Shown: positions 1-64,000 of the stretch, in pieces
Numbering within the stretch: position 1 is the stretch's first letter
Layout: every line of letters starts with the position of its first letter
From: Marinobacter sp. SS13-12
GTDB lineage: Bacteria > Pseudomonadota > Gammaproteobacteria > Pseudomonadales > Oleiphilaceae
Assembly (NCBI RefSeq): GCF_030227115.1
Contig: NZ_JASSUA010000001.1
Span: 1,922,001 to 1,986,000, forward strand
Length of the DNA stretch: 64,000 bases
Direction: 5' to 3'
Notes under the pieces: model-generated
The model's database searches: none
Told to the model about the DNA's origin: nothing
The model's input: the letters and a program-made list of their open reading frames with translations, nothing else
Position numbers and translations under genes: made by a program

Positions 1-24
1 CCTAGCCTTTTTGGCTTGGTGTAT

Positions 25-134
25 GGCCGGGGCTGAGGGGCCCTCCACAAAAACGCTACGAGCACATCCATGTGCGCTTGACTCCGGCCGTCCCTGGCCG
101 GAGACATTTTGTGGAGGGCCCCTCAGCCCCGGCC
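25..134. repeat. Long palindromic element P1
   Basis: A perfect 28-bp inverted repeat (25-52 with 107-134) encloses a core containing CTACGAGCACATCCATGTGC, followed by a small GC-rich inner hairpin (ggccg tccct ggccg type). The same core, in the opposite orientation, lies inside element P2, whose outer stem sequence is completely different. This belongs to the P1-P7 family described in the findings. Confidence 0.85.
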
Positions 135-170
135 GGTAGACCTTGGGAATATATCAGCACATGACAAAAC

Positions 171-256
171 CGTAGGTCGGATTAGCGAAGCGTAATCCGA
201 CAAATGGAGATAACGCCAGAAAAGAGTCGGATTACGCTTCGCTAATCCGACCTACG
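171..256. repeat. REP-like repeat, GTAGGTCGGATT family, copy 1
   Basis: A perfect 31-bp inverted repeat (171-201 with 226-256) is built from two facing copies of a unit beginning CGTAGGTCGGATTAGCGAAG, with a 24-nt spacer. Each unit also contains its own smaller dyad (ggatta...taatcc). Similar short repeats are common between genes in many gammaproteobacteria (recalled, not searched). It differs in sequence from the P-type palindromes beside it. Confidence 0.8.
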
Positions 257-305
257 TTTTTCCCAGGATTACGAGTTAACGGGCGATATCTCCGATGCTT
301 AGTCA

Positions 306-397
306 GCACCGGTGGGAACCCCCTCCCAAAAATGTGCGGAGCCCAAGCGCACATGGATGTGCTCGTAGCGTTTTTTGGGAGGGGTTCCCATCGGTGC
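306..397. repeat. Long palindromic element P2
   Basis: Near-perfect arms (306-332 with 372-397, one mismatch and one single-base bulge) flank a core that is the reverse complement of the P1 core. It lies about 60 bp beyond the atuH stop codon and would fold in the atu transcript. The stem sequence is unlike that of any other P element in the window. Confidence 0.85.
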
Positions 398-459
398 AGT
401 CACCAAGCCATAAAGGCTAGGGCCGGGAGCCATAGGCACCACCATAAGCCAAGAAACAC

Positions 460-2289
460 TCAGAACCGTACCTCCCCCGCATCAATCTCCGCCACCAGTT
501 CAGGCGTTAACAGGGTATACCCTTCAGTCCCAGGCAACCACGCATAAACCTGCTCCCCGGGCTTGTCGATGGAATAACCGGCTTTCTGGATATCGACCTT
601 CCGGTATTTGAAGGTGCCCGTCTTCTCTATGGCATTAGTCACCCGCACAAACACCGGAATCGCATAGGGCGGCAGGTTGTCGTTCAGGTAACGGAACAGA
701 CGGTTGACATCGAATTCCTGACCATTGGATTGGGGCACCAGCGTCACCATGCCGGCCTTGCCGTTGGTGCCCGGAATTTCCACGCCGTAGACAATCGCCT
801 CCTCCACCATGTTGGAGCCGTCGATGATGTTCTCCACCTCTGTGGTGGACACGTTCTCACCCTTCCAGCGGAAAGTGTCGCCCATGCGGTCGACGAACTG
901 CAGGTGGCCACAGCCGATGTCCTTGAGCACATCGCCGGTGTTGAACCACTGATCGCCTTTCTTGAAAGCATCCCGCAGGATGGATTTTTCCGTGGCGTCT
1001 TTCTGGGTATAGCCCTCGAAGGACCACTTTTTGGTGATCTCGCCGATCAGCAGGCCGGCCTCGCCTTGCTCCACTTCCTGCATAAAACCGTTGTCATTAC
1101 GAACCGGGTCGCGGGTGCCGTCGTGGAATTTCACCAGTTTGTAGGGGGCCGTGGAAAAACCGACGGTGTTGTCCATGTTGAAGAAATTGCTGAAGCCGAT
1201 GTTGCCCTCGCTGGAGGCATACAGCTCCGCCACGGTTTCGATACCGAAGCGGTCCTTGAACTCCTTCCAGATGGACGGGCGCAGGCCGTTACCGATCATT
1301 TTGGTGAGGTTGTGATTACGGTCCTGGTCGCTGGGGGGCTGGTTGAGCAGGTAGCGGCACAACTCGCCCACGTAGCCGAAGGTGGTGGCCTGGAAATACC
1401 GTACATCGTCCCAGAAGGCGCTGGCGGAGAACTTGCGACGCAGGGCGATGGCGGAGCCGCCGGCCATCACTGAACCCCAGCACACCAGCAGGGCGGTGCC
1501 GTGGTAGAGGGGCAGTGTGCAGTAAAGGACGTCGTGTGGCTTCATGTCCAGGGACATCATGCCAAAGCCGCCGTAGGCTTTCATAAACTTGCGGTGGCTG
1601 CCTGGCGCTGCCTTGGGTAGGCAGGTGGTACCGGAAGTGAACAGGTAAATGGCGGTGTCGCCCATGACGGGCGGGTCGGCCGGTCGGGGCCCGGTGTTCC
1701 GGTGGGCGCTGACCTTTGCAGCCATGTTCACGTAACCTTCCGGCGCATCGCCAAAGACGTTCATGGTGTTGGCGTCGGCCAGGAACAGGAACGGGTTGGG
1801 GTGGCTGGTCCGGATGTCGCCCTTAACACCGTCGAAGCTGTCGACCAGTTCTTCGCCTACCACAACCATTTTGGGACCAATCAGGTTGATGCTGTGCTCC
1901 AGAACCCGTCCTTTCTGGGACGTGTTGAGCATAGCGCAGGCGACACCAATTTTGGCAGCGCCGGCTACCACGGCCAGCAGCTCCGGACGGTTCTCCAGGA
2001 ACACGGCAATAGCATCGCCTTTGATAAGCCCCTCGGCTTTCAGGAACCCGGCAATGCGGTTGGCCCACTCGTCGAATTCACGCCAGGTAATGCTGCGGTC
2101 TTCGTAGAGGATGGCCGGGCGTTGGCCGTGTTTCCTGGCGTTGCGTTCTACCAGGGTGCCAAGGGTCAGGTCTTTGTTCTCGTTCCTGACTGCGTAGTAG
2201 TAATAGCCCCGGGCAATAGCGGGAAAGCGCCGGAGTATGCCCGGCAGGCTGCGAGCGATGTCGCGTGGGGATATGTTGTCCTGGGTCAT
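460..2289 (-). CDS. atuH: AtuH, FATP-type long-chain acyl-CoA synthetase
   Basis: This 609-residue adenylate-forming enzyme is of the bacterial FATP/very-long-chain acyl-CoA synthetase type and probably converts citronellate-like acids to CoA thioesters. Visible motifs are the phosphate-binding loop TSGTTCLPK at residues 218-226, YASSEGN at 357-363, TGD at 451-453 and the C-terminal hinge region DRMGDTFRWKGENVSTTEVE at 467-486. The loop normally reads TSGTTG; here residue 223 is Cys (codon TGC at 1621-1623), which is unusual. It is the last gene of the atu operon, 72 bp after atuG. The assignment to AtuH rests on position and family; the substrate is inferred. Confidence 0.85.
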   Translation of the reverse strand: MTQDNISPRDIARSLPGILRRFPAIARGYYYYAVRNENKDLTLGTLVERNARKHGQRPAILYEDRSITWREFDEWANRIAGFLKAEGLIKGDAIAVFLENRPELLAVVAGAAKIGVACAMLNTSQKGRVLEHSINLIGPKMVVVGEELVDSFDGVKGDIRTSHPNPFLFLADANTMNVFGDAPEGYVNMAAKVSAHRNTGPRPADPPVMGDTAIYLFTSGTTCLPKAAPGSHRKFMKAYGGFGMMSLDMKPHDVLYCTLPLYHGTALLVCWGSVMAGGSAIALRRKFSASAFWDDVRYFQATTFGYVGELCRYLLNQPPSDQDRNHNLTKMIGNGLRPSIWKEFKDRFGIETVAELYASSEGNIGFSNFFNMDNTVGFSTAPYKLVKFHDGTRDPVRNDNGFMQEVEQGEAGLLIGEITKKWSFEGYTQKDATEKSILRDAFKKGDQWFNTGDVLKDIGCGHLQFVDRMGDTFRWKGENVSTTEVENIIDGSNMVEEAIVYGVEIPGTNGKAGMVTLVPQSNGQEFDVNRLFRYLNDNLPPYAIPVFVRVTNAIEKTGTFKYRKVDIQKAGYSIDKPGEQVYAWLPGTEGYTLLTPELVAEIDAGEVRF

Positions 2290-2361
2290 AGAGTCATCCG
2301 TCAGGGTCTGTGTTTAACGTTGTTATTCGTTTTTGCCCCGGGACAACCAATGGCTCCGGGG

Positions 2362-3189
2362 CTAATCCAGAAACAGGTCAGGCAGCAGCGGTTTGTCGCC
2401 GGGCTGGTACCGGTAGTGTTCAAAATCGGTAACGCCATCGGCTCTCAGTACATCCTCATCAATCACCGACTGGCCGGTCATGTCCTCGGCAGGGCGGCTG
2501 AGAATGCTCAGTGCGGCGTCCGCCATGATGTCCGGTTTGCGGCCCTGGGCCATCATCTGCGGGCCGCCCACTTCGAACTCGATGGCAGCGGTGGCAATCA
2601 GCGTTTTGGGCCAGAGTGTGTTTACCGCAATGCCGTAGCGTCGGAACTCCTCTGCCATCCCCATACTCAACATGGTCATGGCGTATTTTGTTGTGGTGTA
2701 AGGCCCGTACTGGGCAAACCACCGGGTGTCCATATTCAGGGGCGGCGACAGGCTCAGGATATGGGCCCGGTCCGACTCCTTCAGCCAGGGCAGTGCCGCC
2801 TGGCTACAGACAAATACCGCGCGTGCGTTGACCTGATGCATCAGGTCGTAGCGGCTGACCTTCAGGTTTTCCACGCCGGTCAGTTTTATGGCACCTGCGT
2901 TGTTTACCAGCGCGTCAATGCCGCCAAAGTGAGCGGCAGCCTCGTCCACCCGCTGGCGCACCAGTTGTTCGTCCCGTACATCCAGCACCAGGGGCAGGGC
3001 CTTACCGCCTGCCTGCCGAATTTCTTCTGCCACACTGTGAATCGTGCCGGGCAGCTTCGGGTGTGGCTTGTCGGACTTGGCCGCAATCACCACATTGGCA
3101 CCTTCTCTGGCGCAGGCCAGGGCAATGGCCCGGCCGATACCCCGGCTGCCGCCGGTAATAAAAACGGTTCTGTCCTGCATTGTGCTCAT
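2362..3189 (-). CDS. atuG: AtuG, short-chain dehydrogenase/reductase
   Basis: This 275-residue classical SDR resembles HSDL2-type enzymes. The nucleotide-binding motif TGGSRGIG lies near residues 12-19, NNAG follows near residue 95, and the catalytic YTTTK (Tyr and Lys both present) is near residue 165. The start ATG overlaps the atuF stop in an ATGA arrangement and has a strong GGAGG ribosome site, so the two genes are probably translationally coupled. In the P. aeruginosa atu cluster a gene of this type is atuG. Its exact step is unclear; oxidation of a terpenoid hydroxyacyl-CoA or alcohol is a reasonable inference. Confidence 0.82.
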   Translation of the reverse strand: MSTMQDRTVFITGGSRGIGRAIALACAREGANVVIAAKSDKPHPKLPGTIHSVAEEIRQAGGKALPLVLDVRDEQLVRQRVDEAAAHFGGIDALVNNAGAIKLTGVENLKVSRYDLMHQVNARAVFVCSQAALPWLKESDRAHILSLSPPLNMDTRWFAQYGPYTTTKYAMTMLSMGMAEEFRRYGIAVNTLWPKTLIATAAIEFEVGGPQMMAQGRKPDIMADAALSILSRPAEDMTGQSVIDEDVLRADGVTDFEHYRYQPGDKPLLPDLFLD

Positions 3190-5180
3190 TGTCCGGCCTC
3201 CTCTGAGGTAGCTTCAGCGGCAGTAATTTCCACCAGCAACTGGCTGCGTTTTACCTGGTCGCCTTTGGCGGCCAGCACCTCACCCACTGTACCATCGCGG
3301 TCCGCCTTCACCGGATGCTCCATCTTCATGGCCTCCAGGATCACCAGGGTGTCCCCCTGCTTCACCGCCTGGCCGGCCTGCACCAGAACATCAATGATGG
3401 CGCCGTCCATGGTGGCCTTGATGCGGCCGCTACCACTGGCCGCAGCCCCGCTGGCCGGCTGGTGGGTGACGTCATGCAACGCCACTGCCTGCCCGGACGC
3501 CTGCAAATATAGGTGATCGTCCCGGCGGTGATATTGGCATTGTTGACGAATGCCGTTGTCGATAATGCATAACAGGCCACCGCCCATGCTTTCAAGGTCG
3601 AGTTCGTGCTGGTCCTCACCCCGGGTAACCGTGAAGTGATTACCAGTGCGTCGCACCAGCAGTTCCAGGGTTTTGTCGCCGGTTTCCAGCTTCATGGGCG
3701 TGACCGTGGCAGGCGCATTACTCCAGGAACTATTCATGTCATGACGAGCCGCACCGGGGCCTGAATTGCCATGGCTGAACACGCAGGCCGCCAGTGCCAG
3801 TTCGCGTATGGAGGTGTCCTTCGGGGCCAGCGAGGGATCGTCCCGGAACGCCTGTTGCAGAAATGCCGTGGTGGCCTCACCGGCACCGAACGTTTCGTCA
3901 GCGATGATGCGGCTGAGGAAATAACGGTTGGTGGTCACGCCGAACACCGTGGTGTCCTCCAGTGCCCGCAATAGCCGGCGGCGAGCTTCGTTGCGGTTGG
4001 CTCCCCAGGCAACGACCTTGGCCAGCATCGGATCGTAATGGGGCGTGACGGCATCGCCAGAGCGAACACCGGTATCAAACCGTAATCCTTCGCCCTCGGC
4101 GGGCTGGAACTGATGCAGTGGTCCGGTCTGCGGCGTAAACCCGTTGGCCGGGTCTTCGGCGTAAAGCCGCACTTCAATGGCGTGACCGTTCAATTGAATT
4201 TGCTCTTGTGTGAGCGGTAGTGGCAGTCCCTCGGCGACGGAAAGCTGCCAGGCGACCAGATCCTGCCCGGTGATCAGCTCGGTGACCGGATGTTCCACCT
4301 GCAGGCGGGTGTTCATTTCCAGGAAGTAAAAGTTTCGGTCCTTGTCCACCAGGAACTCGACGGTACCGGCACCTTCGTAGCCGCAGGCGAGAGCCGCTTT
4401 GACGGCTGCTTCCCCCATTGCTTTGCGTAAGTCCGGGGTGACAAAAGGCGAGGGCGCCTCTTCTACGACCTTCTGATGCCGCCGCTGTACGGAGCAGTCC
4501 CGCTCACCCAGGTAGACCGCATTACCGTGCTGGTCTGCAAACACCTGAATCTCGATATGACGGGGCTCGATGACTGCCTTCTCCAGAATCAACTCGTCAT
4601 CCCCGAAGGCCTGCTTGGCCTCGGAGCGGGCACGCCGGATGTTGTCGGCCAGTTCCTCTGCCTTTTCCACCAGCCGCATACCCCGGCCACCGCCACCGGC
4701 AGAGGCCTTGATCATCAGCGGGTAGCCAATATTTTTTGCAGCTTCGATGAGTTCCTCATCACTGGCATTATCGCCCTCAAACCCGGGCACCACCGGCACA
4801 CCGGCTTCCTGCATGGCAATCTTCGACCGCCGTTTGCTACCCATCAGCTCAATAGCCGCCTCCGGGGGCCCCACAAACACCAGCCCGGATTCCTTACAGG
4901 CTCTTGCAAACCCGGAATTCTCCGACAGAAATCCATACCCCGGATGCACACAGTCCGCCCCGGTCCTGGCTGCCGCCTCAATAATAGCCTCGACTTTCAA
5001 ATAAGAAGCCGAAACCTGAGCCGGGCCTATACACACCGCCTCATCGGCCAACTCCACATGCAGCGCTTTGGCATCTGCCTCTGAGTACACTGCTACTGTG
5101 CGGTAGCCCAGCGACTTCGCGGTTTTGGTCACCCGTACGGCGATTTCGCCTCGGTTTGCTATCAGGAGCTTTCTTAGCAT
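3186..5180 (-). CDS. atuF: AtuF, geranyl-CoA carboxylase biotin-containing subunit
   Basis: This 664-residue alpha subunit joins biotin carboxylase and biotin carrier domains. It starts MLRKLLIANRGEIAVRV, the standard N-terminus of biotin carboxylases. An ATP-grasp glycine-rich loop (KASAGGGGRGM) is near residue 165, and the carrier motif EAMKM near the C-terminus places the biotinylated Lys at about residue 619. With AtuC it would carboxylate geranyl-CoA. An in-frame upstream extension to 5318 only translates palindrome P3 and lacks homology-like sequence, so 5180 is preferred. The closely related methylcrotonyl-CoA carboxylase (LiuD) is the alternative; the surrounding atu genes decide in favour of AtuF. 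Confidence 0.88.
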   Translation of the reverse strand: MLRKLLIANRGEIAVRVTKTAKSLGYRTVAVYSEADAKALHVELADEAVCIGPAQVSASYLKVEAIIEAAARTGADCVHPGYGFLSENSGFARACKESGLVFVGPPEAAIELMGSKRRSKIAMQEAGVPVVPGFEGDNASDEELIEAAKNIGYPLMIKASAGGGGRGMRLVEKAEELADNIRRARSEAKQAFGDDELILEKAVIEPRHIEIQVFADQHGNAVYLGERDCSVQRRHQKVVEEAPSPFVTPDLRKAMGEAAVKAALACGYEGAGTVEFLVDKDRNFYFLEMNTRLQVEHPVTELITGQDLVAWQLSVAEGLPLPLTQEQIQLNGHAIEVRLYAEDPANGFTPQTGPLHQFQPAEGEGLRFDTGVRSGDAVTPHYDPMLAKVVAWGANRNEARRRLLRALEDTTVFGVTTNRYFLSRIIADETFGAGEATTAFLQQAFRDDPSLAPKDTSIRELALAACVFSHGNSGPGAARHDMNSSWSNAPATVTPMKLETGDKTLELLVRRTGNHFTVTRGEDQHELDLESMGGGLLCIIDNGIRQQCQYHRRDDHLYLQASGQAVALHDVTHQPASGAAASGSGRIKATMDGAIIDVLVQAGQAVKQGDTLVILEAMKMEHPVKADRDGTVGEVLAAKGDQVKRSQLLVEITAAEATSEEAGQ

Positions 5181-5210
5181 TTTGTTGGTCTCATGGTTGG
5201 GTGCTTGTCC

Positions 5211-5326
5211 GCGTTGCTGTGAGGGGTGGGTCCGTCCAGGACACGCCGTGAATACGTCCATGTAGGCTCGTAAAAAACATCCTTGTTTTTTACGGTCCTG
5301 GACGGACCCACCCCTCACATCAACGC
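5211..5326. repeat. Long palindromic element P3
   Basis: Arms 5211-5241 and 5296-5326 form a 31-bp stem with one mismatch. The core carries CGTGAATACGTCCATGTAGG and an inner hairpin (taaaaaacatccttgtttttta). The core lies in the opposite orientation to P4, P5 and P7. It sits in the atuE-atuF gap about 30 bp before the atuF start, so it would form a large hairpin in the leader of atuF within the polycistronic message. Confidence 0.85.
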
Positions 5327-5389
5327 TCCCTCCAACGGTTGTTATCGCATGCTGTTGCTGCTAACTGGCGTTTTGCACATGGTCTGGGT

Positions 5390-5493
5390 CTGGGGCGTAC
5401 ATGGCTTTTCGGGACCGTCAAAAACATGGATGTTTTTGTCGAGCGTACAGGGACGTATTCACCGCGTGTCCCGAAAAGCCATGCCCGCCCCAG
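5390..5493. repeat. Long palindromic element P4
   Basis: Arms 5390-5414 and 5469-5493 form a 25-bp stem with two mismatches. The core contains the inner hairpin CAAAAACATGGATGTTTTTG and then CGTACAGGGACGTATTCAC. The core is almost identical to those of P5 and P7, and the inner part of the arm (ggctt..cggga) is also similar in these three. It lies immediately after the atuE stop codon. Confidence 0.85.
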
Positions 5494-5517
5494 CCTGCCA
5501 CCATCAGCCGGAAGCCG

Positions 5518-6336
5518 TCATTCAGAGGCCGCCCAAGAGGCCGGACGCTTCTGCATAAACGCAAGCGTCCCCTCAGAGCCCTCGTCGCTACGAATCGCCT
5601 CGGCAAACTTCTCCGCCGCACTGTCCAGAAGGCCACTCATGGACTCGTGGCCAACGCGGTGCAGCAACGCCTTGGTCTGGGCTGTCGCATTGGGCGCACA
5701 CTGCCGAACCCGCTCGACCGCATGACCCAGAAACTCGTCAATCTCGACTTCCGACTCCGCAACCTGATGAACAATCCCCAGCCTGCAAGCCTCATTCGCA
5801 TCCACCCGCAAACCCAGCAACGCCAACCGCCGCGCCTGCGTGAACCCGATACGCTCCACCACAAATGGTGCAATCTGAGCCGGAATCACCCCCAGGGTGG
5901 TCTCCGGCATCCCGAATTTCGCCGACGGCCCGGCAATGGCCATATCCGACACACACGCCAATCCAAAGCCACCGCCCATCACGGCACCTTCGGTCACCGC
6001 GATCACAACCTTCGACGACTCGTTAACCTGTTGAATCATCTGCCCGAACGCCCGGTTCAAACGGTAAAACGGGTCTTCCTCTCCCTCTGCCGGCTTCTGC
6101 CCCCGGGCACCGGCCATGTCCTTGATGTCCCCCCCGGCACAGAAGTGGCCACCGGCACCGCGAAGAACCACAGCGCGAATGCTGGTATCACCCTCAACCT
6201 GACTGAACACCGCCGAAAGCTCTGCCACCATCTCCAGGCTCATGGCGTTCCGAACGTCTGGCCGGTTGATGGTGACGTGCAGGGCAGGGCCCTGTTTTTC
6301 CAGAATGAGGGTTTCGCAATGAAGCAAAGTGTCCAT
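5518..6336 (-). CDS. atuE: AtuE, isohexenylglutaconyl-CoA hydratase
   Basis: This 272-residue crotonase-fold enzyme is predicted to hydrate isohexenylglutaconyl-CoA after geranyl-CoA carboxylation. Motifs seen are the oxyanion-hole segment HFCAGGDIKDM near residue 65, GAVMGGGFGLA near residue 120 and FGMPETTLGVIP near residue 145 with the expected catalytic Glu. Two in-frame ATGs exist. GGAG lies only 2 nt before the first (6342) but 8 nt before the second (6336), so the second is chosen. Other family members (methylglutaconyl-CoA hydratase, LiuC) look alike; the assignment depends on the operon. Confidence 0.83.
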   Translation of the reverse strand: MDTLLHCETLILEKQGPALHVTINRPDVRNAMSLEMVAELSAVFSQVEGDTSIRAVVLRGAGGHFCAGGDIKDMAGARGQKPAEGEEDPFYRLNRAFGQMIQQVNESSKVVIAVTEGAVMGGGFGLACVSDMAIAGPSAKFGMPETTLGVIPAQIAPFVVERIGFTQARRLALLGLRVDANEACRLGIVHQVAESEVEIDEFLGHAVERVRQCAPNATAQTKALLHRVGHESMSGLLDSAAEKFAEAIRSDEGSEGTLAFMQKRPASWAASE

Positions 6337-6363
6337 AAGCATGACTCCAATAAAATTGTCCGG

Positions 6364-6483
6364 GGGCTGGTGTGTGGGTAGAAAGGCTTTCCGGGACCGT
6401 CAAAAACAGGGATGTTTTTGTCGAGCGTACAGGGACGTATTCACAGCGTGTCCCGGAAAGCCTTTCTACCCATGCGCCAGCCC
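6364..6483. repeat. Long palindromic element P5
   Basis: Arms 6364-6396 and 6451-6483 form a 33-bp stem with three mismatches clustered in its outer third. The core is nearly identical to P4 and P7 (CGTACAGGGACGTATTCAC plus an inner hairpin). It fills most of the 174-bp gap between atuD and atuE and lies about 30 bp ahead of the atuE start. Confidence 0.85.
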
Positions 6484-6510
6484 TTTCTCCCAATCAAGAA
6501 GGTTCAGAGC

Positions 6511-7671
6511 CTAGTCGCGTTGCTTGCCAGGCAAAGTTCCCATCATCTTGCAGATAATTCCCAGCATGATTTCGTCAGCACCACCGCCGATGGACACCAA
6601 CCGCACATCCCGGAACGCACGGGACACCGGGTTCTCCCACATGTAACCCATGCCACCCCAGTACTGCAGACAACTGTCCGTCACCTCGCGCCCAAGCCTC
6701 CCGGCCTTCAGCTTGGCCATCGACGCCAGCCTGGTCACATCCTTGCCTTCGATGTGCAGTTCACAGGCCTGATAAGTCAGGGCACGCAGGGCCTCGACTT
6801 CCGTCTGCAGCTCAGCCAGGCGGAAATGAATCACCTGGTTATTGATCAACGGCTGGCCGAAGGTCTTGCGCTCGCGGCAGTACTCAATGGTCTTGTTGAT
6901 GCAGTGTTCCAGCGCCTTGATCACGTTGGCCGCGCCCCACAGCCGCTCCTCCTGGAATTGGAGCATCTGCATCATGAATCCCGTGCCCTCAGCGCCGATT
7001 CGATAACGCTGGGGCACGCGCACATCGTCAAAGTAGATCTCAGCCGTCTCGGAGGACCGCATCCCCAGCTTGTTCAGGTGCGGGCTGAAGGAAATGCCCG
7101 GCGTGTTCATGGGCACCACAATCAATGACTTGTTCTTGTGGGGCTTGTCGTCGGAAGTGTTCGCAAGCAGGCAAATAAAATCAGCCCTGGGGCTGTTGGT
7201 GATCCACATCTTGGAGCCATTGATGACATAGTCATCGCCATCCTGCTTTGCGGTGGTCTTCATCCCGGCCACGTCAGAGCCGGCAGCGACTTCACTTACA
7301 CCGATGCAGCCCACCATGTCGCCGGCAATGGCCGGCGCGAGGAAGGTTCGTTTCAGTTCATCGGAACCAAAACGTGAAATGGCAGGGGTGCACATATCGG
7401 TCTGAACACCTATGGCCAGGGGCACACCGCCGCAGTGGGCCGTGCCCAGCTCTTCCGCAGCCACCAGGTTGTAGCTGTAATCCAGCCCCATGCCGCCGTA
7501 CTCTTCCGGCTTCTGAATGCCCAGCAGGCCGAGGTTGCCGAGTTTCTTGAAGATATCGTGAATCGGAAACTCGCCGGCTTTTTCCCATTCGTCGCAGTGG
7601 GGGTTGATTTCCTTCTCCACGAAATCGCGGACGGTTTTTCTGAGGGCTTCGTGTTCGGGGGTGAATTTCAC
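6511..7671 (-). CDS. atuD: AtuD, citronellyl-CoA dehydrogenase
   Basis: This 386-residue FAD-dependent acyl-CoA dehydrogenase is predicted to convert citronellyl-CoA to geranyl-CoA. The middle domain carries GVSEVAAGSDVAG (about 124-136) and the FAD/substrate segment MWITNS (about 155-160). The C-terminal segment IGGGADEIM lacks the Glu that serves as base in medium- and short-chain dehydrogenases. A Glu in EERL (about 242) matches the alternative position used by isovaleryl-CoA-type enzymes, which suits a branched substrate. Translation begins at GTG (7671), preceded by AGGAG at good spacing. Confidence 0.85.
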   Translation of the reverse strand: MKFTPEHEALRKTVRDFVEKEINPHCDEWEKAGEFPIHDIFKKLGNLGLLGIQKPEEYGGMGLDYSYNLVAAEELGTAHCGGVPLAIGVQTDMCTPAISRFGSDELKRTFLAPAIAGDMVGCIGVSEVAAGSDVAGMKTTAKQDGDDYVINGSKMWITNSPRADFICLLANTSDDKPHKNKSLIVVPMNTPGISFSPHLNKLGMRSSETAEIYFDDVRVPQRYRIGAEGTGFMMQMLQFQEERLWGAANVIKALEHCINKTIEYCRERKTFGQPLINNQVIHFRLAELQTEVEALRALTYQACELHIEGKDVTRLASMAKLKAGRLGREVTDSCLQYWGGMGYMWENPVSRAFRDVRLVSIGGGADEIMLGIICKMMGTLPGKQRD

Positions 7672-7741
7672 GTTCTTGTTCTCCTGACTTATTGGTAGTC
7701 CGTGCCCTTGTCGTTTTGGTGCACGTTCTCTAGCTTGGGCT

Positions 7742-7850
7742 GCACCTGTGGGGCACGGGCCTCAGAAACACGCCGCAAGTACGTCCGTGTAGGCTCGATC
7801 GGGCCATCCCTGGCCCTCCACGGTTTCTGAAGCCCGTGCCCCACAGGTGC
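7742..7850. repeat. Long palindromic element P6
   Basis: Arms 7742-7769 and 7823-7850 form a 28-bp stem with one mismatch. The core reads ACGCCGCAAGTACGTCCGTG and is followed by an inner hairpin of the ggccatccctggcc type, as in P1. P1 and P6 therefore form one core subtype, and P3, P4, P5 and P7 another with an A/T-rich inner hairpin. Confidence 0.83.
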
Positions 7851-7887
7851 TGTTGTCTATTAACCTGTTGCTTCCTGTTCCCTATTT

Positions 7888-7990
7888 GTCGGATTACGCC
7901 TTTGGCGAATCCGACCTACATGAGTCGCGGGCCCGGAAACGTAGGTCGGATTTACCCGTGAAGGGCACAATGAGCGAAGCGTAATCCGAC
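7888..7990. repeat. REP-like repeat, GTAGGTCGGATT family, copy 2
   Basis: Two facing units (about 7888-7918 and 7941-7990) match the repeat at 171-256. The right-hand unit is interrupted by about 20 extra bases (acccgtgaagggcacaatg), so the palindrome is decayed compared with the perfect first copy. Confidence 0.75.
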
Positions 7991-8033
7991 AAAGCAACTC
8001 AGCTCCGGGTCCAAACACCATCACTACGACCCC

Positions 8034-9650
8034 CTAGAGGCGGGCCACACCAAACGAATTAGGCCGCAACTGTCGGGCCTCAGCCTCGCGGCATACCGAA
8101 AGCACCAGAGCCAGAACCCGCCGGGTATCCCGTGGATCAATCAGGCCGTCGTCCCACAGCCGCGCCGTACCGAACAGGGCAGTGGAACCGTCTTCCAGCT
8201 TCTTGGCGGTGGCCTGTTCCAGGAAATCCAGGGTTTTGGGATCCGGTTCCATGCCGCCCCGGCGCTGCTTGTCTTCGGCGACAATGCGCATCACCTTGCC
8301 GGCCTGTGCCGGGCCCATGACCGCGGTGCGGCTGTTGGGCCAGGCGAAGATGAACCTTGGGTCCAGGCCGCGGCCGCACATCGCGTAGTTACCTGCACCA
8401 TAGGAACCGCCGATCACAATTGCGACCTTTGGCACCCGGCAATTGGCCACCGCCTGGATCATTTTGGACCCGTGTTTGATGATGCCGTTCTGCTCCGAAT
8501 GGGTGCCCACCATGAAACCGGTGGTGTTGTGGAGGAACAGCAAAGGCGTGCCCGCCTGGTCGCAAAGCTGGATAAACTGGGCGGCCTTGGTGGCGCCGGC
8601 CGGGGTGATGGGGCCGTTGTTGCCGATGATGCCCACCGAGTGGCCCTCGATGCGGATGGTCCCGCACACGGTCTGGTCGTCGTAGTCGTTCTTGAAATCC
8701 ATAAACTTCGAGCCATCGGCAATGCGAGCGAGGATTTCGCGGACGTCGTAGGGCTTTTTGGCATCGCTGGGGATCACGCCCATCAATTCTTCAGCCGCAT
8801 ACAGCGGCTCTTCCCATTCCGGTTCCCGCACAGGCGGTAATTGCTCGTTCCAGGGCAGGGCTTCGAGCACATTGCGGGCATGACGGATGCCGTCGGCGTC
8901 ATCTTCGGCCAGGTATTCTGCCGTGCCCGCCACTTCCGCGTGCATCTGTGCACCGCCGAGTTCCTCATCGGTGGCCACTTCGCCTGTGGCGGCTTTCAGC
9001 AGGGGAGGGCCGGCCAGGAACATCTTGGCCTGCCCGCGGACCACGATTACATAGTCTGAAAGTCCCGGCTGGTAGGCACCGCCGGCGGTGGCGTTTCCGT
9101 GCACCACGGTCACCTGGGGAATACCGGCGGCGGACATGCGGGCCTGATTGGCGAAGCCGCGGGCGCCGAGCACAAAAATATCCGTAGCGTAGTTCAGGTT
9201 GGCACCGCCGCTCTCGGACAGCGACACCACCGGCAGCTTGTTCTCCATGGCAATCTGCTGCAGCCGCAGGGTCTTGTCCAGGCCTGCCGGCGTGATGGTG
9301 CCGCCCTTGATGGCACTGTTACTGGCCACCACCAGACAGCGAACACCACTGACGTGGCCAATGCCGGCAATAATGCCGCCACCGGACATGCTGCCGTCCT
9401 TGTCGTCGTGCATCTTGTAGCCGGCCAGGGAACACAGCTCCAGAAACGGTGTACCGCGATCCAGCAATCGGTTGATACGGTCCCGGGGCAGCAGCTTGCC
9501 GCGCTTGATAAACTTCTCCCGCGCCGCCTCCGCCAGGTCCAGCACCTTCTGCTCCACGTCCCGGAAAGTAGCGATATGGGCTTCCATCACCTCCGCATTG
9601 GCGCGAAAGTCATCCGACTGGGGATTAACGGTGGATTCCAGTACCTGCAT
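8034..9650 (-). CDS. atuC: AtuC, geranyl-CoA carboxylase carboxyltransferase subunit
   Basis: This 538-residue beta subunit has the carboxyltransferase fold. It transfers carboxyl groups from biotin on AtuF to geranyl-CoA. The N-terminal half contains LPRDRINRLLDRGTPFLELC and SGGANLNYATDIF; the C-terminal half contains the acyl-CoA-binding segment GNNGPITPAGATKAAQFIQL and GGSYGAGNYAMCGR. Length is typical for methylcrotonyl/geranyl-CoA carboxylase beta subunits. The ATG start has a GAGGAG site that overlaps the stop codon of atuB, which starts the message one gene earlier, implying coupled translation. Confidence 0.88.
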   Translation of the reverse strand: MQVLESTVNPQSDDFRANAEVMEAHIATFRDVEQKVLDLAEAAREKFIKRGKLLPRDRINRLLDRGTPFLELCSLAGYKMHDDKDGSMSGGGIIAGIGHVSGVRCLVVASNSAIKGGTITPAGLDKTLRLQQIAMENKLPVVSLSESGGANLNYATDIFVLGARGFANQARMSAAGIPQVTVVHGNATAGGAYQPGLSDYVIVVRGQAKMFLAGPPLLKAATGEVATDEELGGAQMHAEVAGTAEYLAEDDADGIRHARNVLEALPWNEQLPPVREPEWEEPLYAAEELMGVIPSDAKKPYDVREILARIADGSKFMDFKNDYDDQTVCGTIRIEGHSVGIIGNNGPITPAGATKAAQFIQLCDQAGTPLLFLHNTTGFMVGTHSEQNGIIKHGSKMIQAVANCRVPKVAIVIGGSYGAGNYAMCGRGLDPRFIFAWPNSRTAVMGPAQAGKVMRIVAEDKQRRGGMEPDPKTLDFLEQATAKKLEDGSTALFGTARLWDDGLIDPRDTRRVLALVLSVCREAEARQLRPNSFGVARL

Positions 9651-9660
9651 TGCCTACTCC

Positions 9661-10527
9661 TCAGTCGTCACTCAACACTTTGGGCGTGACCGCCCGATGG
9701 AAACCGTTAAAGGGCTCGTTGTTCTTAGCCTTCGGGAAAGGCCAGACCCGTCCACCCTGGGACGCCGCGCCGTCGATCCGCAGACAATCCCCACTGATAA
9801 ACGCCGCCCCCGGACTCAGTAGGAAACAGATCGCTGCACTGACCTCGGATTCCGTACCCATACGCTTGATGGGCACATTATCCCCCAGGCTGCGAATCCA
9901 CTGCTTCATGTGCTCGGGATAATTGTCCATGCCACTGGACGCGATCCACCCAGGCGCCACCGCGTTCACCCGTACCCCGGAACAGCCCCATTCCACCGCC
10001 GCCGTCTGGGTAAAATTCACCATCCCCGCCCGGGCCGCTCCGGAATGCCCCATGCCGGGCATACCACCCCACATATCCGCAACAATATTCACAATCGCCC
10101 CGCCGGTTTTCGACAGTGCCTGAGTGTAGGCCTCACGGGCTATCAAAAAGCCACCGGTGAGATTGGTGCGAACGACAGTCTCCCAGCCTTTCTGGTTGAT
10201 GTTCGCGAGTGGGGAGGGAAACTGACCGCCGGCGTTATTCACTACCCCGTTCAGCCCACCATGTTCCTCAATAATGGCCTTAACGGTCGCCTTGACCGAT
10301 TCTTCTTCGCGGATGTCACACACGTGAGCCGAGGCAACACCCCCGTCCTCGGAGATCTCTGCCTTCACCGCCTCAACCTTCTCGGCCTTCCGCCCGACGA
10401 GCGCGACCCGGGCCCCAAGCGCGGCCAGTTCGTGGGCCGTACAGCGTCCAATCCCCGAACCACCCCCGGTAACAATAAAAACCTGATCCCGAAAGAGATC
10501 CGGATGAAAAACAGACTGATAGCTCAT
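9661..10527 (-). CDS. atuB: AtuB, atypical short-chain dehydrogenase (dienoyl-CoA reductase-like)
   Basis: This 288-residue SDR has the cofactor motif TGGGSGIG near residue 21 and NNAG near residue 97. The usual catalytic YxxxK is missing: the segment reads GHSGAARAG, where classical enzymes have Tyr and Lys. Peroxisomal 2,4-dienoyl/enoyl-CoA reductases show a related HAGAAK-type segment (recalled), so a reductase acting on unsaturated acyl-CoA is more likely than a classical alcohol dehydrogenase. It lies between atuA and atuC, 10 bp from atuC. The exact reaction is unproven. Confidence 0.8.
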   Translation of the reverse strand: MSYQSVFHPDLFRDQVFIVTGGGSGIGRCTAHELAALGARVALVGRKAEKVEAVKAEISEDGGVASAHVCDIREEESVKATVKAIIEEHGGLNGVVNNAGGQFPSPLANINQKGWETVVRTNLTGGFLIAREAYTQALSKTGGAIVNIVADMWGGMPGMGHSGAARAGMVNFTQTAAVEWGCSGVRVNAVAPGWIASSGMDNYPEHMKQWIRSLGDNVPIKRMGTESEVSAAICFLLSPGAAFISGDCLRIDGAASQGGRVWPFPKAKNNEPFNGFHRAVTPKVLSDD

Positions 10528-10554
10528 AATAAGAGGACCTTTTCAAATGTTCGG

Positions 10555-10664
10555 GCGCTCCGGTGGGAAGGCTTGTCCGGGACCGTCAAAAACATGGATG
10601 TTTTTGTCGAGCGTACAGGGACGTATTCACAGCGTGTCCCGGACAAGCCTTCCCACCGGAGTGC
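10555..10664. repeat. Long palindromic element P7
   Basis: Arms 10555-10582 and 10637-10664 form a 28-bp stem with one mismatch, of which the inner 25 bp pair perfectly. The core matches P4 and P5 almost base for base. It fills the gap between atuA and atuB and begins about 28 bp ahead of the atuB start codon. Confidence 0.87.
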
Positions 10665-10680
10665 TTGCATCAATGTAAGA

Positions 10681-12486
10681 CTAATCAAGCAGGTCAGCAC
10701 GAACCGGCACGGGAAACTCCAGCAGTTGCTGAGCAAAAGCCTTGCCCTGGGGGTCAATCCGAAGGCTGGCAACGCCACCCCCGCCAAGACTGTGCTCGAG
10801 CAGGAAATTGAACGCATTGAAACCCGGCAACGCCCAACGAGTAACCCGACCATGCTCCGGATCCAGCGTGTGAGCCATCCACTCCGCCACCGCCAGTTCC
10901 GTCAACGCCGCCTCAATAAACGGCACAAATTCCGCCTTGCGGGCAATCACCCCGATATTGGTGTGATCCCCCTTGTCACCACTGCGCGCCCACGCCAGCC
11001 GGATCAATGGCACCGTCGTATCCGTGGCCGGCTCTGCGGCGCTGGACGCCTGCTGCTCAAGTTGCCCCGGCTCGAAACCACCAGTGGTATCCACATCCAC
11101 TGCCTGCTGATGGCCATCAAGATCCACCGCAACCGCCACTTCAGTTTTAGGAACCAGGCAGGAGTACAGACGAATCTTCGGCCAAACCGTCGGCCGCCCA
11201 CCCACAATGCCGGTAATCCCGGGCGCCATCCCCGTCGCCGCCTGGGCGATTTCCCGGGAAAACAGCACCAACGCCTCTTTCTTTACATGAGCAGTACTGA
11301 TCTTCACCACCACCTCTCGGCAGTCTCCCATGCGGCCCTGGGCACCATAAGTCGTCTCGGTGCCCAGCAGCTCGATACTGGTGTCCGTGTAATCCGCCAG
11401 GCCGCGCTCGCTGAACATTCGCGACGTCTTTGCCAGAATCGCCTCGGCCACCGCCTGCGCCTTGGCTTTTGCGTCCATACCGGCCAGCAGGAAGGTAACC
11501 GTGCACTTGAAACCATCCGGCCAGGTGCCGGACACCTTGTAGCTGTCCGTTGGTGATAGCCCTTTGGCGCCGCTGACACGCACCCGGTCTGCCGCCACCT
11601 CTTCGAGGGTGACTGCCGTAAAATCACTGGTCACATCCGGGAGCAGGTAGGCCCTGGGGTCGCCGATTTCGTAAACGAGTTGCTCGGCCACAGTGCCCCT
11701 GGACACCTTGCCCCCGGTGCCTTCCGGCTTGGTCATTATGAAGTCGCCGGTTGCCGTGACTTCTGCAATCGGGAAGCCCATATCCGCATAGCCATCCGCC
11801 ACATCTTCCCAGTCGGTAAAGTTACCGCCAGTGGATTGCGCACCGCACTCCAGCAGGTGCCCGGCAAGGCTGCCCTGGGCCAGCTTGTCGTAGTCGCTCC
11901 AGCTCCAGCCGAACTCGTGGACCAGCGGCGCCAGGACCAGCGCGCTGTCGGCAACCCGACCGGTAATAACGATATCGGCACCCTGTTCCAGGGCAGCGAC
12001 GAGACCCGGGGCACCGAGATAGGCATTCAGGCTCACCATCATCGGTGGCATCGGCTGGCCGGTCGTCATCTCGGTCATGCCGGCATCCGCCAGTTGTTTT
12101 TTCTTGGGTAACAGGTCATCACCCAGCACCAGGGCAATCTTCATGTCTACACCGGCTTTTTCGCACAGTGCTTGCAGGGCATCGCGGCAGGCAATCGGAT
12201 TTACGCCGCCAGCGTTTGCGAGTACCCGGATACTTTTCTGCTTTATCTCACCCAGCAATGGTCCCATCACCGTTTGCACAAAATCGCGGGCGTAGCCCTG
12301 GCTGGGGTCCTTCATTTTCTGCCCGGCCATGATGGACATGGTGATCTCCGCCAGATAGTCCGCCACCAGGTAATTGATATTGCCCTTGTGAACCAGCTGG
12401 GCCGCGGCGGTTTCGGTGTCGCCCCAGAACGCGGCGGAACAGCCGATGCGGATGGTTTCTGGCCTGGAACGATCGGAGTCTGGCAT
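10681..12486 (-). CDS. atuA: AtuA, acyclic terpene utilisation protein (DUF1446 family)
   Basis: This 601-residue protein belongs to the AtuA/DUF1446 family, conserved in acyclic terpene clusters but without an established reaction. The N-terminal part shows [20 protein letters not shown] and the glycine-rich [17 protein letters not shown]. The C-terminal 110 residues ([18 protein letters not shown]) form a second conserved domain. A TTG codon at 12525 could extend the frame by 13 residues, but ATG at 12486 is preceded by AAGGTG at 5-nt spacing and is preferred. It is the first gene of the operon, facing atuR. Confidence 0.85.
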
Positions 12487-12513
12487 GGTTTCACCTTGTA
12501 AACGGAAGCCGAA

Positions 12514-12523
12514 AAGCGCTTGC
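12514..12523 (-). promoter_or_regulatory. Putative AtuR operator O1
   Basis: On the minus strand this site reads GCAAGCGCTT, the same 10-mer as in O2, and contains the perfect dyad AAGCGCTT. It lies 28 bp upstream of the atuA start. AtuR of P. aeruginosa is known to bind two inverted repeats in the equivalent gap; the assignment here is by analogy. Confidence 0.5.
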
Positions 12524-12578
12524 AAAGGCCCTCAAGGGGCCGCGCTCTGCGGAGGTTGTCAGCGATTCCAGTGACAAT

Positions 12579-12596
12579 ACCAAGCAAGCGCTTGGT
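12579..12596 (+). promoter_or_regulatory. Putative AtuR operator O2
   Basis: The sequence ACCAAGCAAGCGCTTGGT has outer arms ACCAAG/CTTGGT and the perfect inner dyad CAAGCGCTTG (12585-12594). It shares GCAAGCGCTT with O1, 70 bp away in the opposite orientation. It directly abuts the predicted -35 box of atuR, which would explain autoregulation. Confidence 0.55.
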
Positions 12597-12624
12597 TTGT
12601 AAACAGGCAAAATCAGGATAGAAT
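12597..12624 (+). promoter_or_regulatory. Predicted atuR promoter
   Basis: TTGTAA (12597-12602) and TAGAAT (12619-12624) are spaced 16 bp and resemble a sigma-70 promoter 33 bp upstream of the atuR start codon. The match is moderate. No equally clear promoter was picked out for atuA on the other strand. Confidence 0.4.
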
Positions 12625-12657
12625 TGGCGTTCTTCTGTTCCCTGGCTGGAAAACACT

Positions 12658-13281
12658 GTGAATCAAGACTGTATCCTGCGCTCACTGATTGCCGACAATC
12701 TGGTTTCCGACCCTGCCAGCGCTCGCGGCCGGCTTCTTCACGAAGCGGCCAGGCTGTTTCGTGACAAGGGCTATGAGCGCACCACCGTGCGGGATCTGGC
12801 TGCCGCCGTGGGTATCCAGTCGGGCAGTCTGTTTCATCACTTCCGCACCAAGGAAGAAATCCTCAAGGCGGTGATGGTAGAAACCATTCGCCTCAATACC
12901 GCCCTGATGCAGGCAGCGGTGGACGCCGCAACAACCCATCGTGACAAGCTGCAGGCGCTTGTCCGCGCCGAGCTGGAGTCCATCAATGGCCAAACCGGAG
13001 AGGCCATGGCGGTGTTGGTGTTCGAGTGGCGCAGCCTGTCGGAGGCGTCCCAGGCCTATGTGCTTGAACTCCGGGATATCTACGAGCAGTTGTGGCTGGA
13101 TGTGCTGGAGGAGCTGCGAAAGCAGGGCGTGCTGGCTGCGGATCCGTTTGTGGTGCGCCGCCTGCTGACGGGCGCACTGAGCTGGACAGTGACCTGGTAC
13201 CGGCCGGATGGTGGCCTCACACTGGACGATCTGACGGAGCAGGTAGTGGCCATGATGGGGCTGACAGGGCCCGGAAGTTGA
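12658..13281 (+). CDS. atuR: AtuR, TetR-family repressor of the atu operon
   Basis: This 207-residue TetR-family protein has its helix-turn-helix in residues about 30-70 (FRDKGYERTTVRDLAAAVG, then GSLFHHFRTKEEIL). The remainder is helical, as expected for ligand-binding and dimerisation. It is divergent from atuA with a 171-bp gap that contains two copies of a dyad. By analogy with P. aeruginosa AtuR it represses the operon until a terpenoid acyl-CoA or acid is present; the inducer is not visible from sequence. Translation appears to start at GTG with a weak upstream GGA-containing site. Confidence 0.83.
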   Translation: MNQDCILRSLIADNLVSDPASARGRLLHEAARLFRDKGYERTTVRDLAAAVGIQSGSLFHHFRTKEEILKAVMVETIRLNTALMQAAVDAATTHRDKLQALVRAELESINGQTGEAMAVLVFEWRSLSEASQAYVLELRDIYEQLWLDVLEELRKQGVLAADPFVVRRLLTGALSWTVTWYRPDGGLTLDDLTEQVVAMMGLTGPGS

Positions 13282-13585
13282 GTCCTGCAAGGAAATTTTT
13301 TGTGCTGGTACAAATGTATCAACTGTAATGAATTTCAGAAGTCATTGTTTTAAATCAATTTAAATCTTCTATTTTCCCGTCTTTGCAGGCCATTGGCCTG
13401 ATCGGCATGACCAAATCGGCATTCCAGCCATTTTTGTCAGACAAGATTCGCAGCATTCTTGCCCCTGTCAAAATACGAGCGGGGATTCGATAGCGGGTTA
13501 TCCATCACGGTATCTGTCGATCAGACAGTGATAATAAGCCCCGATCATCCCCGACCTATAAAAACAATGTAAGACAGGACGAACT
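13282..13585. other. Intergenic region atuR to TRAP genes
   Basis: This 304-bp, relatively A/T-rich stretch holds no gene that I can support. It contains a small perfect dyad ttgtcagacaa (13434-13444) and a short inverted repeat (ctgtcgatcagacag) near 13517-13531. It presumably includes the promoter of the following three-gene TRAP set, but no promoter was assigned. Confidence 0.5.
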
Positions 13586-14641
13586 ATGAACTCCTCACTG
13601 GTGAAATCCTTTGGGCGCCTGCGTAATAGTGGCGTGGCCCTTCTGGTATTGACGCTCCTTGCCGGCTGTTCGGCCAACCCCATCTACACAACCACCGGCG
13701 TGGTTCTCTCCAATTATTCGGAGGGAGAAGCAACCCCCTACGTGATGCAGATGTCGGATCCGAAAATGGCCTGCGCGCTGGGTGAGGGCGTGGATCCCTT
13801 GCTGTATTCCTTCTCCAGGGTGACCGATGCGCCTGAAAGTACTGGGTCCCTGCTGATGCTGCTGGCGGCAAACTGTTCCGAGTACAAGGCCTGGGAGGCG
13901 GAACTGGATTACCTTCGAGCGGATTTCGCTGGTGAGGTGCCATCTGCGAAAGACGCCCGCGAAAAAGCCAAGCGACTGAACGCTGAAACCGCCAAGCGCC
14001 GTTACATCGCCTACCAGCGCGCCATGGCCGCTTACGATTTTGATCCTGCGGCTGAAGAGTTCGAGTGCCCGTTCCTGTTTGACGACCAGGAGGAGCTCAC
14101 CTTCCTGCTGGGCCTGCTGACCGGGATGCAGGCCATCGTGAACGACGCCAACTCCGGAGCCATGGCAGGTGTGCCACGCAACATTGCGCCGCAGGCAGAG
14201 CGTGCCGCTACCTGTCTTGATAATGAGAAGTGGGGCGGCCTGCCGAACGCCATTCGCAGCATGGTATGGCTACTGTTGCCGGACACCCAGCCGAGTCTCG
14301 CTCCCGACCCCTGGAAGGTGCTTGAGGACAGCTCCCGCCTGGGAGTCGAGGCAGGCATCCGAGCGTCCATGGCGCTTGAGGCGGTCGCCGCAGAGACCTT
14401 TGGTCGTCCGGAGGTGCTTGAGGATGTTATCGCGAGATTTGCCGAGGCGGAAAACCGCATCAATGTGTGGAGCGAATTCCGGCTGGTGGATGAAGTGGCC
14501 GGTGACGCAATCCGGTTCTCATCCGATAAACACTGGACAGCCAATTATGGCTACCGCACCCCCCGTACTTATTTTGGCCGGATGAGCCCTGAGCGTGTCG
14601 GCGAAGAACCGGAAACCATGGATCTGGACGACCTGCTGTAG
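13586..14641 (+). CDS. TatT-like TRAP-associated lipoprotein
   Basis: This 351-residue predicted lipoprotein has a signal sequence ending in the lipobox LAGC (Cys about residue 28). The rest is strongly alpha-helical (for example LLMLLAANCSEYKAWEAELD), as in TatT (Tp0956-type) proteins that accompany some TRAP transporters. It stands directly upstream of a substrate-binding protein and a fused TRAP permease, with a 56-bp gap to the first. Identification as TatT family rests on this context, the lipobox and helical character, and would be confirmed by a profile search. Otherwise it would be called a hypothetical lipoprotein. Confidence 0.6.
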   Translation: MNSSLVKSFGRLRNSGVALLVLTLLAGCSANPIYTTTGVVLSNYSEGEATPYVMQMSDPKMACALGEGVDPLLYSFSRVTDAPESTGSLLMLLAANCSEYKAWEAELDYLRADFAGEVPSAKDAREKAKRLNAETAKRRYIAYQRAMAAYDFDPAAEEFECPFLFDDQEELTFLLGLLTGMQAIVNDANSGAMAGVPRNIAPQAERAATCLDNEKWGGLPNAIRSMVWLLLPDTQPSLAPDPWKVLEDSSRLGVEAGIRASMALEAVAAETFGRPEVLEDVIARFAEAENRINVWSEFRLVDEVAGDAIRFSSDKHWTANYGYRTPRTYFGRMSPERVGEEPETMDLDDLL

Positions 14642-14697
14642 CGGGCGTCCACCACTCTGACAAACACCAACAAACACAAGAAACCCGGAGGTCATTT

Positions 14698-15708
14698 ATG
14701 ATCCGCAAATCCCTTACTGCCCTGTCACTGGTTATCGCCGCCCCGTTTGCCGCGGCTGAGCCGGTCAAAATGTGTGTCTTTGACGTAATTGGTGCCAATG
14801 GCGACATGTACAACATGGTCAAAGACTATGCGCTGGAAATGAAAGCCCATGGTGTCGACTTTGAATTGCGCCCCTACACGGACGAGGGCGTTGCCGTTGG
14901 TGACTTCAACTCAGGGCAGTGTGATGCCGTTGCCGCCACAGACCTTCGCACCAGGCCATTCAACCGGTTTACCGGCAGCATCAGCGCGGTCGGTGCCCTT
15001 CCGACCTACGGCGACCTGAAGACAACCCTGGCAACCCTGGCCCAGCCCAAGGCAGCTCCCCTGATGAAAGACGGGGATTACGAAGTGCTGGGGATTGTGC
15101 CCGCCGGTGCCGGCTACCTGTTCGTCAACGACCGGAGTATCAATACTGCCGGTAAGCTGGCGGGCAAGCGCATGGCCACCCTGGACTACCAGAAAGACGC
15201 CATTCACATGGTGAACCACGTGAAGGCCACCGTTGTGCCGTCTGATATCACCAACTTTGCCGGCAAGTTTAACAATGGGTCGGTGGATACGGCTTACGCA
15301 CCGGCATTCGCCTACGAGGCCCTGGAACTCTACAAAGGCATTGGGGACGAAGGCGGTATTGTCGATTACCCGCTGGCGCAACTGACGATCCAGATCATTG
15401 CGCGGGACGGGGTCTTCGACGACGAAACTGCCCAGAAATCCCGCGAGGTTGCCTGGGGCATGTATGGCCAGGCCATGGACCTGATCGAGCGCCAGGAATC
15501 CGCCATTCCCGAGAAGCAGTGGGTGCGCATCCCCGAGAAGGACATCGAAGGCTACCAGGAAATGTTCCGTGAGAACCGCCTGCAGTTGCGGGATGGCACA
15601 GACGGCGCCGACGAGGTCTATCACCCCAAGATGATGAGCCTGCTGAGCAAGATCCGTTGCTCCAGCAATCCCGGTGCTTCCGAGTGCACAGCGTCCGACC
15701 GCGAATAA
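14698..15708 (+). CDS. TRAP-type periplasmic substrate-binding protein
   Basis: This 336-residue protein has a cleavable signal peptide (about 1-20, ending AAPFAAAEP). The mature part resembles a divergent group of putative solute-binding proteins that pair with TRAP permeases. It lacks obvious similarity to classical DctP in its first half but has the alternating layout of a two-lobed binding protein. Cysteines occur near both ends. It would hand the ligand to the DctQM protein encoded 14 bp downstream. A consensus ribosome site (GGAGG) precedes the ATG. The ligand is unknown; a link to terpenoid acids is only suggested by proximity to the atu cluster. Confidence 0.72.
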   Translation: MIRKSLTALSLVIAAPFAAAEPVKMCVFDVIGANGDMYNMVKDYALEMKAHGVDFELRPYTDEGVAVGDFNSGQCDAVAATDLRTRPFNRFTGSISAVGALPTYGDLKTTLATLAQPKAAPLMKDGDYEVLGIVPAGAGYLFVNDRSINTAGKLAGKRMATLDYQKDAIHMVNHVKATVVPSDITNFAGKFNNGSVDTAYAPAFAYEALELYKGIGDEGGIVDYPLAQLTIQIIARDGVFDDETAQKSREVAWGMYGQAMDLIERQESAIPEKQWVRIPEKDIEGYQEMFRENRLQLRDGTDGADEVYHPKMMSLLSKIRCSSNPGASECTASDRE

Positions 15709-15722
15709 AGGGCTGATCCTCC

Positions 15723-17774
15723 ATGAACTGGCGAGCATTATCAGCCGCAGGCTCGAAAACGCTGTACCCCGTGCATCGGTTGCACGGGGTTATTCTCCTG
15801 CTGCTCCTTATCTTCACGCTTCTTCTGGGTATGGGCAACTCGCTCCACTCGCGCATGCTGTGGGTGGGTGAGCAGACCTGGCCGAACTATTACCTGCTGG
15901 ACCCGGATGCCACGGAGCCTACATGCAGGCTGGTCATGGATGTCGATGCAGAGGTTGAAAAGCGGGTTGAGGCCTATGAGCCGGACCCGGATGACCTGTT
16001 CAGTTCGCCACCGGACCCGGAGGCGATCCGCAAATCCCTGGAAAAGAATCTGGCGCTTTGTCAGGAAGCACATTTCCGGTACCAGGAGAACCAGAAGCAC
16101 GCCACCGACGCGCTGGCGGTGTTCAAGGCCGTTGAGCAGGGCTTCGCCGATTTCCTGCTGGATAACATTGAGTTGACCAAGTTCCTGTTTATTGGCATGT
16201 TCGCCATGGCAGCGGCCATCTCCGCGCTGGATGCCGACCATATTGCCCTGAGACTGCCCCGCAACCGCGCCGAGTGGCGCCTGAGCCAGGGCATGCAGTT
16301 CGTGGTCAATGGCCTGATGGTGTATTCGCTGTTTTCCTACGTGGGCCGATTGTCGTCGTCCCCTGGCTCGGAAGACGCCATGGTGCTGCAGTACGCCTGG
16401 GCTGCGGTGTTTGGCCTGTTTATGGTTATCAATCTGGTGCGCTTCCTGTCAGTGCCGGCGCGAATGAGGGCGGGAACGCTGGCAGTATCCTCCGGCCTGG
16501 TTCTGCCCCTGTATTGCGCCATGGGCCTGGTTGCCATGAGTTATTTCTTCTTCGTTGACGGGTACTCCTCTGGCCTGGCCATCTACTTCGGCATGATGAC
16601 CAATCTGTCGTCCATGTTTATCAACATCGGCCTCTACGTGCTGGTGGGTATGGCCCTCAAACAGACCCGGATTCCGGAACTGCTGCTGAATGTGATCAAG
16701 CCGTACCATCTGCCTGCCCCCATGCTGGCCTCGGTGATGATCTTCGCCACGGCGTTTCCCACGGCATTCACTGGCGCGTCGGGTATTTTTATCCTGGCCG
16801 TCGGTGGCGTTGTCTATGACGAGATGCGCAAGAGCGGGGCAGGGCGCCAGCTGTCACTGGCCACGACCGCCATGTCTGGCAGCCTGGGTGTGGTTCTGAA
16901 CCCCTGCCTGTTGATCGTGGTGGTTGCAGCCCTGAACAAGGAAGTGACCACCTCCGAGATGTACGGCTGGGGCTTCTGGGTGTTCCTCATGTCGGCAACG
17001 CTGTTTTCCGTGGTTGTCTGTAAAACCCAGGGCAACTGGAAACCGCGCCCGGCGCCTGGAGCATTCAGGAAATCCCTTGCCGAGCTGCGGCCATTGGCGC
17101 CCTACGCAGCCGTTGCTGCCGTGGTTATCGTTGCCATCTGGCTGATCCTCGGGCTGGGATTCAATGAATACAGTGCACCGATGATTTTGCCGCTGGTGAT
17201 GCTGGCACTGGTCTATCTGGATTCCGGAAAGGACCATGATGAACAGGGGCATTCCCGTGGCCGGGCTTTCTGGATGCGCAGCACGGCTGCAGCCAGTGAC
17301 TCCGCCGTGCATATTGGTGCCTTGCTGGCGCTGATCGGCTTCTCGATCTGCCTTGGTGGTATTCTGGAACGCTCCGACATTGTTCACGCGCTGTTCCCGG
17401 AAAACCTGACCAGCCCGTGGCTTGCCATGCTGGTGATCGTAGTGATGCTGACCGTTATCGGAATGGTGATGGACCCGTTTGGTGCGGTTATCCTGGTGTC
17501 TGCTACCATCGCGCAGCCGGCGATCCAGCTGGGTATCGACCCACTGCATTTCTGGATTGTGTGCCTGGTGGCCTTTGAGCTGGGTTACCTGAGCCCGCCG
17601 GTGGCACTGAACCACCTGCTGACACGGCAGGTGGTTGGCGAAACCGAGGTGCTGGCAGCTGAGCGCACGGGCTCCTTCTGGCACCGCTATGAGCGATTGT
17701 TGCTGCCGCTGGTGGTGATGGGGCCAACGCTGCTGACCGCTGCCTTTGTGCCACTGTTGTTCTACGCGCTGTAA
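15723..17774 (+). CDS. Fused TRAP transporter permease (DctQM)
   Basis: This 683-residue polytopic inner-membrane protein appears to fuse the small (DctQ) and large (DctM) TRAP subunits. A first membrane segment (about 18-40) is followed by a charged periplasmic region of about 95 residues, then several DctQ-like helices, and from about residue 260 a DctM-like body of many helices (for example FPTAFTGASGIFILAVGGVVYDEM and the C-terminal LGYLSPPVALNHLL, typical of DctM). It would use an ion gradient to take up the ligand delivered by the upstream binding protein. It ends at an intrinsic terminator, closing a three-gene operon. Confidence 0.82.
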   Translation: MNWRALSAAGSKTLYPVHRLHGVILLLLLIFTLLLGMGNSLHSRMLWVGEQTWPNYYLLDPDATEPTCRLVMDVDAEVEKRVEAYEPDPDDLFSSPPDPEAIRKSLEKNLALCQEAHFRYQENQKHATDALAVFKAVEQGFADFLLDNIELTKFLFIGMFAMAAAISALDADHIALRLPRNRAEWRLSQGMQFVVNGLMVYSLFSYVGRLSSSPGSEDAMVLQYAWAAVFGLFMVINLVRFLSVPARMRAGTLAVSSGLVLPLYCAMGLVAMSYFFFVDGYSSGLAIYFGMMTNLSSMFINIGLYVLVGMALKQTRIPELLLNVIKPYHLPAPMLASVMIFATAFPTAFTGASGIFILAVGGVVYDEMRKSGAGRQLSLATTAMSGSLGVVLNPCLLIVVVAALNKEVTTSEMYGWGFWVFLMSATLFSVVVCKTQGNWKPRPAPGAFRKSLAELRPLAPYAAVAAVVIVAIWLILGLGFNEYSAPMILPLVMLALVYLDSGKDHDEQGHSRGRAFWMRSTAAASDSAVHIGALLALIGFSICLGGILERSDIVHALFPENLTSPWLAMLVIVVMLTVIGMVMDPFGAVILVSATIAQPAIQLGIDPLHFWIVCLVAFELGYLSPPVALNHLLTRQVVGETEVLAAERTGSFWHRYERLLLPLVVMGPTLLTAAFVPLLFYAL

Positions 17775-17791
17775 CCAATTGTCACTATAAA

Positions 17792-17827
17792 GAAACCGCC
17801 TTCGGGGTAACCTGATGGCGGTTTTTT
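17792..17827 (+). terminator. Intrinsic terminator after TRAP operon
   Basis: The stem AAACCGCC...GGCGGTTT is followed by a run of T (17821-17827). It lies 18 bp past the DctQM stop codon. Confidence 0.8.
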
Positions 17828-17942
17828 GCATCTGATGAAATGTTTGCAACGTATCCGGTGTTACCAACGTCAATCAGATACCATGTGGGAAAACAAAGGG
17901 AGCTGTTCTCGCGTGTCCATGATGTCGCCCTATGAGACTTTT

Positions 17943-20573
17943 ATGATCCGGAATGCACCTGTCACTGCTGGTTTGATGTCCTTGTTGCTGCTGTTATCGG
18001 GCTGTGGTGGCGGAGGGTCCGGTGGCGGCGCTGAAAACCCACCTGATGTGGCTGGCGTTATCGATATAGAAAGCGGAACGCGGGTGGATTCCGACACCGC
18101 TGATGACTTCCGCCTTGATCAGTCGGTGGACAATGGCTCCCCCGGATCGGCACAGGCCTTGCCTTCAGGGGCTACTGTAGGTGGCTATCTCAGTTTCATT
18201 GAAGGCACCTATGACACGGGAACCCCGGATCAATTCGATTTCGTAACAGATACCGCGGACTTTTTTGTGACTGAGCTGTCGCCTGGCGACCGGGTAGCCG
18301 TTCAGATGTTCCTGTCGCCGGACCAGCGCCTGCCGTTGCCAGATCGAACCCTGCGTATCCTCAAGCAGGAAGGTGGAGATCTGGTGCCGAAGTACAGTGA
18401 CACCGCCTCCGATACTCTGCGGGCACTTATGGTTACTCTCCCGGCTGATGCTGAAACAGGCTCCTACTTGATCGAAGTCAGCACAGCCGGGGGCATTCCC
18501 TTCCGTTACGTTCTTACACTGGCGGATCAGGCTTCCCCCAGTGTCATGAATACCAGTTATACGGATCCCGCTTTCATGGTGGATGAAGCCATCCTGAGTT
18601 TCGATGCAGATCCGGGGAGCGTCGCAATGGCGGCAGCCATGGCTGTGTCAGAGCGGAGGAATCTGGGTCGGGGCGCCTGGTTGATGCGCAGGGACAGCGC
18701 GCGAAACCTCGCCACCATGAGCGCCCGCCAGGTGGAGGATGCTCGCGAGGATACCCTGGACTGGATACGGGAGCTTCGTGAGCAACCCGGCGTTGCTGCC
18801 GCCGAGCCTAATTATCTTTACACTTCGCAGCAGGTTGCGCCAGACGACGATCCGCTTTATGACCGGCAATGGAATTTGCCGCTGACAAGGGCCCCTATGG
18901 CCTGGCAGGCGGCTCCGGACGCAGGGTTGGGCATCGGCATCGCAGTGTTTGATACTGGTGTGTTCCGATCGCCCCCGACAACCGGCGGCGCCTGGCACCC
19001 GGACCTGGACGAGAATGTCCGATTGATTTCCGGTGAGATCATGGATTATGTGTCTGGTGATCTGGATATTGACCAGGAACCAGGCCGAGACACCAATCCC
19101 GCTGACCCTGGCGACGGTAAAACCAGGAGTAGTAACTTTCACGGCACCCACGTAGCCGGCGTTGCTGCAGCAGTGGATAACGTCCAAGGTATTGTCGGCA
19201 TGGCGTCTGGAGCCAGCATTTACCCGGTGAGGGTTCTTGGTCGTGACGGTGTAGGCTCTTCCGCGGATCTGATTGCTGCAGTGAACTGGGCGGCAGGCCG
19301 AAGCGAGATCGACGTGATCAACCTCAGTCTTGGTGGTCTCGGGCCCAGTAATGCACTCAAAAGCGCTATTGATGCAGCCTGGGCCGGCGGTAATGGCCAA
19401 TTGATTGTGGCCGCTGCAGGCAACCAGGGCACTGATGAGCCAACCTACCCGGCTGCTTACCCCAACGTGATCGGCGTCGGGGCCGTGGACGGAGCTGGTA
19501 AACGTGCCTCCTACTCCAATGTGGGCGAATCCGTCGACGTAGTAGCGCCAGGGGGCGATGCGAGCCGGGACGCCAATCAGGATGGTACGGCTGATGTAAT
19601 TGTCAGCACCTGGGGCAGGGATGACAGTGGCTCCTTCGAGCCGGGTTATGCCGGCCTTCAGGGCACCTCCATGGCGGCGCCTCACGTGGCAGGCGTCTAT
19701 GCCCTGATGAAGGGAGAATCCACAATTACACCGGGGGAGTTCCGCAGCCTGTTAAGAAGTGGTGCTCTGACGGAAGAGGTTGGCCCTGCTTTTGAATACG
19801 GTGCCGGCCTGATCAACGCCCTGGCGGCCATGGACGCCGCGTTGGACGGAAACTTCCCCATCACCCTTGGGGCATCTCCGTCGGCGCTGCAGTTCAATTC
19901 GGCCGTTCTGAGTGCGGAGCTTGAATTTTCAGCCTATCCCGAAGGTGAACCAATCACTATCATCCAGGTAACCGCTGGAGCGGAATGGCTGAACCTGGGA
20001 GAACGTCCGGCTGACCTATCACAGTCGCTCGTCGTATCGGTGGATACGTCCGGGCTGGAAAATAATAAACGTTACACCACAGAACTGGAGATCGAATACG
20101 ATCCGCAAAATGGAGAAGCAGGCACCCTGACGGTCCCGGTTTCCCTGCGGCTGGGTACTTCGGCAGACGAGCGGGACGCAGGCAGGCATTATGTGCTCCT
20201 GGTCAGCGCCGATGACAACCGGGATACCATCGAGCAGGTGGTGGCATCCGCAAGTGGCGGCCAGTATCGTTTCGCCTTTGACCAGGTCGAGCCGGGGGAG
20301 TATTTCCTGGTGGCTGGCACCGACATCGACAACAATGGCCTGATCTGCGAGAACGGTGAAGCCTGCGCCGAATACCCGGTCAATGGTCTGCCTGAGAAAA
20401 TCGTCATTGGCGACCAGCCGCTGAGCGGGGTAAGGTTAAGCACCAGTTTCCGCCGGCCTACGATAGCTGCGATGGGCCTGCCACGGATCGGATTCGAAGG
20501 CTATCGCCTGAAGTCCGACGGTGAGAAAGAGCAGGATAACGTGCCAATTCGCCGCCTGGAGAACGACCGTTGA
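17943..20573 (+). CDS. Lipoprotein subtilisin-like serine protease (S8)
   Basis: This 876-residue secreted protease begins with a lipoprotein signal (lipobox LSGC, Cys about 21) and a Gly/Ser-rich linker. A propeptide-like region of about 250 residues follows, then an S8 domain with catalytic Asp337 (FDTG), His400 (HGTHVAG) and Ser576 (GTSMAAPH), plus the oxyanion Asn in AAAGNQG. The C-terminal 270 residues look like beta-sandwich repeats (Ig/BACON-like). Other in-frame starts up to 17826 exist; 17943 is chosen because it gives a compact signal peptide. Its stop overlaps the PrcB-like gene, suggesting the products work together, probably at the outer membrane. The substrate is unknown. Confidence 0.85.
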   Translation: MIRNAPVTAGLMSLLLLLSGCGGGGSGGGAENPPDVAGVIDIESGTRVDSDTADDFRLDQSVDNGSPGSAQALPSGATVGGYLSFIEGTYDTGTPDQFDFVTDTADFFVTELSPGDRVAVQMFLSPDQRLPLPDRTLRILKQEGGDLVPKYSDTASDTLRALMVTLPADAETGSYLIEVSTAGGIPFRYVLTLADQASPSVMNTSYTDPAFMVDEAILSFDADPGSVAMAAAMAVSERRNLGRGAWLMRRDSARNLATMSARQVEDAREDTLDWIRELREQPGVAAAEPNYLYTSQQVAPDDDPLYDRQWNLPLTRAPMAWQAAPDAGLGIGIAVFDTGVFRSPPTTGGAWHPDLDENVRLISGEIMDYVSGDLDIDQEPGRDTNPADPGDGKTRSSNFHGTHVAGVAAAVDNVQGIVGMASGASIYPVRVLGRDGVGSSADLIAAVNWAAGRSEIDVINLSLGGLGPSNALKSAIDAAWAGGNGQLIVAAAGNQGTDEPTYPAAYPNVIGVGAVDGAGKRASYSNVGESVDVVAPGGDASRDANQDGTADVIVSTWGRDDSGSFEPGYAGLQGTSMAAPHVAGVYALMKGESTITPGEFRSLLRSGALTEEVGPAFEYGAGLINALAAMDAALDGNFPITLGASPSALQFNSAVLSAELEFSAYPEGEPITIIQVTAGAEWLNLGERPADLSQSLVVSVDTSGLENNKRYTTELEIEYDPQNGEAGTLTVPVSLRLGTSADERDAGRHYVLLVSADDNRDTIEQVVASASGGQYRFAFDQVEPGEYFLVAGTDIDNNGLICENGEACAEYPVNGLPEKIVIGDQPLSGVRLSTSFRRPTIAAMGLPRIGFEGYRLKSDGEKEQDNVPIRRLENDR

Positions 20574-21061
20574 TGATGCGTTTGCTACATATGACAGCCC
20601 TGACCCTCGCCATCACTCTGGTGGCAGGGTGCGCCGTTAATCGCTCGGCAACTGCCAGTGGCGCACCGCTGGCACGGCAGGTGACGGAGTCCGACCATTG
20701 CGGCCTGACGGCACCGGGGCTGGTCTATATCAGCGACGCCAGCGAGCTGGACAAGCTCGGGCGACTGCCATCCGGCAACCTTGCGATGAAAAAACTCCGG
20801 GCTCTTGATCTGGAGCAGGAACACCTGGTGCTTGTGGGGCTGGGACAGAAGCCCACCGGCGGCTATGGTTTGACCCTGGAGTCCGCAGAGATCGCTGACA
20901 ATGTGCTGGGGCTGACCCTTGACGTCCGGAAGCCGGCATCGGATGCCATGGTCACCCAGGCGCTGACCACGCCCTGCGCCATTATTGCCATCACCCCCGA
21001 AGACTGGAAGCAGCTCAGGGTGTCCGGCAAGGGCCTGGATACCATCACACGCCCGCGATAG
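20573..21061 (+). CDS. PrcB-like lipoprotein, protease-complex partner
   Basis: This 162-residue protein has a lipoprotein signal (lipobox VAGC, Cys about 20) and a C-terminal region matching the PrcB_C family pattern: HLVLVGLGQKPTGGYGLTLE followed by a conserved Cys in TTPCAII. PrcB is a lipoprotein needed for the dentilisin protease complex of Treponema denticola. Here the ATG overlaps the protease stop codon by one base (TGATG), so translation is coupled. A further ATG 3 bp on is equally possible. A role in folding, anchoring or inhibiting the subtilase is inferred. Confidence 0.72.
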   Translation: MMRLLHMTALTLAITLVAGCAVNRSATASGAPLARQVTESDHCGLTAPGLVYISDASELDKLGRLPSGNLAMKKLRALDLEQEHLVLVGLGQKPTGGYGLTLESAEIADNVLGLTLDVRKPASDAMVTQALTTPCAIIAITPEDWKQLRVSGKGLDTITRPR

Positions 21062-21175
21062 CAGCTCGGCAGCTGCGCTGGTCCTCACCCGCACAAATCA
21101 ACCGTTGATCTTTCCCCGTGAATCCCTAAGCTATGGCCCAGCTTAATTACAAACCCGTGGAGTCATTTCCTTCCC

Positions 21176-23071
21176 ATGAGCCAGAAACAGTACAACGCCG
21201 ACGCCATTGAAGTTCTTAGTGGTCTGGACCCGGTACGCAAGCGCCCGGGCATGTACACCGACACCAGTCGCCCCAACCATCTGGCCCAGGAAGTCATTGA
21301 TAACAGCGTTGACGAAGCTCTGGCAGGCCACGCCCGCCGGATTGACGTGATCCTCCACAGCGACGGCTCGCTCAGTGTCGAAGATGACGGCCGCGGTATG
21401 CCGGTGGACATGCACAAAGAGCATGGCGTGCCCGGTGTGGAACTGATTCTTACCCGCCTTCATGCCGGCGGTAAGTTCACCCAGGGCAACTACAACTTCT
21501 CCGGTGGTTTGCACGGGGTGGGTGTGTCGGTGGTCAACGCCCTGTCGACGAACCTTGAGGTACTGATCAAACGCGACGGGCAATTACACCGGATGACGTT
21601 CGCCAATGGCCACAAACAAACCGACCTTGAGGTAGTGGATACCGTTGGCAAGCGTAATACCGGCACCCGGCTGAAGTTCACGCCTGACCCCAGCTATTTC
21701 GACAGCCCGAAATTTTCCGTCAGTCGTCTGCGCCATAATCTCCGTGCCAAGGCCGTGCTCTGCCCAGGCCTGCATATCACCTTCCTGCAGGAGCAGACTG
21801 GCGACAAGGACGAGTGGTGCTATGAAGGCGGGCTGCGCGATTACCTGCGTACCGAACTGGCAGACATCGAAGCGGTACCTCTGGAGCCTTTCACCGGCAG
21901 CTTCTCCGGTAACAAGGAAGCTGTCGACTGGGCTATCCAGTGGCTGCCGGAAGGTGGCGAAGCGGTCATGGAAAGCTACGTTAACCTGATCCCCACTGCC
22001 CAGGGTGGCACCCACGTTAATGGCCTGCGCACCGGCCTGCTGGAAGCCATGCGGGAATTCTGCGAGTTCCGCAGCCTGCTGCCCCGGGGCGTGAAGCTGT
22101 CGCCGGAAGATATCTGGGAGCGCTGTGCCTACGTGCTGTCCTTCAAGATGCAGGAGCCCCAGTTCTCCGGCCAGACCAAGGAGCGCCTGTCGTCCCGGGA
22201 AGCAGCTGCGTTCATCTCCGGCGTGGTCAAGGATGCCTTCAGCCTGTGGCTGAACCAGCACACCGACGTTGCCGAAATGCTGGCAGAGCTGTTTATCAGC
22301 AACGCCCAGCGCCGTCTTCGTGCCAGCAAGAAAGTCGCCCGGAAAAGGGTCACCTCCGGCCCGGCACTGCCCGGCAAATTGGCAGACTGCTCAGGCAGCG
22401 ACAGCAACCGCTCCGAGCTCTTCCTGGTGGAAGGGGACTCCGCGGGTGGCTCTGCCAAACAGGCACGCGACCGGGAGTTCCAGGCCGTGATGCCACTGCG
22501 GGGCAAGATCCTCAACACCTGGGAAGTGGACTCCGGTGAGATCCTCGCCTCCCAGGAAGTCCATGACATCGCCGTTGCCATCGGGGTAGACCCGGGTTCG
22601 GACAAGCTGGACGGCCTGCGCTACAACAAGATCTGCATCCTCGCCGATGCCGACTCCGACGGGCTGCACATCGCCACTTTGCTCTGTGCTCTGTTCGTCA
22701 AACACTTCCGCCCACTGGTTGCCGCCGGCCATGTATTCGTTGCCATGCCGCCCCTGTACCGGGTGGACCTGGGCAAGGAAACCTTCTACGCTCTGGACGA
22801 GCATGAAAAGCAGGGCATCCTTGACCGCCTGGCAGCGGAAAATCGCCGCGGTAAAATATCCGTCACCCGCTTCAAGGGCCTGGGCGAAATGAACCCGCTC
22901 CAGCTCCGTGAGACCACCATGGCCCCGGATACCCGGCGGCTGGTGATGCTTACCATTGCCGATGGTGACGACACCGACGCCCGTATGGATATGCTGCTGG
23001 GTAAAAAGCGCGCCTCCGATCGTCGGGTGTGGCTGGAAACCTACGGCAACATGGCAGACATCGAAGTGTGA
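21176..23071 (+). CDS. parE: ParE, DNA topoisomerase IV subunit B
   Basis: This 631-residue ATPase subunit of topoisomerase IV acts with ParC in unlinking sister chromosomes. N-terminal GHKL motifs are visible: EVIDNSVDEALAG near residue 40, DDGRGMPVD near residue 70 and GGLHGVGVSVVNAL near residue 110. The TOPRIM domain begins with EGDSAGGSAKQARDR near residue 420 and has a DADSDG metal site near residue 500. PLRGKILN and the C-terminal QRYKGLGEM-type segment (here RFKGLGEMNP) are also present. Length matches ParE rather than GyrB, which has an insertion. The partner parC lies about 10 kb downstream. Confidence 0.96.
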   Translation: MSQKQYNADAIEVLSGLDPVRKRPGMYTDTSRPNHLAQEVIDNSVDEALAGHARRIDVILHSDGSLSVEDDGRGMPVDMHKEHGVPGVELILTRLHAGGKFTQGNYNFSGGLHGVGVSVVNALSTNLEVLIKRDGQLHRMTFANGHKQTDLEVVDTVGKRNTGTRLKFTPDPSYFDSPKFSVSRLRHNLRAKAVLCPGLHITFLQEQTGDKDEWCYEGGLRDYLRTELADIEAVPLEPFTGSFSGNKEAVDWAIQWLPEGGEAVMESYVNLIPTAQGGTHVNGLRTGLLEAMREFCEFRSLLPRGVKLSPEDIWERCAYVLSFKMQEPQFSGQTKERLSSREAAAFISGVVKDAFSLWLNQHTDVAEMLAELFISNAQRRLRASKKVARKRVTSGPALPGKLADCSGSDSNRSELFLVEGDSAGGSAKQARDREFQAVMPLRGKILNTWEVDSGEILASQEVHDIAVAIGVDPGSDKLDGLRYNKICILADADSDGLHIATLLCALFVKHFRPLVAAGHVFVAMPPLYRVDLGKETFYALDEHEKQGILDRLAAENRRGKISVTRFKGLGEMNPLQLRETTMAPDTRRLVMLTIADGDDTDARMDMLLGKKRASDRRVWLETYGNMADIEV

Positions 23072-23119
23072 TGGTGTCCGCAACAGCTTAAACAACAACG
23101 TCAGCAAGGAGTGGTGACG

Positions 23120-25186
23120 ATGAAACTTGTCCGGTCAAGGGATTTGACCGCGTATGATCTCCCTCGTATTGAAAGCCCGTTTCTGGCCGCCAGTAAGGTA
23201 CAGCACCTGCTGGCCGACCCGTTTTCCGCATTGCAGCTACCGCAGGACCTCCCCCGCAAGCCTTATCGGCGCAATGGCTATCCCGATACCCTCCAGGACC
23301 AGGTTCGCAACGGTGAGCTGTTGCTGGTCCATGGCCCCGTGGACGGCTTTCCAGTGTCCCCGGTGGTTACCTGGCAGCCCGGCGGACATTTTCCTGGCGG
23401 TGGCCAGTGGAAAGTGAACACGCTGATTGTTGGCGCATTCCTCGAAAACGACGTGGCAAAGCTGAACGAATGGGCGGTTACTCCGGAGCAGTTGCGTAGC
23501 AGCAATCCCGCGGGAATTGGCGGATTCCGGAGTCGGACATTTGGCATCGACATGCAAATCCGGCATCACGCCGAAAACCATCAGAGACAATCGTCATCTG
23601 GAAGCGCACCGACACTACCTCTGGGGAGTGCCACGTCTGTGATGCCGCTTCCTGCCACTTCCAGTCCAGCGACTGACACCAGTAAGAAGTCGGAAGAACC
23701 GCCCGGTATTCATCTGGAGGTGGGGATTTTTACAGATGGGACCTTGAATAATGCGACCAACACCCGGGTTTTTACGGAGCAGTTGGAGAAAGAGTGTCTG
23801 ACTCCCTTTGAGAACGATGAAATAAGCCAGGAAGAATGTGAGCGTCGTTTGGGCCTGATGCTGGGTGGCAGTTACTCCAATGCTCCGAGTAATGTGGCGA
23901 AACTATGGGATTTGTACCCAAATAGACAACTAAGGTCAGACAATAAAATTACTTTTCGTCGAAGCATTTACGCACCGGGCGCCGGTTCAAAGTCGGGTAG
24001 CGAAGATTCATTGTACGGTGCAGCTACCGGCTTGGGAGATGCTGGCGTTATCCGCCAGGTTCACTATGCATTTTCACAGCTGGCCATGCAGATGAGAGAA
24101 GACCTGCAAGGTAAACAAAGTGACCAACTGGCAGTCGATCTTTTTGGTTTTAGCCGCGGTGCTGCAGCGGCTCGTCATGCAGCGCATGAGATTAATATTG
24201 GCCCAGAGGGGCTGCTGGCAAAGGTTTTGAGTGAGTACGGCGTTGCCTGGCCGAAGGAGGTTCGCATCCGTTTCGTTGGGTTGTATGACACTGTTGCTGG
24301 TATCGTCAACGTTTTTGCCGGCGACCTGGCTGCGGACAATGCCCGCAACAGTCCTGTTAAGCTCTATCTGGACCCCGGTCAGGTTGATCATGCGGTGCAT
24401 CTAACCGCTACCCACGAGCACCGCAAGAACTTCGCCCTGAATAGTCTTCGTAGTCCGAACGGTACCCTTCCTGCTAATTTCCGTGAAATCGCGCTACCCG
24501 GAGCCCACTCGGACATTGGTGGTGGATACGGTGACAGTCAGCGAGAGGAGGTCTTGATCAGTCCGCTATTGCCAGTGCCACCGAGCCGGCTGCGCTGGCC
24601 AGAGAAAAGTATGGAATGGGATAACCTTGAGGCATTGCGAACACAAGTGGCAGCTGAGGGCTGGATTGGCCTCCACAGTTTACCGGTTCGGCAGTCCCGC
24701 AAACCCCACAACTTGGCGGCCAACCCTGGCTCGGAAGGTGATGCCAGCCTGGACATAGTGACAAACCGAAAAGACCATCCCGCACCGGAAGGTGAGGTAG
24801 AGTTGGCACTGCGCATGACCCGACAGGTTCGTGGCGACTATTCCCGGGTGGCCCTGCGAATGATGCACCGGCTTGCAACAGACAAGGGGGTGCCATTGAA
24901 GGATGTAGGTGCGACGAAGCGGGATGAAACAATGCCTGAAGAGTTGGAAGCCATACTCGACAAGCTTATGCAGCAGGTCAAACAGGGAGACGATGAGCCT
25001 TCTCTATCCAGGGAGAGCCACGAGTTGTTGTTGCAACGTTATATTCACTACTCCGCGAACTATAACAGTTTTGAAACACTGATCGGCGAGGTGCCCGTGC
25101 GGGTAAGCCTGTTCCGCCATGTCAGGCCACATGCCCCAGCGTCATCGAGGGAACGCAGGGTGTACCCGCAACAGGAAGGCTACTGA
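23120..25186 (+). CDS. Tle1-family phospholipase, T6SS effector-like (DUF2235)
   Basis: This 688-residue protein has the DUF2235 alpha/beta-hydrolase core of type VI secretion lipase effectors of the Tle1 group. The nucleophile motif GFSRG places Ser345, Asp390 (GLYDTVA) and His463 (GAHSDIGGGY) as the triad; FTDGTLNN opens the core near residue 210. The first 200 residues form an extra domain that I do not recognise, joined by a Ser/Thr/Pro-rich linker. AAGGAG 8 nt upstream supports ATG at 23120. The central part looks more A/T-rich than its neighbours, hinting at transfer. It is followed by a coupled lipoprotein gene, probably immunity. No tss, hcp or vgrG genes are in the window. Confidence 0.82.
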   Translation: MKLVRSRDLTAYDLPRIESPFLAASKVQHLLADPFSALQLPQDLPRKPYRRNGYPDTLQDQVRNGELLLVHGPVDGFPVSPVVTWQPGGHFPGGGQWKVNTLIVGAFLENDVAKLNEWAVTPEQLRSSNPAGIGGFRSRTFGIDMQIRHHAENHQRQSSSGSAPTLPLGSATSVMPLPATSSPATDTSKKSEEPPGIHLEVGIFTDGTLNNATNTRVFTEQLEKECLTPFENDEISQEECERRLGLMLGGSYSNAPSNVAKLWDLYPNRQLRSDNKITFRRSIYAPGAGSKSGSEDSLYGAATGLGDAGVIRQVHYAFSQLAMQMREDLQGKQSDQLAVDLFGFSRGAAAARHAAHEINIGPEGLLAKVLSEYGVAWPKEVRIRFVGLYDTVAGIVNVFAGDLAADNARNSPVKLYLDPGQVDHAVHLTATHEHRKNFALNSLRSPNGTLPANFREIALPGAHSDIGGGYGDSQREEVLISPLLPVPPSRLRWPEKSMEWDNLEALRTQVAAEGWIGLHSLPVRQSRKPHNLAANPGSEGDASLDIVTNRKDHPAPEGEVELALRMTRQVRGDYSRVALRMMHRLATDKGVPLKDVGATKRDETMPEELEAILDKLMQQVKQGDDEPSLSRESHELLLQRYIHYSANYNSFETLIGEVPVRVSLFRHVRPHAPASSRERRVYPQQEGY

Positions 25187-25785
25187 TGGTTAGAAAAATT
25201 GTGATTCTGTGGCTGACTCTGACAATATTTCTGGTCAGCGCTTGTGCTTCGTCGCCTGATAGCCGTGAACCGTGGAACATCAAGATAGCGGCACCCATGA
25301 ATTACGAAGTGTGGGTGATTGACATGTTTCTGGAGAAGAGTGGAGAACGGAGCTGGCGTCAACCCATTGGTAGCGTTGCATGTTGTTGGAAAGGGCCGCA
25401 CGGGCCTTCGGGTAAGGGAACAGCCGCGGACCCTTTCCCCGAACTGATCTTCCTTCGCTGGTTCTCCTTCGCCGAGCAGAAATACTACGCCAAGCTGATT
25501 GAAGTACCGCCCGGTCTTCTGGACCTCATGCGGGAACCTGCACCGTTCAAGGCTTATGATGGGTTACGTATGAGCCCCCGGCACACCATGACCATTGGTC
25601 TGGCCCCCGGAGGCACGGTGGTGGTATGGATCCTGAACCAGATTGGCAATGAAGTGGAAGTGATGCGTATGCAGGCCACGGAAATAGACGGGGATCCGGA
25701 CGATTTTGAAGTCGGAACAGCAAACTACCTCGAACAACACGGCGACTACCTCGAAGAACACGGTGTGCCAACCGAGGGCTGGTAG
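25186..25785 (+). CDS. DUF2931-like lipoprotein, probable Tle1 immunity protein
   Basis: This 199-residue predicted lipoprotein has a signal sequence with lipobox VSAC (Cys about 20). The body carries GSVACCWKGPHGPSG and FLRWFSFAEQKYYAKLIEVP, resembling DUF2931-type proteins found beside type VI lipase effectors. Its ATG shares one base with the Tle1 stop codon, indicating coupled translation. A periplasm-facing lipoprotein would be placed to neutralise incoming lipase; that function is inferred. DUF3304 immunity lipoproteins are an alternative family. Confidence 0.6.
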   Translation: MVRKIVILWLTLTIFLVSACASSPDSREPWNIKIAAPMNYEVWVIDMFLEKSGERSWRQPIGSVACCWKGPHGPSGKGTAADPFPELIFLRWFSFAEQKYYAKLIEVPPGLLDLMREPAPFKAYDGLRMSPRHTMTIGLAPGGTVVVWILNQIGNEVEVMRMQATEIDGDPDDFEVGTANYLEQHGDYLEEHGVPTEGW

Positions 25786-25889
25786 ACGTGCCGGCTATAT
25801 ATCTGTTGGTGCTTTAAACAGCATCCTTTATTCTTTCTATGTCTTCGGCAAACTCGGTATCCTGCGCCTTTTATCCAAGGGAACACCAG

Positions 25890-27665
25890 ATGGACTGGCA
25901 GGGCTGGTTTGCTTTAAGCCTCGCGGGCGTGGCGTTGCTGTTGATGAGTTTCGGGCGTTTTGGTCCGCACCTCGTCATGCTGGGCGTGCTCGTTGTGCTG
26001 AGTGCCAGCGGCATTGTCACTGCCGATCAGGCCCTGGCCGGGTTCAGTAACACAGGCCTGATCACCGTTGTCGCCATGTTTGTAGTGGCTGCCGGCATAC
26101 ATCACTCCGGCGGTGTGGATCTGGTGGTTCATCACCTGTTGCGATCGCCCCGCACCGTGCGCTCGGCCCAGGCCCGTATTGCATTTCCGGTCGCGCTGCT
26201 GAGCGGCTTCCTTAATAACACCCCTGTGGTTGCCACCATGATCCCGGCGGTTCATGCCTGGTCGCGGAAAATTGGCATCTCGCCATCGAAGCTGATGATT
26301 CCCCTGAGTTACTCCGCCATCCTCGGTGGCACCCTGACCCTGATTGGTACCAGTACCAACCTGGTGGTCAACGGGCAGTATCAGCAGCTGACTGGCGAGG
26401 ACGGCTTCTCGATCTTCTCCATTACCGCGGTCGGGTTGCCGGTGGCGGTGATTGGTCTGGCGGTGATGCTGCTGGTATTACCCAGGGCGCTGCCGGATCG
26501 CAAGGACCAGCAGAAGTTCGGGTCCATGCGGGAATTTACCCTGGAAGTTGCGGTTGCTTTTGACGGGCCACTGGTCGGCAAGAGCGTGGGCGAGGCTGGT
26601 CTGCGCGAGCTGGAACGCCTCTACCTGGTTGAGATTGAGCGGGATGGCAGTGTGGTAACTGCTGTGCCCTCGGAAGAACGCCTGCGGGGTGGTGACCGGT
26701 TGGTGTTTGCCGGCGATACCCAGGCCATTTCCGACCTCCTGCGGATTAACGGCATCGTGCCCTCCGTTCATGATGATGAGCCCAGCCTGAGCAAAGACCG
26801 GGCAGAGCGGCGGCTGGTGGAGGCTGCGCTGTCACCACAGTCTGAAGTACTTGGTCTGACCATCCGCGACGCCCGTTTCCGGGATCGATACGGTGCCGTG
26901 GTGCTGGCGGTCGCACGGGGTGGCGAGCGGGTGTCTGGTAACCTGGGTAATATTCGCCTGAAAACCGGGGATGTTTTGCTGCTTGAAGCCCGCCCGGCGT
27001 TCGTCAGCCGTCAGCGATACGCCAAGGACTTCCTGCTGATCAATGACCTGGAAACGGAAACGCCCCGTCACGACCGCGCGTATCTGTCCTGGGGAATTCT
27101 GCTGGTACTGGTGGGGGCTGCAGCCTTCGGTGTGTTGAGTATGCTCAACGCGGCGCTGATGGGGGCTGCGCTGATGGTTCTCAGCGGCTGCTGTTCGGTC
27201 GGTCAGGCGCAGAAGGCTGTGGATGTGCCCGTCATGCTCACCATCGCGGCTTCTTTTGCGCTCGGGGCGGCCCTGCAGGAAACCGGTGCAGCGGCCTTCG
27301 TCGCGGCGGGAATACTGGATGTCAGCAGTGGCCACCCGTTACTGACGGTTTTGCTGGTGTATTTCTCGGTATCGGTTCTCACTGAAGTGATCACCAATAA
27401 CGCCGCCGCGGTGCTGGTATTGCCCATTGTGCTGTCCATGACTGCCTCATTGGGTATTGCTTCCGAGCCTTACGTGATTGCGGTAATGATGGCCGCCTCA
27501 GCCAGCTTTGCCACACCGCTGGGGTACCAGACCAATATGATGGTCTTCGGCCCGGGCGGTTACCGGTTCATGGATTTCGTGAAGATAGGCCTGCCGATGA
27601 ACCTGTTTATCGGGCTGGTCACGGTCGGGGTGATTTCCCTGGTGTACGGGATCAACCTTTCCTGA
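25890..27665 (+). CDS. SLC13-family permease with two RCK_C domains
   Basis: This 591-residue inner-membrane transporter belongs to the divalent anion:sodium symporter/SLC13 group. An N-terminal membrane half contains FLNNTPVVATMIPAV and the signature LGGTLTLIGTSTNLVVNG. Two soluble TrkA-C-type domains follow (about 200-370; GDRLVFAG and GDVLLLEA). A second membrane half contains TEVITNNAAAVLVLP and GYQTNMMVFGPGGY. This is the plan of bacterial SLC13 proteins for sulfate, dicarboxylates or sulfonates; the substrate cannot be read. ATG 25890 has AAGGGAA just upstream, unlike the earlier in-frame start. Its 3' end overlaps the convergent EAL gene by 14 bp. Confidence 0.85.
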   Translation: MDWQGWFALSLAGVALLLMSFGRFGPHLVMLGVLVVLSASGIVTADQALAGFSNTGLITVVAMFVVAAGIHHSGGVDLVVHHLLRSPRTVRSAQARIAFPVALLSGFLNNTPVVATMIPAVHAWSRKIGISPSKLMIPLSYSAILGGTLTLIGTSTNLVVNGQYQQLTGEDGFSIFSITAVGLPVAVIGLAVMLLVLPRALPDRKDQQKFGSMREFTLEVAVAFDGPLVGKSVGEAGLRELERLYLVEIERDGSVVTAVPSEERLRGGDRLVFAGDTQAISDLLRINGIVPSVHDDEPSLSKDRAERRLVEAALSPQSEVLGLTIRDARFRDRYGAVVLAVARGGERVSGNLGNIRLKTGDVLLLEARPAFVSRQRYAKDFLLINDLETETPRHDRAYLSWGILLVLVGAAAFGVLSMLNAALMGAALMVLSGCCSVGQAQKAVDVPVMLTIAASFALGAALQETGAAAFVAAGILDVSSGHPLLTVLLVYFSVSVLTEVITNNAAAVLVLPIVLSMTASLGIASEPYVIAVMMAASASFATPLGYQTNMMVFGPGGYRFMDFVKIGLPMNLFIGLVTVGVISLVYGINLS

Positions 27666-28947
27666 CGCTGGTTTCGGTCGGGTTGGCGAGAATGTCGCAG
27701 CAGAGGACTCTCAGTTTTCCGTTGTGATAATAGCCCAGGGACAGGGTGACACACATGTAGGCGCCGGTAATGCAGAGATAGGGCGCAGTCACCTGCAGAT
27801 AGCCCGGCTGGGCGATGGCCTGGCGCAGGTACTGCTGGCGATACCAGTCGGCACTGGTGGTGCTCTCCAGGGGACGAAAGCGGGGGTCAAGGCTGCTGGC
27901 CATGGCATCTGACACCAGGGTGTCATCGATCTGAACGCCACTTTCATCGACCAGGTAACACCGGGAGACCGCCGGATGATTCAGCAGGGTGTTGCAGGCT
28001 TCTCGCATCACCATGCCCTGGCTGAGCCGGTCCACAGCATTGCGGAAGAAGCCTTCGAAAAAGGAAGTCAGCTGCTGGGTCGGATCCTGCGTTACCCGGT
28101 TCTTGCTCTTGTAGTCTCTCAGCAGCCCATCCAGATCGGTCAGTTCCCCGGGAATGTCTGCCAGTGCGATGCTCGGTTTACGGAAATAGAATCCCTGTAC
28201 GAAATCCACTCCGGCATCAATGGCTATCATGGCCTGTTCGTGGGTTTCCACGCCTTCCAGCAGAACCAGGCAGCCGGACTGGTGAAGCAGCGAGACAATG
28301 CCATTGAGTATCTGTCTGGCCTTGCGGTCACCGGTGGCGCGGGTGAGCAATTTGCGATCAAGCTTGACGATATCCGGTGACAGGTTCCAGATGCGCTCGA
28401 AATTGGAGTGGCCGGCGCCAAAATCATCAATGGCGGTCAGGCAACCCAGTTGCTGGTAGTAGGCAACGGTTTCCCGCAATCTTTCAGCGTCATCGGTGGG
28501 CTGCTCAACAATTTCCATCACAATACGGTGAGGGGGAAGCCCGGTTTTTTTCAGCAGTTCACCGAAAAACGAATCAGCCCGGCTGCCGGCCGACACCACA
28601 CGGGGAGACACGTTCAGAAACAGCCAGTTGAGCTGGTCCTGGAAGTTCGAATAGTTGCGAATGTGTAAATAGCGGCAAAGCCGGTCGAGCAGGAGGTTTT
28701 CAGCATCTGACGACGGCAGCTCGAACAGGTGTAGAGGGAGCACCGCGGCATTGTCCGGATCAAAGGCACGGATCAGTGCCTCATAACCGACGATGCGTTT
28801 GTGGGAAATGCTGAATATGGGTTGTAACGCTGTTCGCAGTGTCAGGCCCTGGTAATTCGCCGTCCATGAATCGCCCTCCCTGGATAGCATAGGCGACAGC
28901 ACGTCCAGTTCCGGTGCGGTCAACTCTTCTGGGAGGGTTCGCGACAT
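27652..28947 (-). CDS. EAL-domain c-di-GMP phosphodiesterase with YkuI_C-like sensor
   Basis: This 431-residue protein has an N-terminal EAL domain and a C-terminal Cache/PAS-like domain of the YkuI_C sort. The EAL core looks active: YEALIR, NVSP, EIVEQ, DDFGAGHSN, VKLD, EGVET and QGFYF are all present. The sensory part (about 270-431) includes MREACNTLLNHPAVSRCYLVDESG. It would hydrolyse cyclic di-GMP in the cytoplasm in response to an unknown ligand. ATG 28947 is chosen over an upstream start at 29022 because the extension looks non-protein-like. Confidence 0.85.
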   Translation of the reverse strand: MSRTLPEELTAPELDVLSPMLSREGDSWTANYQGLTLRTALQPIFSISHKRIVGYEALIRAFDPDNAAVLPLHLFELPSSDAENLLLDRLCRYLHIRNYSNFQDQLNWLFLNVSPRVVSAGSRADSFFGELLKKTGLPPHRIVMEIVEQPTDDAERLRETVAYYQQLGCLTAIDDFGAGHSNFERIWNLSPDIVKLDRKLLTRATGDRKARQILNGIVSLLHQSGCLVLLEGVETHEQAMIAIDAGVDFVQGFYFRKPSIALADIPGELTDLDGLLRDYKSKNRVTQDPTQQLTSFFEGFFRNAVDRLSQGMVMREACNTLLNHPAVSRCYLVDESGVQIDDTLVSDAMASSLDPRFRPLESTTSADWYRQQYLRQAIAQPGYLQVTAPYLCITGAYMCVTLSLGYYHNGKLRVLCCDILANPTETSVRKG

Positions 28948-29203
28948 AGGTCTTCGGGGTCCGGATATACGAAAACATCGGAAACGCCCGGTGGCCTTCC
29001 GATCTGTCAATCCCGGCTGCACCCTGCTGATTTTGGTGGAATTTCAGCCAGTATGCACAGGATTATTGTTCCAGACAGGAGAGTGCCAAAACCAGCAAAT
29101 TATTGCCACTATTTCATGTAAAAACAGGCAACGTCAGGTAACAGCGCACAGAACGGCGCTGTAGGGAGGGGCCTACGGACGGCTCGCCAGGAGCCGCCTG
29201 GAA

Positions 29204-29251
29204 TCAGTTGTTGCTCGGCACTGCAACAGATTCGTCGAATTCAATTTCCAT
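29204..29251 (-). CDS. Possible 15-residue leader or mini-peptide
   Basis: On the minus strand, GAGAGGAAG stands 4 nt before an ATG that opens a 15-codon frame encoding MEIEFDESVAVPSNN. A GC-rich hairpin (about 29174-29196) follows the stop directly. The peptide is acidic and of unknown function. It lies about 256 bp upstream of the EAL gene and could be a leader peptide, a translated regulatory RNA or chance. Confidence 0.3.
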   Translation of the reverse strand: MEIEFDESVAVPSNN

Positions 29252-29401
29252 GTCGCTTCCTCTCGTTCAATGAGTAACCCTAACCGGGTATTCAAGATAT
29301 GCATAAAGTCTATTCCAGTCATGGTTTTCTACAATCCGTAGAACCCGTATCAGACCAAAGGTATAAGGGAAAGTACGTGCTATAGGCCTGATAGTGCCTT
29401 T

Positions 29402-29418
29402 GGTCAGAATTTCTGACC
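29402..29418. promoter_or_regulatory. Near-perfect dyad upstream of cytochrome b561
   Basis: GGTCAGAATTTCTGACC has 8-bp arms around one central base. A partly overlapping pair of arms, gaccaaagg (from 29353) and cctttggtc (to 29405), lies just before it. This is typical of a dimeric regulator site 100 bp upstream of the cytochrome b561-yceI operon; the regulator is unknown. Confidence 0.45.
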
Positions 29419-29517
29419 TATGTATGCAAAACATTTCGATTGGTTTTAACGGCGCCTGTTTCTAAACTGCTTTTAGCATTTACGGCAGGTACAGGAACGT
29501 CAGGCAAGGAGATATTC

Positions 29518-30078
29518 ATGCAGCTACGCAACACCGCCAACCGGTTCGGGGCTGTGACCATCGGGATCCACTGGCTTGTTGCGGTTGCCGTATTCGGGCT
29601 GTTCGGACTGGGCTACTGGATGGTAGACCTGTCCTACTACGATGACTGGTATCGCACCGGCCCTGACATCCATCGAAGCATCGGTATTTTGCTATTGATG
29701 GTAATGACGCTGCGGCTGGTGTGGCGGTTCATCAACCCGGTACCGCGCCCCCTGCCCAATCACAGTCGCTTCGAGGTGTTGGCGGCTCACGGCGCCCACC
29801 TGATGTTGTATGTCCTGATTTTCGTGGCGATGGTTAGTGGGTATCTCATTTCCACTGCGGATGGGTCAACCATCAGTGTGTTCGACTGGTTTGAAGTCCC
29901 CTCGGTGACTGGCCGGATCAAGGGGATGGAGGATACCGCCGGACTGGTTCACTACTGGTCGACCTGGGCCCTGATTGTACTCGCCGGCCTTCATGGCCTG
30001 GCAGCCATCAAACATCATCTGATTGACCGGGACGATACGCTGCGGCGTATGCTGGGTACGGACCGTCGCCAACACTGA
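29518..30078 (+). CDS. Cytochrome b561 family protein (YceJ-like)
   Basis: This 186-residue inner-membrane protein has four membrane helices and the His ligands expected for two b hemes: IGIHWLVA, DIHRSIGI, HGAHLMLY and GLHGLAAIKHH. Such proteins move electrons between quinol and periplasmic acceptors. It is followed 53 bp later by yceI, the same pairing as yceJ-yceI in E. coli. ATG 29518 has an AAGGAG site at good spacing; the longer frame from 29440 does not. Confidence 0.87.
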   Translation: MQLRNTANRFGAVTIGIHWLVAVAVFGLFGLGYWMVDLSYYDDWYRTGPDIHRSIGILLLMVMTLRLVWRFINPVPRPLPNHSRFEVLAAHGAHLMLYVLIFVAMVSGYLISTADGSTISVFDWFEVPSVTGRIKGMEDTAGLVHYWSTWALIVLAGLHGLAAIKHHLIDRDDTLRRMLGTDRRQH

Positions 30079-30131
30079 TCTGAACACTATCTACAATCAC
30101 GCCTTCGGGCTGTTTCAATGAGGAGATAAAC

Positions 30132-30713
30132 ATGAAAAAACTGCTGCTTGCATCCGCTGTTACATTCACCATGGTTGGTGGAGCCCAGGCATCTGAACAC
30201 AGTGGCACCTACGCTTTTGATACCGAAGGTGATCACCAGTTCATTACCTTCAAGATTTCCCACCTGGGATACAGCTGGCTTTACGGTCGATTCAATGACT
30301 TCGACGGCCAGTTTGTCTACGACGCGGAAAACCCGGAAAACAGCTCTGTAGAAGTAACTGTGGATACCTCCAGCGTTGACTCAAACCACGGCGAGCGGGA
30401 CAAACACCTGCGTTCGGATGATTTCCTTCATGTCAGCGAATTCCCGGAAGCAACGTTCAGGAGCAAGCGGGTAGAAGTGGACGACGAAGGTGAGGCCGAT
30501 ATCATCGGTGACCTGACACTGCGCGGTGTGACGAAAGAAATCACTCTTGATGTGGAAATGCTGGGGCACGGCGATGACCCATGGGGGGGCTATCGCATGG
30601 GGTTTGAAGCCGGAACCGAGTTCAAGCTGGCTGACTTCGGCATTCCCATGGACCTTGGTAAAGCCTCTGAAACGGTTGAAATGATCATTTCAGTGGAAGG
30701 CATCCGTCAGTAA
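30132..30713 (+). CDS. yceI: YceI-family periplasmic protein
   Basis: This 193-residue protein has a signal peptide (about 1-20, cut after AQA) and a YceI lipocalin-like barrel that binds isoprenoid-type lipids such as ubiquinone-8 in family members. Family features are FKISHLGYSWLYGRF near residue 37 and DLTLRGVTKEITLDV near residue 123. It is in an operon with a cytochrome b561, consistent with a quinone-linked periplasmic role. Expression may be controlled by the dyads ahead of the cytochrome gene. Confidence 0.9.
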   Translation: MKKLLLASAVTFTMVGGAQASEHSGTYAFDTEGDHQFITFKISHLGYSWLYGRFNDFDGQFVYDAENPENSSVEVTVDTSSVDSNHGERDKHLRSDDFLHVSEFPEATFRSKRVEVDDEGEADIIGDLTLRGVTKEITLDVEMLGHGDDPWGGYRMGFEAGTEFKLADFGIPMDLGKASETVEMIISVEGIRQ

Positions 30714-30726
30714 CCGTCCTGGTTCA

Positions 30727-30756
30727 CCCCGTCTCGCGGTGAAGCCGGAGATGGGG
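30727..30756. terminator. Hairpin between convergent yceI and MCP genes
   Basis: The stem CCCCGTCTC/GAGATGGGG (one G-T pair) has a smaller inner stem. It lies between two convergent genes and may terminate either. There is no clear T-run on either side. Confidence 0.45.
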
Positions 30757-30770
30757 CGAGATCTTCCCAT

Positions 30771-32408
30771 TTATACCTTGAACCTTCCTGTCTGTTGTTC
30801 CAGCTCCCTGGCGTAGCCGTCCAGCGACTTGCTAATACGGTCGATGCTACCTGACCGTTCCAGCCCTTCAAACGCCAGGTCATTGATTTCTGTAACACTG
30901 CGATTAATCTCGTCGACCACTTGAGTCTGCTCTTCTGTCGCCGACGCCACGCTGGTATTCATGTCGCTGATGTCCGCCATCGATTCAAGAATTCCCTGCA
31001 GCTCGGCCTCGGCTTCAGTCGCAAGTTTTTCGGTTTCCACCGCTTCCTTGCTTCCGGTTTCCATCACCGCCACGATATCGGCAACGCCGGTCTGAAGGGC
31101 GGTAATCATGGTCTGTATGTCTTCGGTCGACTGCTGTGTTCGTTTGGCCAGTGTGCGCACTTCGTCGGCAACCACGGCAAAGCCCCGGCCCTGCTCCCCG
31201 GCGCGGGCAGCCTCTATCGCAGCGTTGAGTGCCAGCAGGTTGGTCTGGTCGGCGATTTCCCGAATAACATCCAGAACCGAAGTAATGTTCTCCGAGTCCT
31301 GTGAAAGCTTGCGTATAACCTCCACAGCTTTGGATATCTGTGCAGCCAGGCGTTGTACCTGGACCGATGAGTTGCGGATGATGGTCGCACCATTCCGCCC
31401 CTTTTCCTGGGCGTGTCTGGTGATGTCGGCTGCGCGAGAGGCATTGCCCGCCACCTCCTCAATGGCACTTTGCATCTCATTGATGGCGGTTGCGACCATG
31501 GAAATGGCATCTGTTTGCCGGGTTACGCCATTGCTGTTGTCATGGGCGGTCGAGGACAATTCAGAGGCACCTTCGCCCAGTTGTTTGCTTAGATTCTGGA
31601 TGGAGCCGATCATGCCCTGGAGGTTTTCAAGCACGTGATTAAAACTTGCGGCAAGCTTTCCGAGATCATCGTCCATTTCAACGGGAATACGCTGAGTGAG
31701 ATCTCCCTCCCCCTGGGCAATGTTGTCCAGCTGTTTCCTTAGCACGCTCACAGACTGGATAATCATACGAAGGATGATAACGAACAGAAGAATACCAATG
31801 ATGAGGGCGCCGGCCGTTATAGCCAGTATAAAGACGGAACTGGCCATCCCTTCGTCCGATGCTTCGCGGGCGGTGATCTGTGCCTGCTCATCGGCATGTA
31901 TCCCGACACTGTCAAAATACTCCCTTAGTTGGCTGAAGGCTTGATTGCTCTGGCCAGTCAACAATTGGTTGCCCGCGTCGGGGTCGCCTGCCTGCGCCAT
32001 CTCCATGGATTGGCGGGCTGAGTTTAGCCAGCGGTCGTAGGTATTGCGAAAGCCATTGGTTATTTCGGAAACACCGGTGCCGCTCAGGCGCTCGACGGCC
32101 GCGTTCATTCTGTCCAGTGCTTGTCCGGCATTTTCTTCGAAATCCGCCTTGTGCTGATTGGGGCGCTCGTCATTCTCGGTGGCGCTGATGAAGGACATCT
32201 GCGCGACCAGAGCCTGGTAAAGGTCGCGATCACCGTTGAGGGCTTCGCTTACAGCGGGGAGGTAGCGATCGGAAAGCGTATCAGTATCAGAGACGAGATT
32301 CCGCGCCGTCAGGACGCTGAAAAGACCTATCACAATCAGGGCGATGGCGGAAATTGCAAAAGGTAAGGCGACTTTGGCTCTCAGGCCCAAGGAGTTTCTT
32401 ATATTCAT
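30771..32408 (-). CDS. Methyl-accepting chemotaxis protein
   Basis: This 545-residue chemoreceptor has one N-terminal membrane helix (about 12-35), a helical periplasmic sensor (about 36-190), a second membrane helix (about 190-215), a HAMP linker and a signalling domain. The hairpin tip [20 protein letters not shown] followed by [17 protein letters not shown] identifies the kinase-control module. The periplasmic part is a four-helix type with no recognisable ligand motif. There is no C-terminal CheR-binding pentapeptide. It is convergent with yceI and stands alone. Confidence 0.92.
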
Positions 32409-32521
32409 CTTTCCATCCTGACTTCTTGTTGCAGCGTAGCGCGGTCAGTCAGGATAGCACTGGAAAGGAGCTTATCTTTGTTGATAAGTGTAACGCTTGA
32501 TAGTGACTCGTAAGTGACACG

Positions 32522-32761
32522 TTAATAGGTGTCAGTGGAACCATGGCCAGATTGCCCGTTGCGGCAAAGGTGACGCTGGCGCCAGAACTGGCCAAAAAAG
32601 ATAACCAGGCCGATCAGAAGTCCCGCCCAGATATAAGGTTCTGCCAGCTGGAAGGTGCCGCTTATGGCGAACTCCACTAACAGCATCAGGGCCAGAGCAA
32701 GAACAGCGTTGACCACGGCCGTCATCATGGCCTGCCCGCAGGCTATCAGGTTGGGTCTCAT
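32522..32761 (-). CDS. Small two-helix membrane protein, unknown
   Basis: This 79-residue product has two hydrophobic segments (about 13-33 and 43-60: YIWAGLLIGLVIFFGQFW) and a basic tail. I do not recognise the family. The ATG has GGAG 4 nt upstream. A competing frame at 32532-32771 lacks hydrophobic pattern and is rejected. It lies between the chemoreceptor and parC without an operon partner. Confidence 0.5.
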   Translation of the reverse strand: MRPNLIACGQAMMTAVVNAVLALALMLLVEFAISGTFQLAEPYIWAGLLIGLVIFFGQFWRQRHLCRNGQSGHGSTDTY

Positions 32762-32948
32762 AGTTCTCCACTCTCGGATGTCGTGAAACGGGTCATCGTT
32801 TTACTGATTGCGAGCATACGGTGAGCGTTAAACTGTCTCCATGCGGGAATTCCGCTATTGGAAATCCGACAGGGTGTTGGTGTATCCGCCCCCGCCTCCA
32901 TATAATGTGCCCTCCGGCTGCCGGCCGGGTAACCAGCGGAATTGATAT

Positions 32949-32975
32949 CACGCAACTCACGCAAGTCACGCAACA
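32949..32975. repeat. Triple 9-bp tandem repeat ahead of parC
   Basis: Three successive units (CACGCAACT, CACGCAAGT, CACGCAACA) end directly before the parC ribosome site. Such a run in the leader could bind a regulator or vary in copy number; no function is known. Confidence 0.6.
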
Positions 32976-32986
32976 AAGGGGCATCC

Positions 32987-35302
32987 ATGCCAGAGTTTCA
33001 GACCACGGATGAAGGCTTTGAGCGGGTTTCATTGAGGGACTACACCGAGAAGGCCTACCTTGATTACTCCATGTACGTCATTCTCGACAGGGCTTTACCC
33101 AATGTGGGTGACGGCCTGAAGCCGGTTCAGCGCCGGATCATCTATGCCATGTCCGAGCTCGGTCTCAAGTCCACGTCGAAGTACAAGAAGTCCGCCCGCA
33201 CGGTCGGTGATGTTCTGGGCAAGTTTCACCCTCACGGTGACAGCGCCTGTTACGAGGCCATGGTACTGATGGCCCAGCCGTTCTCATACCGCTATCCGCT
33301 GGTCGACGGCCAGGGCAACTGGGGGGCGCCTGACGACCCCAAATCCTTCGCCGCCATGCGTTACACGGAATCCCGTCTGGCCAAATTTGCCGATGTCCTG
33401 CTCAGTGAGCTGGGGCAGGGCACGGTGGACTGGGTGCCGAACTTTGATGGCACCATGGATGAACCGTCGGTGTTGCCCGCCCGATTGCCTCACGTTCTGC
33501 TGAACGGTACCACCGGTATTGCGGTGGGTATGGCAACGGATATACCCCCCCACAATGTGCGGGAAATTACGGCCGCCTGTGTGCGCCTGCTCGACCAGCC
33601 GGATGCCACCACTGATGACCTGTGCGAGCACGTCAAGGGCCCGGATTTCCCGACGTATGCGGAGATCATCACCCCCCGCAAGGACATCCGGCAGATGTAT
33701 GAAACCGGCAAGGGTTCGCTGCGGATGCGTGCCCGCTGGATCAACGAAAGCGGCGAAATCGTGGTGACGGACCTGCCGCACCAGGTCTCGGGTAACCGGG
33801 TACTGGAACAGATCGCCCAGCAGATGCAGACCAAAAAGCTGCCTATGGTGGCGGACCTGCGGGACGAATCGGACCATGAAAACCCGACCCGCCTGGTGAT
33901 TGTTCCCCGCTCCAACCGGGTGGACCAGGAAGGGCTGATGGCCCACCTGTTTGCCAGCACCGATCTGGAGAAAACCTACCGGGTCAACATCAACGTGATC
34001 GGCAACGATGGCCGCCCGGCCGTGAAGGGCCTGCGGGTCATGCTGACGGAATGGCTTAGCTTCCGTCGTACCACGGTTACCCGGCGCCTCCAGCATCGCC
34101 TCGACAAGGTGCTCGCACGCCTGCATATCCTTGAAGGCCTGCTGGTTGCCTACCTGAATATCGATGAAGTCATTGCGATTATCCGTTACGAAGATAAGCC
34201 CAAGGCTGAACTGATCTCCCGCTTCGGGCTGTCGGAAGAGCAGGCCGAAGCCATTCTCGAGCTTAAATTGCGCCACCTGGCCAAGCTCGAGGAAATGAAA
34301 ATCCGTGGTGAGCAGGACGAGCTGGCCGCCGAGCGGGATGAGCTCCAGGCCATTCTGGGGTCAGAGGACCGCCTGCGGGAGCTGATCAAGGATGAGCTGC
34401 TGGCGGATGCGGAAACCTATGGCGACGACCGCCGCTCGCCGATTGTTGAACGCAGCGAGGCAAGGGCCTTCAGCGAAACCGAACTGGTATCCAATGATCC
34501 GGTGACGGTTGTGCTGTCCGAGAAAGGTTGGGTCAGGGCGGCCAAGGGCCATGATATTGAGCCGGAGGGCCTCAGCTACAAGGCCGGCGACAAGTTTGCC
34601 ATGGCCGCGAAAGGGCGCAATAACCAGCAGGCGGTGTTCCTGGATTCCACCGGGCGCGCCTATTCCCTGGTTGCCCACTCGCTCCCGTCTGCCAGGGGGC
34701 AGGGCGAGCCCCTGAGTGGTCGCATCAACCCACCTTCGGGCGCGACTTTCTCCGGCCTGCTGATGGGCGATCCGGCCCGCAAGGTGTTGCTCGTTACAGA
34801 CGGCGGCTACGGGTTTGTGACCTCCCTGAATGACATGATCAGCAAGAACCGCAACGGCAAAGCGGTGGTGTCGGTGCCGAAAGGGGCGGAAATCATGCCG
34901 CCGGTGACCGTGCCGGACTCTGAGAAACCACTGTACCTGGGCGCGATTTCCAACGAGGGCCGGATGCTGGTGTTCCCTCTGAGTGAGTTGCCGGAGTTGT
35001 CGAAGGGTAAGGGCAACAAGATCATCAGCATTCCCTCGGCGCGGGTGCAGAACCGGGAAGAGTATGTGGTGGCCGTTGCGGTGTTTGCCGAAGATGACCA
35101 ACTGGAAATTCGCGCCGGCAAGCGCAAGATGGGCCTGCAGTTCAGCGATCTGGAGCATTACCTGGGTGAGCGCGGCCGTCGTGGCCACAAGCTGCCCCGA
35201 GGACTCCAGCGGGTGGATGCCATTGATGTCATCCAGTCGGCCAGCAATGCTGCTGAGGCCGCTGACGCAGCAAGTGCAGAGGAGCAGCCTGACCGTGAGT
35301 GA
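32987..35302 (+). CDS. parC: ParC, DNA topoisomerase IV subunit A
   Basis: This 771-residue subunit cuts and rejoins DNA as part of topoisomerase IV with ParE. The winged-helix region has [10 protein letters not shown] (81-90), the quinolone-determining segment with the susceptible-type Ser86 and Glu90. The active-site Tyr is about residue 126 in [10 protein letters not shown]. The C-terminal part forms the DNA-wrapping repeats. ATG 32987 with AAAGGGG upstream is preferred to an earlier in-frame start that translates tandem repeats. serB overlaps its end. Confidence 0.96.
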
Positions 35303-36515
35303 GTTGGTTCTGATTAATGTGTCGGGGCGCGACAAGCCCGGCCTGACGTCCGAGATCACCGGCATCATGGGCCAGTACCATGTGCGGATTCTGGACATTG
35401 GCCAGGCGGTGATTCACGACCACCTGACCTGGGGGATCCTGATCGAGATCCCCGACGAGTCCAAGTCCTCACCGGTGATCCGTGACCTGCTGTTCCGGTT
35501 GCATTCGCTGGACCTGCAGGTGCGCTTTGCGCCCATCACTATCGATGAGTATCAGCAATGGGCTGAGGGCCGCAACCGTGCCTGTTACATCGTCACCTTG
35601 CTGTCGCGGGATATCAAGGCCGAGCAGATTGCGCGGGTGTCGGCCATTACCGCCCGTCATGGCCTGAACATCGACAACATCAGCCGGCTCTCGGCGCGGC
35701 CGTCACTGAATCCCTCAGACAACCGCATTGCCTGTGTGGAGTTCTCCGTCAGGGGCACGCCTTCTGATCTGGAACAGCTGCGCTCTGATTTCCTGCACAT
35801 AGCCGGTGAGATGAACGTGGACATTGCCTTCCAGGAAGATTCCATTTTTCGCCGCAATCGGCGGCTGGTGGTGTTCGATATGGACTCCACGCTGATCGAT
35901 GCCGAGGTGATCGACGAGCTCGCGCTTGAAGCAGGTGTGGGCCCCCAGGTGGCAGAGATTACCGAGCGCGCCATGCAGGGGGAGCTGGACTTCAGCCAGA
36001 GCTTTGCAGAACGCCTGGCCCTGCTCAAGGGTCTGGACGAGTCGGTGCTGGAAGGGATTGCCGCGCGCCTGCGTCTGACCGAGGGCGCAGAGCATCTGAT
36101 CCTGAGCCTGAAGTCGCTGGGTTATCGCACGGCGATTCTGTCCGGCGGCTTCACCTACTTTGCCCATCATCTGCAGCAGAAGTTGGGCATTGATTACGTC
36201 TATGCCAATGAGCTGGAAATCGAGAATGGCAAGGTCACTGGCCGCGTGGCCGGGCAGATTGTTGATGGCAGGCGCAAAGCGGAACTGCTTCTGGAAATTG
36301 CGGAACGCGAGCATATCTCACGGGAACAGGTGATCGCCGTCGGTGATGGTGCCAACGACCTGCCCATGCTGAGCCAGGCTGGCCTGGGCGTTGCGTTTCG
36401 GGCAAAGCCACTGGTCAAGGAGTCCGCCCGCCACTCCATCTCGACCCTGGGGCTGGACGCCATTCTCTATCTGATCGGGTTCAGGGAAAACGACAGCCTT
36501 CAGATAGGGAAGTAA
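35295..36515 (+). CDS. serB: SerB, phosphoserine phosphatase with ACT domains
   Basis: This 406-residue enzyme makes serine from O-phosphoserine. The first half carries two ACT-like domains ([20 protein letters not shown]), typical of the longer SerB form. The HAD phosphatase half has DMDSTLID near residue 195, SGGFTYF and [10 protein letters not shown] with the metal-binding Asp residues. The likely start is GTG at 35295, overlapping the parC stop by 8 nt, with AGAGGAG about 10 nt upstream. The frame continues further upstream inside parC, but that part is shadow sequence. Confidence 0.92.
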
Positions 36516-36525
36516 TCATCGGGAT

Positions 36526-36547
36526 GGGCTGGCCAAAGGGCCAGCCC
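36526..36547. terminator. Bidirectional hairpin between serB and FimX-like gene
   Basis: GGGCTGGCC (36526-36534) pairs perfectly with GGCCAGCCC (36539-36547) around a 4-nt loop. It sits between convergent genes; no T-run is present, so termination is probable but not certain. Confidence 0.55.
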
Positions 36548-36563
36548 GTCCAGATGCTGAGGG

Positions 36564-38651
36564 CTAGTGATCGCCGAAGTCGTAGTTCATCTCCGGAACC
36601 GGCGCCTGCAGGTAGTAGCCCTGGATATAGTTCACACCGGCCTGCCACAGGGTTGCCAGAACGCTGGCATTTTCCACCAGGGGCACGATGGTCAGTTTGC
36701 CGGCGCTTTGCAGGCTCTTGACCATCTCCTTGACCTCTTCCTTGGCTTCGTCCTTCTTCTGAAGCTCTTCGGTAAACGAACCGTCAATCTTCACGTAATC
36801 CACGTCGATATGCTTCAGGGTATTGAAGGGATTCAGTGCGCACCCGAACTGACAGATCGAGACCTTGGCGTGCAACTCATGAACAGCTTTGGCAAATTCC
36901 TTGGCCTGTTTCATGAAGTTGTTGGCGTCACCTTCACGAATCTGGAAAATCAGTGAGTCACCGGGCAGGCGGGCTGCCTTCAATGCCACGCTCAGCCATG
37001 GCGTGAACGTTTTGTCCTCCAGGGTTTCTGCCGTTACGTTCAGGAACAGCCGCGTGTCATGGCCACGTGAGCGGTGGCTGGACAACTGTTTGATCGTTTG
37101 CAGGATTACCCAGCGGTCTATCTTGATGGCCATTTCCGAGGGGCCGACCGGCGGCAGGAAGTCGTAGGGCGAAACCTCTTCATTGTCCTTGTTGAGCATT
37201 CTGACAAACGCTTCGTAGTGCTCTTCGCCTTCGCCTCTCAGGTTGATGATGGGCTGGAACAGAAGCCGGAAGCGGTTGTCGTCCAGAGCTTTCTGTATGG
37301 CATCGACAGAGTTGCTTTCATCCATCGATTCATAGTCGGCAGGGTTGTAAACCAGAACACCGTTGCCCTGCTCGTGGCCCTCTTTCTTCTTCAGCTCCGA
37401 GGAAGCGGTATGAGCGCGTCCCATCAGGTCAGGGGCCTTGGGCGCATTCTCGGTAATAGCGGCAACACCGATGCTCAGGGTCAGCTGTACCGTGCGGCCA
37501 TTGATATCAAACAGGTGGTCCTCTACTTTCTTGCAGAGGGCTTCACACTGATCTGCCAGGGTTTTTTCTTCGCAGGGCTGACAAAGCAGGCAGAAAGCAT
37601 CATCGCTGAGGCGGGCGAGAATCATGTTCTCGGGCGTCTGTTCCTTGAGCAGGGTGGCCAGATCTCCCAGCATGAGATCCGCGCCGGCAATGCCAACCTG
37701 GCCCTTCAGGCTCATGAAATTATCAAGAGCGATGTAGGCCAGGGCGCCCGTCTGATTGTCTTTGCCGGCTTTCGCGATGGCCTGGCCTAGCGCGTCCATC
37801 AGGTATTGCCTGTTGAACAGACCGGTCAGCAGATCCTGACTGCTGATCTGGCGAATCTTCTCCTCCAGCTCAGCGTCGCTGTGTTCGGGCTGGATCACAA
37901 TCTGGGTACAGATTTCACCGTCGTAAGTGGCCGCTGACACAGACATGGTGACGTTGAGTTCCTGGTCATCACTACGGCGGGCCACGCAGTTCATGGTCAT
38001 GCCGTCTTCACCACTTTCGGCAAAGGACTTCATGAACTCCTTGTATTTTTCCTGGCTTTCCGGGGTCAGGGTATCCAGCACCGGTATACAGATCAGGTCG
38101 TCAATATCGTCGTAGCCAAGGAACTCCATGTAGGACTGGTTGGCATAGATGTGCATGCCATCATTGATATAGGCAATGGCGTCCTTGGAGCTTTCCAGCA
38201 ACAACTGGCAACGCTGCTCGGCTTCACGCAGGTGTGACTCCAGGGTTCTGCGCCGACGACGGTCCTCGAGTGCACTCAGTTCGCGGTTAACCACCAGCAC
38301 CAGTTGATCGGTGTTCTCGAAGGGCACGGCATCATGGGCACCGGCTTTCATGACGGCGACCGTGCGCTCACGGTTGAATTCACTGGTCAGCAGTACAGAC
38401 GGAATATCCTTGTCCATGCGACGAATCATGGCCAGGGCGCCGTCAGGACCGAATTCCTGGTCCGCGTCGTCCCGCGCCAGTAACAGGTCCCAGTTGCCTG
38501 CTTTCAGGGTTTCCTCCAGATCTTCCTCAGAGGTGATGCGATGGGCCCGCGTGGCCTTGCCGGAGTTCCGGAGCAGGCTCACAAGAGTCTCGGCATCGTT
38601 TTGTGAGGGGTCAAGGATCAGCAGGTGTACGGTTGCGTTCTTTTTCTGCAT
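36564..38651 (-). CDS. fimX: FimX-like protein: receiver, PAS, degenerate GGDEF and EAL
   Basis: This 695-residue protein has a receiver-like domain (about 7-125), PAS (about 145-260), GGDEF (about 280-440) and EAL (about 455-690). The GGDEF signature is replaced by LSDDAF. The EAL site is degraded: EAF for EAL and CQFG in place of DDFG, although NVTAE, VKID and VEN remain. Loss of both activities with retention of a c-di-GMP pocket is the hallmark of P. aeruginosa FimX, which controls type IV pilus assembly. Its place next to serB is the same as there. A receptor rather than an enzyme is predicted. Confidence 0.78.
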   Translation of the reverse strand: MQKKNATVHLLILDPSQNDAETLVSLLRNSGKATRAHRITSEEDLEETLKAGNWDLLLARDDADQEFGPDGALAMIRRMDKDIPSVLLTSEFNRERTVAVMKAGAHDAVPFENTDQLVLVVNRELSALEDRRRRRTLESHLREAEQRCQLLLESSKDAIAYINDGMHIYANQSYMEFLGYDDIDDLICIPVLDTLTPESQEKYKEFMKSFAESGEDGMTMNCVARRSDDQELNVTMSVSAATYDGEICTQIVIQPEHSDAELEEKIRQISSQDLLTGLFNRQYLMDALGQAIAKAGKDNQTGALAYIALDNFMSLKGQVGIAGADLMLGDLATLLKEQTPENMILARLSDDAFCLLCQPCEEKTLADQCEALCKKVEDHLFDINGRTVQLTLSIGVAAITENAPKAPDLMGRAHTASSELKKKEGHEQGNGVLVYNPADYESMDESNSVDAIQKALDDNRFRLLFQPIINLRGEGEEHYEAFVRMLNKDNEEVSPYDFLPPVGPSEMAIKIDRWVILQTIKQLSSHRSRGHDTRLFLNVTAETLEDKTFTPWLSVALKAARLPGDSLIFQIREGDANNFMKQAKEFAKAVHELHAKVSICQFGCALNPFNTLKHIDVDYVKIDGSFTEELQKKDEAKEEVKEMVKSLQSAGKLTIVPLVENASVLATLWQAGVNYIQGYYLQAPVPEMNYDFGDH

Positions 38652-38816
38652 TCGTCAGATGTCTCGTGATACGCGTTAACTGTGCCGGCTCTATTTCAGG
38701 TACAGAGTTGCTAGTACAGAGCCGGTCTTTCACTAACGCTGAATGATGCAGGGGTTACCGTTTAATAACAACCCTTGGCGCCAGCCGTAGCGCCTCTGAT
38801 TGTCTGAAATGCAGAC

Positions 38817-40637
38817 CTAGAGTGACGGCCACAGCGAATCAAATTCGTCCTCGCTGGCACCCGCCGCAGCCGGCATGGCGTGCGTGGTTGCAGCTCCGCT
38901 ATTCTGAAGCTTGAGCTCGAACTGGCTGATGCTGCCGGTTGCGGAGATCTTGCGGGAAAGTGTGCCCTGATCCTCGCGGCCATCGTGGAGCAGCGATATC
39001 CGGCTCCCGGACTGAAACGGAAGCCGTGGTGTGATCAGGGTCGCCGCCTGGTTAACCACGCTGATCTCTGGCAAGAGCAGGCCCCGAAGGTATTCGCTGC
39101 TGTTGCCCACTTTCTGGATCAGACGTACACCGCAGGGCGCCGCACTGGGAGCCAGCAGTTCGATACCCACCTGGGTGCCCTGGTTGCGAACCTGGCGTAT
39201 CCAGCGCACCACGGCAATACTCCAGGGGTGGTTGGACTGTTCACGAACCCCGAGTATTTCTCCGGCTTGCAGCGACGCCGGCACGTTGGTCTCCCAGCCG
39301 ACGCAGTAGCCGCCGGGGCTGGTGTTGATCAGCAGGGCATGGTGAGACTGTGGGCGCCTGCGGTCATGTTCGCTGTCGGGTGTGGCGCCAATGCTGTTGC
39401 GGAAGTTGATGGGGGTATCCGCTGACTGGATCGGGTCGTCGTTGGGGCCGGCATCATGGGCTCCGGCCCAGGCGTCTTCCCGCCGACGTGATGATCTCAT
39501 GAACTGATTGTCCTGATCATGGCCATGCTCATGGTGGCCACTGTCATTGCCACTGACAAACTCATTGAATGTCTTGGCGCCCGCCACGTAAAAGTGGGTG
39601 GCTGTCAGCCCCACGCATATTTCCAGGGTTCCCTGGCTGGAAATGCGGTTGAAATTCCGCTTCGCGAGAATGCCCAGCGCCTGGCTGAGGTGGGTCAGCA
39701 GCGTGTCACTGACCCGGGATGGAAGCTCCAGATTGCTGGCAGTGTAGCCATTCTTCTGGTGACGGGAGTGCAGTGACTCGATGATGTGTTCTGACAGTTC
39801 ACGGGTATCGAAGTTGTAACTGTCGTTTCCGGGCTTCTGCTCCAGCAGGCTGCGGTATATGGGCGCAGTGTCCCGCTCCATATTCACCACAAACAGGCTG
39901 TCGTTGTCTGTCTCTGGGCCACAGGAAACGAGATGAGTCCAGTTTTCGAACAGGTCGTAGACCTGCGCCAGTTCCGCTTGCCGCAACTGGTTGGGCCGGG
40001 CGCAGCCAAGCAGCAGAATGCGCTTGTAACTGTCCTCTACCGTGCTGGTCCGACGGTGGCTCAGAGTTTCATCGTCGACAGACAGCCTGTTGAGCTTGTT
40101 GCGATGGGCAAACCGGAACAGGCGATGACATTCCAGCCAGCTCTGTGCCGGGCTGGGGCAATACAGTTGGTGGGATCGCACAATAGTGGCTGCCAGCTCA
40201 GAAATGGCCCGGTGAATCGCTGTGGCCACCGCTTTCCTGTGCTTGTCCAGCCCGCCATTATCCAGAAACTCCAGGACACAGAGCTTGTAGCCGCTGGCTG
40301 CGTGAAGCTGGAGTGCCTGGGACAGATTGGCAATCTTGCGCTGCTTTTCAGGCAGCGCAATGGCCATGCCCAGATAGTGCCTCGACAGTTCGGAGCAGAC
40401 AAAGTGTATTTTCGGGCGAATCAGTTCCAGTAGTTGAAGGCGCTGCTGCGGCGCGATAAACAGGTGGTTGAGCTCGATAATGGCGTGGTAGAGCTGCCGC
40501 GAAGCCTCCCCAATATTGGCCATGGGCAGCTGGTTGACCCAGTCCCTGAAGGCCTTTGGTGATGTCTGGCAAAAAGAGAGACTCGCCGTTTTCTGTTCAG
40601 GAACACGGAGATCGGGTTTCAGGATCATGCCTTCCAT
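38817..40637 (-). CDS. PilZ-like domain protein of unknown function
   Basis: This roughly 606-residue soluble protein has a large helical N-terminal part (about 1-390) and a PilZ-like C-terminal part. A run of Arg (DRRRPQ) precedes NTSPGG, the pattern by which PilZ domains bind c-di-GMP, and a following WIRQV-GIELLAP segment fits the barrel. The start could be 40637 or 40628; neither has an outstanding ribosome site. It is on the same strand as, and upstream of, the FimX-like gene with a 165-bp gap, which suggests a shared c-di-GMP pathway. No homologue of known function is recognised. Confidence 0.6.
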   Translation of the reverse strand: MEGMILKPDLRVPEQKTASLSFCQTSPKAFRDWVNQLPMANIGEASRQLYHAIIELNHLFIAPQQRLQLLELIRPKIHFVCSELSRHYLGMAIALPEKQRKIANLSQALQLHAASGYKLCVLEFLDNGGLDKHRKAVATAIHRAISELAATIVRSHQLYCPSPAQSWLECHRLFRFAHRNKLNRLSVDDETLSHRRTSTVEDSYKRILLLGCARPNQLRQAELAQVYDLFENWTHLVSCGPETDNDSLFVVNMERDTAPIYRSLLEQKPGNDSYNFDTRELSEHIIESLHSRHQKNGYTASNLELPSRVSDTLLTHLSQALGILAKRNFNRISSQGTLEICVGLTATHFYVAGAKTFNEFVSGNDSGHHEHGHDQDNQFMRSSRRREDAWAGAHDAGPNDDPIQSADTPINFRNSIGATPDSEHDRRRPQSHHALLINTSPGGYCVGWETNVPASLQAGEILGVREQSNHPWSIAVVRWIRQVRNQGTQVGIELLAPSAAPCGVRLIQKVGNSSEYLRGLLLPEISVVNQAATLITPRLPFQSGSRISLLHDGREDQGTLSRKISATGSISQFELKLQNSGAATTHAMPAAAGASEDEFDSLWPSL

Positions 40638-40863
40638 GAGTTCACGCCAATTGTCTGGACCACGGTTGGTACTCCGGTTTGCGCCACGAGCCACAGGCTA
40701 TGACTTCTGGCGCCTGCGGGTATTAATGGGAAAACGCCGAAAATACAGTTTTTTATTGTTATCACTCATTGCACTCTAAAATAGCAAACGCATAACAAAA
40801 AGCGAGAAAAGCACGAGTTGACAATGTTTAACAAGTAAATTTGGGCCAACTTTGCCAAATGTG

Positions 40864-41904
40864 TCACGCAAAAAGGTCAAGCGGGGTCTTCCCGGGGCGG
40901 TCAGGCAGTTCCCTGACAAGCTTTGGGACCAGGAATCCGGGGAGTGTAGCGATCAGTTGCCGGACCAGCTCCCGCGCCTTATCGTCACTGACGCTGAAAT
41001 GATGGGCGCCTTCCACCGGGTCAAAAGCGTGGAGGTAATAGGGCAGCACACCACATTCAAACAACCGCTCGCTCAGTTCGGCCAATACGACTGCCGAATC
41101 GTTAACGCCTTTAAGGACAACGCTCTGATTCAGCAGGGTGACGCCGGCGGCCTTCAGCCGCCCCAGAGCGAGCCGGGTGTCATTATCCAGCTCCGCCGGA
41201 TGATTGGCGTGAATCACCATTACCATCTGCAGCCGGCTGGCGGAAAGCCACGCCAGCAACGAGTCGCAAACACGTTGAGGAATCACAACCGGCAGCCGTG
41301 TGTGAATCCTGAGGCGGCGGATATGGGAAATGTCCGCCAGGGATTCGGCCCAGGATGACAGCAACCGATCATTGGCGACAAGCGGGTCACCCCCGCTGAA
41401 TATTACCTCATTGATGCGGTTGTCATTGGCCAGGGTCGTCAGTGCTTCTACCCGGTCCTCCGGCGATAGCCGATGTTCGTCATAGGGGAAATGACGGCGG
41501 AAGCAATAGCGACAGTTAATGGCACATTGACCGGTAACCATCAGCAGGGCGCGACTCTGGTATTTCCGGATCAGCCCGGTCGCCTGCATCGACTCGCTCT
41601 CCTGTAGCGGATCACGGACAAATCCGGATTGCGCAACGGTTTCGGCGAAGAGCGGCAGAACCTGCCGTAACAACGGGTCGGCCGGATCACCCGGAACGAT
41701 GCGTTGCAGATAGGGCTCCGGTACCCGCAGCGGAAACAGGCGGTGGCCTTCTGTAGCACCGGACAGCCAGATGGCCGGGTCAAGCCGGAGTCGCCTGAGC
41801 AGGTCCTCTGGCGTGGTGACAGACGCTGACAGTAGCTGTTGCCAGCTGCGCGTATCACGATCGACTGGGCGGGCTTCTATACGGGTGGCGGTTCGCTGTA
41901 TCAT
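40864..41904 (-). CDS. epmB: EpmB, EF-P lysine 2,3-aminomutase
   Basis: This 346-residue radical SAM enzyme converts (S)-alpha-lysine to (R)-beta-lysine, which EpmA attaches to elongation factor P. The iron-sulfur motif is CAINCRYCF near residue 125, and FSGGDPL follows near residue 170. The rest matches lysine 2,3-aminomutase-like proteins but is of the short EpmB length. It is divergent from efp with a 45-bp gap, so both promoters must share this short space. Confidence 0.93.
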
Positions 41905-41949
41905 AGCGACCTTCGAATTTTTATACGCATCTTTTCAGGTGATAATTTC

Positions 41950-42525
41950 ATGGCTTCATATTCTACCAACGAATTCCGCGGCGGTCTTAAGGTTTTGCTG
42001 GACGGCGATCCCTGTATCATTCTCGATAACGAATTCGTAAAACCCGGCAAGGGTCAGGCATTCAACCGTGTCAAGCTGCGCAACCTGATGACCAATCGCC
42101 AGTGGGAGCGCACCTTCAAGTCCGGTGAAAGCCTGGAAGCCGCCGACGTCATCGATCTGGAAATGGAGTACCTGTACACAGACGGTGAGTTCTGGCACTT
42201 CATGAAGACAGACGGCTCGTTCGAGCAGTACCCGGCGGATGCCAAGGCTGTTGGTGATGCCCTCAAGTGGTTGAAAGAGCAGGACGTTTATACCGTCACG
42301 CTGTATAACGGCGCACCGCTGACGGTGACGCCGCCGAATTTTGTTGAACTGGAAGTGGTGGATACCGACCCGGGCATGAAAGGCGACACCGCCCAGGGTG
42401 GCACCAAGCCGGCAACCCTCTCTACCGGTGCCGTCGTGAACGTGCCGCTGTTCATAACCATCGGTGAAGTACTCAAGGTAGACACCCGCTCCGGCGAATA
42501 CGTCAACCGTGTGAAAGGCGGCTGA
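41950..42525 (+). CDS. efp: Efp, elongation factor P
   Basis: This 191-residue factor relieves ribosome stalling at polyproline. The KOW-like N-domain carries VKPGKGQAF with Lys34 at the tip, the residue modified by EpmA/EpmB. The C-terminus ([20 protein letters not shown]) is typical. The ATG at 41950 gives the standard length; the longer frame from 41839 is antisense to epmB. efp ends immediately before epmA, so all three EF-P genes lie together. Confidence 0.97.
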
Positions 42526-43512
42526 TTGGTTTCCGAAGTGAAAGCAACGCCTCCCTGGCAGCCTTCCGCGTCTCTGGCTGCTCTTGAAAGCCGTGCACGC
42601 CAGCTGGCCTGGGTGCGCGGCTTTTTTGCACAACGGGGCGTGATGGAGGTGGAGACGCCCGTGCTGGGTCGATACGGTGTTACCGACATCAACATCGACT
42701 GCATCCCCGCCAGTCCCACTCCTGTAGCGGGGGGCTTTGCGAAAGCCTGGCTCCAGACCTCCCCCGAATATCACATGAAGCGCCTGCTGGCCTCCGGCTC
42801 CGGGCCCATCTATCAGGTGGCGCGGGTGTTCCGGGACGGCGAATCCGGGCGCCGGCACAACCCTGAATTTTCTCTGCTTGAATGGTACCGGCCCGGGTTC
42901 ACGGATTCCGATCTGATGGCGGAAGTGTCCGACCTGGTGTGCGGCTGGCTGGGTTGTGAAGCACCACACACGATGCGGTACCGTGAGGTTTTTCTTTGCT
43001 TTGCAGGCATTGACCCCTTTCTGGCCAGTGACAGTGAGTTGTCGGCCCGCTGCGAAAAGTGGATGGAGCCGGCACAGTTACGCGCCTTTACCCGGGACGA
43101 TTGCCTGGATTTGCTGATGAGTTGCCTGGTTGAGCCGGCGTTGGCTGAAACCGGGCCGGTGTTTGTCACTGGCTACCCGGAATCCCAGGCGGCGTTGGCG
43201 CGTGTGTCAGAGCAGGGCGGTTTGCGCCAGGCGCACCGTTTCGAACTCTATGTGCGCGGGGTAGAGTTGTGCAACGGTTACTGGGAGCTTACCGACGGGG
43301 ATGAGCAGCAGCAGCGGTTTGCGGCGGACAACCAGGCGCGACGTTCGGCTGGCAAGCCGGAAATGCCCGTTGACCAGGCATTTCTGGCGGCTCTGAACGC
43401 CGGCGTTCCGGACTGTTCAGGGGTGGCGCTGGGCCTTGACCGCTTGCTGATGCTGAAGCTGGGGTTGGATGATATCTCAGGGGTTATCGGGTTTCCTGCT
43501 GACCGGGCCTGA
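42526..43512 (+). CDS. epmA: EpmA, EF-P beta-lysine ligase
   Basis: This 328-residue paralogue of the class II lysyl-tRNA synthetase catalytic core lacks an anticodon-binding domain, as expected for EpmA (GenX/PoxA). Motif 2 is seen in YQVARVFRDGESGRRHNPEFSLLEWYR (split: ARVFRDGE, HNPEFSLLEWY) and motif 3 in GVALGLDRLLML near the C-terminus. It loads beta-lysine on EF-P Lys34. Translation seems to begin at TTG directly after the efp stop, with AAGGCGG upstream; GTG at 42538 is an alternative. It overlaps psd by 29 bp tail to tail. Confidence 0.93.
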   Translation: MVSEVKATPPWQPSASLAALESRARQLAWVRGFFAQRGVMEVETPVLGRYGVTDINIDCIPASPTPVAGGFAKAWLQTSPEYHMKRLLASGSGPIYQVARVFRDGESGRRHNPEFSLLEWYRPGFTDSDLMAEVSDLVCGWLGCEAPHTMRYREVFLCFAGIDPFLASDSELSARCEKWMEPAQLRAFTRDDCLDLLMSCLVEPALAETGPVFVTGYPESQAALARVSEQGGLRQAHRFELYVRGVELCNGYWELTDGDEQQQRFAADNQARRSAGKPEMPVDQAFLAALNAGVPDCSGVALGLDRLLMLKLGLDDISGVIGFPADRA

Positions 43513-44362
43513 TTTCTCCAAAGGCTGCTCCCATGCGCACCCTTCCGCCTGCTACCTGATCACTGTTCCAGGTGACAGCACCCTTGGGCATGACCATAAC
43601 GACGGTCGAGCCCAGACGGAATCGCCCCATTTCCTCGCCTTTTTCAAACCGTATCGGAGTTTTGAGGCTGTCGTAGCGAGTTACGTCCACCTGACGTTTG
43701 CCCGGGGCCACGATGCCGGCCCAGGTGGTTTCGACACTGCCGACAATCATCGCACCCACCAGCACGAAGGCCATCGGGCCAGCTGCCGTGTCAAAAATAC
43801 AGGCGACCCGCTCGTTCCGTGCAAACAGGTTGGGCACGTTTTCCGCCGTAGTGGGGTTTACCGAAAAGAGCTTGCCGGGGATATAGACCATCTCTCGCAG
43901 GGTGCCGGCCAGCGGCATGTGAATGCGGTGATAGTCCCTGGGGGCCAGGTAGATGGTGGCAAATTCGCCATCTGTGAAGGTGTTTGCCCGCTCCTGGTCG
44001 CCGCCGAGCAGTTCATTGAGGCTGAAAGACTGGCCCTTGGCCTGGAAGACCCGGCCACCGCTGATGTGGCCCAACTGACTGATAGTGCCGTCCACAGGAC
44101 TCACCATGACGGAGTCACCGCTGTCCACTGGCCGTAGGCCCGGTTTCAGCTCACGAGTGAAAAAGGCGTTGAAGCTGGGGTAGGCGGCAGGGTCTGATTC
44201 AATGGCCTCGCTCATGTCTACGCCATAGCGGCCGATAAACCAGTTCACGACACGGTTCTTGAGCGCCGGAACGCTTTCGTTGTCTGCGAGGCGGCCGGCC
44301 AGGCGGGAGATGGTCAGCTGCGGTGCTACATACTGGCCCGTTACAAATAGCTTGTCGTACAT
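43484..44362 (-). CDS. psd: Psd, phosphatidylserine decarboxylase proenzyme
   Basis: This 292-residue membrane-associated enzyme makes phosphatidylethanolamine. It is self-cleaved at the LGST motif (RLGSTVV, near residue 250), producing the pyruvoyl-Ser. Other conserved segments are SPVDGT near residue 88 and LAPRDYHRIHMP near residue 140. Its 3' end overlaps epmA (convergent). It is divergent from motA. Confidence 0.95.
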   Translation of the reverse strand: MYDKLFVTGQYVAPQLTISRLAGRLADNESVPALKNRVVNWFIGRYGVDMSEAIESDPAAYPSFNAFFTRELKPGLRPVDSGDSVMVSPVDGTISQLGHISGGRVFQAKGQSFSLNELLGGDQERANTFTDGEFATIYLAPRDYHRIHMPLAGTLREMVYIPGKLFSVNPTTAENVPNLFARNERVACIFDTAAGPMAFVLVGAMIVGSVETTWAGIVAPGKRQVDVTRYDSLKTPIRFEKGEEMGRFRLGSTVVMVMPKGAVTWNSDQVAGGRVRMGAAFGEIRPGQQETR

Positions 44363-44542
44363 CAGGGGTTATCCTTGGCGCTCAAAGGGGCAAAGTCTAC
44401 CAAACCGCGCGGCGTGTATAGAAATTGTTTCACAGCTTCGCGGTTCCGACCGGTGCTTGCTATTATCTGTGCAAAGCGGAATGGCAGCCAGGCTTCAGTC
44501 GCGGTATCCCGATAACAATCACAGAAGGTATGTTCTCTTTCC

Positions 44543-45394
44543 ATGCTACTCATAATCGGTGCAGTTGTTGTAATTGCAAGCGTCCTGGGGGGGTACGTTC
44601 TCCATGGCGGTAATCTCATGGTGTTATGGCAGCCCACCGAAATCCTGATCATCGGCGGCGCAGCGGTTGGGTCTTTCGTGATTGCAAACCCGTTGCACAC
44701 CATCAAGGAAGTGGGCAAGGGTGTGCTTATCCAGTTAACCGGCTCTCCCTACAACAAGTCCTATTACATGGACCTGTTGAGCCTGATGTATGAGGTTTTC
44801 GACAAGTCCCGGAAGCAGGGCGTCATGGCCATCGAAGAGGACATCGACAATCCTCAGGAGAGCCAGATTTTTACCCGCTACCCGGCCATCATGAAATCCA
44901 AATACCTGCTTGCCTTCATGACTGACTACCTGCGGATCATCAGTTCCGGGAACATGGCCACCCATGAGCTGGAAGGCATGATGGAGAACGAGATTGACAG
45001 CCGCCAGCATGAACTGGAAGAGCCGGCCCATGCGGTCAACAAGATAGCGGATGCGTTGCCAGGCCTGGGTATTGTCGCGGCGGTACTGGGTATCGTTATT
45101 ACCATGAATTTTCTGAGCGAGGGCCCCGAAAGAATCGGTCTCAGCGTGGCGGCTGCTCTGGTGGGCACGTTTCTGGGCATCTGGATGGGCTATGGCTTCG
45201 TCGGGCCCACGTCCATTGCCATGGAACACTCGGCCCGGTATGAGCTCAAGGCATATGAGTGTGTGAAATCCGCGATCGTCGCGACCGTATCCGGCCAGGC
45301 ACCGCAAATGGCCATCGAGTTTGGCCGCAAGGCGTTGCCGTCCGACAAACGGCCGGGATTCCAGGAACTGAACGATCACGTGCGTTCAAAATAA
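44543..45394 (+). CDS. motA: MotA, flagellar stator protein
   Basis: This 283-residue inner-membrane protein has four membrane segments and a large cytoplasmic loop, the stator subunit that meets the rotor. Typical features are GGNLMVLWQPTEILIIGGAA near residue 22 and ADALPGLGIVAAVLGIVITM near residue 166. It forms the channel with MotB, encoded 29 bp downstream. No other flagellar genes are in the window. Confidence 0.95.
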   Translation: MLLIIGAVVVIASVLGGYVLHGGNLMVLWQPTEILIIGGAAVGSFVIANPLHTIKEVGKGVLIQLTGSPYNKSYYMDLLSLMYEVFDKSRKQGVMAIEEDIDNPQESQIFTRYPAIMKSKYLLAFMTDYLRIISSGNMATHELEGMMENEIDSRQHELEEPAHAVNKIADALPGLGIVAAVLGIVITMNFLSEGPERIGLSVAAALVGTFLGIWMGYGFVGPTSIAMEHSARYELKAYECVKSAIVATVSGQAPQMAIEFGRKALPSDKRPGFQELNDHVRSK

Positions 45395-45423
45395 TCTGAA
45401 CAAGAGCCGTCTGGAGCAGTTTC

Positions 45424-46383
45424 TTGGAAGATCAGCCAATTATCATAAAACGAAAAAAGAAAGTCGTCGCAGGGCACCATGGGGGGTCCTGGAAGGTGGC
45501 CTTTGCCGATTTTGCCACCGCCATGATGGCTTTCTTTCTCGTGCTCTGGCTGACCGCCACAGCCTCCCCGGAACAGAAACTTGCGGTCGAGGGTTATTTC
45601 AAAGACCCGGTCGGGTTTACCGAGGGCGGGTCCCCGAATCCTGTAGACCTCGAAGGCAGTGCGTCTGTCATCAACGAGAGCAGCGAGGATATCGAGCGCA
45701 GCGATATCCAGATTGAAGATCAGGTGGTTGAAGAACTGGCCCAGACCCTGGAGCAGCAACAGATGGAAGAGCTGTTTCAGGACCTGAAAGACCGGATTGA
45801 GCAGAACGAAACTCTGCAGGAGTTCAAGGACCAGCTGCTGATCGATATCACCAGCGAAGGTCTGCGGATCCAGATAGTGGACCGTTCCCAGCGGCCGATG
45901 TTCGACAGCGGGCGCGCCGAGCTCAAGTATTATTCACAGGATATCCTGTTCGAGCTGGCCAAAACCCTGAGTACAGTCAACAACAAGCTGAGCATTACCG
46001 GCCATACCGATTCCACCCCGTTCAGCGGTCGCCCCGGTTACACCAACTGGGAACTGTCGGCGGACCGTGCCAATACCGCCCGCAGGGCGTTGGTGGCGGG
46101 TGGGGTCCCGCAACAACAGATTGGCCGGGTAGTGGGGCTGAGCGACTCGGTATTATTTGATCAGGACGACCCTCAGGCCCCGGTTAACCGCCGTATTTCC
46201 ATCATCGTGATGAACAAGAAAACGGCGGAAGGTATCCAGAGCAATGCTGGCAGGTCGAGCGAACCTTTGATTGACCTCACTGCGCCCTCTGAAGAGGAGC
46301 AGCAGGAGGCCATGGAGCGACTTGAGGGAGGCAGCTGGAACGAAGAGAAGGAAGAGCCGGAGCCCGGGGAGCTGAACTGGTAA
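45424..46383 (+). CDS. motB: MotB, flagellar stator protein
   Basis: This 319-residue protein has a short cytoplasmic head, one membrane segment with the ion-binding Asp29 (AFADFATAMMAFF) and a C-terminal OmpA-like peptidoglycan-binding domain (SITGHTDSTPF, LSADRANTARRALV). A TTG start is inferred, since it gives MEDQPIIIKRKKKVV, the standard MotB N-terminus, with GGAG 9 nt upstream. Its stop is 6 bp from the convergent rsgA. Confidence 0.94.
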   Translation: MEDQPIIIKRKKKVVAGHHGGSWKVAFADFATAMMAFFLVLWLTATASPEQKLAVEGYFKDPVGFTEGGSPNPVDLEGSASVINESSEDIERSDIQIEDQVVEELAQTLEQQQMEELFQDLKDRIEQNETLQEFKDQLLIDITSEGLRIQIVDRSQRPMFDSGRAELKYYSQDILFELAKTLSTVNNKLSITGHTDSTPFSGRPGYTNWELSADRANTARRALVAGGVPQQQIGRVVGLSDSVLFDQDDPQAPVNRRISIIVMNKKTAEGIQSNAGRSSEPLIDLTAPSEEEQQEAMERLEGGSWNEEKEEPEPGELNW

Positions 46384-46389
46384 GCCGGT

Positions 46390-47445
46390 TCAGTCAGCTT
46401 TCAGCCCCCGGGATTGCTGTTCCGCCATATCCTGCAGAATCCGATTGAAGCTTTTCATCCGTTCTACGCTTATCCGGCCGTCTTCCGCCGCCTGGGCAAT
46501 GGCGCAGCCGGGGTCGCCCATATGGCTGCAATTGCGGAACTTGCAGTGACCGATCAGGTCTCGGATCTCCCGGAAGCCGTACTCGATTTCCTGGGGCGTC
46601 ATGTGCCACAGGCCGAATTCCCGGATACCCGGTGAGTCGATCAGGTCGCCGCCGCAATCGAGGTGAAAAAGCCGCGCCGTGGTGGTGGTATGGATACCCT
46701 TGCCGGTGCTTTCCGAGATGGCGCCTACCCGGATCGATTCGTCGGGAAGCAGCGTCTGGATGATCGAGGACTTGCCAACTCCTGACTGGCCCACGAATAC
46801 GCTGGTCTGGTCTTTCACCAGATCTTCCACACGAACCGCCTGCTCGCCTTCAAGGGTCTTTGCCGATGTGCGTTCTGTGCGGTAGCCAAGCTTTTCATAG
46901 CGAGCCAGCAGCTTGTCGATGGACTCCCGGTTCCGGTCGGTGATCAGATCGGTCTTGTTGAGCAGGATAATCACCGGAATATCCGTGCTTTCCGCAGCTA
47001 CCAGGTAACGGTCAATCAGATTGTCGTGGGGCTCAGGCTCGGGGGCAATGACCAGGATAATGTAGTCGATGTTGGCCGCAACCGGTTTGAGTGCACCGAA
47101 GTTGTCCGGTCGTTGCAGCAGGGTATTACGGTCGCAGCGGGCCACAATTACGCCAGTGCCATCGCTGCCCGGCCGCCAGATCACCTTGTCTCCAGTCACC
47201 AGGCTGTCGATGTTGGCTCGCACGAAGCAACGAAGCACCTTGCCCGTTTCCTCGCCCTCCAACGCCTCTACGTCCAGTTGCTGGCCGTAATGGGCAATGA
47301 CCAATCCCTGCTGCTCGGGACCCAGGTCACCGGCATCCAGTTTCTCACCGATGGATTCTTCTTTCCTCGCCGCCCTTGTCGCCCGTTCCTGCTGGATTTT
47401 CTTGATGCGCCATTGCTGCTGCTTGTTCAGTCGACGTTTAGCCAT
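46390..47445 (-). CDS. rsgA: RsgA, small ribosomal subunit biogenesis GTPase
   Basis: This 351-residue circularly permuted GTPase matures the 30S subunit. The order G4 (LNKTDL), then G1 (GQSGVGKSS), then G3 (DSPG) is the permuted arrangement. The C-terminal zinc site is CKFRNCSHMGDPGC. The start ATG at 47445 (MAKRRLNKQQQ) matches the family; a longer start at 47511 adds an unlikely tail. Confidence 0.95.
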   Translation of the reverse strand: MAKRRLNKQQQWRIKKIQQERATRAARKEESIGEKLDAGDLGPEQQGLVIAHYGQQLDVEALEGEETGKVLRCFVRANIDSLVTGDKVIWRPGSDGTGVIVARCDRNTLLQRPDNFGALKPVAANIDYIILVIAPEPEPHDNLIDRYLVAAESTDIPVIILLNKTDLITDRNRESIDKLLARYEKLGYRTERTSAKTLEGEQAVRVEDLVKDQTSVFVGQSGVGKSSIIQTLLPDESIRVGAISESTGKGIHTTTTARLFHLDCGGDLIDSPGIREFGLWHMTPQEIEYGFREIRDLIGHCKFRNCSHMGDPGCAIAQAAEDGRISVERMKSFNRILQDMAEQQSRGLKAD

Positions 47446-47582
47446 ATCGTGGGTCGGTTTTATCCTGATGGAGAATGGTGATTGCTGTAACATCATACGT
47501 GATTCATCCACAATAGGCAGACTATGTGCAGCAACGGCGGGGCCGTTGCCCGACTCACGAGTGAACCGCTGGAGACTGCTGA

Positions 47583-48125
47583 ATGCCAGAAGCCAACTAT
47601 CTTGTCTGGATTGACCTGGAAATGACCGGGCTGGACCCGGAAAAAGAAAGGATCATCGAGATAGCGACAATTGTTACCGACTCGGATCTGAATACGATTG
47701 AAGAGGGGCCGGTTATTGCCGTACACCAGTCAGACAAGCTGCTCAATGAGATGGACGAGTGGTGCACCCGCACTCATGGCGAGAGTGGGCTGACCCAGAG
47801 GGTAAAGGATAGCAAGTTCAGTGAGATTGATGCCGAACAGAAAACCCTGGAATTCCTCCAGCGTTATCTTGAGCCGGGCCAATCACCCCTTTGCGGGAAC
47901 AGCATTGGCCAGGACCGGCGCTTTCTGGTGAAGTATATGCCGGAGCTTGAAGCTTTCTTCCACTACCGTAATCTGGATGTCAGCACCATCAAGGAGCTGG
48001 CGCGGCGCTGGCGGCCGGATGTGCTGGAGGGGGTTAAAAAGAAGGGAAGTCATCTGGCCCTGGATGATATTCGTGACTCTATCGACGAACTGCGCCATTA
48101 CCGGGAACACTTCTTCAAGTTATAA
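47583..48125 (+). CDS. orn: Orn, oligoribonuclease
   Basis: This 180-residue DEDDh 3'-exonuclease degrades 2-5 nt RNAs, and also pGpG left after c-di-GMP hydrolysis. Motif [12 protein letters not shown] near residue 11, [10 protein letters not shown] near residue 105, and [11 protein letters not shown] near the end carry the metal-binding acids and His. It overlaps the convergent queG by 6 bp. Its presence ties in with the c-di-GMP proteins in this window. Confidence 0.96.
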
Positions 48126-49184
48126 ACCGTGTCGACCCAGGGCCCATTGCACGTGTTCCCGGACCATGTCCGACGGGTGACTGGCTCTCTGTTTCAGGGC
48201 CTCGATCACCGGAATGGTTGATGGGGCGTTGCCCAGGCCCACAGCCAGGTTTCGCAGCCATCCTTCGTAGCCGGTGCGGCGTATGGCGGAGCCTTCGGTG
48301 CGTTTGAGAAATTCTTCTTCGGTCCACAGGAACAGTGTCGCAAGCTCGCTGTTGTCCAGGCCATGGCGGGGCTGAAAATCCGGTTCGGCCGTGGGCCTGC
48401 TGAACTTGTTCCAGGGGCAGACCAGCTGGCAGTCATCGCAACCGAAGACACGGTTGCCCATCTTCGACCGCAGGTGTTCCGGAATACTGCCTTTCTGCTC
48501 GATGGTGAGATAGCTGATGCATTTGCGGGCATCCAGCTTGTGAGGGCCTTCGAAGGCGTCCGTGGGGCAGATGTCCAGACAGGCGGCACAGGTGCCGCAG
48601 TGTTCTTTTTCGAAAGGCGCATCGAGCGGCAACGGCGCGCTGGTAAAGATCTCTCCGAGGAAGAAGAACGACCCGGCTTTCGGATGAATCAGCATGTTGT
48701 TCTTGCCGATCCAGCCAAGCCCGGCACGCTGGGCAAGGGCGCGTTCGAGGACCGGGGCGCTGTCCACAAAGGCCCGGTAGTCGTAACCGGACACCGCTTC
48801 GTCAATCTGCTTTGCCAGGGTCGCCAGCCGTTTCCGCATCAGTTTGTGGTAGTCACGCCCGACTGCATAACGGGTAATATAGGCTTTCTCCCGGTTAGTG
48901 AGTACCCGCACGGGGTTGTCGGGCGCCGGGAGGTAATCCAGCCGAACGGAAATAACCCGACGGGTTCCCTCCACCAGGGAGGTGGGGGTGTAGCGTTTGT
49001 CGCCATGGTCCGCCATGTACGCCATTTCGCCGTGAAAACCTTCTCGCAGCCAGTTCTTGAGCCGCTCCCCGTGGATGCCGGTATCCGGCAGGGTGATACC
49101 CGCATCGCTGAAGCCCAGTTCATGGGCCCAGGCGCGGATCTGGCGGGGCAGATCGTCCAGTTTTCGGTCGGTTGAATCGGTCAT
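48120..49184 (-). CDS. queG: QueG, epoxyqueuosine reductase
   Basis: This 354-residue cobalamin-dependent enzyme reduces epoxyqueuosine to queuosine in tRNA. Two 4Fe-4S clusters are marked by [12 protein letters not shown] and [10 protein letters not shown]. The N-terminal half includes [21 protein letters not shown], typical of the family. It is divergent from nnr. Confidence 0.94.
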
Positions 49185-49303
49185 TGAATGCCAGTAACGA
49201 AGTTTAATTTGATTAAGTTATGACCTTTTCCACTGTTTTGCTATTCTTTACAGGTATCTGGCCGTTTTTCTTAATCCGAATTCTGTAACGGGAGCGGACT
49301 TTC

Positions 49304-50890
49304 ATGCCCCTGTCTGGTGGACACAGCTTACCAGAAGACCTCTACTCCGCCGATGCCGTGCGGGAGATCGATCGCTATGTGATTGATCAGCAAGGGGTTG
49401 ACGGATTTGAGCTGATGCAGGCGGCAGCAGCCAGTGCGTTCCGGCGGCTGGTGCGTTACTGGCCGGAGCCGGGGCGGATTCTGGTGTTGTGTGGTGCCGG
49501 CAACAATGGTGGCGACGGTTATCTGGTTGCTGCAAATGCCGTTCGTCATGGTCTGGATGTAGACTGTCTTGCCGTCGCGCCCACTGAAAAACTGTCCGGC
49601 GACGCCCGCAAGGCATGGAAGAAAGCCGTCGAGGACGGAGTCCTTGTGCGGGAAATGGCGGACGTTGCTGACAGCGAAATCAGCGAACAGTTTGTCAGTG
49701 CCGGGCTGATTGTTGACGCCATGCTGGGCACCGGCGTTTCGGGTGCCCCGCGGGAGCCCTTTGCCGCCATGATTGGCCAGTGCAACCAGGCTGGGGCACC
49801 AGTACTGGCAATTGATTTGCCTTCCGGGCTGAACGCCACCACCGGCACTGTGGCCGGGGAAGCGGTCCGGGCGGCGGCAACGGTGACGTTTATTGGCCTC
49901 AAGGCCGGCCTGTTTACTGGCCAGGGCCCTGAGTGCGCGGGGGATGTTGCGTTTGAATCTCTGGATACGGATGACTGGGCCAGCGAGAGTGGACAGCGCC
50001 CGTTGGCCCGTCGCGTGGACTGGGCCGGTATTCGTAAGGCGATACCCCGGCGCCCGAGGGCTGCTCACAAGGGGAGTTTCGGGCATGTGTTGATTGTTGC
50101 TGGTGACCGTGGCTTTGGTGGTGCCGGCCTGATGGCAGCGGAGGCTGCATCCAGATCAGGCGCCGGCATGGTTACCCTGGCGACCCGCCCGGAATACGTT
50201 GCGCCTGCTCTGGCTCGTTGCCCGTCAGTCATGGTTCAGGGGCTGATTCACGGTTCTGAATTGCCGCCGCTGATCAGTGCTGCGGATGTGATTGTCTGCG
50301 GCCCCGGTATTGGCCAGGGTGCGTGGGGGCAGCAGATGCTCCAGCAGGTGGTGGCCAGCGGCAAACCCCGGGTGCTGGATGCGGATGCCTTGAACCTGAT
50401 GGCGTCACGGGTTGCACAGCCGGCGGACAACCATATTCTTACCCCGCATCCCGGAGAAGCGGCGCGTCTGCTTGAATGCGGGGTAGGTGACATCGAGAAC
50501 GACCGGGTACGGGCTGCAGAGAAGCTTCATCAGCTTTTCGGCGGCGTTGTCCTGCTCAAGGGCGCAGGTACGGTTGTGGCTTCCGGGGCAGGGGTGCCGG
50601 ATGTTGTCAGTGGTAGTAACCCCGGGATGGCAACCGGTGGTATGGGAGATGTGCTTTCCGGAATATTGGGAAGCCTGTATGCGCAGCTTGAAGATCCTCA
50701 TCTTTCCGCTTCGGCAGCCGCAGCACTTCATCTGGCGGCGGCAAACCGGGCTACGGAAACCCGGGGCTACATGGGGTTGCTGCCCATGGATGTCATTGAG
50801 GCTCTGCCGCAGGTGCTGGTGGAGTCAGAGCGAAAATCAGCGGGCAGGCAGGGTGTACGCGGAATGGCTGACGGCAGGGTTGAAGAGTAA
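49304..50890 (+). CDS. nnr: Nnr, bifunctional NAD(P)H-hydrate repair enzyme
   Basis: This 528-residue protein fuses an epimerase (YjeF N-type, about 1-220, with GAGNNGGDGYLVA) and an ADP-dependent dehydratase (YjeF C-type, about 245-510, with NPGMATGGMGDVLSG). It repairs damaged NAD(P)H hydrates. tsaE starts within its stop codon. It opens the run nnr-tsaE-amiB-mutL-miaA-hfq-hflX-hflK-hflC. Confidence 0.94.
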   Translation: MPLSGGHSLPEDLYSADAVREIDRYVIDQQGVDGFELMQAAAASAFRRLVRYWPEPGRILVLCGAGNNGGDGYLVAANAVRHGLDVDCLAVAPTEKLSGDARKAWKKAVEDGVLVREMADVADSEISEQFVSAGLIVDAMLGTGVSGAPREPFAAMIGQCNQAGAPVLAIDLPSGLNATTGTVAGEAVRAAATVTFIGLKAGLFTGQGPECAGDVAFESLDTDDWASESGQRPLARRVDWAGIRKAIPRRPRAAHKGSFGHVLIVAGDRGFGGAGLMAAEAASRSGAGMVTLATRPEYVAPALARCPSVMVQGLIHGSELPPLISAADVIVCGPGIGQGAWGQQMLQQVVASGKPRVLDADALNLMASRVAQPADNHILTPHPGEAARLLECGVGDIENDRVRAAEKLHQLFGGVVLLKGAGTVVASGAGVPDVVSGSNPGMATGGMGDVLSGILGSLYAQLEDPHLSASAAAALHLAAANRATETRGYMGLLPMDVIEALPQVLVESERKSAGRQGVRGMADGRVEE

Positions 50891-51396
50891 TGAACGTTGC
50901 AGTGGACGAGCTCAGGCTTTACCTGAAAAATGAGCTGGATACAGAACAGCTGGGCAGGATTCTGGCCGGGCTGGTCAGCGAGAGCGGCCAGGGATTAGTG
51001 GTGTTCCTGGAAGGGGATCTCGGTATGGGAAAGACGACCCTGAGCCGGGGAATCATGCGTGGCCTTGGTCATGAAGGCGCCGTCAAAAGCCCGACCTACA
51101 CCATCGTTGAACCCTATGAACATTTGACGCCGCCAGCCTATCACTTTGACCTTTATCGGCTTGGTGATCCGGAAGAGCTTGAATACATGGGCATCCGGGA
51201 TTATTTCCAGGGCCAGAATCTGTGCGTTATCGAGTGGCCCGGGCGTGGCCAGGGTATTCTCCCAGAACCGGATCTGCTGGTTCGTTTGGGTAAAAGCGGT
51301 GATGGGCGCAGAGCCCAGGTTTCAGCACCAACAACCCGAGGCGGCACTTTGCTGGCCCGGATTGGTGCTCAGTGGCCCCCGGGGCAGGGACATTAA
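50890..51396 (+). CDS. tsaE: TsaE, tRNA t6A biosynthesis ATPase
   Basis: This 168-residue ATPase supports TsaBCD in making N6-threonylcarbamoyladenosine at A37 of tRNA. The Walker A loop is EGDLGMGKTTLSRG near residue 38; KSPTYTIVEPY and HFDLYRLGDPEELEYMG follow. Its ATG overlaps the nnr stop by one base. The C-terminus is slightly longer than the shortest homologues. Confidence 0.94.
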   Translation: MNVAVDELRLYLKNELDTEQLGRILAGLVSESGQGLVVFLEGDLGMGKTTLSRGIMRGLGHEGAVKSPTYTIVEPYEHLTPPAYHFDLYRLGDPEELEYMGIRDYFQGQNLCVIEWPGRGQGILPEPDLLVRLGKSGDGRRAQVSAPTTRGGTLLARIGAQWPPGQGH

Positions 51397-51424
51397 TCGT
51401 GTGTGATCAGTGCAGGTGTGCAGG

Positions 51425-52786
51425 ATGATGAATATAAGAACGTTTTCCAGGTGGTTTCTTGCTGCGGGCATGGCGTGGTCATTGATGGTTCCGTTGGCGG
51501 CGATGGCGGGCGTCAGTGTGGAAAGTGCCCGGATCTGGCCGGCGCCGGACCATACACGACTGGTGCTGGACGTTGGCGGCAAGATTGATCACAAGGTATT
51601 TGCGCTCTCTGGTCCGTCGAGACTGGTCATTGACCTCAAGAATGCCAGCCTCAAAGCCGATTTTGACAAGCTTGATCTGTCCGGTAGTCCGGTTCGCCGG
51701 ATTCGCAGTGCTCCCCGTAACGGCAATGACCTTCGGGTAGTCCTGGATCTCAAGAGTGATATCAAGCCACGGAGTTTCGAGCTGGAGCCGAATCAGCAAT
51801 ATGGCCACCGGCTGGTGGTGGATCTGATCGATGAGGGCGGTCTGAAGGCCCGGAAGCCTGCGGAGCCGACCATTTCCCAGAACAGCAACGGCAAGCGCGA
51901 TATTATTGTGGTAGTCGACGCCGGCCATGGTGGAGAAGATCCCGGCGCGATCGGCCCTCGCGGCACGCGCGAGAAAGACGTGGTGCTGAAAATGGCCAAA
52001 ACCCTGGCAGACCTGATTGAGGCCAAGCCCGGATATACTGCCAGGCTTACTCGTAACGGCGACTACTACATCGACCTCCGCAGTCGCACGTTGCTTGCCC
52101 GCAAGCACAATGCGGATCTGTTTGTTTCCGTTCACGCAGATGCGTTCCGTACGCCGCAGCCAAGGGGCGCCTCGGTGTTTGCGCTGTCGCAACGGGGCGC
52201 CACCAGTGAAACCGCCCGTTGGCTGGCGAAAAGCGAAAACCGGTCGGACCTGATTGGTGGGGCCGGTGGCGTTTCGCTGGATGGTCGTGACGAGATGCTG
52301 GCGGGTGTTCTGCTGGATCTTTCCATGACGGCCAGCATCAATTCCAGTCTTGGTGTGGGTAGCTCCATCCTTGGCAGGCTTGGCAGTGTGGCCAAGCTCC
52401 ACAAGAAAGGCGTTGAGCAAGCTGCATTTGCCGTGCTGAAGTCGCCGGATATTCCGTCGATCCTTGTTGAGGCCGGGTTCATATCGAACCCCAAGGAAGA
52501 GCAGAACCTGTCCAGTTCCTGGTATCGCGAAAAGCTCTCCAGAGCGGTTTTCGAAGGTATCGATGACTATTTCCAGAAAACACCGCCCCCGGGTACCTTG
52601 CTGGCGTGGCAGAAACAGAACAGTCAGGGCGCAGGCAGTGTCAGCCAGTATCGCATCCGCAGGGGGGATACACTCTCGGGGCTCGCGAAGGAGAATCAGA
52701 CAAGCGTCAGCGAACTGATGCAGTATAACGACCTCAATGATGACCGTGTTATGGTAGGGCAAACCATTCGTATTCCCGCATCCTGA
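51425..52786 (+). CDS. amiB: AmiB-type N-acetylmuramoyl-L-alanine amidase
   Basis: This 453-residue periplasmic amidase splits septal peptidoglycan. A signal peptide (about 1-28) is followed by an AMIN domain (about 30-130), the amidase_3 catalytic domain with zinc ligands in [10 protein letters not shown], a downstream SVHADAF and LVEAGFISN, and a C-terminal LysM ([19 protein letters not shown]). Two adjacent ATGs (51425, 51428) are possible; an earlier GTG at 51410 is less likely. E. coli AmiB lacks the LysM; Pseudomonas homologues carry it. Confidence 0.93.
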
Positions 52787-52805
52787 AACGAGGTATCCCG
52801 GAAGC

Positions 52806-54713
52806 ATGCCCTCCATTCGATTACTGACTCCGCGCCTGGCAAACCAGATTGCTGCTGGCGAGGTGGTTGAGCGCCCGGCTTCGGTCGTCAAGGAACTGGT
52901 AGAAAACGCGCTCGACGCCGGCGCCCGCCGGGTTGATATCGAGATCGAGCAGGGGGGTGTCAAACTCATCCGGGTTCGGGACGACGGCAGCGGTATCGAC
53001 GAAGTCGATCTTCCACTGGCCCTCAGCCGGCACGCAACCAGCAAGATCGAGAACCTGGATGATCTTGAAGCCGTTGCGTCCCTCGGTTTCCGCGGTGAGG
53101 CCCTGGCGAGCATCAGTTCCGTTTCCCGGTTGGCGTTAACCTCGCGCACCGAACGCCAGGAAGCTGCCTCCAGGGTGGAAGTGGAAGGTCGCGACATGGA
53201 TGCCAGCATCTCACCGGCCGCCCATCCTGTGGGAACGACGGTGGAGGTCCGGGATCTGTTTTTTAATACGCCGGCCCGCCGAAAGTTTCTCCGTACCGAA
53301 AAAACCGAATTCAATCATGTGGACGAGTGTGTCCGGCGTCAGGCTCTGAGCCGGTTTGATACCGGTTTCACGCTCCGCCATAACCAGCGGGTGGTCCAGA
53401 GCCTGCGGCCAGCGGAAAATCCCCTGGACCGTGAGCGTCGGATCGGTTCCCTGTGTGGGCAGCAGTTCATCGACAATGCCGTGGTGATTGATGCCGAGGC
53501 CACGGGGCTGAAACTCTGGGGCTGGGTAGCGCTGCCTACCTTTTCCCGCAGCCAGGCCGATCTCCAGTACTTTTTCGTTAACGGGCGGGTTATCCGCGAC
53601 AGGCTGGTGGCCCATGCCGTGCGTCAGGCATACCGGGATGTGCTCTATAACAACCGTCACCCGGCCTTCGTGCTGTATCTGGAAGTGGACCCCGCCAATG
53701 TGGATGTGAATGTTCACCCCACCAAGCACGAGGTGCGTTTCCGCGACGGGCGTCTGGTTCATGATTTCATCTTTCGCACCCTTCACAAAGCGTTGGCGGA
53801 TGTGCGCCCGGACGATCACCTGAGGGGCGCCGTGGCCCAGTCCCATGGGCGCGAATCTGGCGGGGTTTCAGGTGGCTATGGCACACAGGTTGCCATGTCA
53901 GACGTGAACCCTCAGCCGGCTCACGATCCGTTTGCTGGATCAGCGGGCCAGCAGCCCGCCGCTTTTTCGGGCAATCAGCGGCCACCGCAGCATGAATGGC
54001 AGGCCCGCGACCAGATGGCGTTCTACCAGTCCCTGAACCAGGGTGGTGGTGTCGAGCACCGGCCTGCCATGGCTGATACCGGCGAGTTGGCGGTCGCGTC
54101 ACCAACACCACCTCAGAATAGTGGTGACGAACCGCCGCTGGGTTATGCCATTGCTCAATTGCATGGCATTTATATCCTTGCCCAGAGCCGCCAGGGCATG
54201 ATTGTGGTTGATATGCACGCGGCTCACGAGCGCATCACTTACGAACGCATGAAGCGGGCACTGGAAGCCCAGGACCTCAAGAGTCAACCGCTTCTGGTGC
54301 CGGTGTCACTGGCAGTCAGCCAGAAGGAGGCAGCGCTGGCGGAAACCCATGGAGAGGAGCTTTTGCAGCTGGGTCTCAGAGTTGAGCGGATTGGTCCGGA
54401 AACCCTGGCGGTTCGCCAGGTGCCGGCGCTGTTACGGGGCGCCGACACCGAGCAACTGGTGCGGGATGTGCTGTCCGACCTGATTGAGAATGGCGAAAGC
54501 GACCGTGTTGAAGCCGTTACCCACGAACTGCTCGGTACCATGGCCTGTCACGGTTCGGTAAGAGCCAACCGGCAGTTGACCATCCCCGAAATGAACACCT
54601 TGTTGCGAGACATGGAGGCCACGGAGCGAAGCGGCCAGTGCAACCATGGCCGGCCAACCTGGACGGTGGTCACGCTGTCCGAGCTGGACAAACTGTTCCT
54701 GCGGGGGCGTTAA
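52806..54713 (+). CDS. mutL: MutL, DNA mismatch repair protein
   Basis: This 635-residue ATPase links MutS to MutH-like or UvrD steps in mismatch repair. The N-terminal GHKL motifs are [11 protein letters not shown] (about 30-40), DDGSGID (about 60) and [10 protein letters not shown] (about 95). A variable Gln/Gly-rich linker (about 340-425) precedes the C-terminal dimerisation domain. No DQHAxxExxxxE endonuclease motif is evident: the matching site reads [14 protein letters not shown], as in MutH-using species. miaA starts 8 bp after it. Confidence 0.95.
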
Positions 54714-54720
54714 CGTTTCC

Positions 54721-55764
54721 ATGACGGCAATCACTGTTGATGGCGCCAGACCCCCCGCCATATGCCTGATGGGGCCGACAGCCTCCGGCAAGACCGATCT
54801 GGCAATCGAACTTTGCCGCCGTCTGCCCTGCGATATCGTCAGTGTTGATTCGGCGATGATATACCGGGGCATGGATATCGGTACCGCCAAACCTTCAGCA
54901 GAGGAGCTCGCCCGGGCCCCTCACCGGTTGATTGATATCTGTGATCCTGCTGATACCTATTCTGCTGCGGATTTCCGCCATGACGCCCTGCGTGAAATGG
55001 CCGAAATTACGTCAGCCGGCCGGATCCCGCTGTTGGTGGGCGGCACCATGATGTATTTCAAGGCCTTGCTCCACGGCATGTCCGATTTACCCTCCGCAGA
55101 TCCCGGCATTCGGCAGGTCCTGGAACAGGAGGCGCTGGAAAAAGGGTGGGGTGCCCTGCATCGCGAACTGGAAGAGCAGGACCCGGTGGCAGCCAGACTC
55201 ATTCACCAGAATAACCGGCAACGACTGGTCCGGGCCCTTGAAGTGATTCGTCTGACCGGGCGCCCGATTTCCTCACTATGGGAGAAGAAGTCCGGCAGCC
55301 AACTCGCCAGCGGCGATAACAACAGGGGCGGTGTTGAGGATTACACCTATTTTACCCAATGGCAGGCAGACGAAACGCCGACTCTTCCGTATACTGTGGT
55401 GCAGCTTGCGATGGCCCCTGCTGACCGGCGGGTACTCCATGAAAGAATCAACCTGCGTTTTCAGGCAATGCTGAGAGCCGGTTTTCTTGATGAGGTCAGG
55501 GCGCTGATGGCCAGAGGCGATCTGCATCCCGGCCTGCCTTCCATGCGTTGTGTCGGCTATCGACAGGCCTGGTCCCATCTGGCGGGTGATAGCGACTACA
55601 GCACCATGGTGGAAAAAGGCTCTGCCGCTACACGGCAGCTCGCCAAGCGACAGCTGACCTGGTTGCGAAAGTGGTCCGATTTGGACTGGCTGGACAGTGG
55701 CGACAAACTTATCTCAGACACTGCCTTGAAAATTATTGAATTTCGCACCACATTTAAACCTTGA
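54721..55764 (+). CDS. miaA: MiaA, tRNA dimethylallyltransferase
   Basis: This 347-residue enzyme adds a dimethylallyl group to A37 of tRNAs reading UNN codons. The P-loop [11 protein letters not shown] is near residue 17, and [16 protein letters not shown] near residue 42 contains the catalytic Asp. ATG 54721 gives the standard start; the frame upstream is inside mutL. hfq follows 40 bp later, as in many gammaproteobacteria. Confidence 0.95.
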
Positions 55765-55804
55765 TAATGACGATCTGCCTTTACTTATAAACAGGAGAAA
55801 ACAC

Positions 55805-56053
55805 ATGTCAAAAGGGCACTCTCTACAAGACCCTTACCTCAATGCATTACGCAAGGAGCGCATTCCGGTTTCCATCTTTCTGGTCAATGGCATCAAGCTT
55901 CAGGGCCAGATTGAGTCTTTCGACCAGTTCGTGATTTTGCTGAAAAACACTGTCAGCCAGATGGTCTATAAGCACGCCATTTCCACAGTGGTCCCTGCAC
56001 GGAATGTTCGCATCCCGCCACAGGCGCCAGGTGGGGAAGAATCTGAGGACTGA
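55805..56053 (+). CDS. hfq: Hfq, RNA chaperone
   Basis: This 82-residue Sm-like protein forms hexamers that pair small RNAs with messages. The sequence [20 protein letters not shown] at the N-terminus and [12 protein letters not shown] near residue 55 are the Sm1 and Sm2 regions. The acidic tail is short. The ATG at 55805 is preceded by AGGAG. hflX follows after 143 bp. Confidence 0.97.
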
Positions 56054-56196
56054 TTTACCCGGTAATGCCGGTATTACCACCCGCGCTCCCTATGGGCCTG
56101 AACTGGCCTGGAGGGCCGCGGGTGTTTGTTTTGTGCCCGGCTTTGTTGCCGGGTGTGTTGACTGTTATAACCTGACTGATCCGGAGTTTTTGCTAC

Positions 56197-57495
56197 TTGT
56201 TTGAGCGTCCCGAGGTTGGTGAACGGGCGATTCTCGTTCACATTGAATTTTCTTCCGATGAAGAGTCCGAGGATCTGGGCGAATTTCGCGAACTGGTCTG
56301 GTCCGCTGGGGTTGAACCCGTTGGTGTTGTTACCGGCTCCCGGAAACAACCCAGTCCGAGGCTGTTTGTAGGCAAGGGCAAACTGGAAGAGATCCGTGAT
56401 GCGGTGGCCGCGAACGAAGCCGACGTGGTTCTGTTCAATCATGCCCTGAGCCCCAGTCAGGAACGCAATATTGAGCGGGAGCTGCAGTGCCGGGTACTTG
56501 ACCGCACCGGTGTGATTCTGGATATATTTGCCCAGCGTGCCCGCACCCATGAGGGCAAGCTACAGGTAGAGCTGGCCCAGTTGGAGCATATGTCCACCCG
56601 GCTGATCCGGGGCTGGACCCACCTTGAGCGGCAAAAGGGCGGTATCGGCCTGCGCGGCCCGGGTGAAACCCAGCTGGAAACCGACAGGCGACTGCTGCGA
56701 GAGCGGATCAAGTCCATCCACCGCCGGCTGGAAAAGGTTCGCAAGCAACGTAATCAGGGCCGCCGGGCCCGCAAGCGCGCAGATATCCCTACGGTATCGC
56801 TGGTGGGTTATACCAACGCCGGAAAGTCTACGCTGTTCAACCGCATCACCACCTCCACCGTATATGCGGCAGATCAGCTGTTTGCTACCCTTGACCCGAC
56901 ACTCAGGCGGCTGGAACTTCCGGATATCGGACCGGTCGTAATGGCCGATACCGTGGGGTTTATCCGTCATTTGCCCCACAAACTGGTTGAAGCCTTCCGC
57001 GCCACTCTGGAAGAGACCACGGAAGCATCCATTCTTCTGCATATCATCGACTGCCATGACAGTCGGCGCGAAGAGAACATGGAGCAGGTGGAAGAGGTGT
57101 TGACGGAAATCGGGGCGGACGAAATTCCTGTACTGCAGGTATTCAACAAGATTGATTTGCTGGACAATTTCGAGCCGCGAATTGAACGTAACGAAGATGG
57201 CATACCGGTGCGGGTCTGGGTTTCAGCGGTTACCGGGGCAGGCCTCGATGGACTGTTCGATACCATTGTGGAACGGCTCGCTGAAGATGTTATTCACCAA
57301 TTTCTGGTGCTGGGCCCGGCTGATGGCAAGCTGCGGGCGCTTTTGCACCAGGCTGGGTCCGTGCTCAGCGAGAATCACCGGGATGACGGCAACTCGATCA
57401 TCGAGGTGCGCCTTCAGTACCGGGACTGGTTACAGCTACTGAGCCGTGCTGACGTTCGGGAAAAAGACGTAAAGCTTGACGAACAACGTACATAG
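56197..57495 (+). CDS. hflX: HflX, ribosome-rescue GTPase
   Basis: This 432-residue GTPase splits stalled ribosomes. The N-terminal HflX domain ends at the signature GGIGLRGPGETQLETDRR near residue 150; the G domain has GYTNAGKSTLFN and DTVGFIRHLP. A TTG start at 56197 is inferred because MFERPEVGERAILVH is the typical N-terminus and GGAG lies 11 nt upstream. It is in line with hflK and hflC. Confidence 0.94.
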   Translation: MFERPEVGERAILVHIEFSSDEESEDLGEFRELVWSAGVEPVGVVTGSRKQPSPRLFVGKGKLEEIRDAVAANEADVVLFNHALSPSQERNIERELQCRVLDRTGVILDIFAQRARTHEGKLQVELAQLEHMSTRLIRGWTHLERQKGGIGLRGPGETQLETDRRLLRERIKSIHRRLEKVRKQRNQGRRARKRADIPTVSLVGYTNAGKSTLFNRITTSTVYAADQLFATLDPTLRRLELPDIGPVVMADTVGFIRHLPHKLVEAFRATLEETTEASILLHIIDCHDSRREENMEQVEEVLTEIGADEIPVLQVFNKIDLLDNFEPRIERNEDGIPVRVWVSAVTGAGLDGLFDTIVERLAEDVIHQFLVLGPADGKLRALLHQAGSVLSENHRDDGNSIIEVRLQYRDWLQLLSRADVREKDVKLDEQRT

Positions 57496-57573
57496 ACAGG
57501 CTGTGCTATTGCCGGGGCGCTTATAAATCCCTAGTATTTGCAGCCATTCGACACGCTTGAAACGGAGAAAACT

Positions 57574-58773
57574 ATGGCCTGGAATGAACCGGGTGGAAAC
57601 CGCAATGACAATGACCCCTGGGGAACCGGTGGCGGTCGTGGCGGCAATGATCAGGGTCCACCAGACCTGGACGAGGCTTTGAAAAAAGGCCTCGACAAGC
57701 TCAATAAGCTGCTGGGTGGCAAGGGCAACAAATCCGGAGGCAATGGCAGCGGCTCGTCGTCAGGCGGCAGCGCCGGCGGTTTCGGTGCAATCCTCGCGCT
57801 CGCAGCCATCATTTTCGTTGGCTACGTGATCTTTCAGTCCTTCTACACAGTGAATGAGCAGGAACGCGCGGTTGTGCTGCGCTTTGGTGAGTTCAGCCGC
57901 ACCGAGCCCCCCGGTCTGCGCTTCAAGGTTCCGTTGATCGACAACGTCAACCTGGTGAGGGTGACCAACGTGCGTAATGCGGAGTCCACCGGGCAAATGT
58001 TGACACAGGATGAGAATCTCGTGTCGGTGGATCTGCAGGTTCAATATCGCGTAGGGGACGCCAAGGCCTACGTGCTCAATGTCCGCGATTCCAACCAGGC
58101 ACTGGCATTTGCGACCGACAGCGCACTGCGTCATGAAGTTGGCAGCTCGACTCTGGACGATGTGTTGACCGAGGGGCGTGCCGAATTGGCCGTTCGTGTC
58201 GAGCAGCGTCTTCAGACCTTCCTCGAAGATTATGGTACCGGGTTGTCAATCGTCCGGGTAAACGTCGAGAGCACCCAGCCGCCCGATGCGGTGCAGGACG
58301 CGTTCCGTGAAGTTCAGCGTGCCCGTGAAGACGAGCAGCAGCTCAAAGAAGAAGCGGAAACCTATCGTAACAAGGTGGTTCCTGAAGCCCGTGGCCGGGC
58401 CCAGCGCCTGACCGAAGAGGCCTCTGCCTACAAGGAAGAGGTGATCGAGCGCGCCCGTGGTGAAACCTCACGCTTCCTGGCGGTACTCGGTGTCTACGAG
58501 ACAGCTCCGGAGGTCACCCGTGAGCGCATGTACATCCAGGCCCTTGAAGGTGTTCTGTCGAGAACCAGCAAGGTACTCGTCGACACCAAGAGCAGTGACA
58601 ACATGATGTATCTGCCCCTGGACAGGCTGACGAATCGTTCTGGCACGAGCAGCGGAACTCAAAACAGTTCCGGAAGCTCTGGCAGCAGTGATGTCGACAT
58701 AAAGACCCTGTCAGACCAGGTTATTCAGGAGCTGCGTGGCAGGCAGGATACTGGCGTTCGGAGGAGTAGATAA
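57574..58773 (+). CDS. hflK: HflK, FtsH-modulating SPFH protein
   Basis: This 399-residue inner-membrane protein has a Gly-rich N-terminal cytoplasmic part (about 1-70), one membrane helix (FGAILALAAIIFVGYVIF) and an SPFH/band 7 domain with a coiled-coil tail in the periplasm. With HflC it forms the cage around FtsH. The ATG at 57574 has CGGAG upstream; the stop overlaps hflC. Confidence 0.95.
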   Translation: MAWNEPGGNRNDNDPWGTGGGRGGNDQGPPDLDEALKKGLDKLNKLLGGKGNKSGGNGSGSSSGGSAGGFGAILALAAIIFVGYVIFQSFYTVNEQERAVVLRFGEFSRTEPPGLRFKVPLIDNVNLVRVTNVRNAESTGQMLTQDENLVSVDLQVQYRVGDAKAYVLNVRDSNQALAFATDSALRHEVGSSTLDDVLTEGRAELAVRVEQRLQTFLEDYGTGLSIVRVNVESTQPPDAVQDAFREVQRAREDEQQLKEEAETYRNKVVPEARGRAQRLTEEASAYKEEVIERARGETSRFLAVLGVYETAPEVTRERMYIQALEGVLSRTSKVLVDTKSSDNMMYLPLDRLTNRSGTSSGTQNSSGSSGSSDVDIKTLSDQVIQELRGRQDTGVRRSR

Positions 58774-59651
58774 TGATGGGACCCAAAAGCATTGCGGGCC
58801 TAGCAGGCGCCCTGATCGTCGTGCTTGTCGCGCTTTCCAGCGTGTACATCATTCCGGAAACTCACCGGGGCGTATTGTTGCGATTTGGCGAGTTGGTCGA
58901 AACCGACATTCCGGCGGGCCTTCACTTCAAAGTGCCGGTGGTGGATCAGGTACGGGAATTCGATATCCGGCTACTGACAACGGATTTGCCCTCGCGCCAG
59001 TATCTGACCATCGAGAAGAAGCCGCTGGATGTGGATTCCTACATCGCCTGGAAAATCCGCGATGTGGACCAGTTCTACCGGGCCACCGGTGGCGACGAGT
59101 ACCGGGCGTCGGAACTGCTGATGTCCCGGGTGGACAACGGCCTTCGTGATGAGTTCGGTGTGCGCACCATGGTTGAGGTGGTTTCCGGTCAGCGTGACGA
59201 ACTGATGATCGACTTGACGGAGCGCGTGAACGAAACGGCGCAGAACGAATTCGGTATTCGGGTGGTGGATATCCGCGTCAAGGCCATCGAGTTTCCGGGG
59301 CAGGTGAGTCAGAACGTTTATCGTCGTATGGCGACCGAGCGTGAGAAGCTGGCGCAGGAGTTCCGCTCCCGCGGTCGCGAGCTCGCCGAGGGTATCCGTG
59401 CGGATGCGGACCGTCAGCGCACGGTCGTTCTGGCCGAAGCGTTTGCCAAGGCAGAAGAAATGCGTGGTGAAGGTGATGCCCAGGCAGCCCAGATCTACGC
59501 CGATGCCTATGGTTCGAACAGCGATTTCTATAGCTTCTATCGCAGCCTTGAAGCCTATCAGAACACCTTTGCAAACGAAGACGACATCATGGTGATCGAC
59601 ACCGACAGTGAGTTCCTCCGGTTCCTGAAGGACCCCCAGGGAAGCCGCTGA
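58773..59651 (+). CDS. hflC: HflC, FtsH-modulating SPFH protein
   Basis: This 292-residue partner of HflK has a single N-terminal membrane helix (about 7-27), a band 7 domain beginning THRGVLLRFGEL, and a helical tail ending DTDSEFLRFLK. The ATG shares a base with the hflK stop and has GGAGGAG upstream. An intrinsic terminator follows, closing the operon. Confidence 0.95.
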   Translation: MMGPKSIAGLAGALIVVLVALSSVYIIPETHRGVLLRFGELVETDIPAGLHFKVPVVDQVREFDIRLLTTDLPSRQYLTIEKKPLDVDSYIAWKIRDVDQFYRATGGDEYRASELLMSRVDNGLRDEFGVRTMVEVVSGQRDELMIDLTERVNETAQNEFGIRVVDIRVKAIEFPGQVSQNVYRRMATEREKLAQEFRSRGRELAEGIRADADRQRTVVLAEAFAKAEEMRGEGDAQAAQIYADAYGSNSDFYSFYRSLEAYQNTFANEDDIMVIDTDSEFLRFLKDPQGSR

Positions 59652-59670
59652 TTAGCCTCGCGGTGATGAC

Positions 59671-59703
59671 AAAACCGGAATACCTCGGTATTCCGGTTTT
59701 TTT
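59671..59703 (+). terminator. Intrinsic terminator after hflC
   Basis: A perfect 14-bp stem (AAAACCGGAATACC with GGTATTCCGGTTTT) with a two-base loop is followed by T residues. It ends the nnr-to-hflC gene run. Confidence 0.92.
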
Positions 59704-59834
59704 GTGCCTGCCAACAGTGTAAAATTCTGCCGGTTTTGGTTCGGGTTTTTATCATTCCCCGGACATCGCCCTAAATCCTGTGCAATCCCGTGGCCGCAGT
59801 TTTCGCTATGGGGCAGAACGGACAACCGAATCTC

Positions 59835-61016
59835 ATGACAGTATCTGATCGCTGGCTACTGCCGGATGGCGTGGAAGATATCCTTCCGCCACTGGCTGGA
59901 CAGATTGAGTCCCTGCGCCGGGACGTAATGGATACCTGCCAGCACTGGGGCTACCAGCTGGTTATCCCACCCCTGATCGAATACCTGGAATCGCTGTTTA
60001 CCGGTACCGGACACGATCTGGAACTCCAGACCTTCAAGCTCACCGACCAGCTTACCGGCCGGATGATGGGGCTGCGGGCAGACATGACGCCCCAGGCAGC
60101 GCGTATTGATGCCCATACCCTGGGCCAGGAGGGCATAACCCGGCTCTGTTACGCCGGCCATGTCCTGCACACCCGCCCGCGTCATATGTTGACGGGCCGC
60201 ACGCCCATCCAGGCCGGCTGCGAATTGTTTGGCAGTGCTTCTGAATCGGCAGACATGGAAGTGATCAGCCTGATGCTGGAAACCCTGCGGGTCTCCGGCC
60301 TGCCGCGAATTCATCTGGATCTGGCCCATGTAGCGATCTACGAGTCCCTGGTCGGCGAAGCCGGATTTGATCGTGATACCGGGGCGGCCATCTTCGATGC
60401 CATGGCCCGGAAATCGGTACCTGAGCTGGACGAACTGTTGGGCAATTGCGCGCCGGGTTCCGCCGGCAGCATGCTCAGGGAGCTGGCACGGGTCAGTGGC
60501 GGGCGGGAAGCGCTCGCCGAGGCCAGGCGCATTCTTGAGGGTGCACCGAAGCCGCTTGTTCAGGCCCTCGAGCAATTGGAACGGGTGGCGGAGATGCTGG
60601 CCGACAACTACCCGGAGGTGAGCGTCGGTTTCGATTTCTGTGAACTTCGTGGCTACAACTACCACACGGGCCTGGTCTTTGCGGCCTATGTGCCGGGCCA
60701 CGGCGATGCGGTCGCCAAAGGTGGCCGGTATGATTCCATCGGCAGTGATTTTGGCCGCGCACGCCCGGCCACCGGCTTCAGCCTCGACATCCGCGCCCTG
60801 GTGTCCCTGGGGCAGCGTATCCGGCCAGCGGGCAAAGCAATCTGGGCCCCGGCAGAGCAGGATTCCGCCCTTGGCGGCGTTATCTCCGGATTGCGGATGA
60901 CTGAAACCGTTGTCAGGGCCTTGCCTGAGGACGAAGGCGTTGATCCGCGGTCCCGCAATTGCGACCGGGTTCTGGTAAAGCGTGACGGCCAGTGGGTCGT
61001 GGAGCAGCTGGGCTGA
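59835..61016 (+). CDS. hisZ: HisZ, ATP phosphoribosyltransferase regulatory subunit
   Basis: This 393-residue HisRS-like protein activates the short form of HisG in histidine synthesis. Its N-terminus (MTVSDRWLLPDGVEDILPP) and segment GRMMGLRADMTPQAARIDAH are typical of HisZ; the His-tRNA anticodon domain is missing. ATG 59835 is chosen over upstream starts by comparison with known HisZ N-termini. The stop codon lies in the first unit of a tandem repeat. purA follows. Confidence 0.93.
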   Translation: MTVSDRWLLPDGVEDILPPLAGQIESLRRDVMDTCQHWGYQLVIPPLIEYLESLFTGTGHDLELQTFKLTDQLTGRMMGLRADMTPQAARIDAHTLGQEGITRLCYAGHVLHTRPRHMLTGRTPIQAGCELFGSASESADMEVISLMLETLRVSGLPRIHLDLAHVAIYESLVGEAGFDRDTGAAIFDAMARKSVPELDELLGNCAPGSAGSMLRELARVSGGREALAEARRILEGAPKPLVQALEQLERVAEMLADNYPEVSVGFDFCELRGYNYHTGLVFAAYVPGHGDAVAKGGRYDSIGSDFGRARPATGFSLDIRALVSLGQRIRPAGKAIWAPAEQDSALGGVISGLRMTETVVRALPEDEGVDPRSRNCDRVLVKRDGQWVVEQLG

Positions 61017-61052
61017 TACCAACTGGGCTGATGCCAATTGGGCTGATGCAAA
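61008..61052. repeat. Three 15-bp tandem repeats at the hisZ 3' end
   Basis: The units CTGGGCTGATACCAA, CTGGGCTGATGCCAA and TTGGGCTGATGCAAA are adjacent. The first contains the hisZ stop codon, and since the period is a multiple of three, each copy supplies another in-frame TGA. Confidence 0.85.
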
Positions 61053-61119
61053 AGGGTACCGAGCCACTCATTTACAGGTAAACCTGCGGATATCCCGTCG
61101 ACCGGCGAAACCGCACTGA

Positions 61120-62424
<1,305 letters not shown>

Positions 62425-62449
62425 GCGGTGAGGGTTGTCGCGGGCGGCT

Positions 62450-63445
62450 TCAGGGCTTGTCCGCGATAACCGTCGCCCTTTTCGGTCCCGGATAGCCCTC
62501 AATAGTTTTCGTCGGGTCCTCCGGGTCCAGGAAGTCCTGCAGTGACTGGAAGCGCATCCAGTCCGTGCTGCGCTGCTCTTCGGTGGTGGTTTCGGTCACG
62601 TCCACCACGCGGGCATTGCGAAAACCGGTCCGGTCCAGCCATCGCAGCAGCGTATCGCAGCTGGGCAGGAACCACACATTCCGCATCCGGCCGTAGCGGT
62701 CCTCGGGCATCAGGCTATAGCCCTCCGGTCCATCCGCAATCAGCGTTTCCAGCACCAGTTCGCCGCCCGGGCGAAGGGTGTCTTTCAGTTCCAGCAGGTG
62801 GTCCAGCGGTGAGCGTCGGTGATAGAGCACGCCCATCGAAAAGGTGGTATCGAAAGCCTCCAGTTTTGCCGGCAGGTCCTCCATGCGGATGGGCAGCAGG
62901 TCGATGCGCTGCTCCAGGCCCACGTACCGTTTGACGCCCAGAAACTGGAACAGGAACAGGAGCCCGGGATCTATACCGATGACCCGCCCGGCACCTTCTC
63001 CCAGCATTCGCCAGCAGTGGTAGCCGGAACCACAACCCACATCCAGTATCTGGCGTCCGCTCAGGTCTGACAGGTAGGGCCATACCCGGTCCCATTTCCA
63101 GTCGGAACGCCACTCGGTATCGATATAGGTGCCAAAGACATCGAATGGGCCCTTGCGCCACGGCATGAGCCCACGCAGTCCCTGTTCGAGCTGTGCGGTG
63201 GTATCTGTGGGCAGCGGCTGCTCCGTGCTCAGGGTAATGGCTGAGCGGTTGAGATCCGCCTGCACCGCGGAGATCTCTGGCAATGTATCCAGCGCCCGCA
63301 TCCAGCGTGCGATATCGCCGTGAGGGTTTTCATCAAAGCGTTTGTGAAGTTGCTGCTGTAGCAGGGTTCGCCAGTGTGCGAACCCGCGGCTGTCGAGGTC
63401 ATCAAACAGTGAGGCAAAGCACCCCTGCCAGTCGAAAGTCGTCAT
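62450..63445 (-). CDS. cmoB: CmoB, tRNA U34 carboxymethyltransferase
   Basis: This 331-residue enzyme uses carboxy-SAM to make 5-carboxymethoxyuridine at position 34 of tRNA. The SAM-fold motif LDVGCGSGYH is near residue 130, preceded by TEWRSDWKWDRV, specific to CmoB. ATG 63445 has GGAG 5 nt upstream; a longer frame reaches into cmoA. It lies 11 bp after cmoA and is convergent with purA. Confidence 0.95.
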   Translation of the reverse strand: MTTFDWQGCFASLFDDLDSRGFAHWRTLLQQQLHKRFDENPHGDIARWMRALDTLPEISAVQADLNRSAITLSTEQPLPTDTTAQLEQGLRGLMPWRKGPFDVFGTYIDTEWRSDWKWDRVWPYLSDLSGRQILDVGCGSGYHCWRMLGEGAGRVIGIDPGLLFLFQFLGVKRYVGLEQRIDLLPIRMEDLPAKLEAFDTTFSMGVLYHRRSPLDHLLELKDTLRPGGELVLETLIADGPEGYSLMPEDRYGRMRNVWFLPSCDTLLRWLDRTGFRNARVVDVTETTTEEQRSTDWMRFQSLQDFLDPEDPTKTIEGYPGPKRATVIADKP

Positions 63446-63456
63446 GAAGGCTCCGT

Positions 63457-64000
63457 TCAGGGCGATTTGATGGCGAGCATGGACACGAAATTGAAGCACT
63501 GATACCACACCAGTACCCGATCGAAGCCCGCTTCCGTCAGCCGTTGCCGGTGCTCCGCCAGGGTTTCGGGAATCAGCACCTGCTCCAGGGCGGACCGCTT
63601 CTGGCTGATCTCCAGATCGGAGTAGCCGTTGGCCCGCTTGAACTCGTGATGCAATTGCGTCTGTATCGCCTGTTCCGCCTCGGATTCAAAGCGGATTTTC
63701 TCGGAGAGGATCAGCACGCCTCCGGGCAGGGTGGCATCGGCAATGCGTTTCATCAGTTCTCCGCGCCTTTCCGGCGCTACGAACTGCAGGGTGAAATTCA
63801 GGGTGGTGACCGAAGCCTTGTCGATAAAAGTGTCCAGAATATCTTCGCAGCGCAGGGACACGGGCAAGGGATGGTCATCCAGGGCAATGTAGTGCTCACA
63901 GCGGTCGATCATGGCGGCAGAGTTGTCCACGCCCGTCAGGGTGCAATCCCGGTCACCAATACCGTGGCGCATCGCCAGGGTGGAGGCGCCCAGGGAACAG
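63457..64000 (-). CDS. cmoA: CmoA, carboxy-SAM synthase (partial, cut by window edge)
   Basis: The 5' part lies beyond the window; 180 codons are visible. The frame enters with CSLGASTLAMRHG, the end of SAM-binding motif I (the start is off the edge). NFTLQFVAPERR and the C-terminal FDRVLVWYQCFNFVSMLAIK are typical of CmoA. It makes carboxy-SAM from prephenate and SAM for CmoB. Confidence 0.94.
   Translation of the reverse strand, partial: CSLGASTLAMRHGIGDRDCTLTGVDNSAAMIDRCEHYIALDDHPLPVSLRCEDILDTFIDKASVTTLNFTLQFVAPERRGELMKRIADATLPGGVLILSEKIRFESEAEQAIQTQLHHEFKRANGYSDLEISQKRSALEQVLIPETLAEHRQRLTEAGFDRVLVWYQCFNFVSMLAIKSP

Follow-up and report, generated by a model that had tools for sequence, protein, structure and literature searches.

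Dispersed palindromes in Marinobacter as a putative strand-specific CsrA/RsmA-binding RNA module related to TwoAYGGAY

CsrA-sequestering small RNAs are encoded by one or a few dedicated genes with their own promoters, each RNA carrying many sites. The TwoAYGGAY family (Rfam RF01731), for which a tandem-GA stem is described, was matched to the CsrA site (PMC4333381) and is predicted to bind CsrA. In the 64-kb stretch of DNA analysed here (the window), seven long palindromes had been predicted to lie within a stretch of 10.7 kb, at an atu-like operon, and nowhere in the other 53 kb. We propose that the seven belong to a dispersed family of structured, strand-specific RNA modules, probably a massively dispersed variant of a putative CsrA/RsmA-binding RNA (Table 1).

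Both parts of that prediction were borne out. A direct inverted-repeat check found all seven palindromes where they had been placed, and a scan for long-armed palindromes recovered six of them, missing 306-397, which has a bulged stem and was recovered by the direct check and by a covariance model. The scan additionally returned an unrelated palindrome (166-261) and pairing across two neighbouring copies (5239-5471), and nothing in the other 53 kb of the window or in 10 first-order Markov shuffles; across the 64 kb, the covariance model (E <= 1) gave 10 matches: the seven elements plus, for three of them, a weak echo on the opposite strand. Folded as RNA, each element had a z-score between -8.0 and -13.5, with 0 of 200 shuffles as good.

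Table 1. Palindromic elements of the window; orientation is that of the GGA strand relative to the operon, and scores are those of the covariance model
Coordinates	Strand	Gap	Orientation	Score (bits)	Details
25..134	-		sense	85.8	Left member of a (-,+) pair with 306..397; outer stem of 28 bp, perfectly paired; both GGA loops present; hairpin of the CTCCGGCC class
306..397	+		antisense	57.6	Right member of the pair; outer stem with bulge; one of two small GGA hairpins lost
5211..5326	-	F-E	sense	110.6	Left member of another (-,+) pair with 5390..5493
5390..5493	+	F-E	antisense	100.6	Right member of that pair; inverted repeat continues imperfectly to 5379-5504
6364..6483	+	E-D	antisense	106.7	
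7742..7850	-	D-C	sense	83.5	
10555..10664	+	B-A	antisense	109.4	

All seven elements share one internal architecture, and this architecture has a direction. An outer stem, mostly of 26-29 bp and with letters that vary between copies, encloses two small hairpins with CANGGAYG loops; two perfect loops of this kind occur in 99 of the 105 copies of the same genome and in 77 of the 83 copies of a close relative (G016), the GGA-to-GGA distance (best placement) is 20-22 nt in every one of these copies (105/105 and 83/83), and the loop pair was found on the opposite strand in none of the 105. The copies fall into several hairpin classes, one with a GGAGCC...GGCGGAG hairpin, and a box flanking the end of the stem is conserved. 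As strong hairpins between genes the elements recall intrinsic terminators, from which they differ in their conserved GGA loops and in the lack of a T-run (no TTTTT within 25 nt 3' of the stem on the GGA strand in 124 copies). A search for a promoter of their own gave no signal, TATAAT-like sites being similarly frequent on both strands and sides (17, 14, 16 and 18 of 124).

The palindromes had been read as decorating one catabolic operon. They are not private to it: at least 105 copies are present in this genome, 98 of these 105 outside the operon, and within the order 53 of 145 genomes contain relatives. The cluster itself is nevertheless real, as the operon is the densest 10.7 kb among the 76 copies on its 2.83-Mb contig (0 of 20,000 uniform placements were as dense) and, with close pairs merged, still holds 5 of 68 units (P = 0.009). 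At the same locus in six close relatives (11-17 kb read), five carry 5-8 copies and the sixth carries one. Because some genomes of the genus have just 3-11 matches (G004, G010, G011, G015, G019 and G024), the element family is not indispensable.

Evidence that the folded RNA matters comes from the way in which the copies have changed. In the outer stem, each of the 23 pairs has changed in both of its partners, 98.6% of cells are paired, and 0 of 500 shuffles reached any of five covariation measures. On the GGA strand, the stem mismatches of the 105 copies comprise 70 G.U against 7 A.C, an excess seen in sense (28:1), antisense (16:4), convergent (18:1) and divergent (8:1) contexts, and those of the 83 G016 copies comprise 55 G.U against 9 A.C; the covariance model (R1) may be biased towards intact loops and towards G.U, although a single change costs few of the 48-112 bits. 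Across 64 orthologous sites in two species, changes along the CANGGAYG loop numbered 1 at C, 3 at A, 35 at N, 1 and 0 at the two Gs, 1 at the second A, 18 at Y and 0 at the final G (GGA at 2 of 384 positions and N at 35 of 128). The 34 of these sites with little stem change show 30 double Watson-Crick changes, single changes of 25 G.U versus 2 A.C, one GGA change and 16 N changes; the nine antisense sites among them show 7 G.U, 0 A.C, 0 GGA and 5 N changes. The E-D element, read by synteny across 23 species, has 625 Watson-Crick, 26 G.U, 2 A.C and 6 other pairs, and its GGA is unbroken in every readable loop. Given this preference for G.U over A.C, and a GGA that is nearly constant while N varies, the folded GGA-strand RNA appears to be under selection at its resident sites, antisense copies included.

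The best reading of the sequence comparisons is that TwoAYGGAY is the closest known family and that the window repeats are a divergent, greatly amplified relative of it. Both have two hairpins with A-N-GGA-Y loops within an outer stem, and the tandem-GA stem described for TwoAYGGAY resembles, by eye, the GGAGCC...GGCGGAG hairpin. Among the matches listed, the TwoAYGGAY model aligns at full length (positions 1-168, outer stem included) on the GGA strand of the elements, and the seven of 27 own-genome matches that were listed all fall on elements. In the window the model covers only one copy (7737-7855 on the minus strand, model 1-168, 26.7 bits, E 1.2), no own-genome copy passes the curated gathering cut-off of 43 bits (best 42.6), and 7 of 38 relatives exceed it (nine matches among those listed). 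Unlike TwoAYGGAY, the repeats occur in about 100 copies per genome, with several hairpin classes and long variable stems; 99 of 105 copies have ANGGAY-type loop pairs, with N being T or C in 122 of 210 loops, and N is not limited to Y, being A or G in the other 88.

The csrA gene was found in 38 of 38 genomes (as a single match in 33), and the ANGGA of the hairpin loops, conserved across species, has the sequence of predicted CsrA/RsmA sites. The CsrA consensus obtained by SELEX prefers a purine at N, whereas usage here is uneven and led by T, then G (T 117, G 75, A 13, C 5 of 210 loops). In their repeated GGA loops within hairpins the elements resemble CsrB, RsmY and RsmZ, and may work alike; they differ in offering two sites each, in numbering about 100 and in showing no promoter signal. 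Of the three canonical sponges sought in 12 whole genomes (CsrB, RsmY and RsmZ), CsrB and RsmZ gave no match (0/12 each; the CsrB search had E. coli as positive control, and for RsmZ no positive control exceeded the cut-off), and RsmY gave weak matches in seven genomes, none over the cut-off. The RsmY-like match in the genome studied has one ANGGA, with a strong stem at its end, and we therefore do not regard it as a sponge. Matches to microRNA and other eukaryotic families were put down to chance resemblance of long stems.

The original prediction envisaged stems between the genes of a polycistronic message that could block exonucleases, tune the output of the operon genes or attenuate transcription; for such generic stems the loop letters would not matter. 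Very stable folds, intergenic sites with few copies between divergent genes (16/105) and several copies in one operon fit this view, and a role at the RNA level is supported by loops conserved like a protein-binding site. That role would not be one of generic stems, however. Four of the seven elements are antisense, and at these sites the operon message has the complement of the conserved loops. GGA is almost invariant although the adjacent N is free; and since both strands of a long palindrome are equally stable, the one-sided tolerance of G.U, antisense copies included, is left unexplained. We consider this account quite improbable. A reading with no selection at all, in which template-switch correction of quasi-palindromes during replication keeps the arms complementary, is in our view highly improbable. 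Arms are near-perfect despite their sequence turnover between species, double Watson-Crick changes account for 231 of 370 changed stem pairs, and such correction may well contribute; yet it predicts equal G.T and A.C, against 70 versus 7 and 55 versus 9 observed, and says nothing of the loops. The idea that stems are uniquely hypervariable was dropped: between G000 and G016, immediate flanks are 75% identical (93% further out), and at the 23 sites where >30% of stem pairs differ, flanks are never >85% identical. Stem turnover thus has about the same pace as that of the adjoining sequence, though it proceeds in matched pairs. Gene conversion between resident copies was considered as the source of changed stems, but no full donor was found; within each genome (105 and 83 copies), 16-nt stem blocks agree with their closest counterpart in another copy at 9-14 of 16 positions. 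Runs of >= 12 nt were shared with another G016 copy by 5 of 30 changed and 0 of 34 unchanged stems, and with G000 copies by 3 of 30 and 7 of 34; a minority of changed stems could involve other copies.

It is also conceivable, if unlikely, that the element is a selfish REP- or MITE-like repeat whose stems and loops serve as the single-stranded DNA substrate of some transposase, with no benefit to the host. Dispersal over genomes with 3 to 108 copies within the genus, the conserved flank box, the fixed (-,+) order of close pairs (10/10 and 6/6) and a short gap without an element in G016 all speak for it; of the window copies, G016 has the B-A element and lacks the others, whether lost or never gained. 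So does orientation, which is nearly indifferent (45 sense versus 28 antisense copies between same-direction genes called with our own ORF caller, P = 0.06) and therefore odd for an element acting in mRNA. With about 100 intergenic palindromic copies, some as inverted pairs, the family resembles REP/RAYT systems; unlike in these, the loops are constant and the stem letters differ between copies. A RAYT origin is unsupported, as Y1 transposases (PF01797, the class searched) show no relation to copy number: PF01797 is without a match in 11 of 25 genus genomes, nine of which hold 55-106 elements, and G004 has 22 matches yet four elements. Moreover, a selfish repeat should drift after insertion, whereas resident orthologues keep GGA and pairing and tolerate G.U but not A.C, and the E-D copy recurs at the corresponding position in 23 of the 30 loci read across the genus.

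Returning to the CsrA/RsmA-binding module, we suggest that the outer stem presents a junction bearing the two small hairpins, that a CsrA/RsmA dimer would grip both GGA loops, and that the stable stem would shield the module whenever a transcript crosses it in the GGA direction. Every copy would then contribute two sites to the CsrA-binding RNA pool of the cell, the copies together forming a genome-wide sponge. In addition, sense copies may mark neighbouring genes for CsrA control. Given that antisense copies are under equal constraint, the module is probably also present in antisense or read-through transcripts. Some single-stranded DNA binder of GGA loops may be an alternative reader. More tentatively, a mobile or formerly mobile element at about 100 intergenic sites, in either direction, might now provide the cell with its reserve of CsrA-binding sites and so replace one or two dedicated small RNA genes, its antisense copies working through antisense transcripts, although we think this less probable than not.

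If the proposed module is real, about 200 sites in about 100 dispersed repeats, which annotation would file as junk palindromes, serve one global post-transcriptional regulator, and some antisense transcripts have a selected function. Should the distributed sponge hold, ordinary transcription across the genome would help to set the level of free CsrA. The orphan TwoAYGGAY family would gain a large set of homologues and, with them, a natural experiment in which hundreds of stems differ in their letters and present identical loops.

Direct checking of inverted repeats confirmed the seven palindromes of the original prediction (window positions 25-134, 306-397, 5211-5326, 5390-5493, 6364-6483, 7742-7850 and 10555-10664), and a search with a covariance model of the element (R1) gave no further copy within the 64 kb, as had also been claimed. 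A DNA search with one element copy gave 35 matches in the own genome; R1 was built from an alignment of 30 of the matching loci, four of which lie in the window, together with two more window copies. Scanning the 4.64-Mb genome with R1 listed 107 matches, of which 105 were kept (including one weak copy of 36 bits with a short stem) and two opposite-strand echoes left out. The elements are not confined to the atu operon and form a genome-wide family of at least 105 copies on five of ten contigs, a lower bound with 150 of 1268 candidates scored. The noted clustering is real, in that seven copies in 10.7 kb are the densest group on the 2.83-Mb contig carrying the window (reached in 0/20,000 uniform placements; P = 0.009 with close pairs counted once). 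Close pairs (under 350 bp) have the (-,+) arrangement in 10/10 and 6/6 cases in two genomes.

The surrounding operon lies on the minus strand, and its product order, as judged from NCBIfam similarity, fits the earlier atu assignment; the gene products are compatible with it, and the name atu itself stays putative. A 21-bp inverted repeat (95%) at 1-21 and 401-421 brackets the element pair 25-397 and makes 1-421 a nested palindrome. A second palindromic repeat, with the words GTAGGTCGGATTAGCGAAGCGTAATCCGAC, occurs at 166-261, between both members of a (-,+) element pair, and at 7879-7995; these words were found within 250 bp of 25/105 elements, at 1.70 hits per kb close to elements versus 0.13 farther away.

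Genes of the operon around the elements, and the E-D gap, in window coordinates
Feature	Position	Strand	Basis or place
Acyl-CoA synthetase-like	460-2289	-	NCBIfam, reaches curated cut-off
SDR-like	2362-3189	-	NCBIfam, reaches curated cut-off
Biotin carboxylase-like	3186 to about 5180	-	NCBIfam, reaches curated cut-off
Enoyl-CoA hydratase-like	5518-6342	-	Similarity weaker than for the three with curated cut-off
E-D gap	6343-6510		Between enoyl-CoA hydratase and acyl-CoA dehydrogenase genes
Acyl-CoA dehydrogenase-like	6511-7671	-	Similarity weaker than for the three with curated cut-off
Carboxyltransferase-like	8034-9650	-	Similarity weaker than for the three with curated cut-off
SDR-like, second	9661-10527	-	Similarity weaker than for the three with curated cut-off
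Protein without NCBIfam match at E 1e-10	10681-12525	-	NCBIfam search

Each element has an outer stem (26-29 bp in 93/105 copies) in which, across the alignment, both sides changed in 23/23 modelled pairs and paired cells make up 98.6%. Inside it stand two small hairpins whose stems differ between classes and whose loops are constant: two perfect CANGGAYG loops occur in 99/105 copies, with 20-22 nt between the GGAs by best placement, and none of the 105 copies has such loops on the opposite strand. Boxes resembling CACCAAGC or ACTCCNAA are overrepresented a few nucleotides 3' of the stem on the strand showing GGA in the loops (the GGA strand). The strand call of a copy is set by its core (for example, 110.6 versus 39.0 bits for 5211-5326). 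A DNA palindrome has no direction, and point mutations in it should produce G.T and A.C with equal frequency; stem mismatches counted on the GGA strand were 70 G.U versus 7 A.C in the own genome (105 copies) and 55 versus 9 in the close relative G016 (83 copies), although R1 may slightly favour G.U matches. Such an excess would be expected if selection acts on the folded single strand of the GGA side.

Comparison with G016 gave 64 copies at orthologous places (orthology by both flanks), where 22% of stem pairs differ; of the 370 pairs that changed, 231 did so on both sides with Watson-Crick pairing preserved, and single changes to or from G.U number 63 and to or from A.C 12. For the 34 sites in which no more than 20% of the pairs changed, the ones least likely to have been replaced by another copy, these three figures are 30, 25 and 2, and loop changes fell on N 16 times, on Y nine times and on GGA once. 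Because the nine antisense sites in this subset show the same pattern (G.U 7, A.C 0, GGA 0, N 5), constraint appears to act at resident copies without need for a sense position. Between same-direction genes, 45 copies are sense and 28 antisense, counting the 105 own-genome copies and 19 found only in G016, with genes from a simple ORF caller.

When window 5500-7700 served as query, 61/61 genus genomes had a match of some kind, several of them weak and possibly the repeat alone, and the best 30 loci were read. The E-D element is present in 23 and antisense to the operon in all 23 (by locus orientation), with 625 Watson-Crick, 26 G.U, 2 A.C and 6 other pairs; GGA is intact in every readable loop (one is N-masked in the source), and the L153 copy has a decayed stem. 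In the seven loci without it the gap is short, except in L178 (G049), where a different, shorter hairpin without two GGA loops takes its place. Stretches read around the atu locus hold eight copies each in G003, G009 and G023, six in G048 and five in G013, whose contig ends there. G016 (L156, L269) has one element there versus 5-8 in these five other close relatives; in its E-D gap the flank words of both sides are adjacent, and the gap looks like a deletion scar. Taken together, these comparisons show the element as a strand-specific folded unit with two loops resembling protein sites, apparently constrained in place.

R1 matches occur in 25/25 searched genomes of the genus (3 to 108 per genome, with 108 candidates scored in each) and, by the same search, in 3/13 other genomes of the order; a wider order sample, with stricter filters and 28 candidates scored per genome, gave matches in 53/145 genomes and 39/91 genera. 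Among 11 printed loci from other genera, the same two loops within different stems are clear in seven, one is a variant and three were not parsed by the script. Since some genus members carry only a few copies, the family is dispensable. In G004, G011 and G031, whose Y1 transposase matches are many or strong (22, 3 and 49), the elements are few or absent (4, 3 and 0).

Rfam at curated thresholds gave no match in the window. At a relaxed threshold, TwoAYGGAY (RF01731) matches the GGA strand along the full length of 7742-7850 (26.7 bits, E 1.2, alone not significant); its own-genome search gave 27 matches at E <= 1, the best at 42.6 bits (below the cut-off of 43), and 7/7 of those listed (7 of 27) coincide with R1 elements. 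Matches over the cut-off occur in 7/38 relatives. A motif study matches TwoAYGGAY to the CsrA site and proposes sequestration (PMC4333381), the discovery paper gives its occurrence as human gut, gamma-Proteobacteria and Clostridiales (PMC2864571), and passages on Alcanivorax and Alteromonas describe dedicated CsrA-related sRNAs (PMC9788540, PMC5864184). We found no report in open-licence literature of a dispersed family of such elements in this group, and none of the canonical sponge models tried exceeded its cut-off.

A CsrA gene was found in 38/38 genomes searched (a single match in 33). CsrA recognises GGA displayed in the loop of a hairpin, and it can span a pair of sites with a spacing of about 10-60 nt, the optimum being near 18; because it reads GGA loops and bridges paired sites, we infer that CsrA is the protein recognising the two loops, a binding that is predicted. 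The main effect may be local or a titration of CsrA. The existence of antisense copies and the occurrence of elements in either orientation speak for a role independent of the neighbouring gene and hence a distributed sponge, in which copies across the genome would jointly titrate CsrA.
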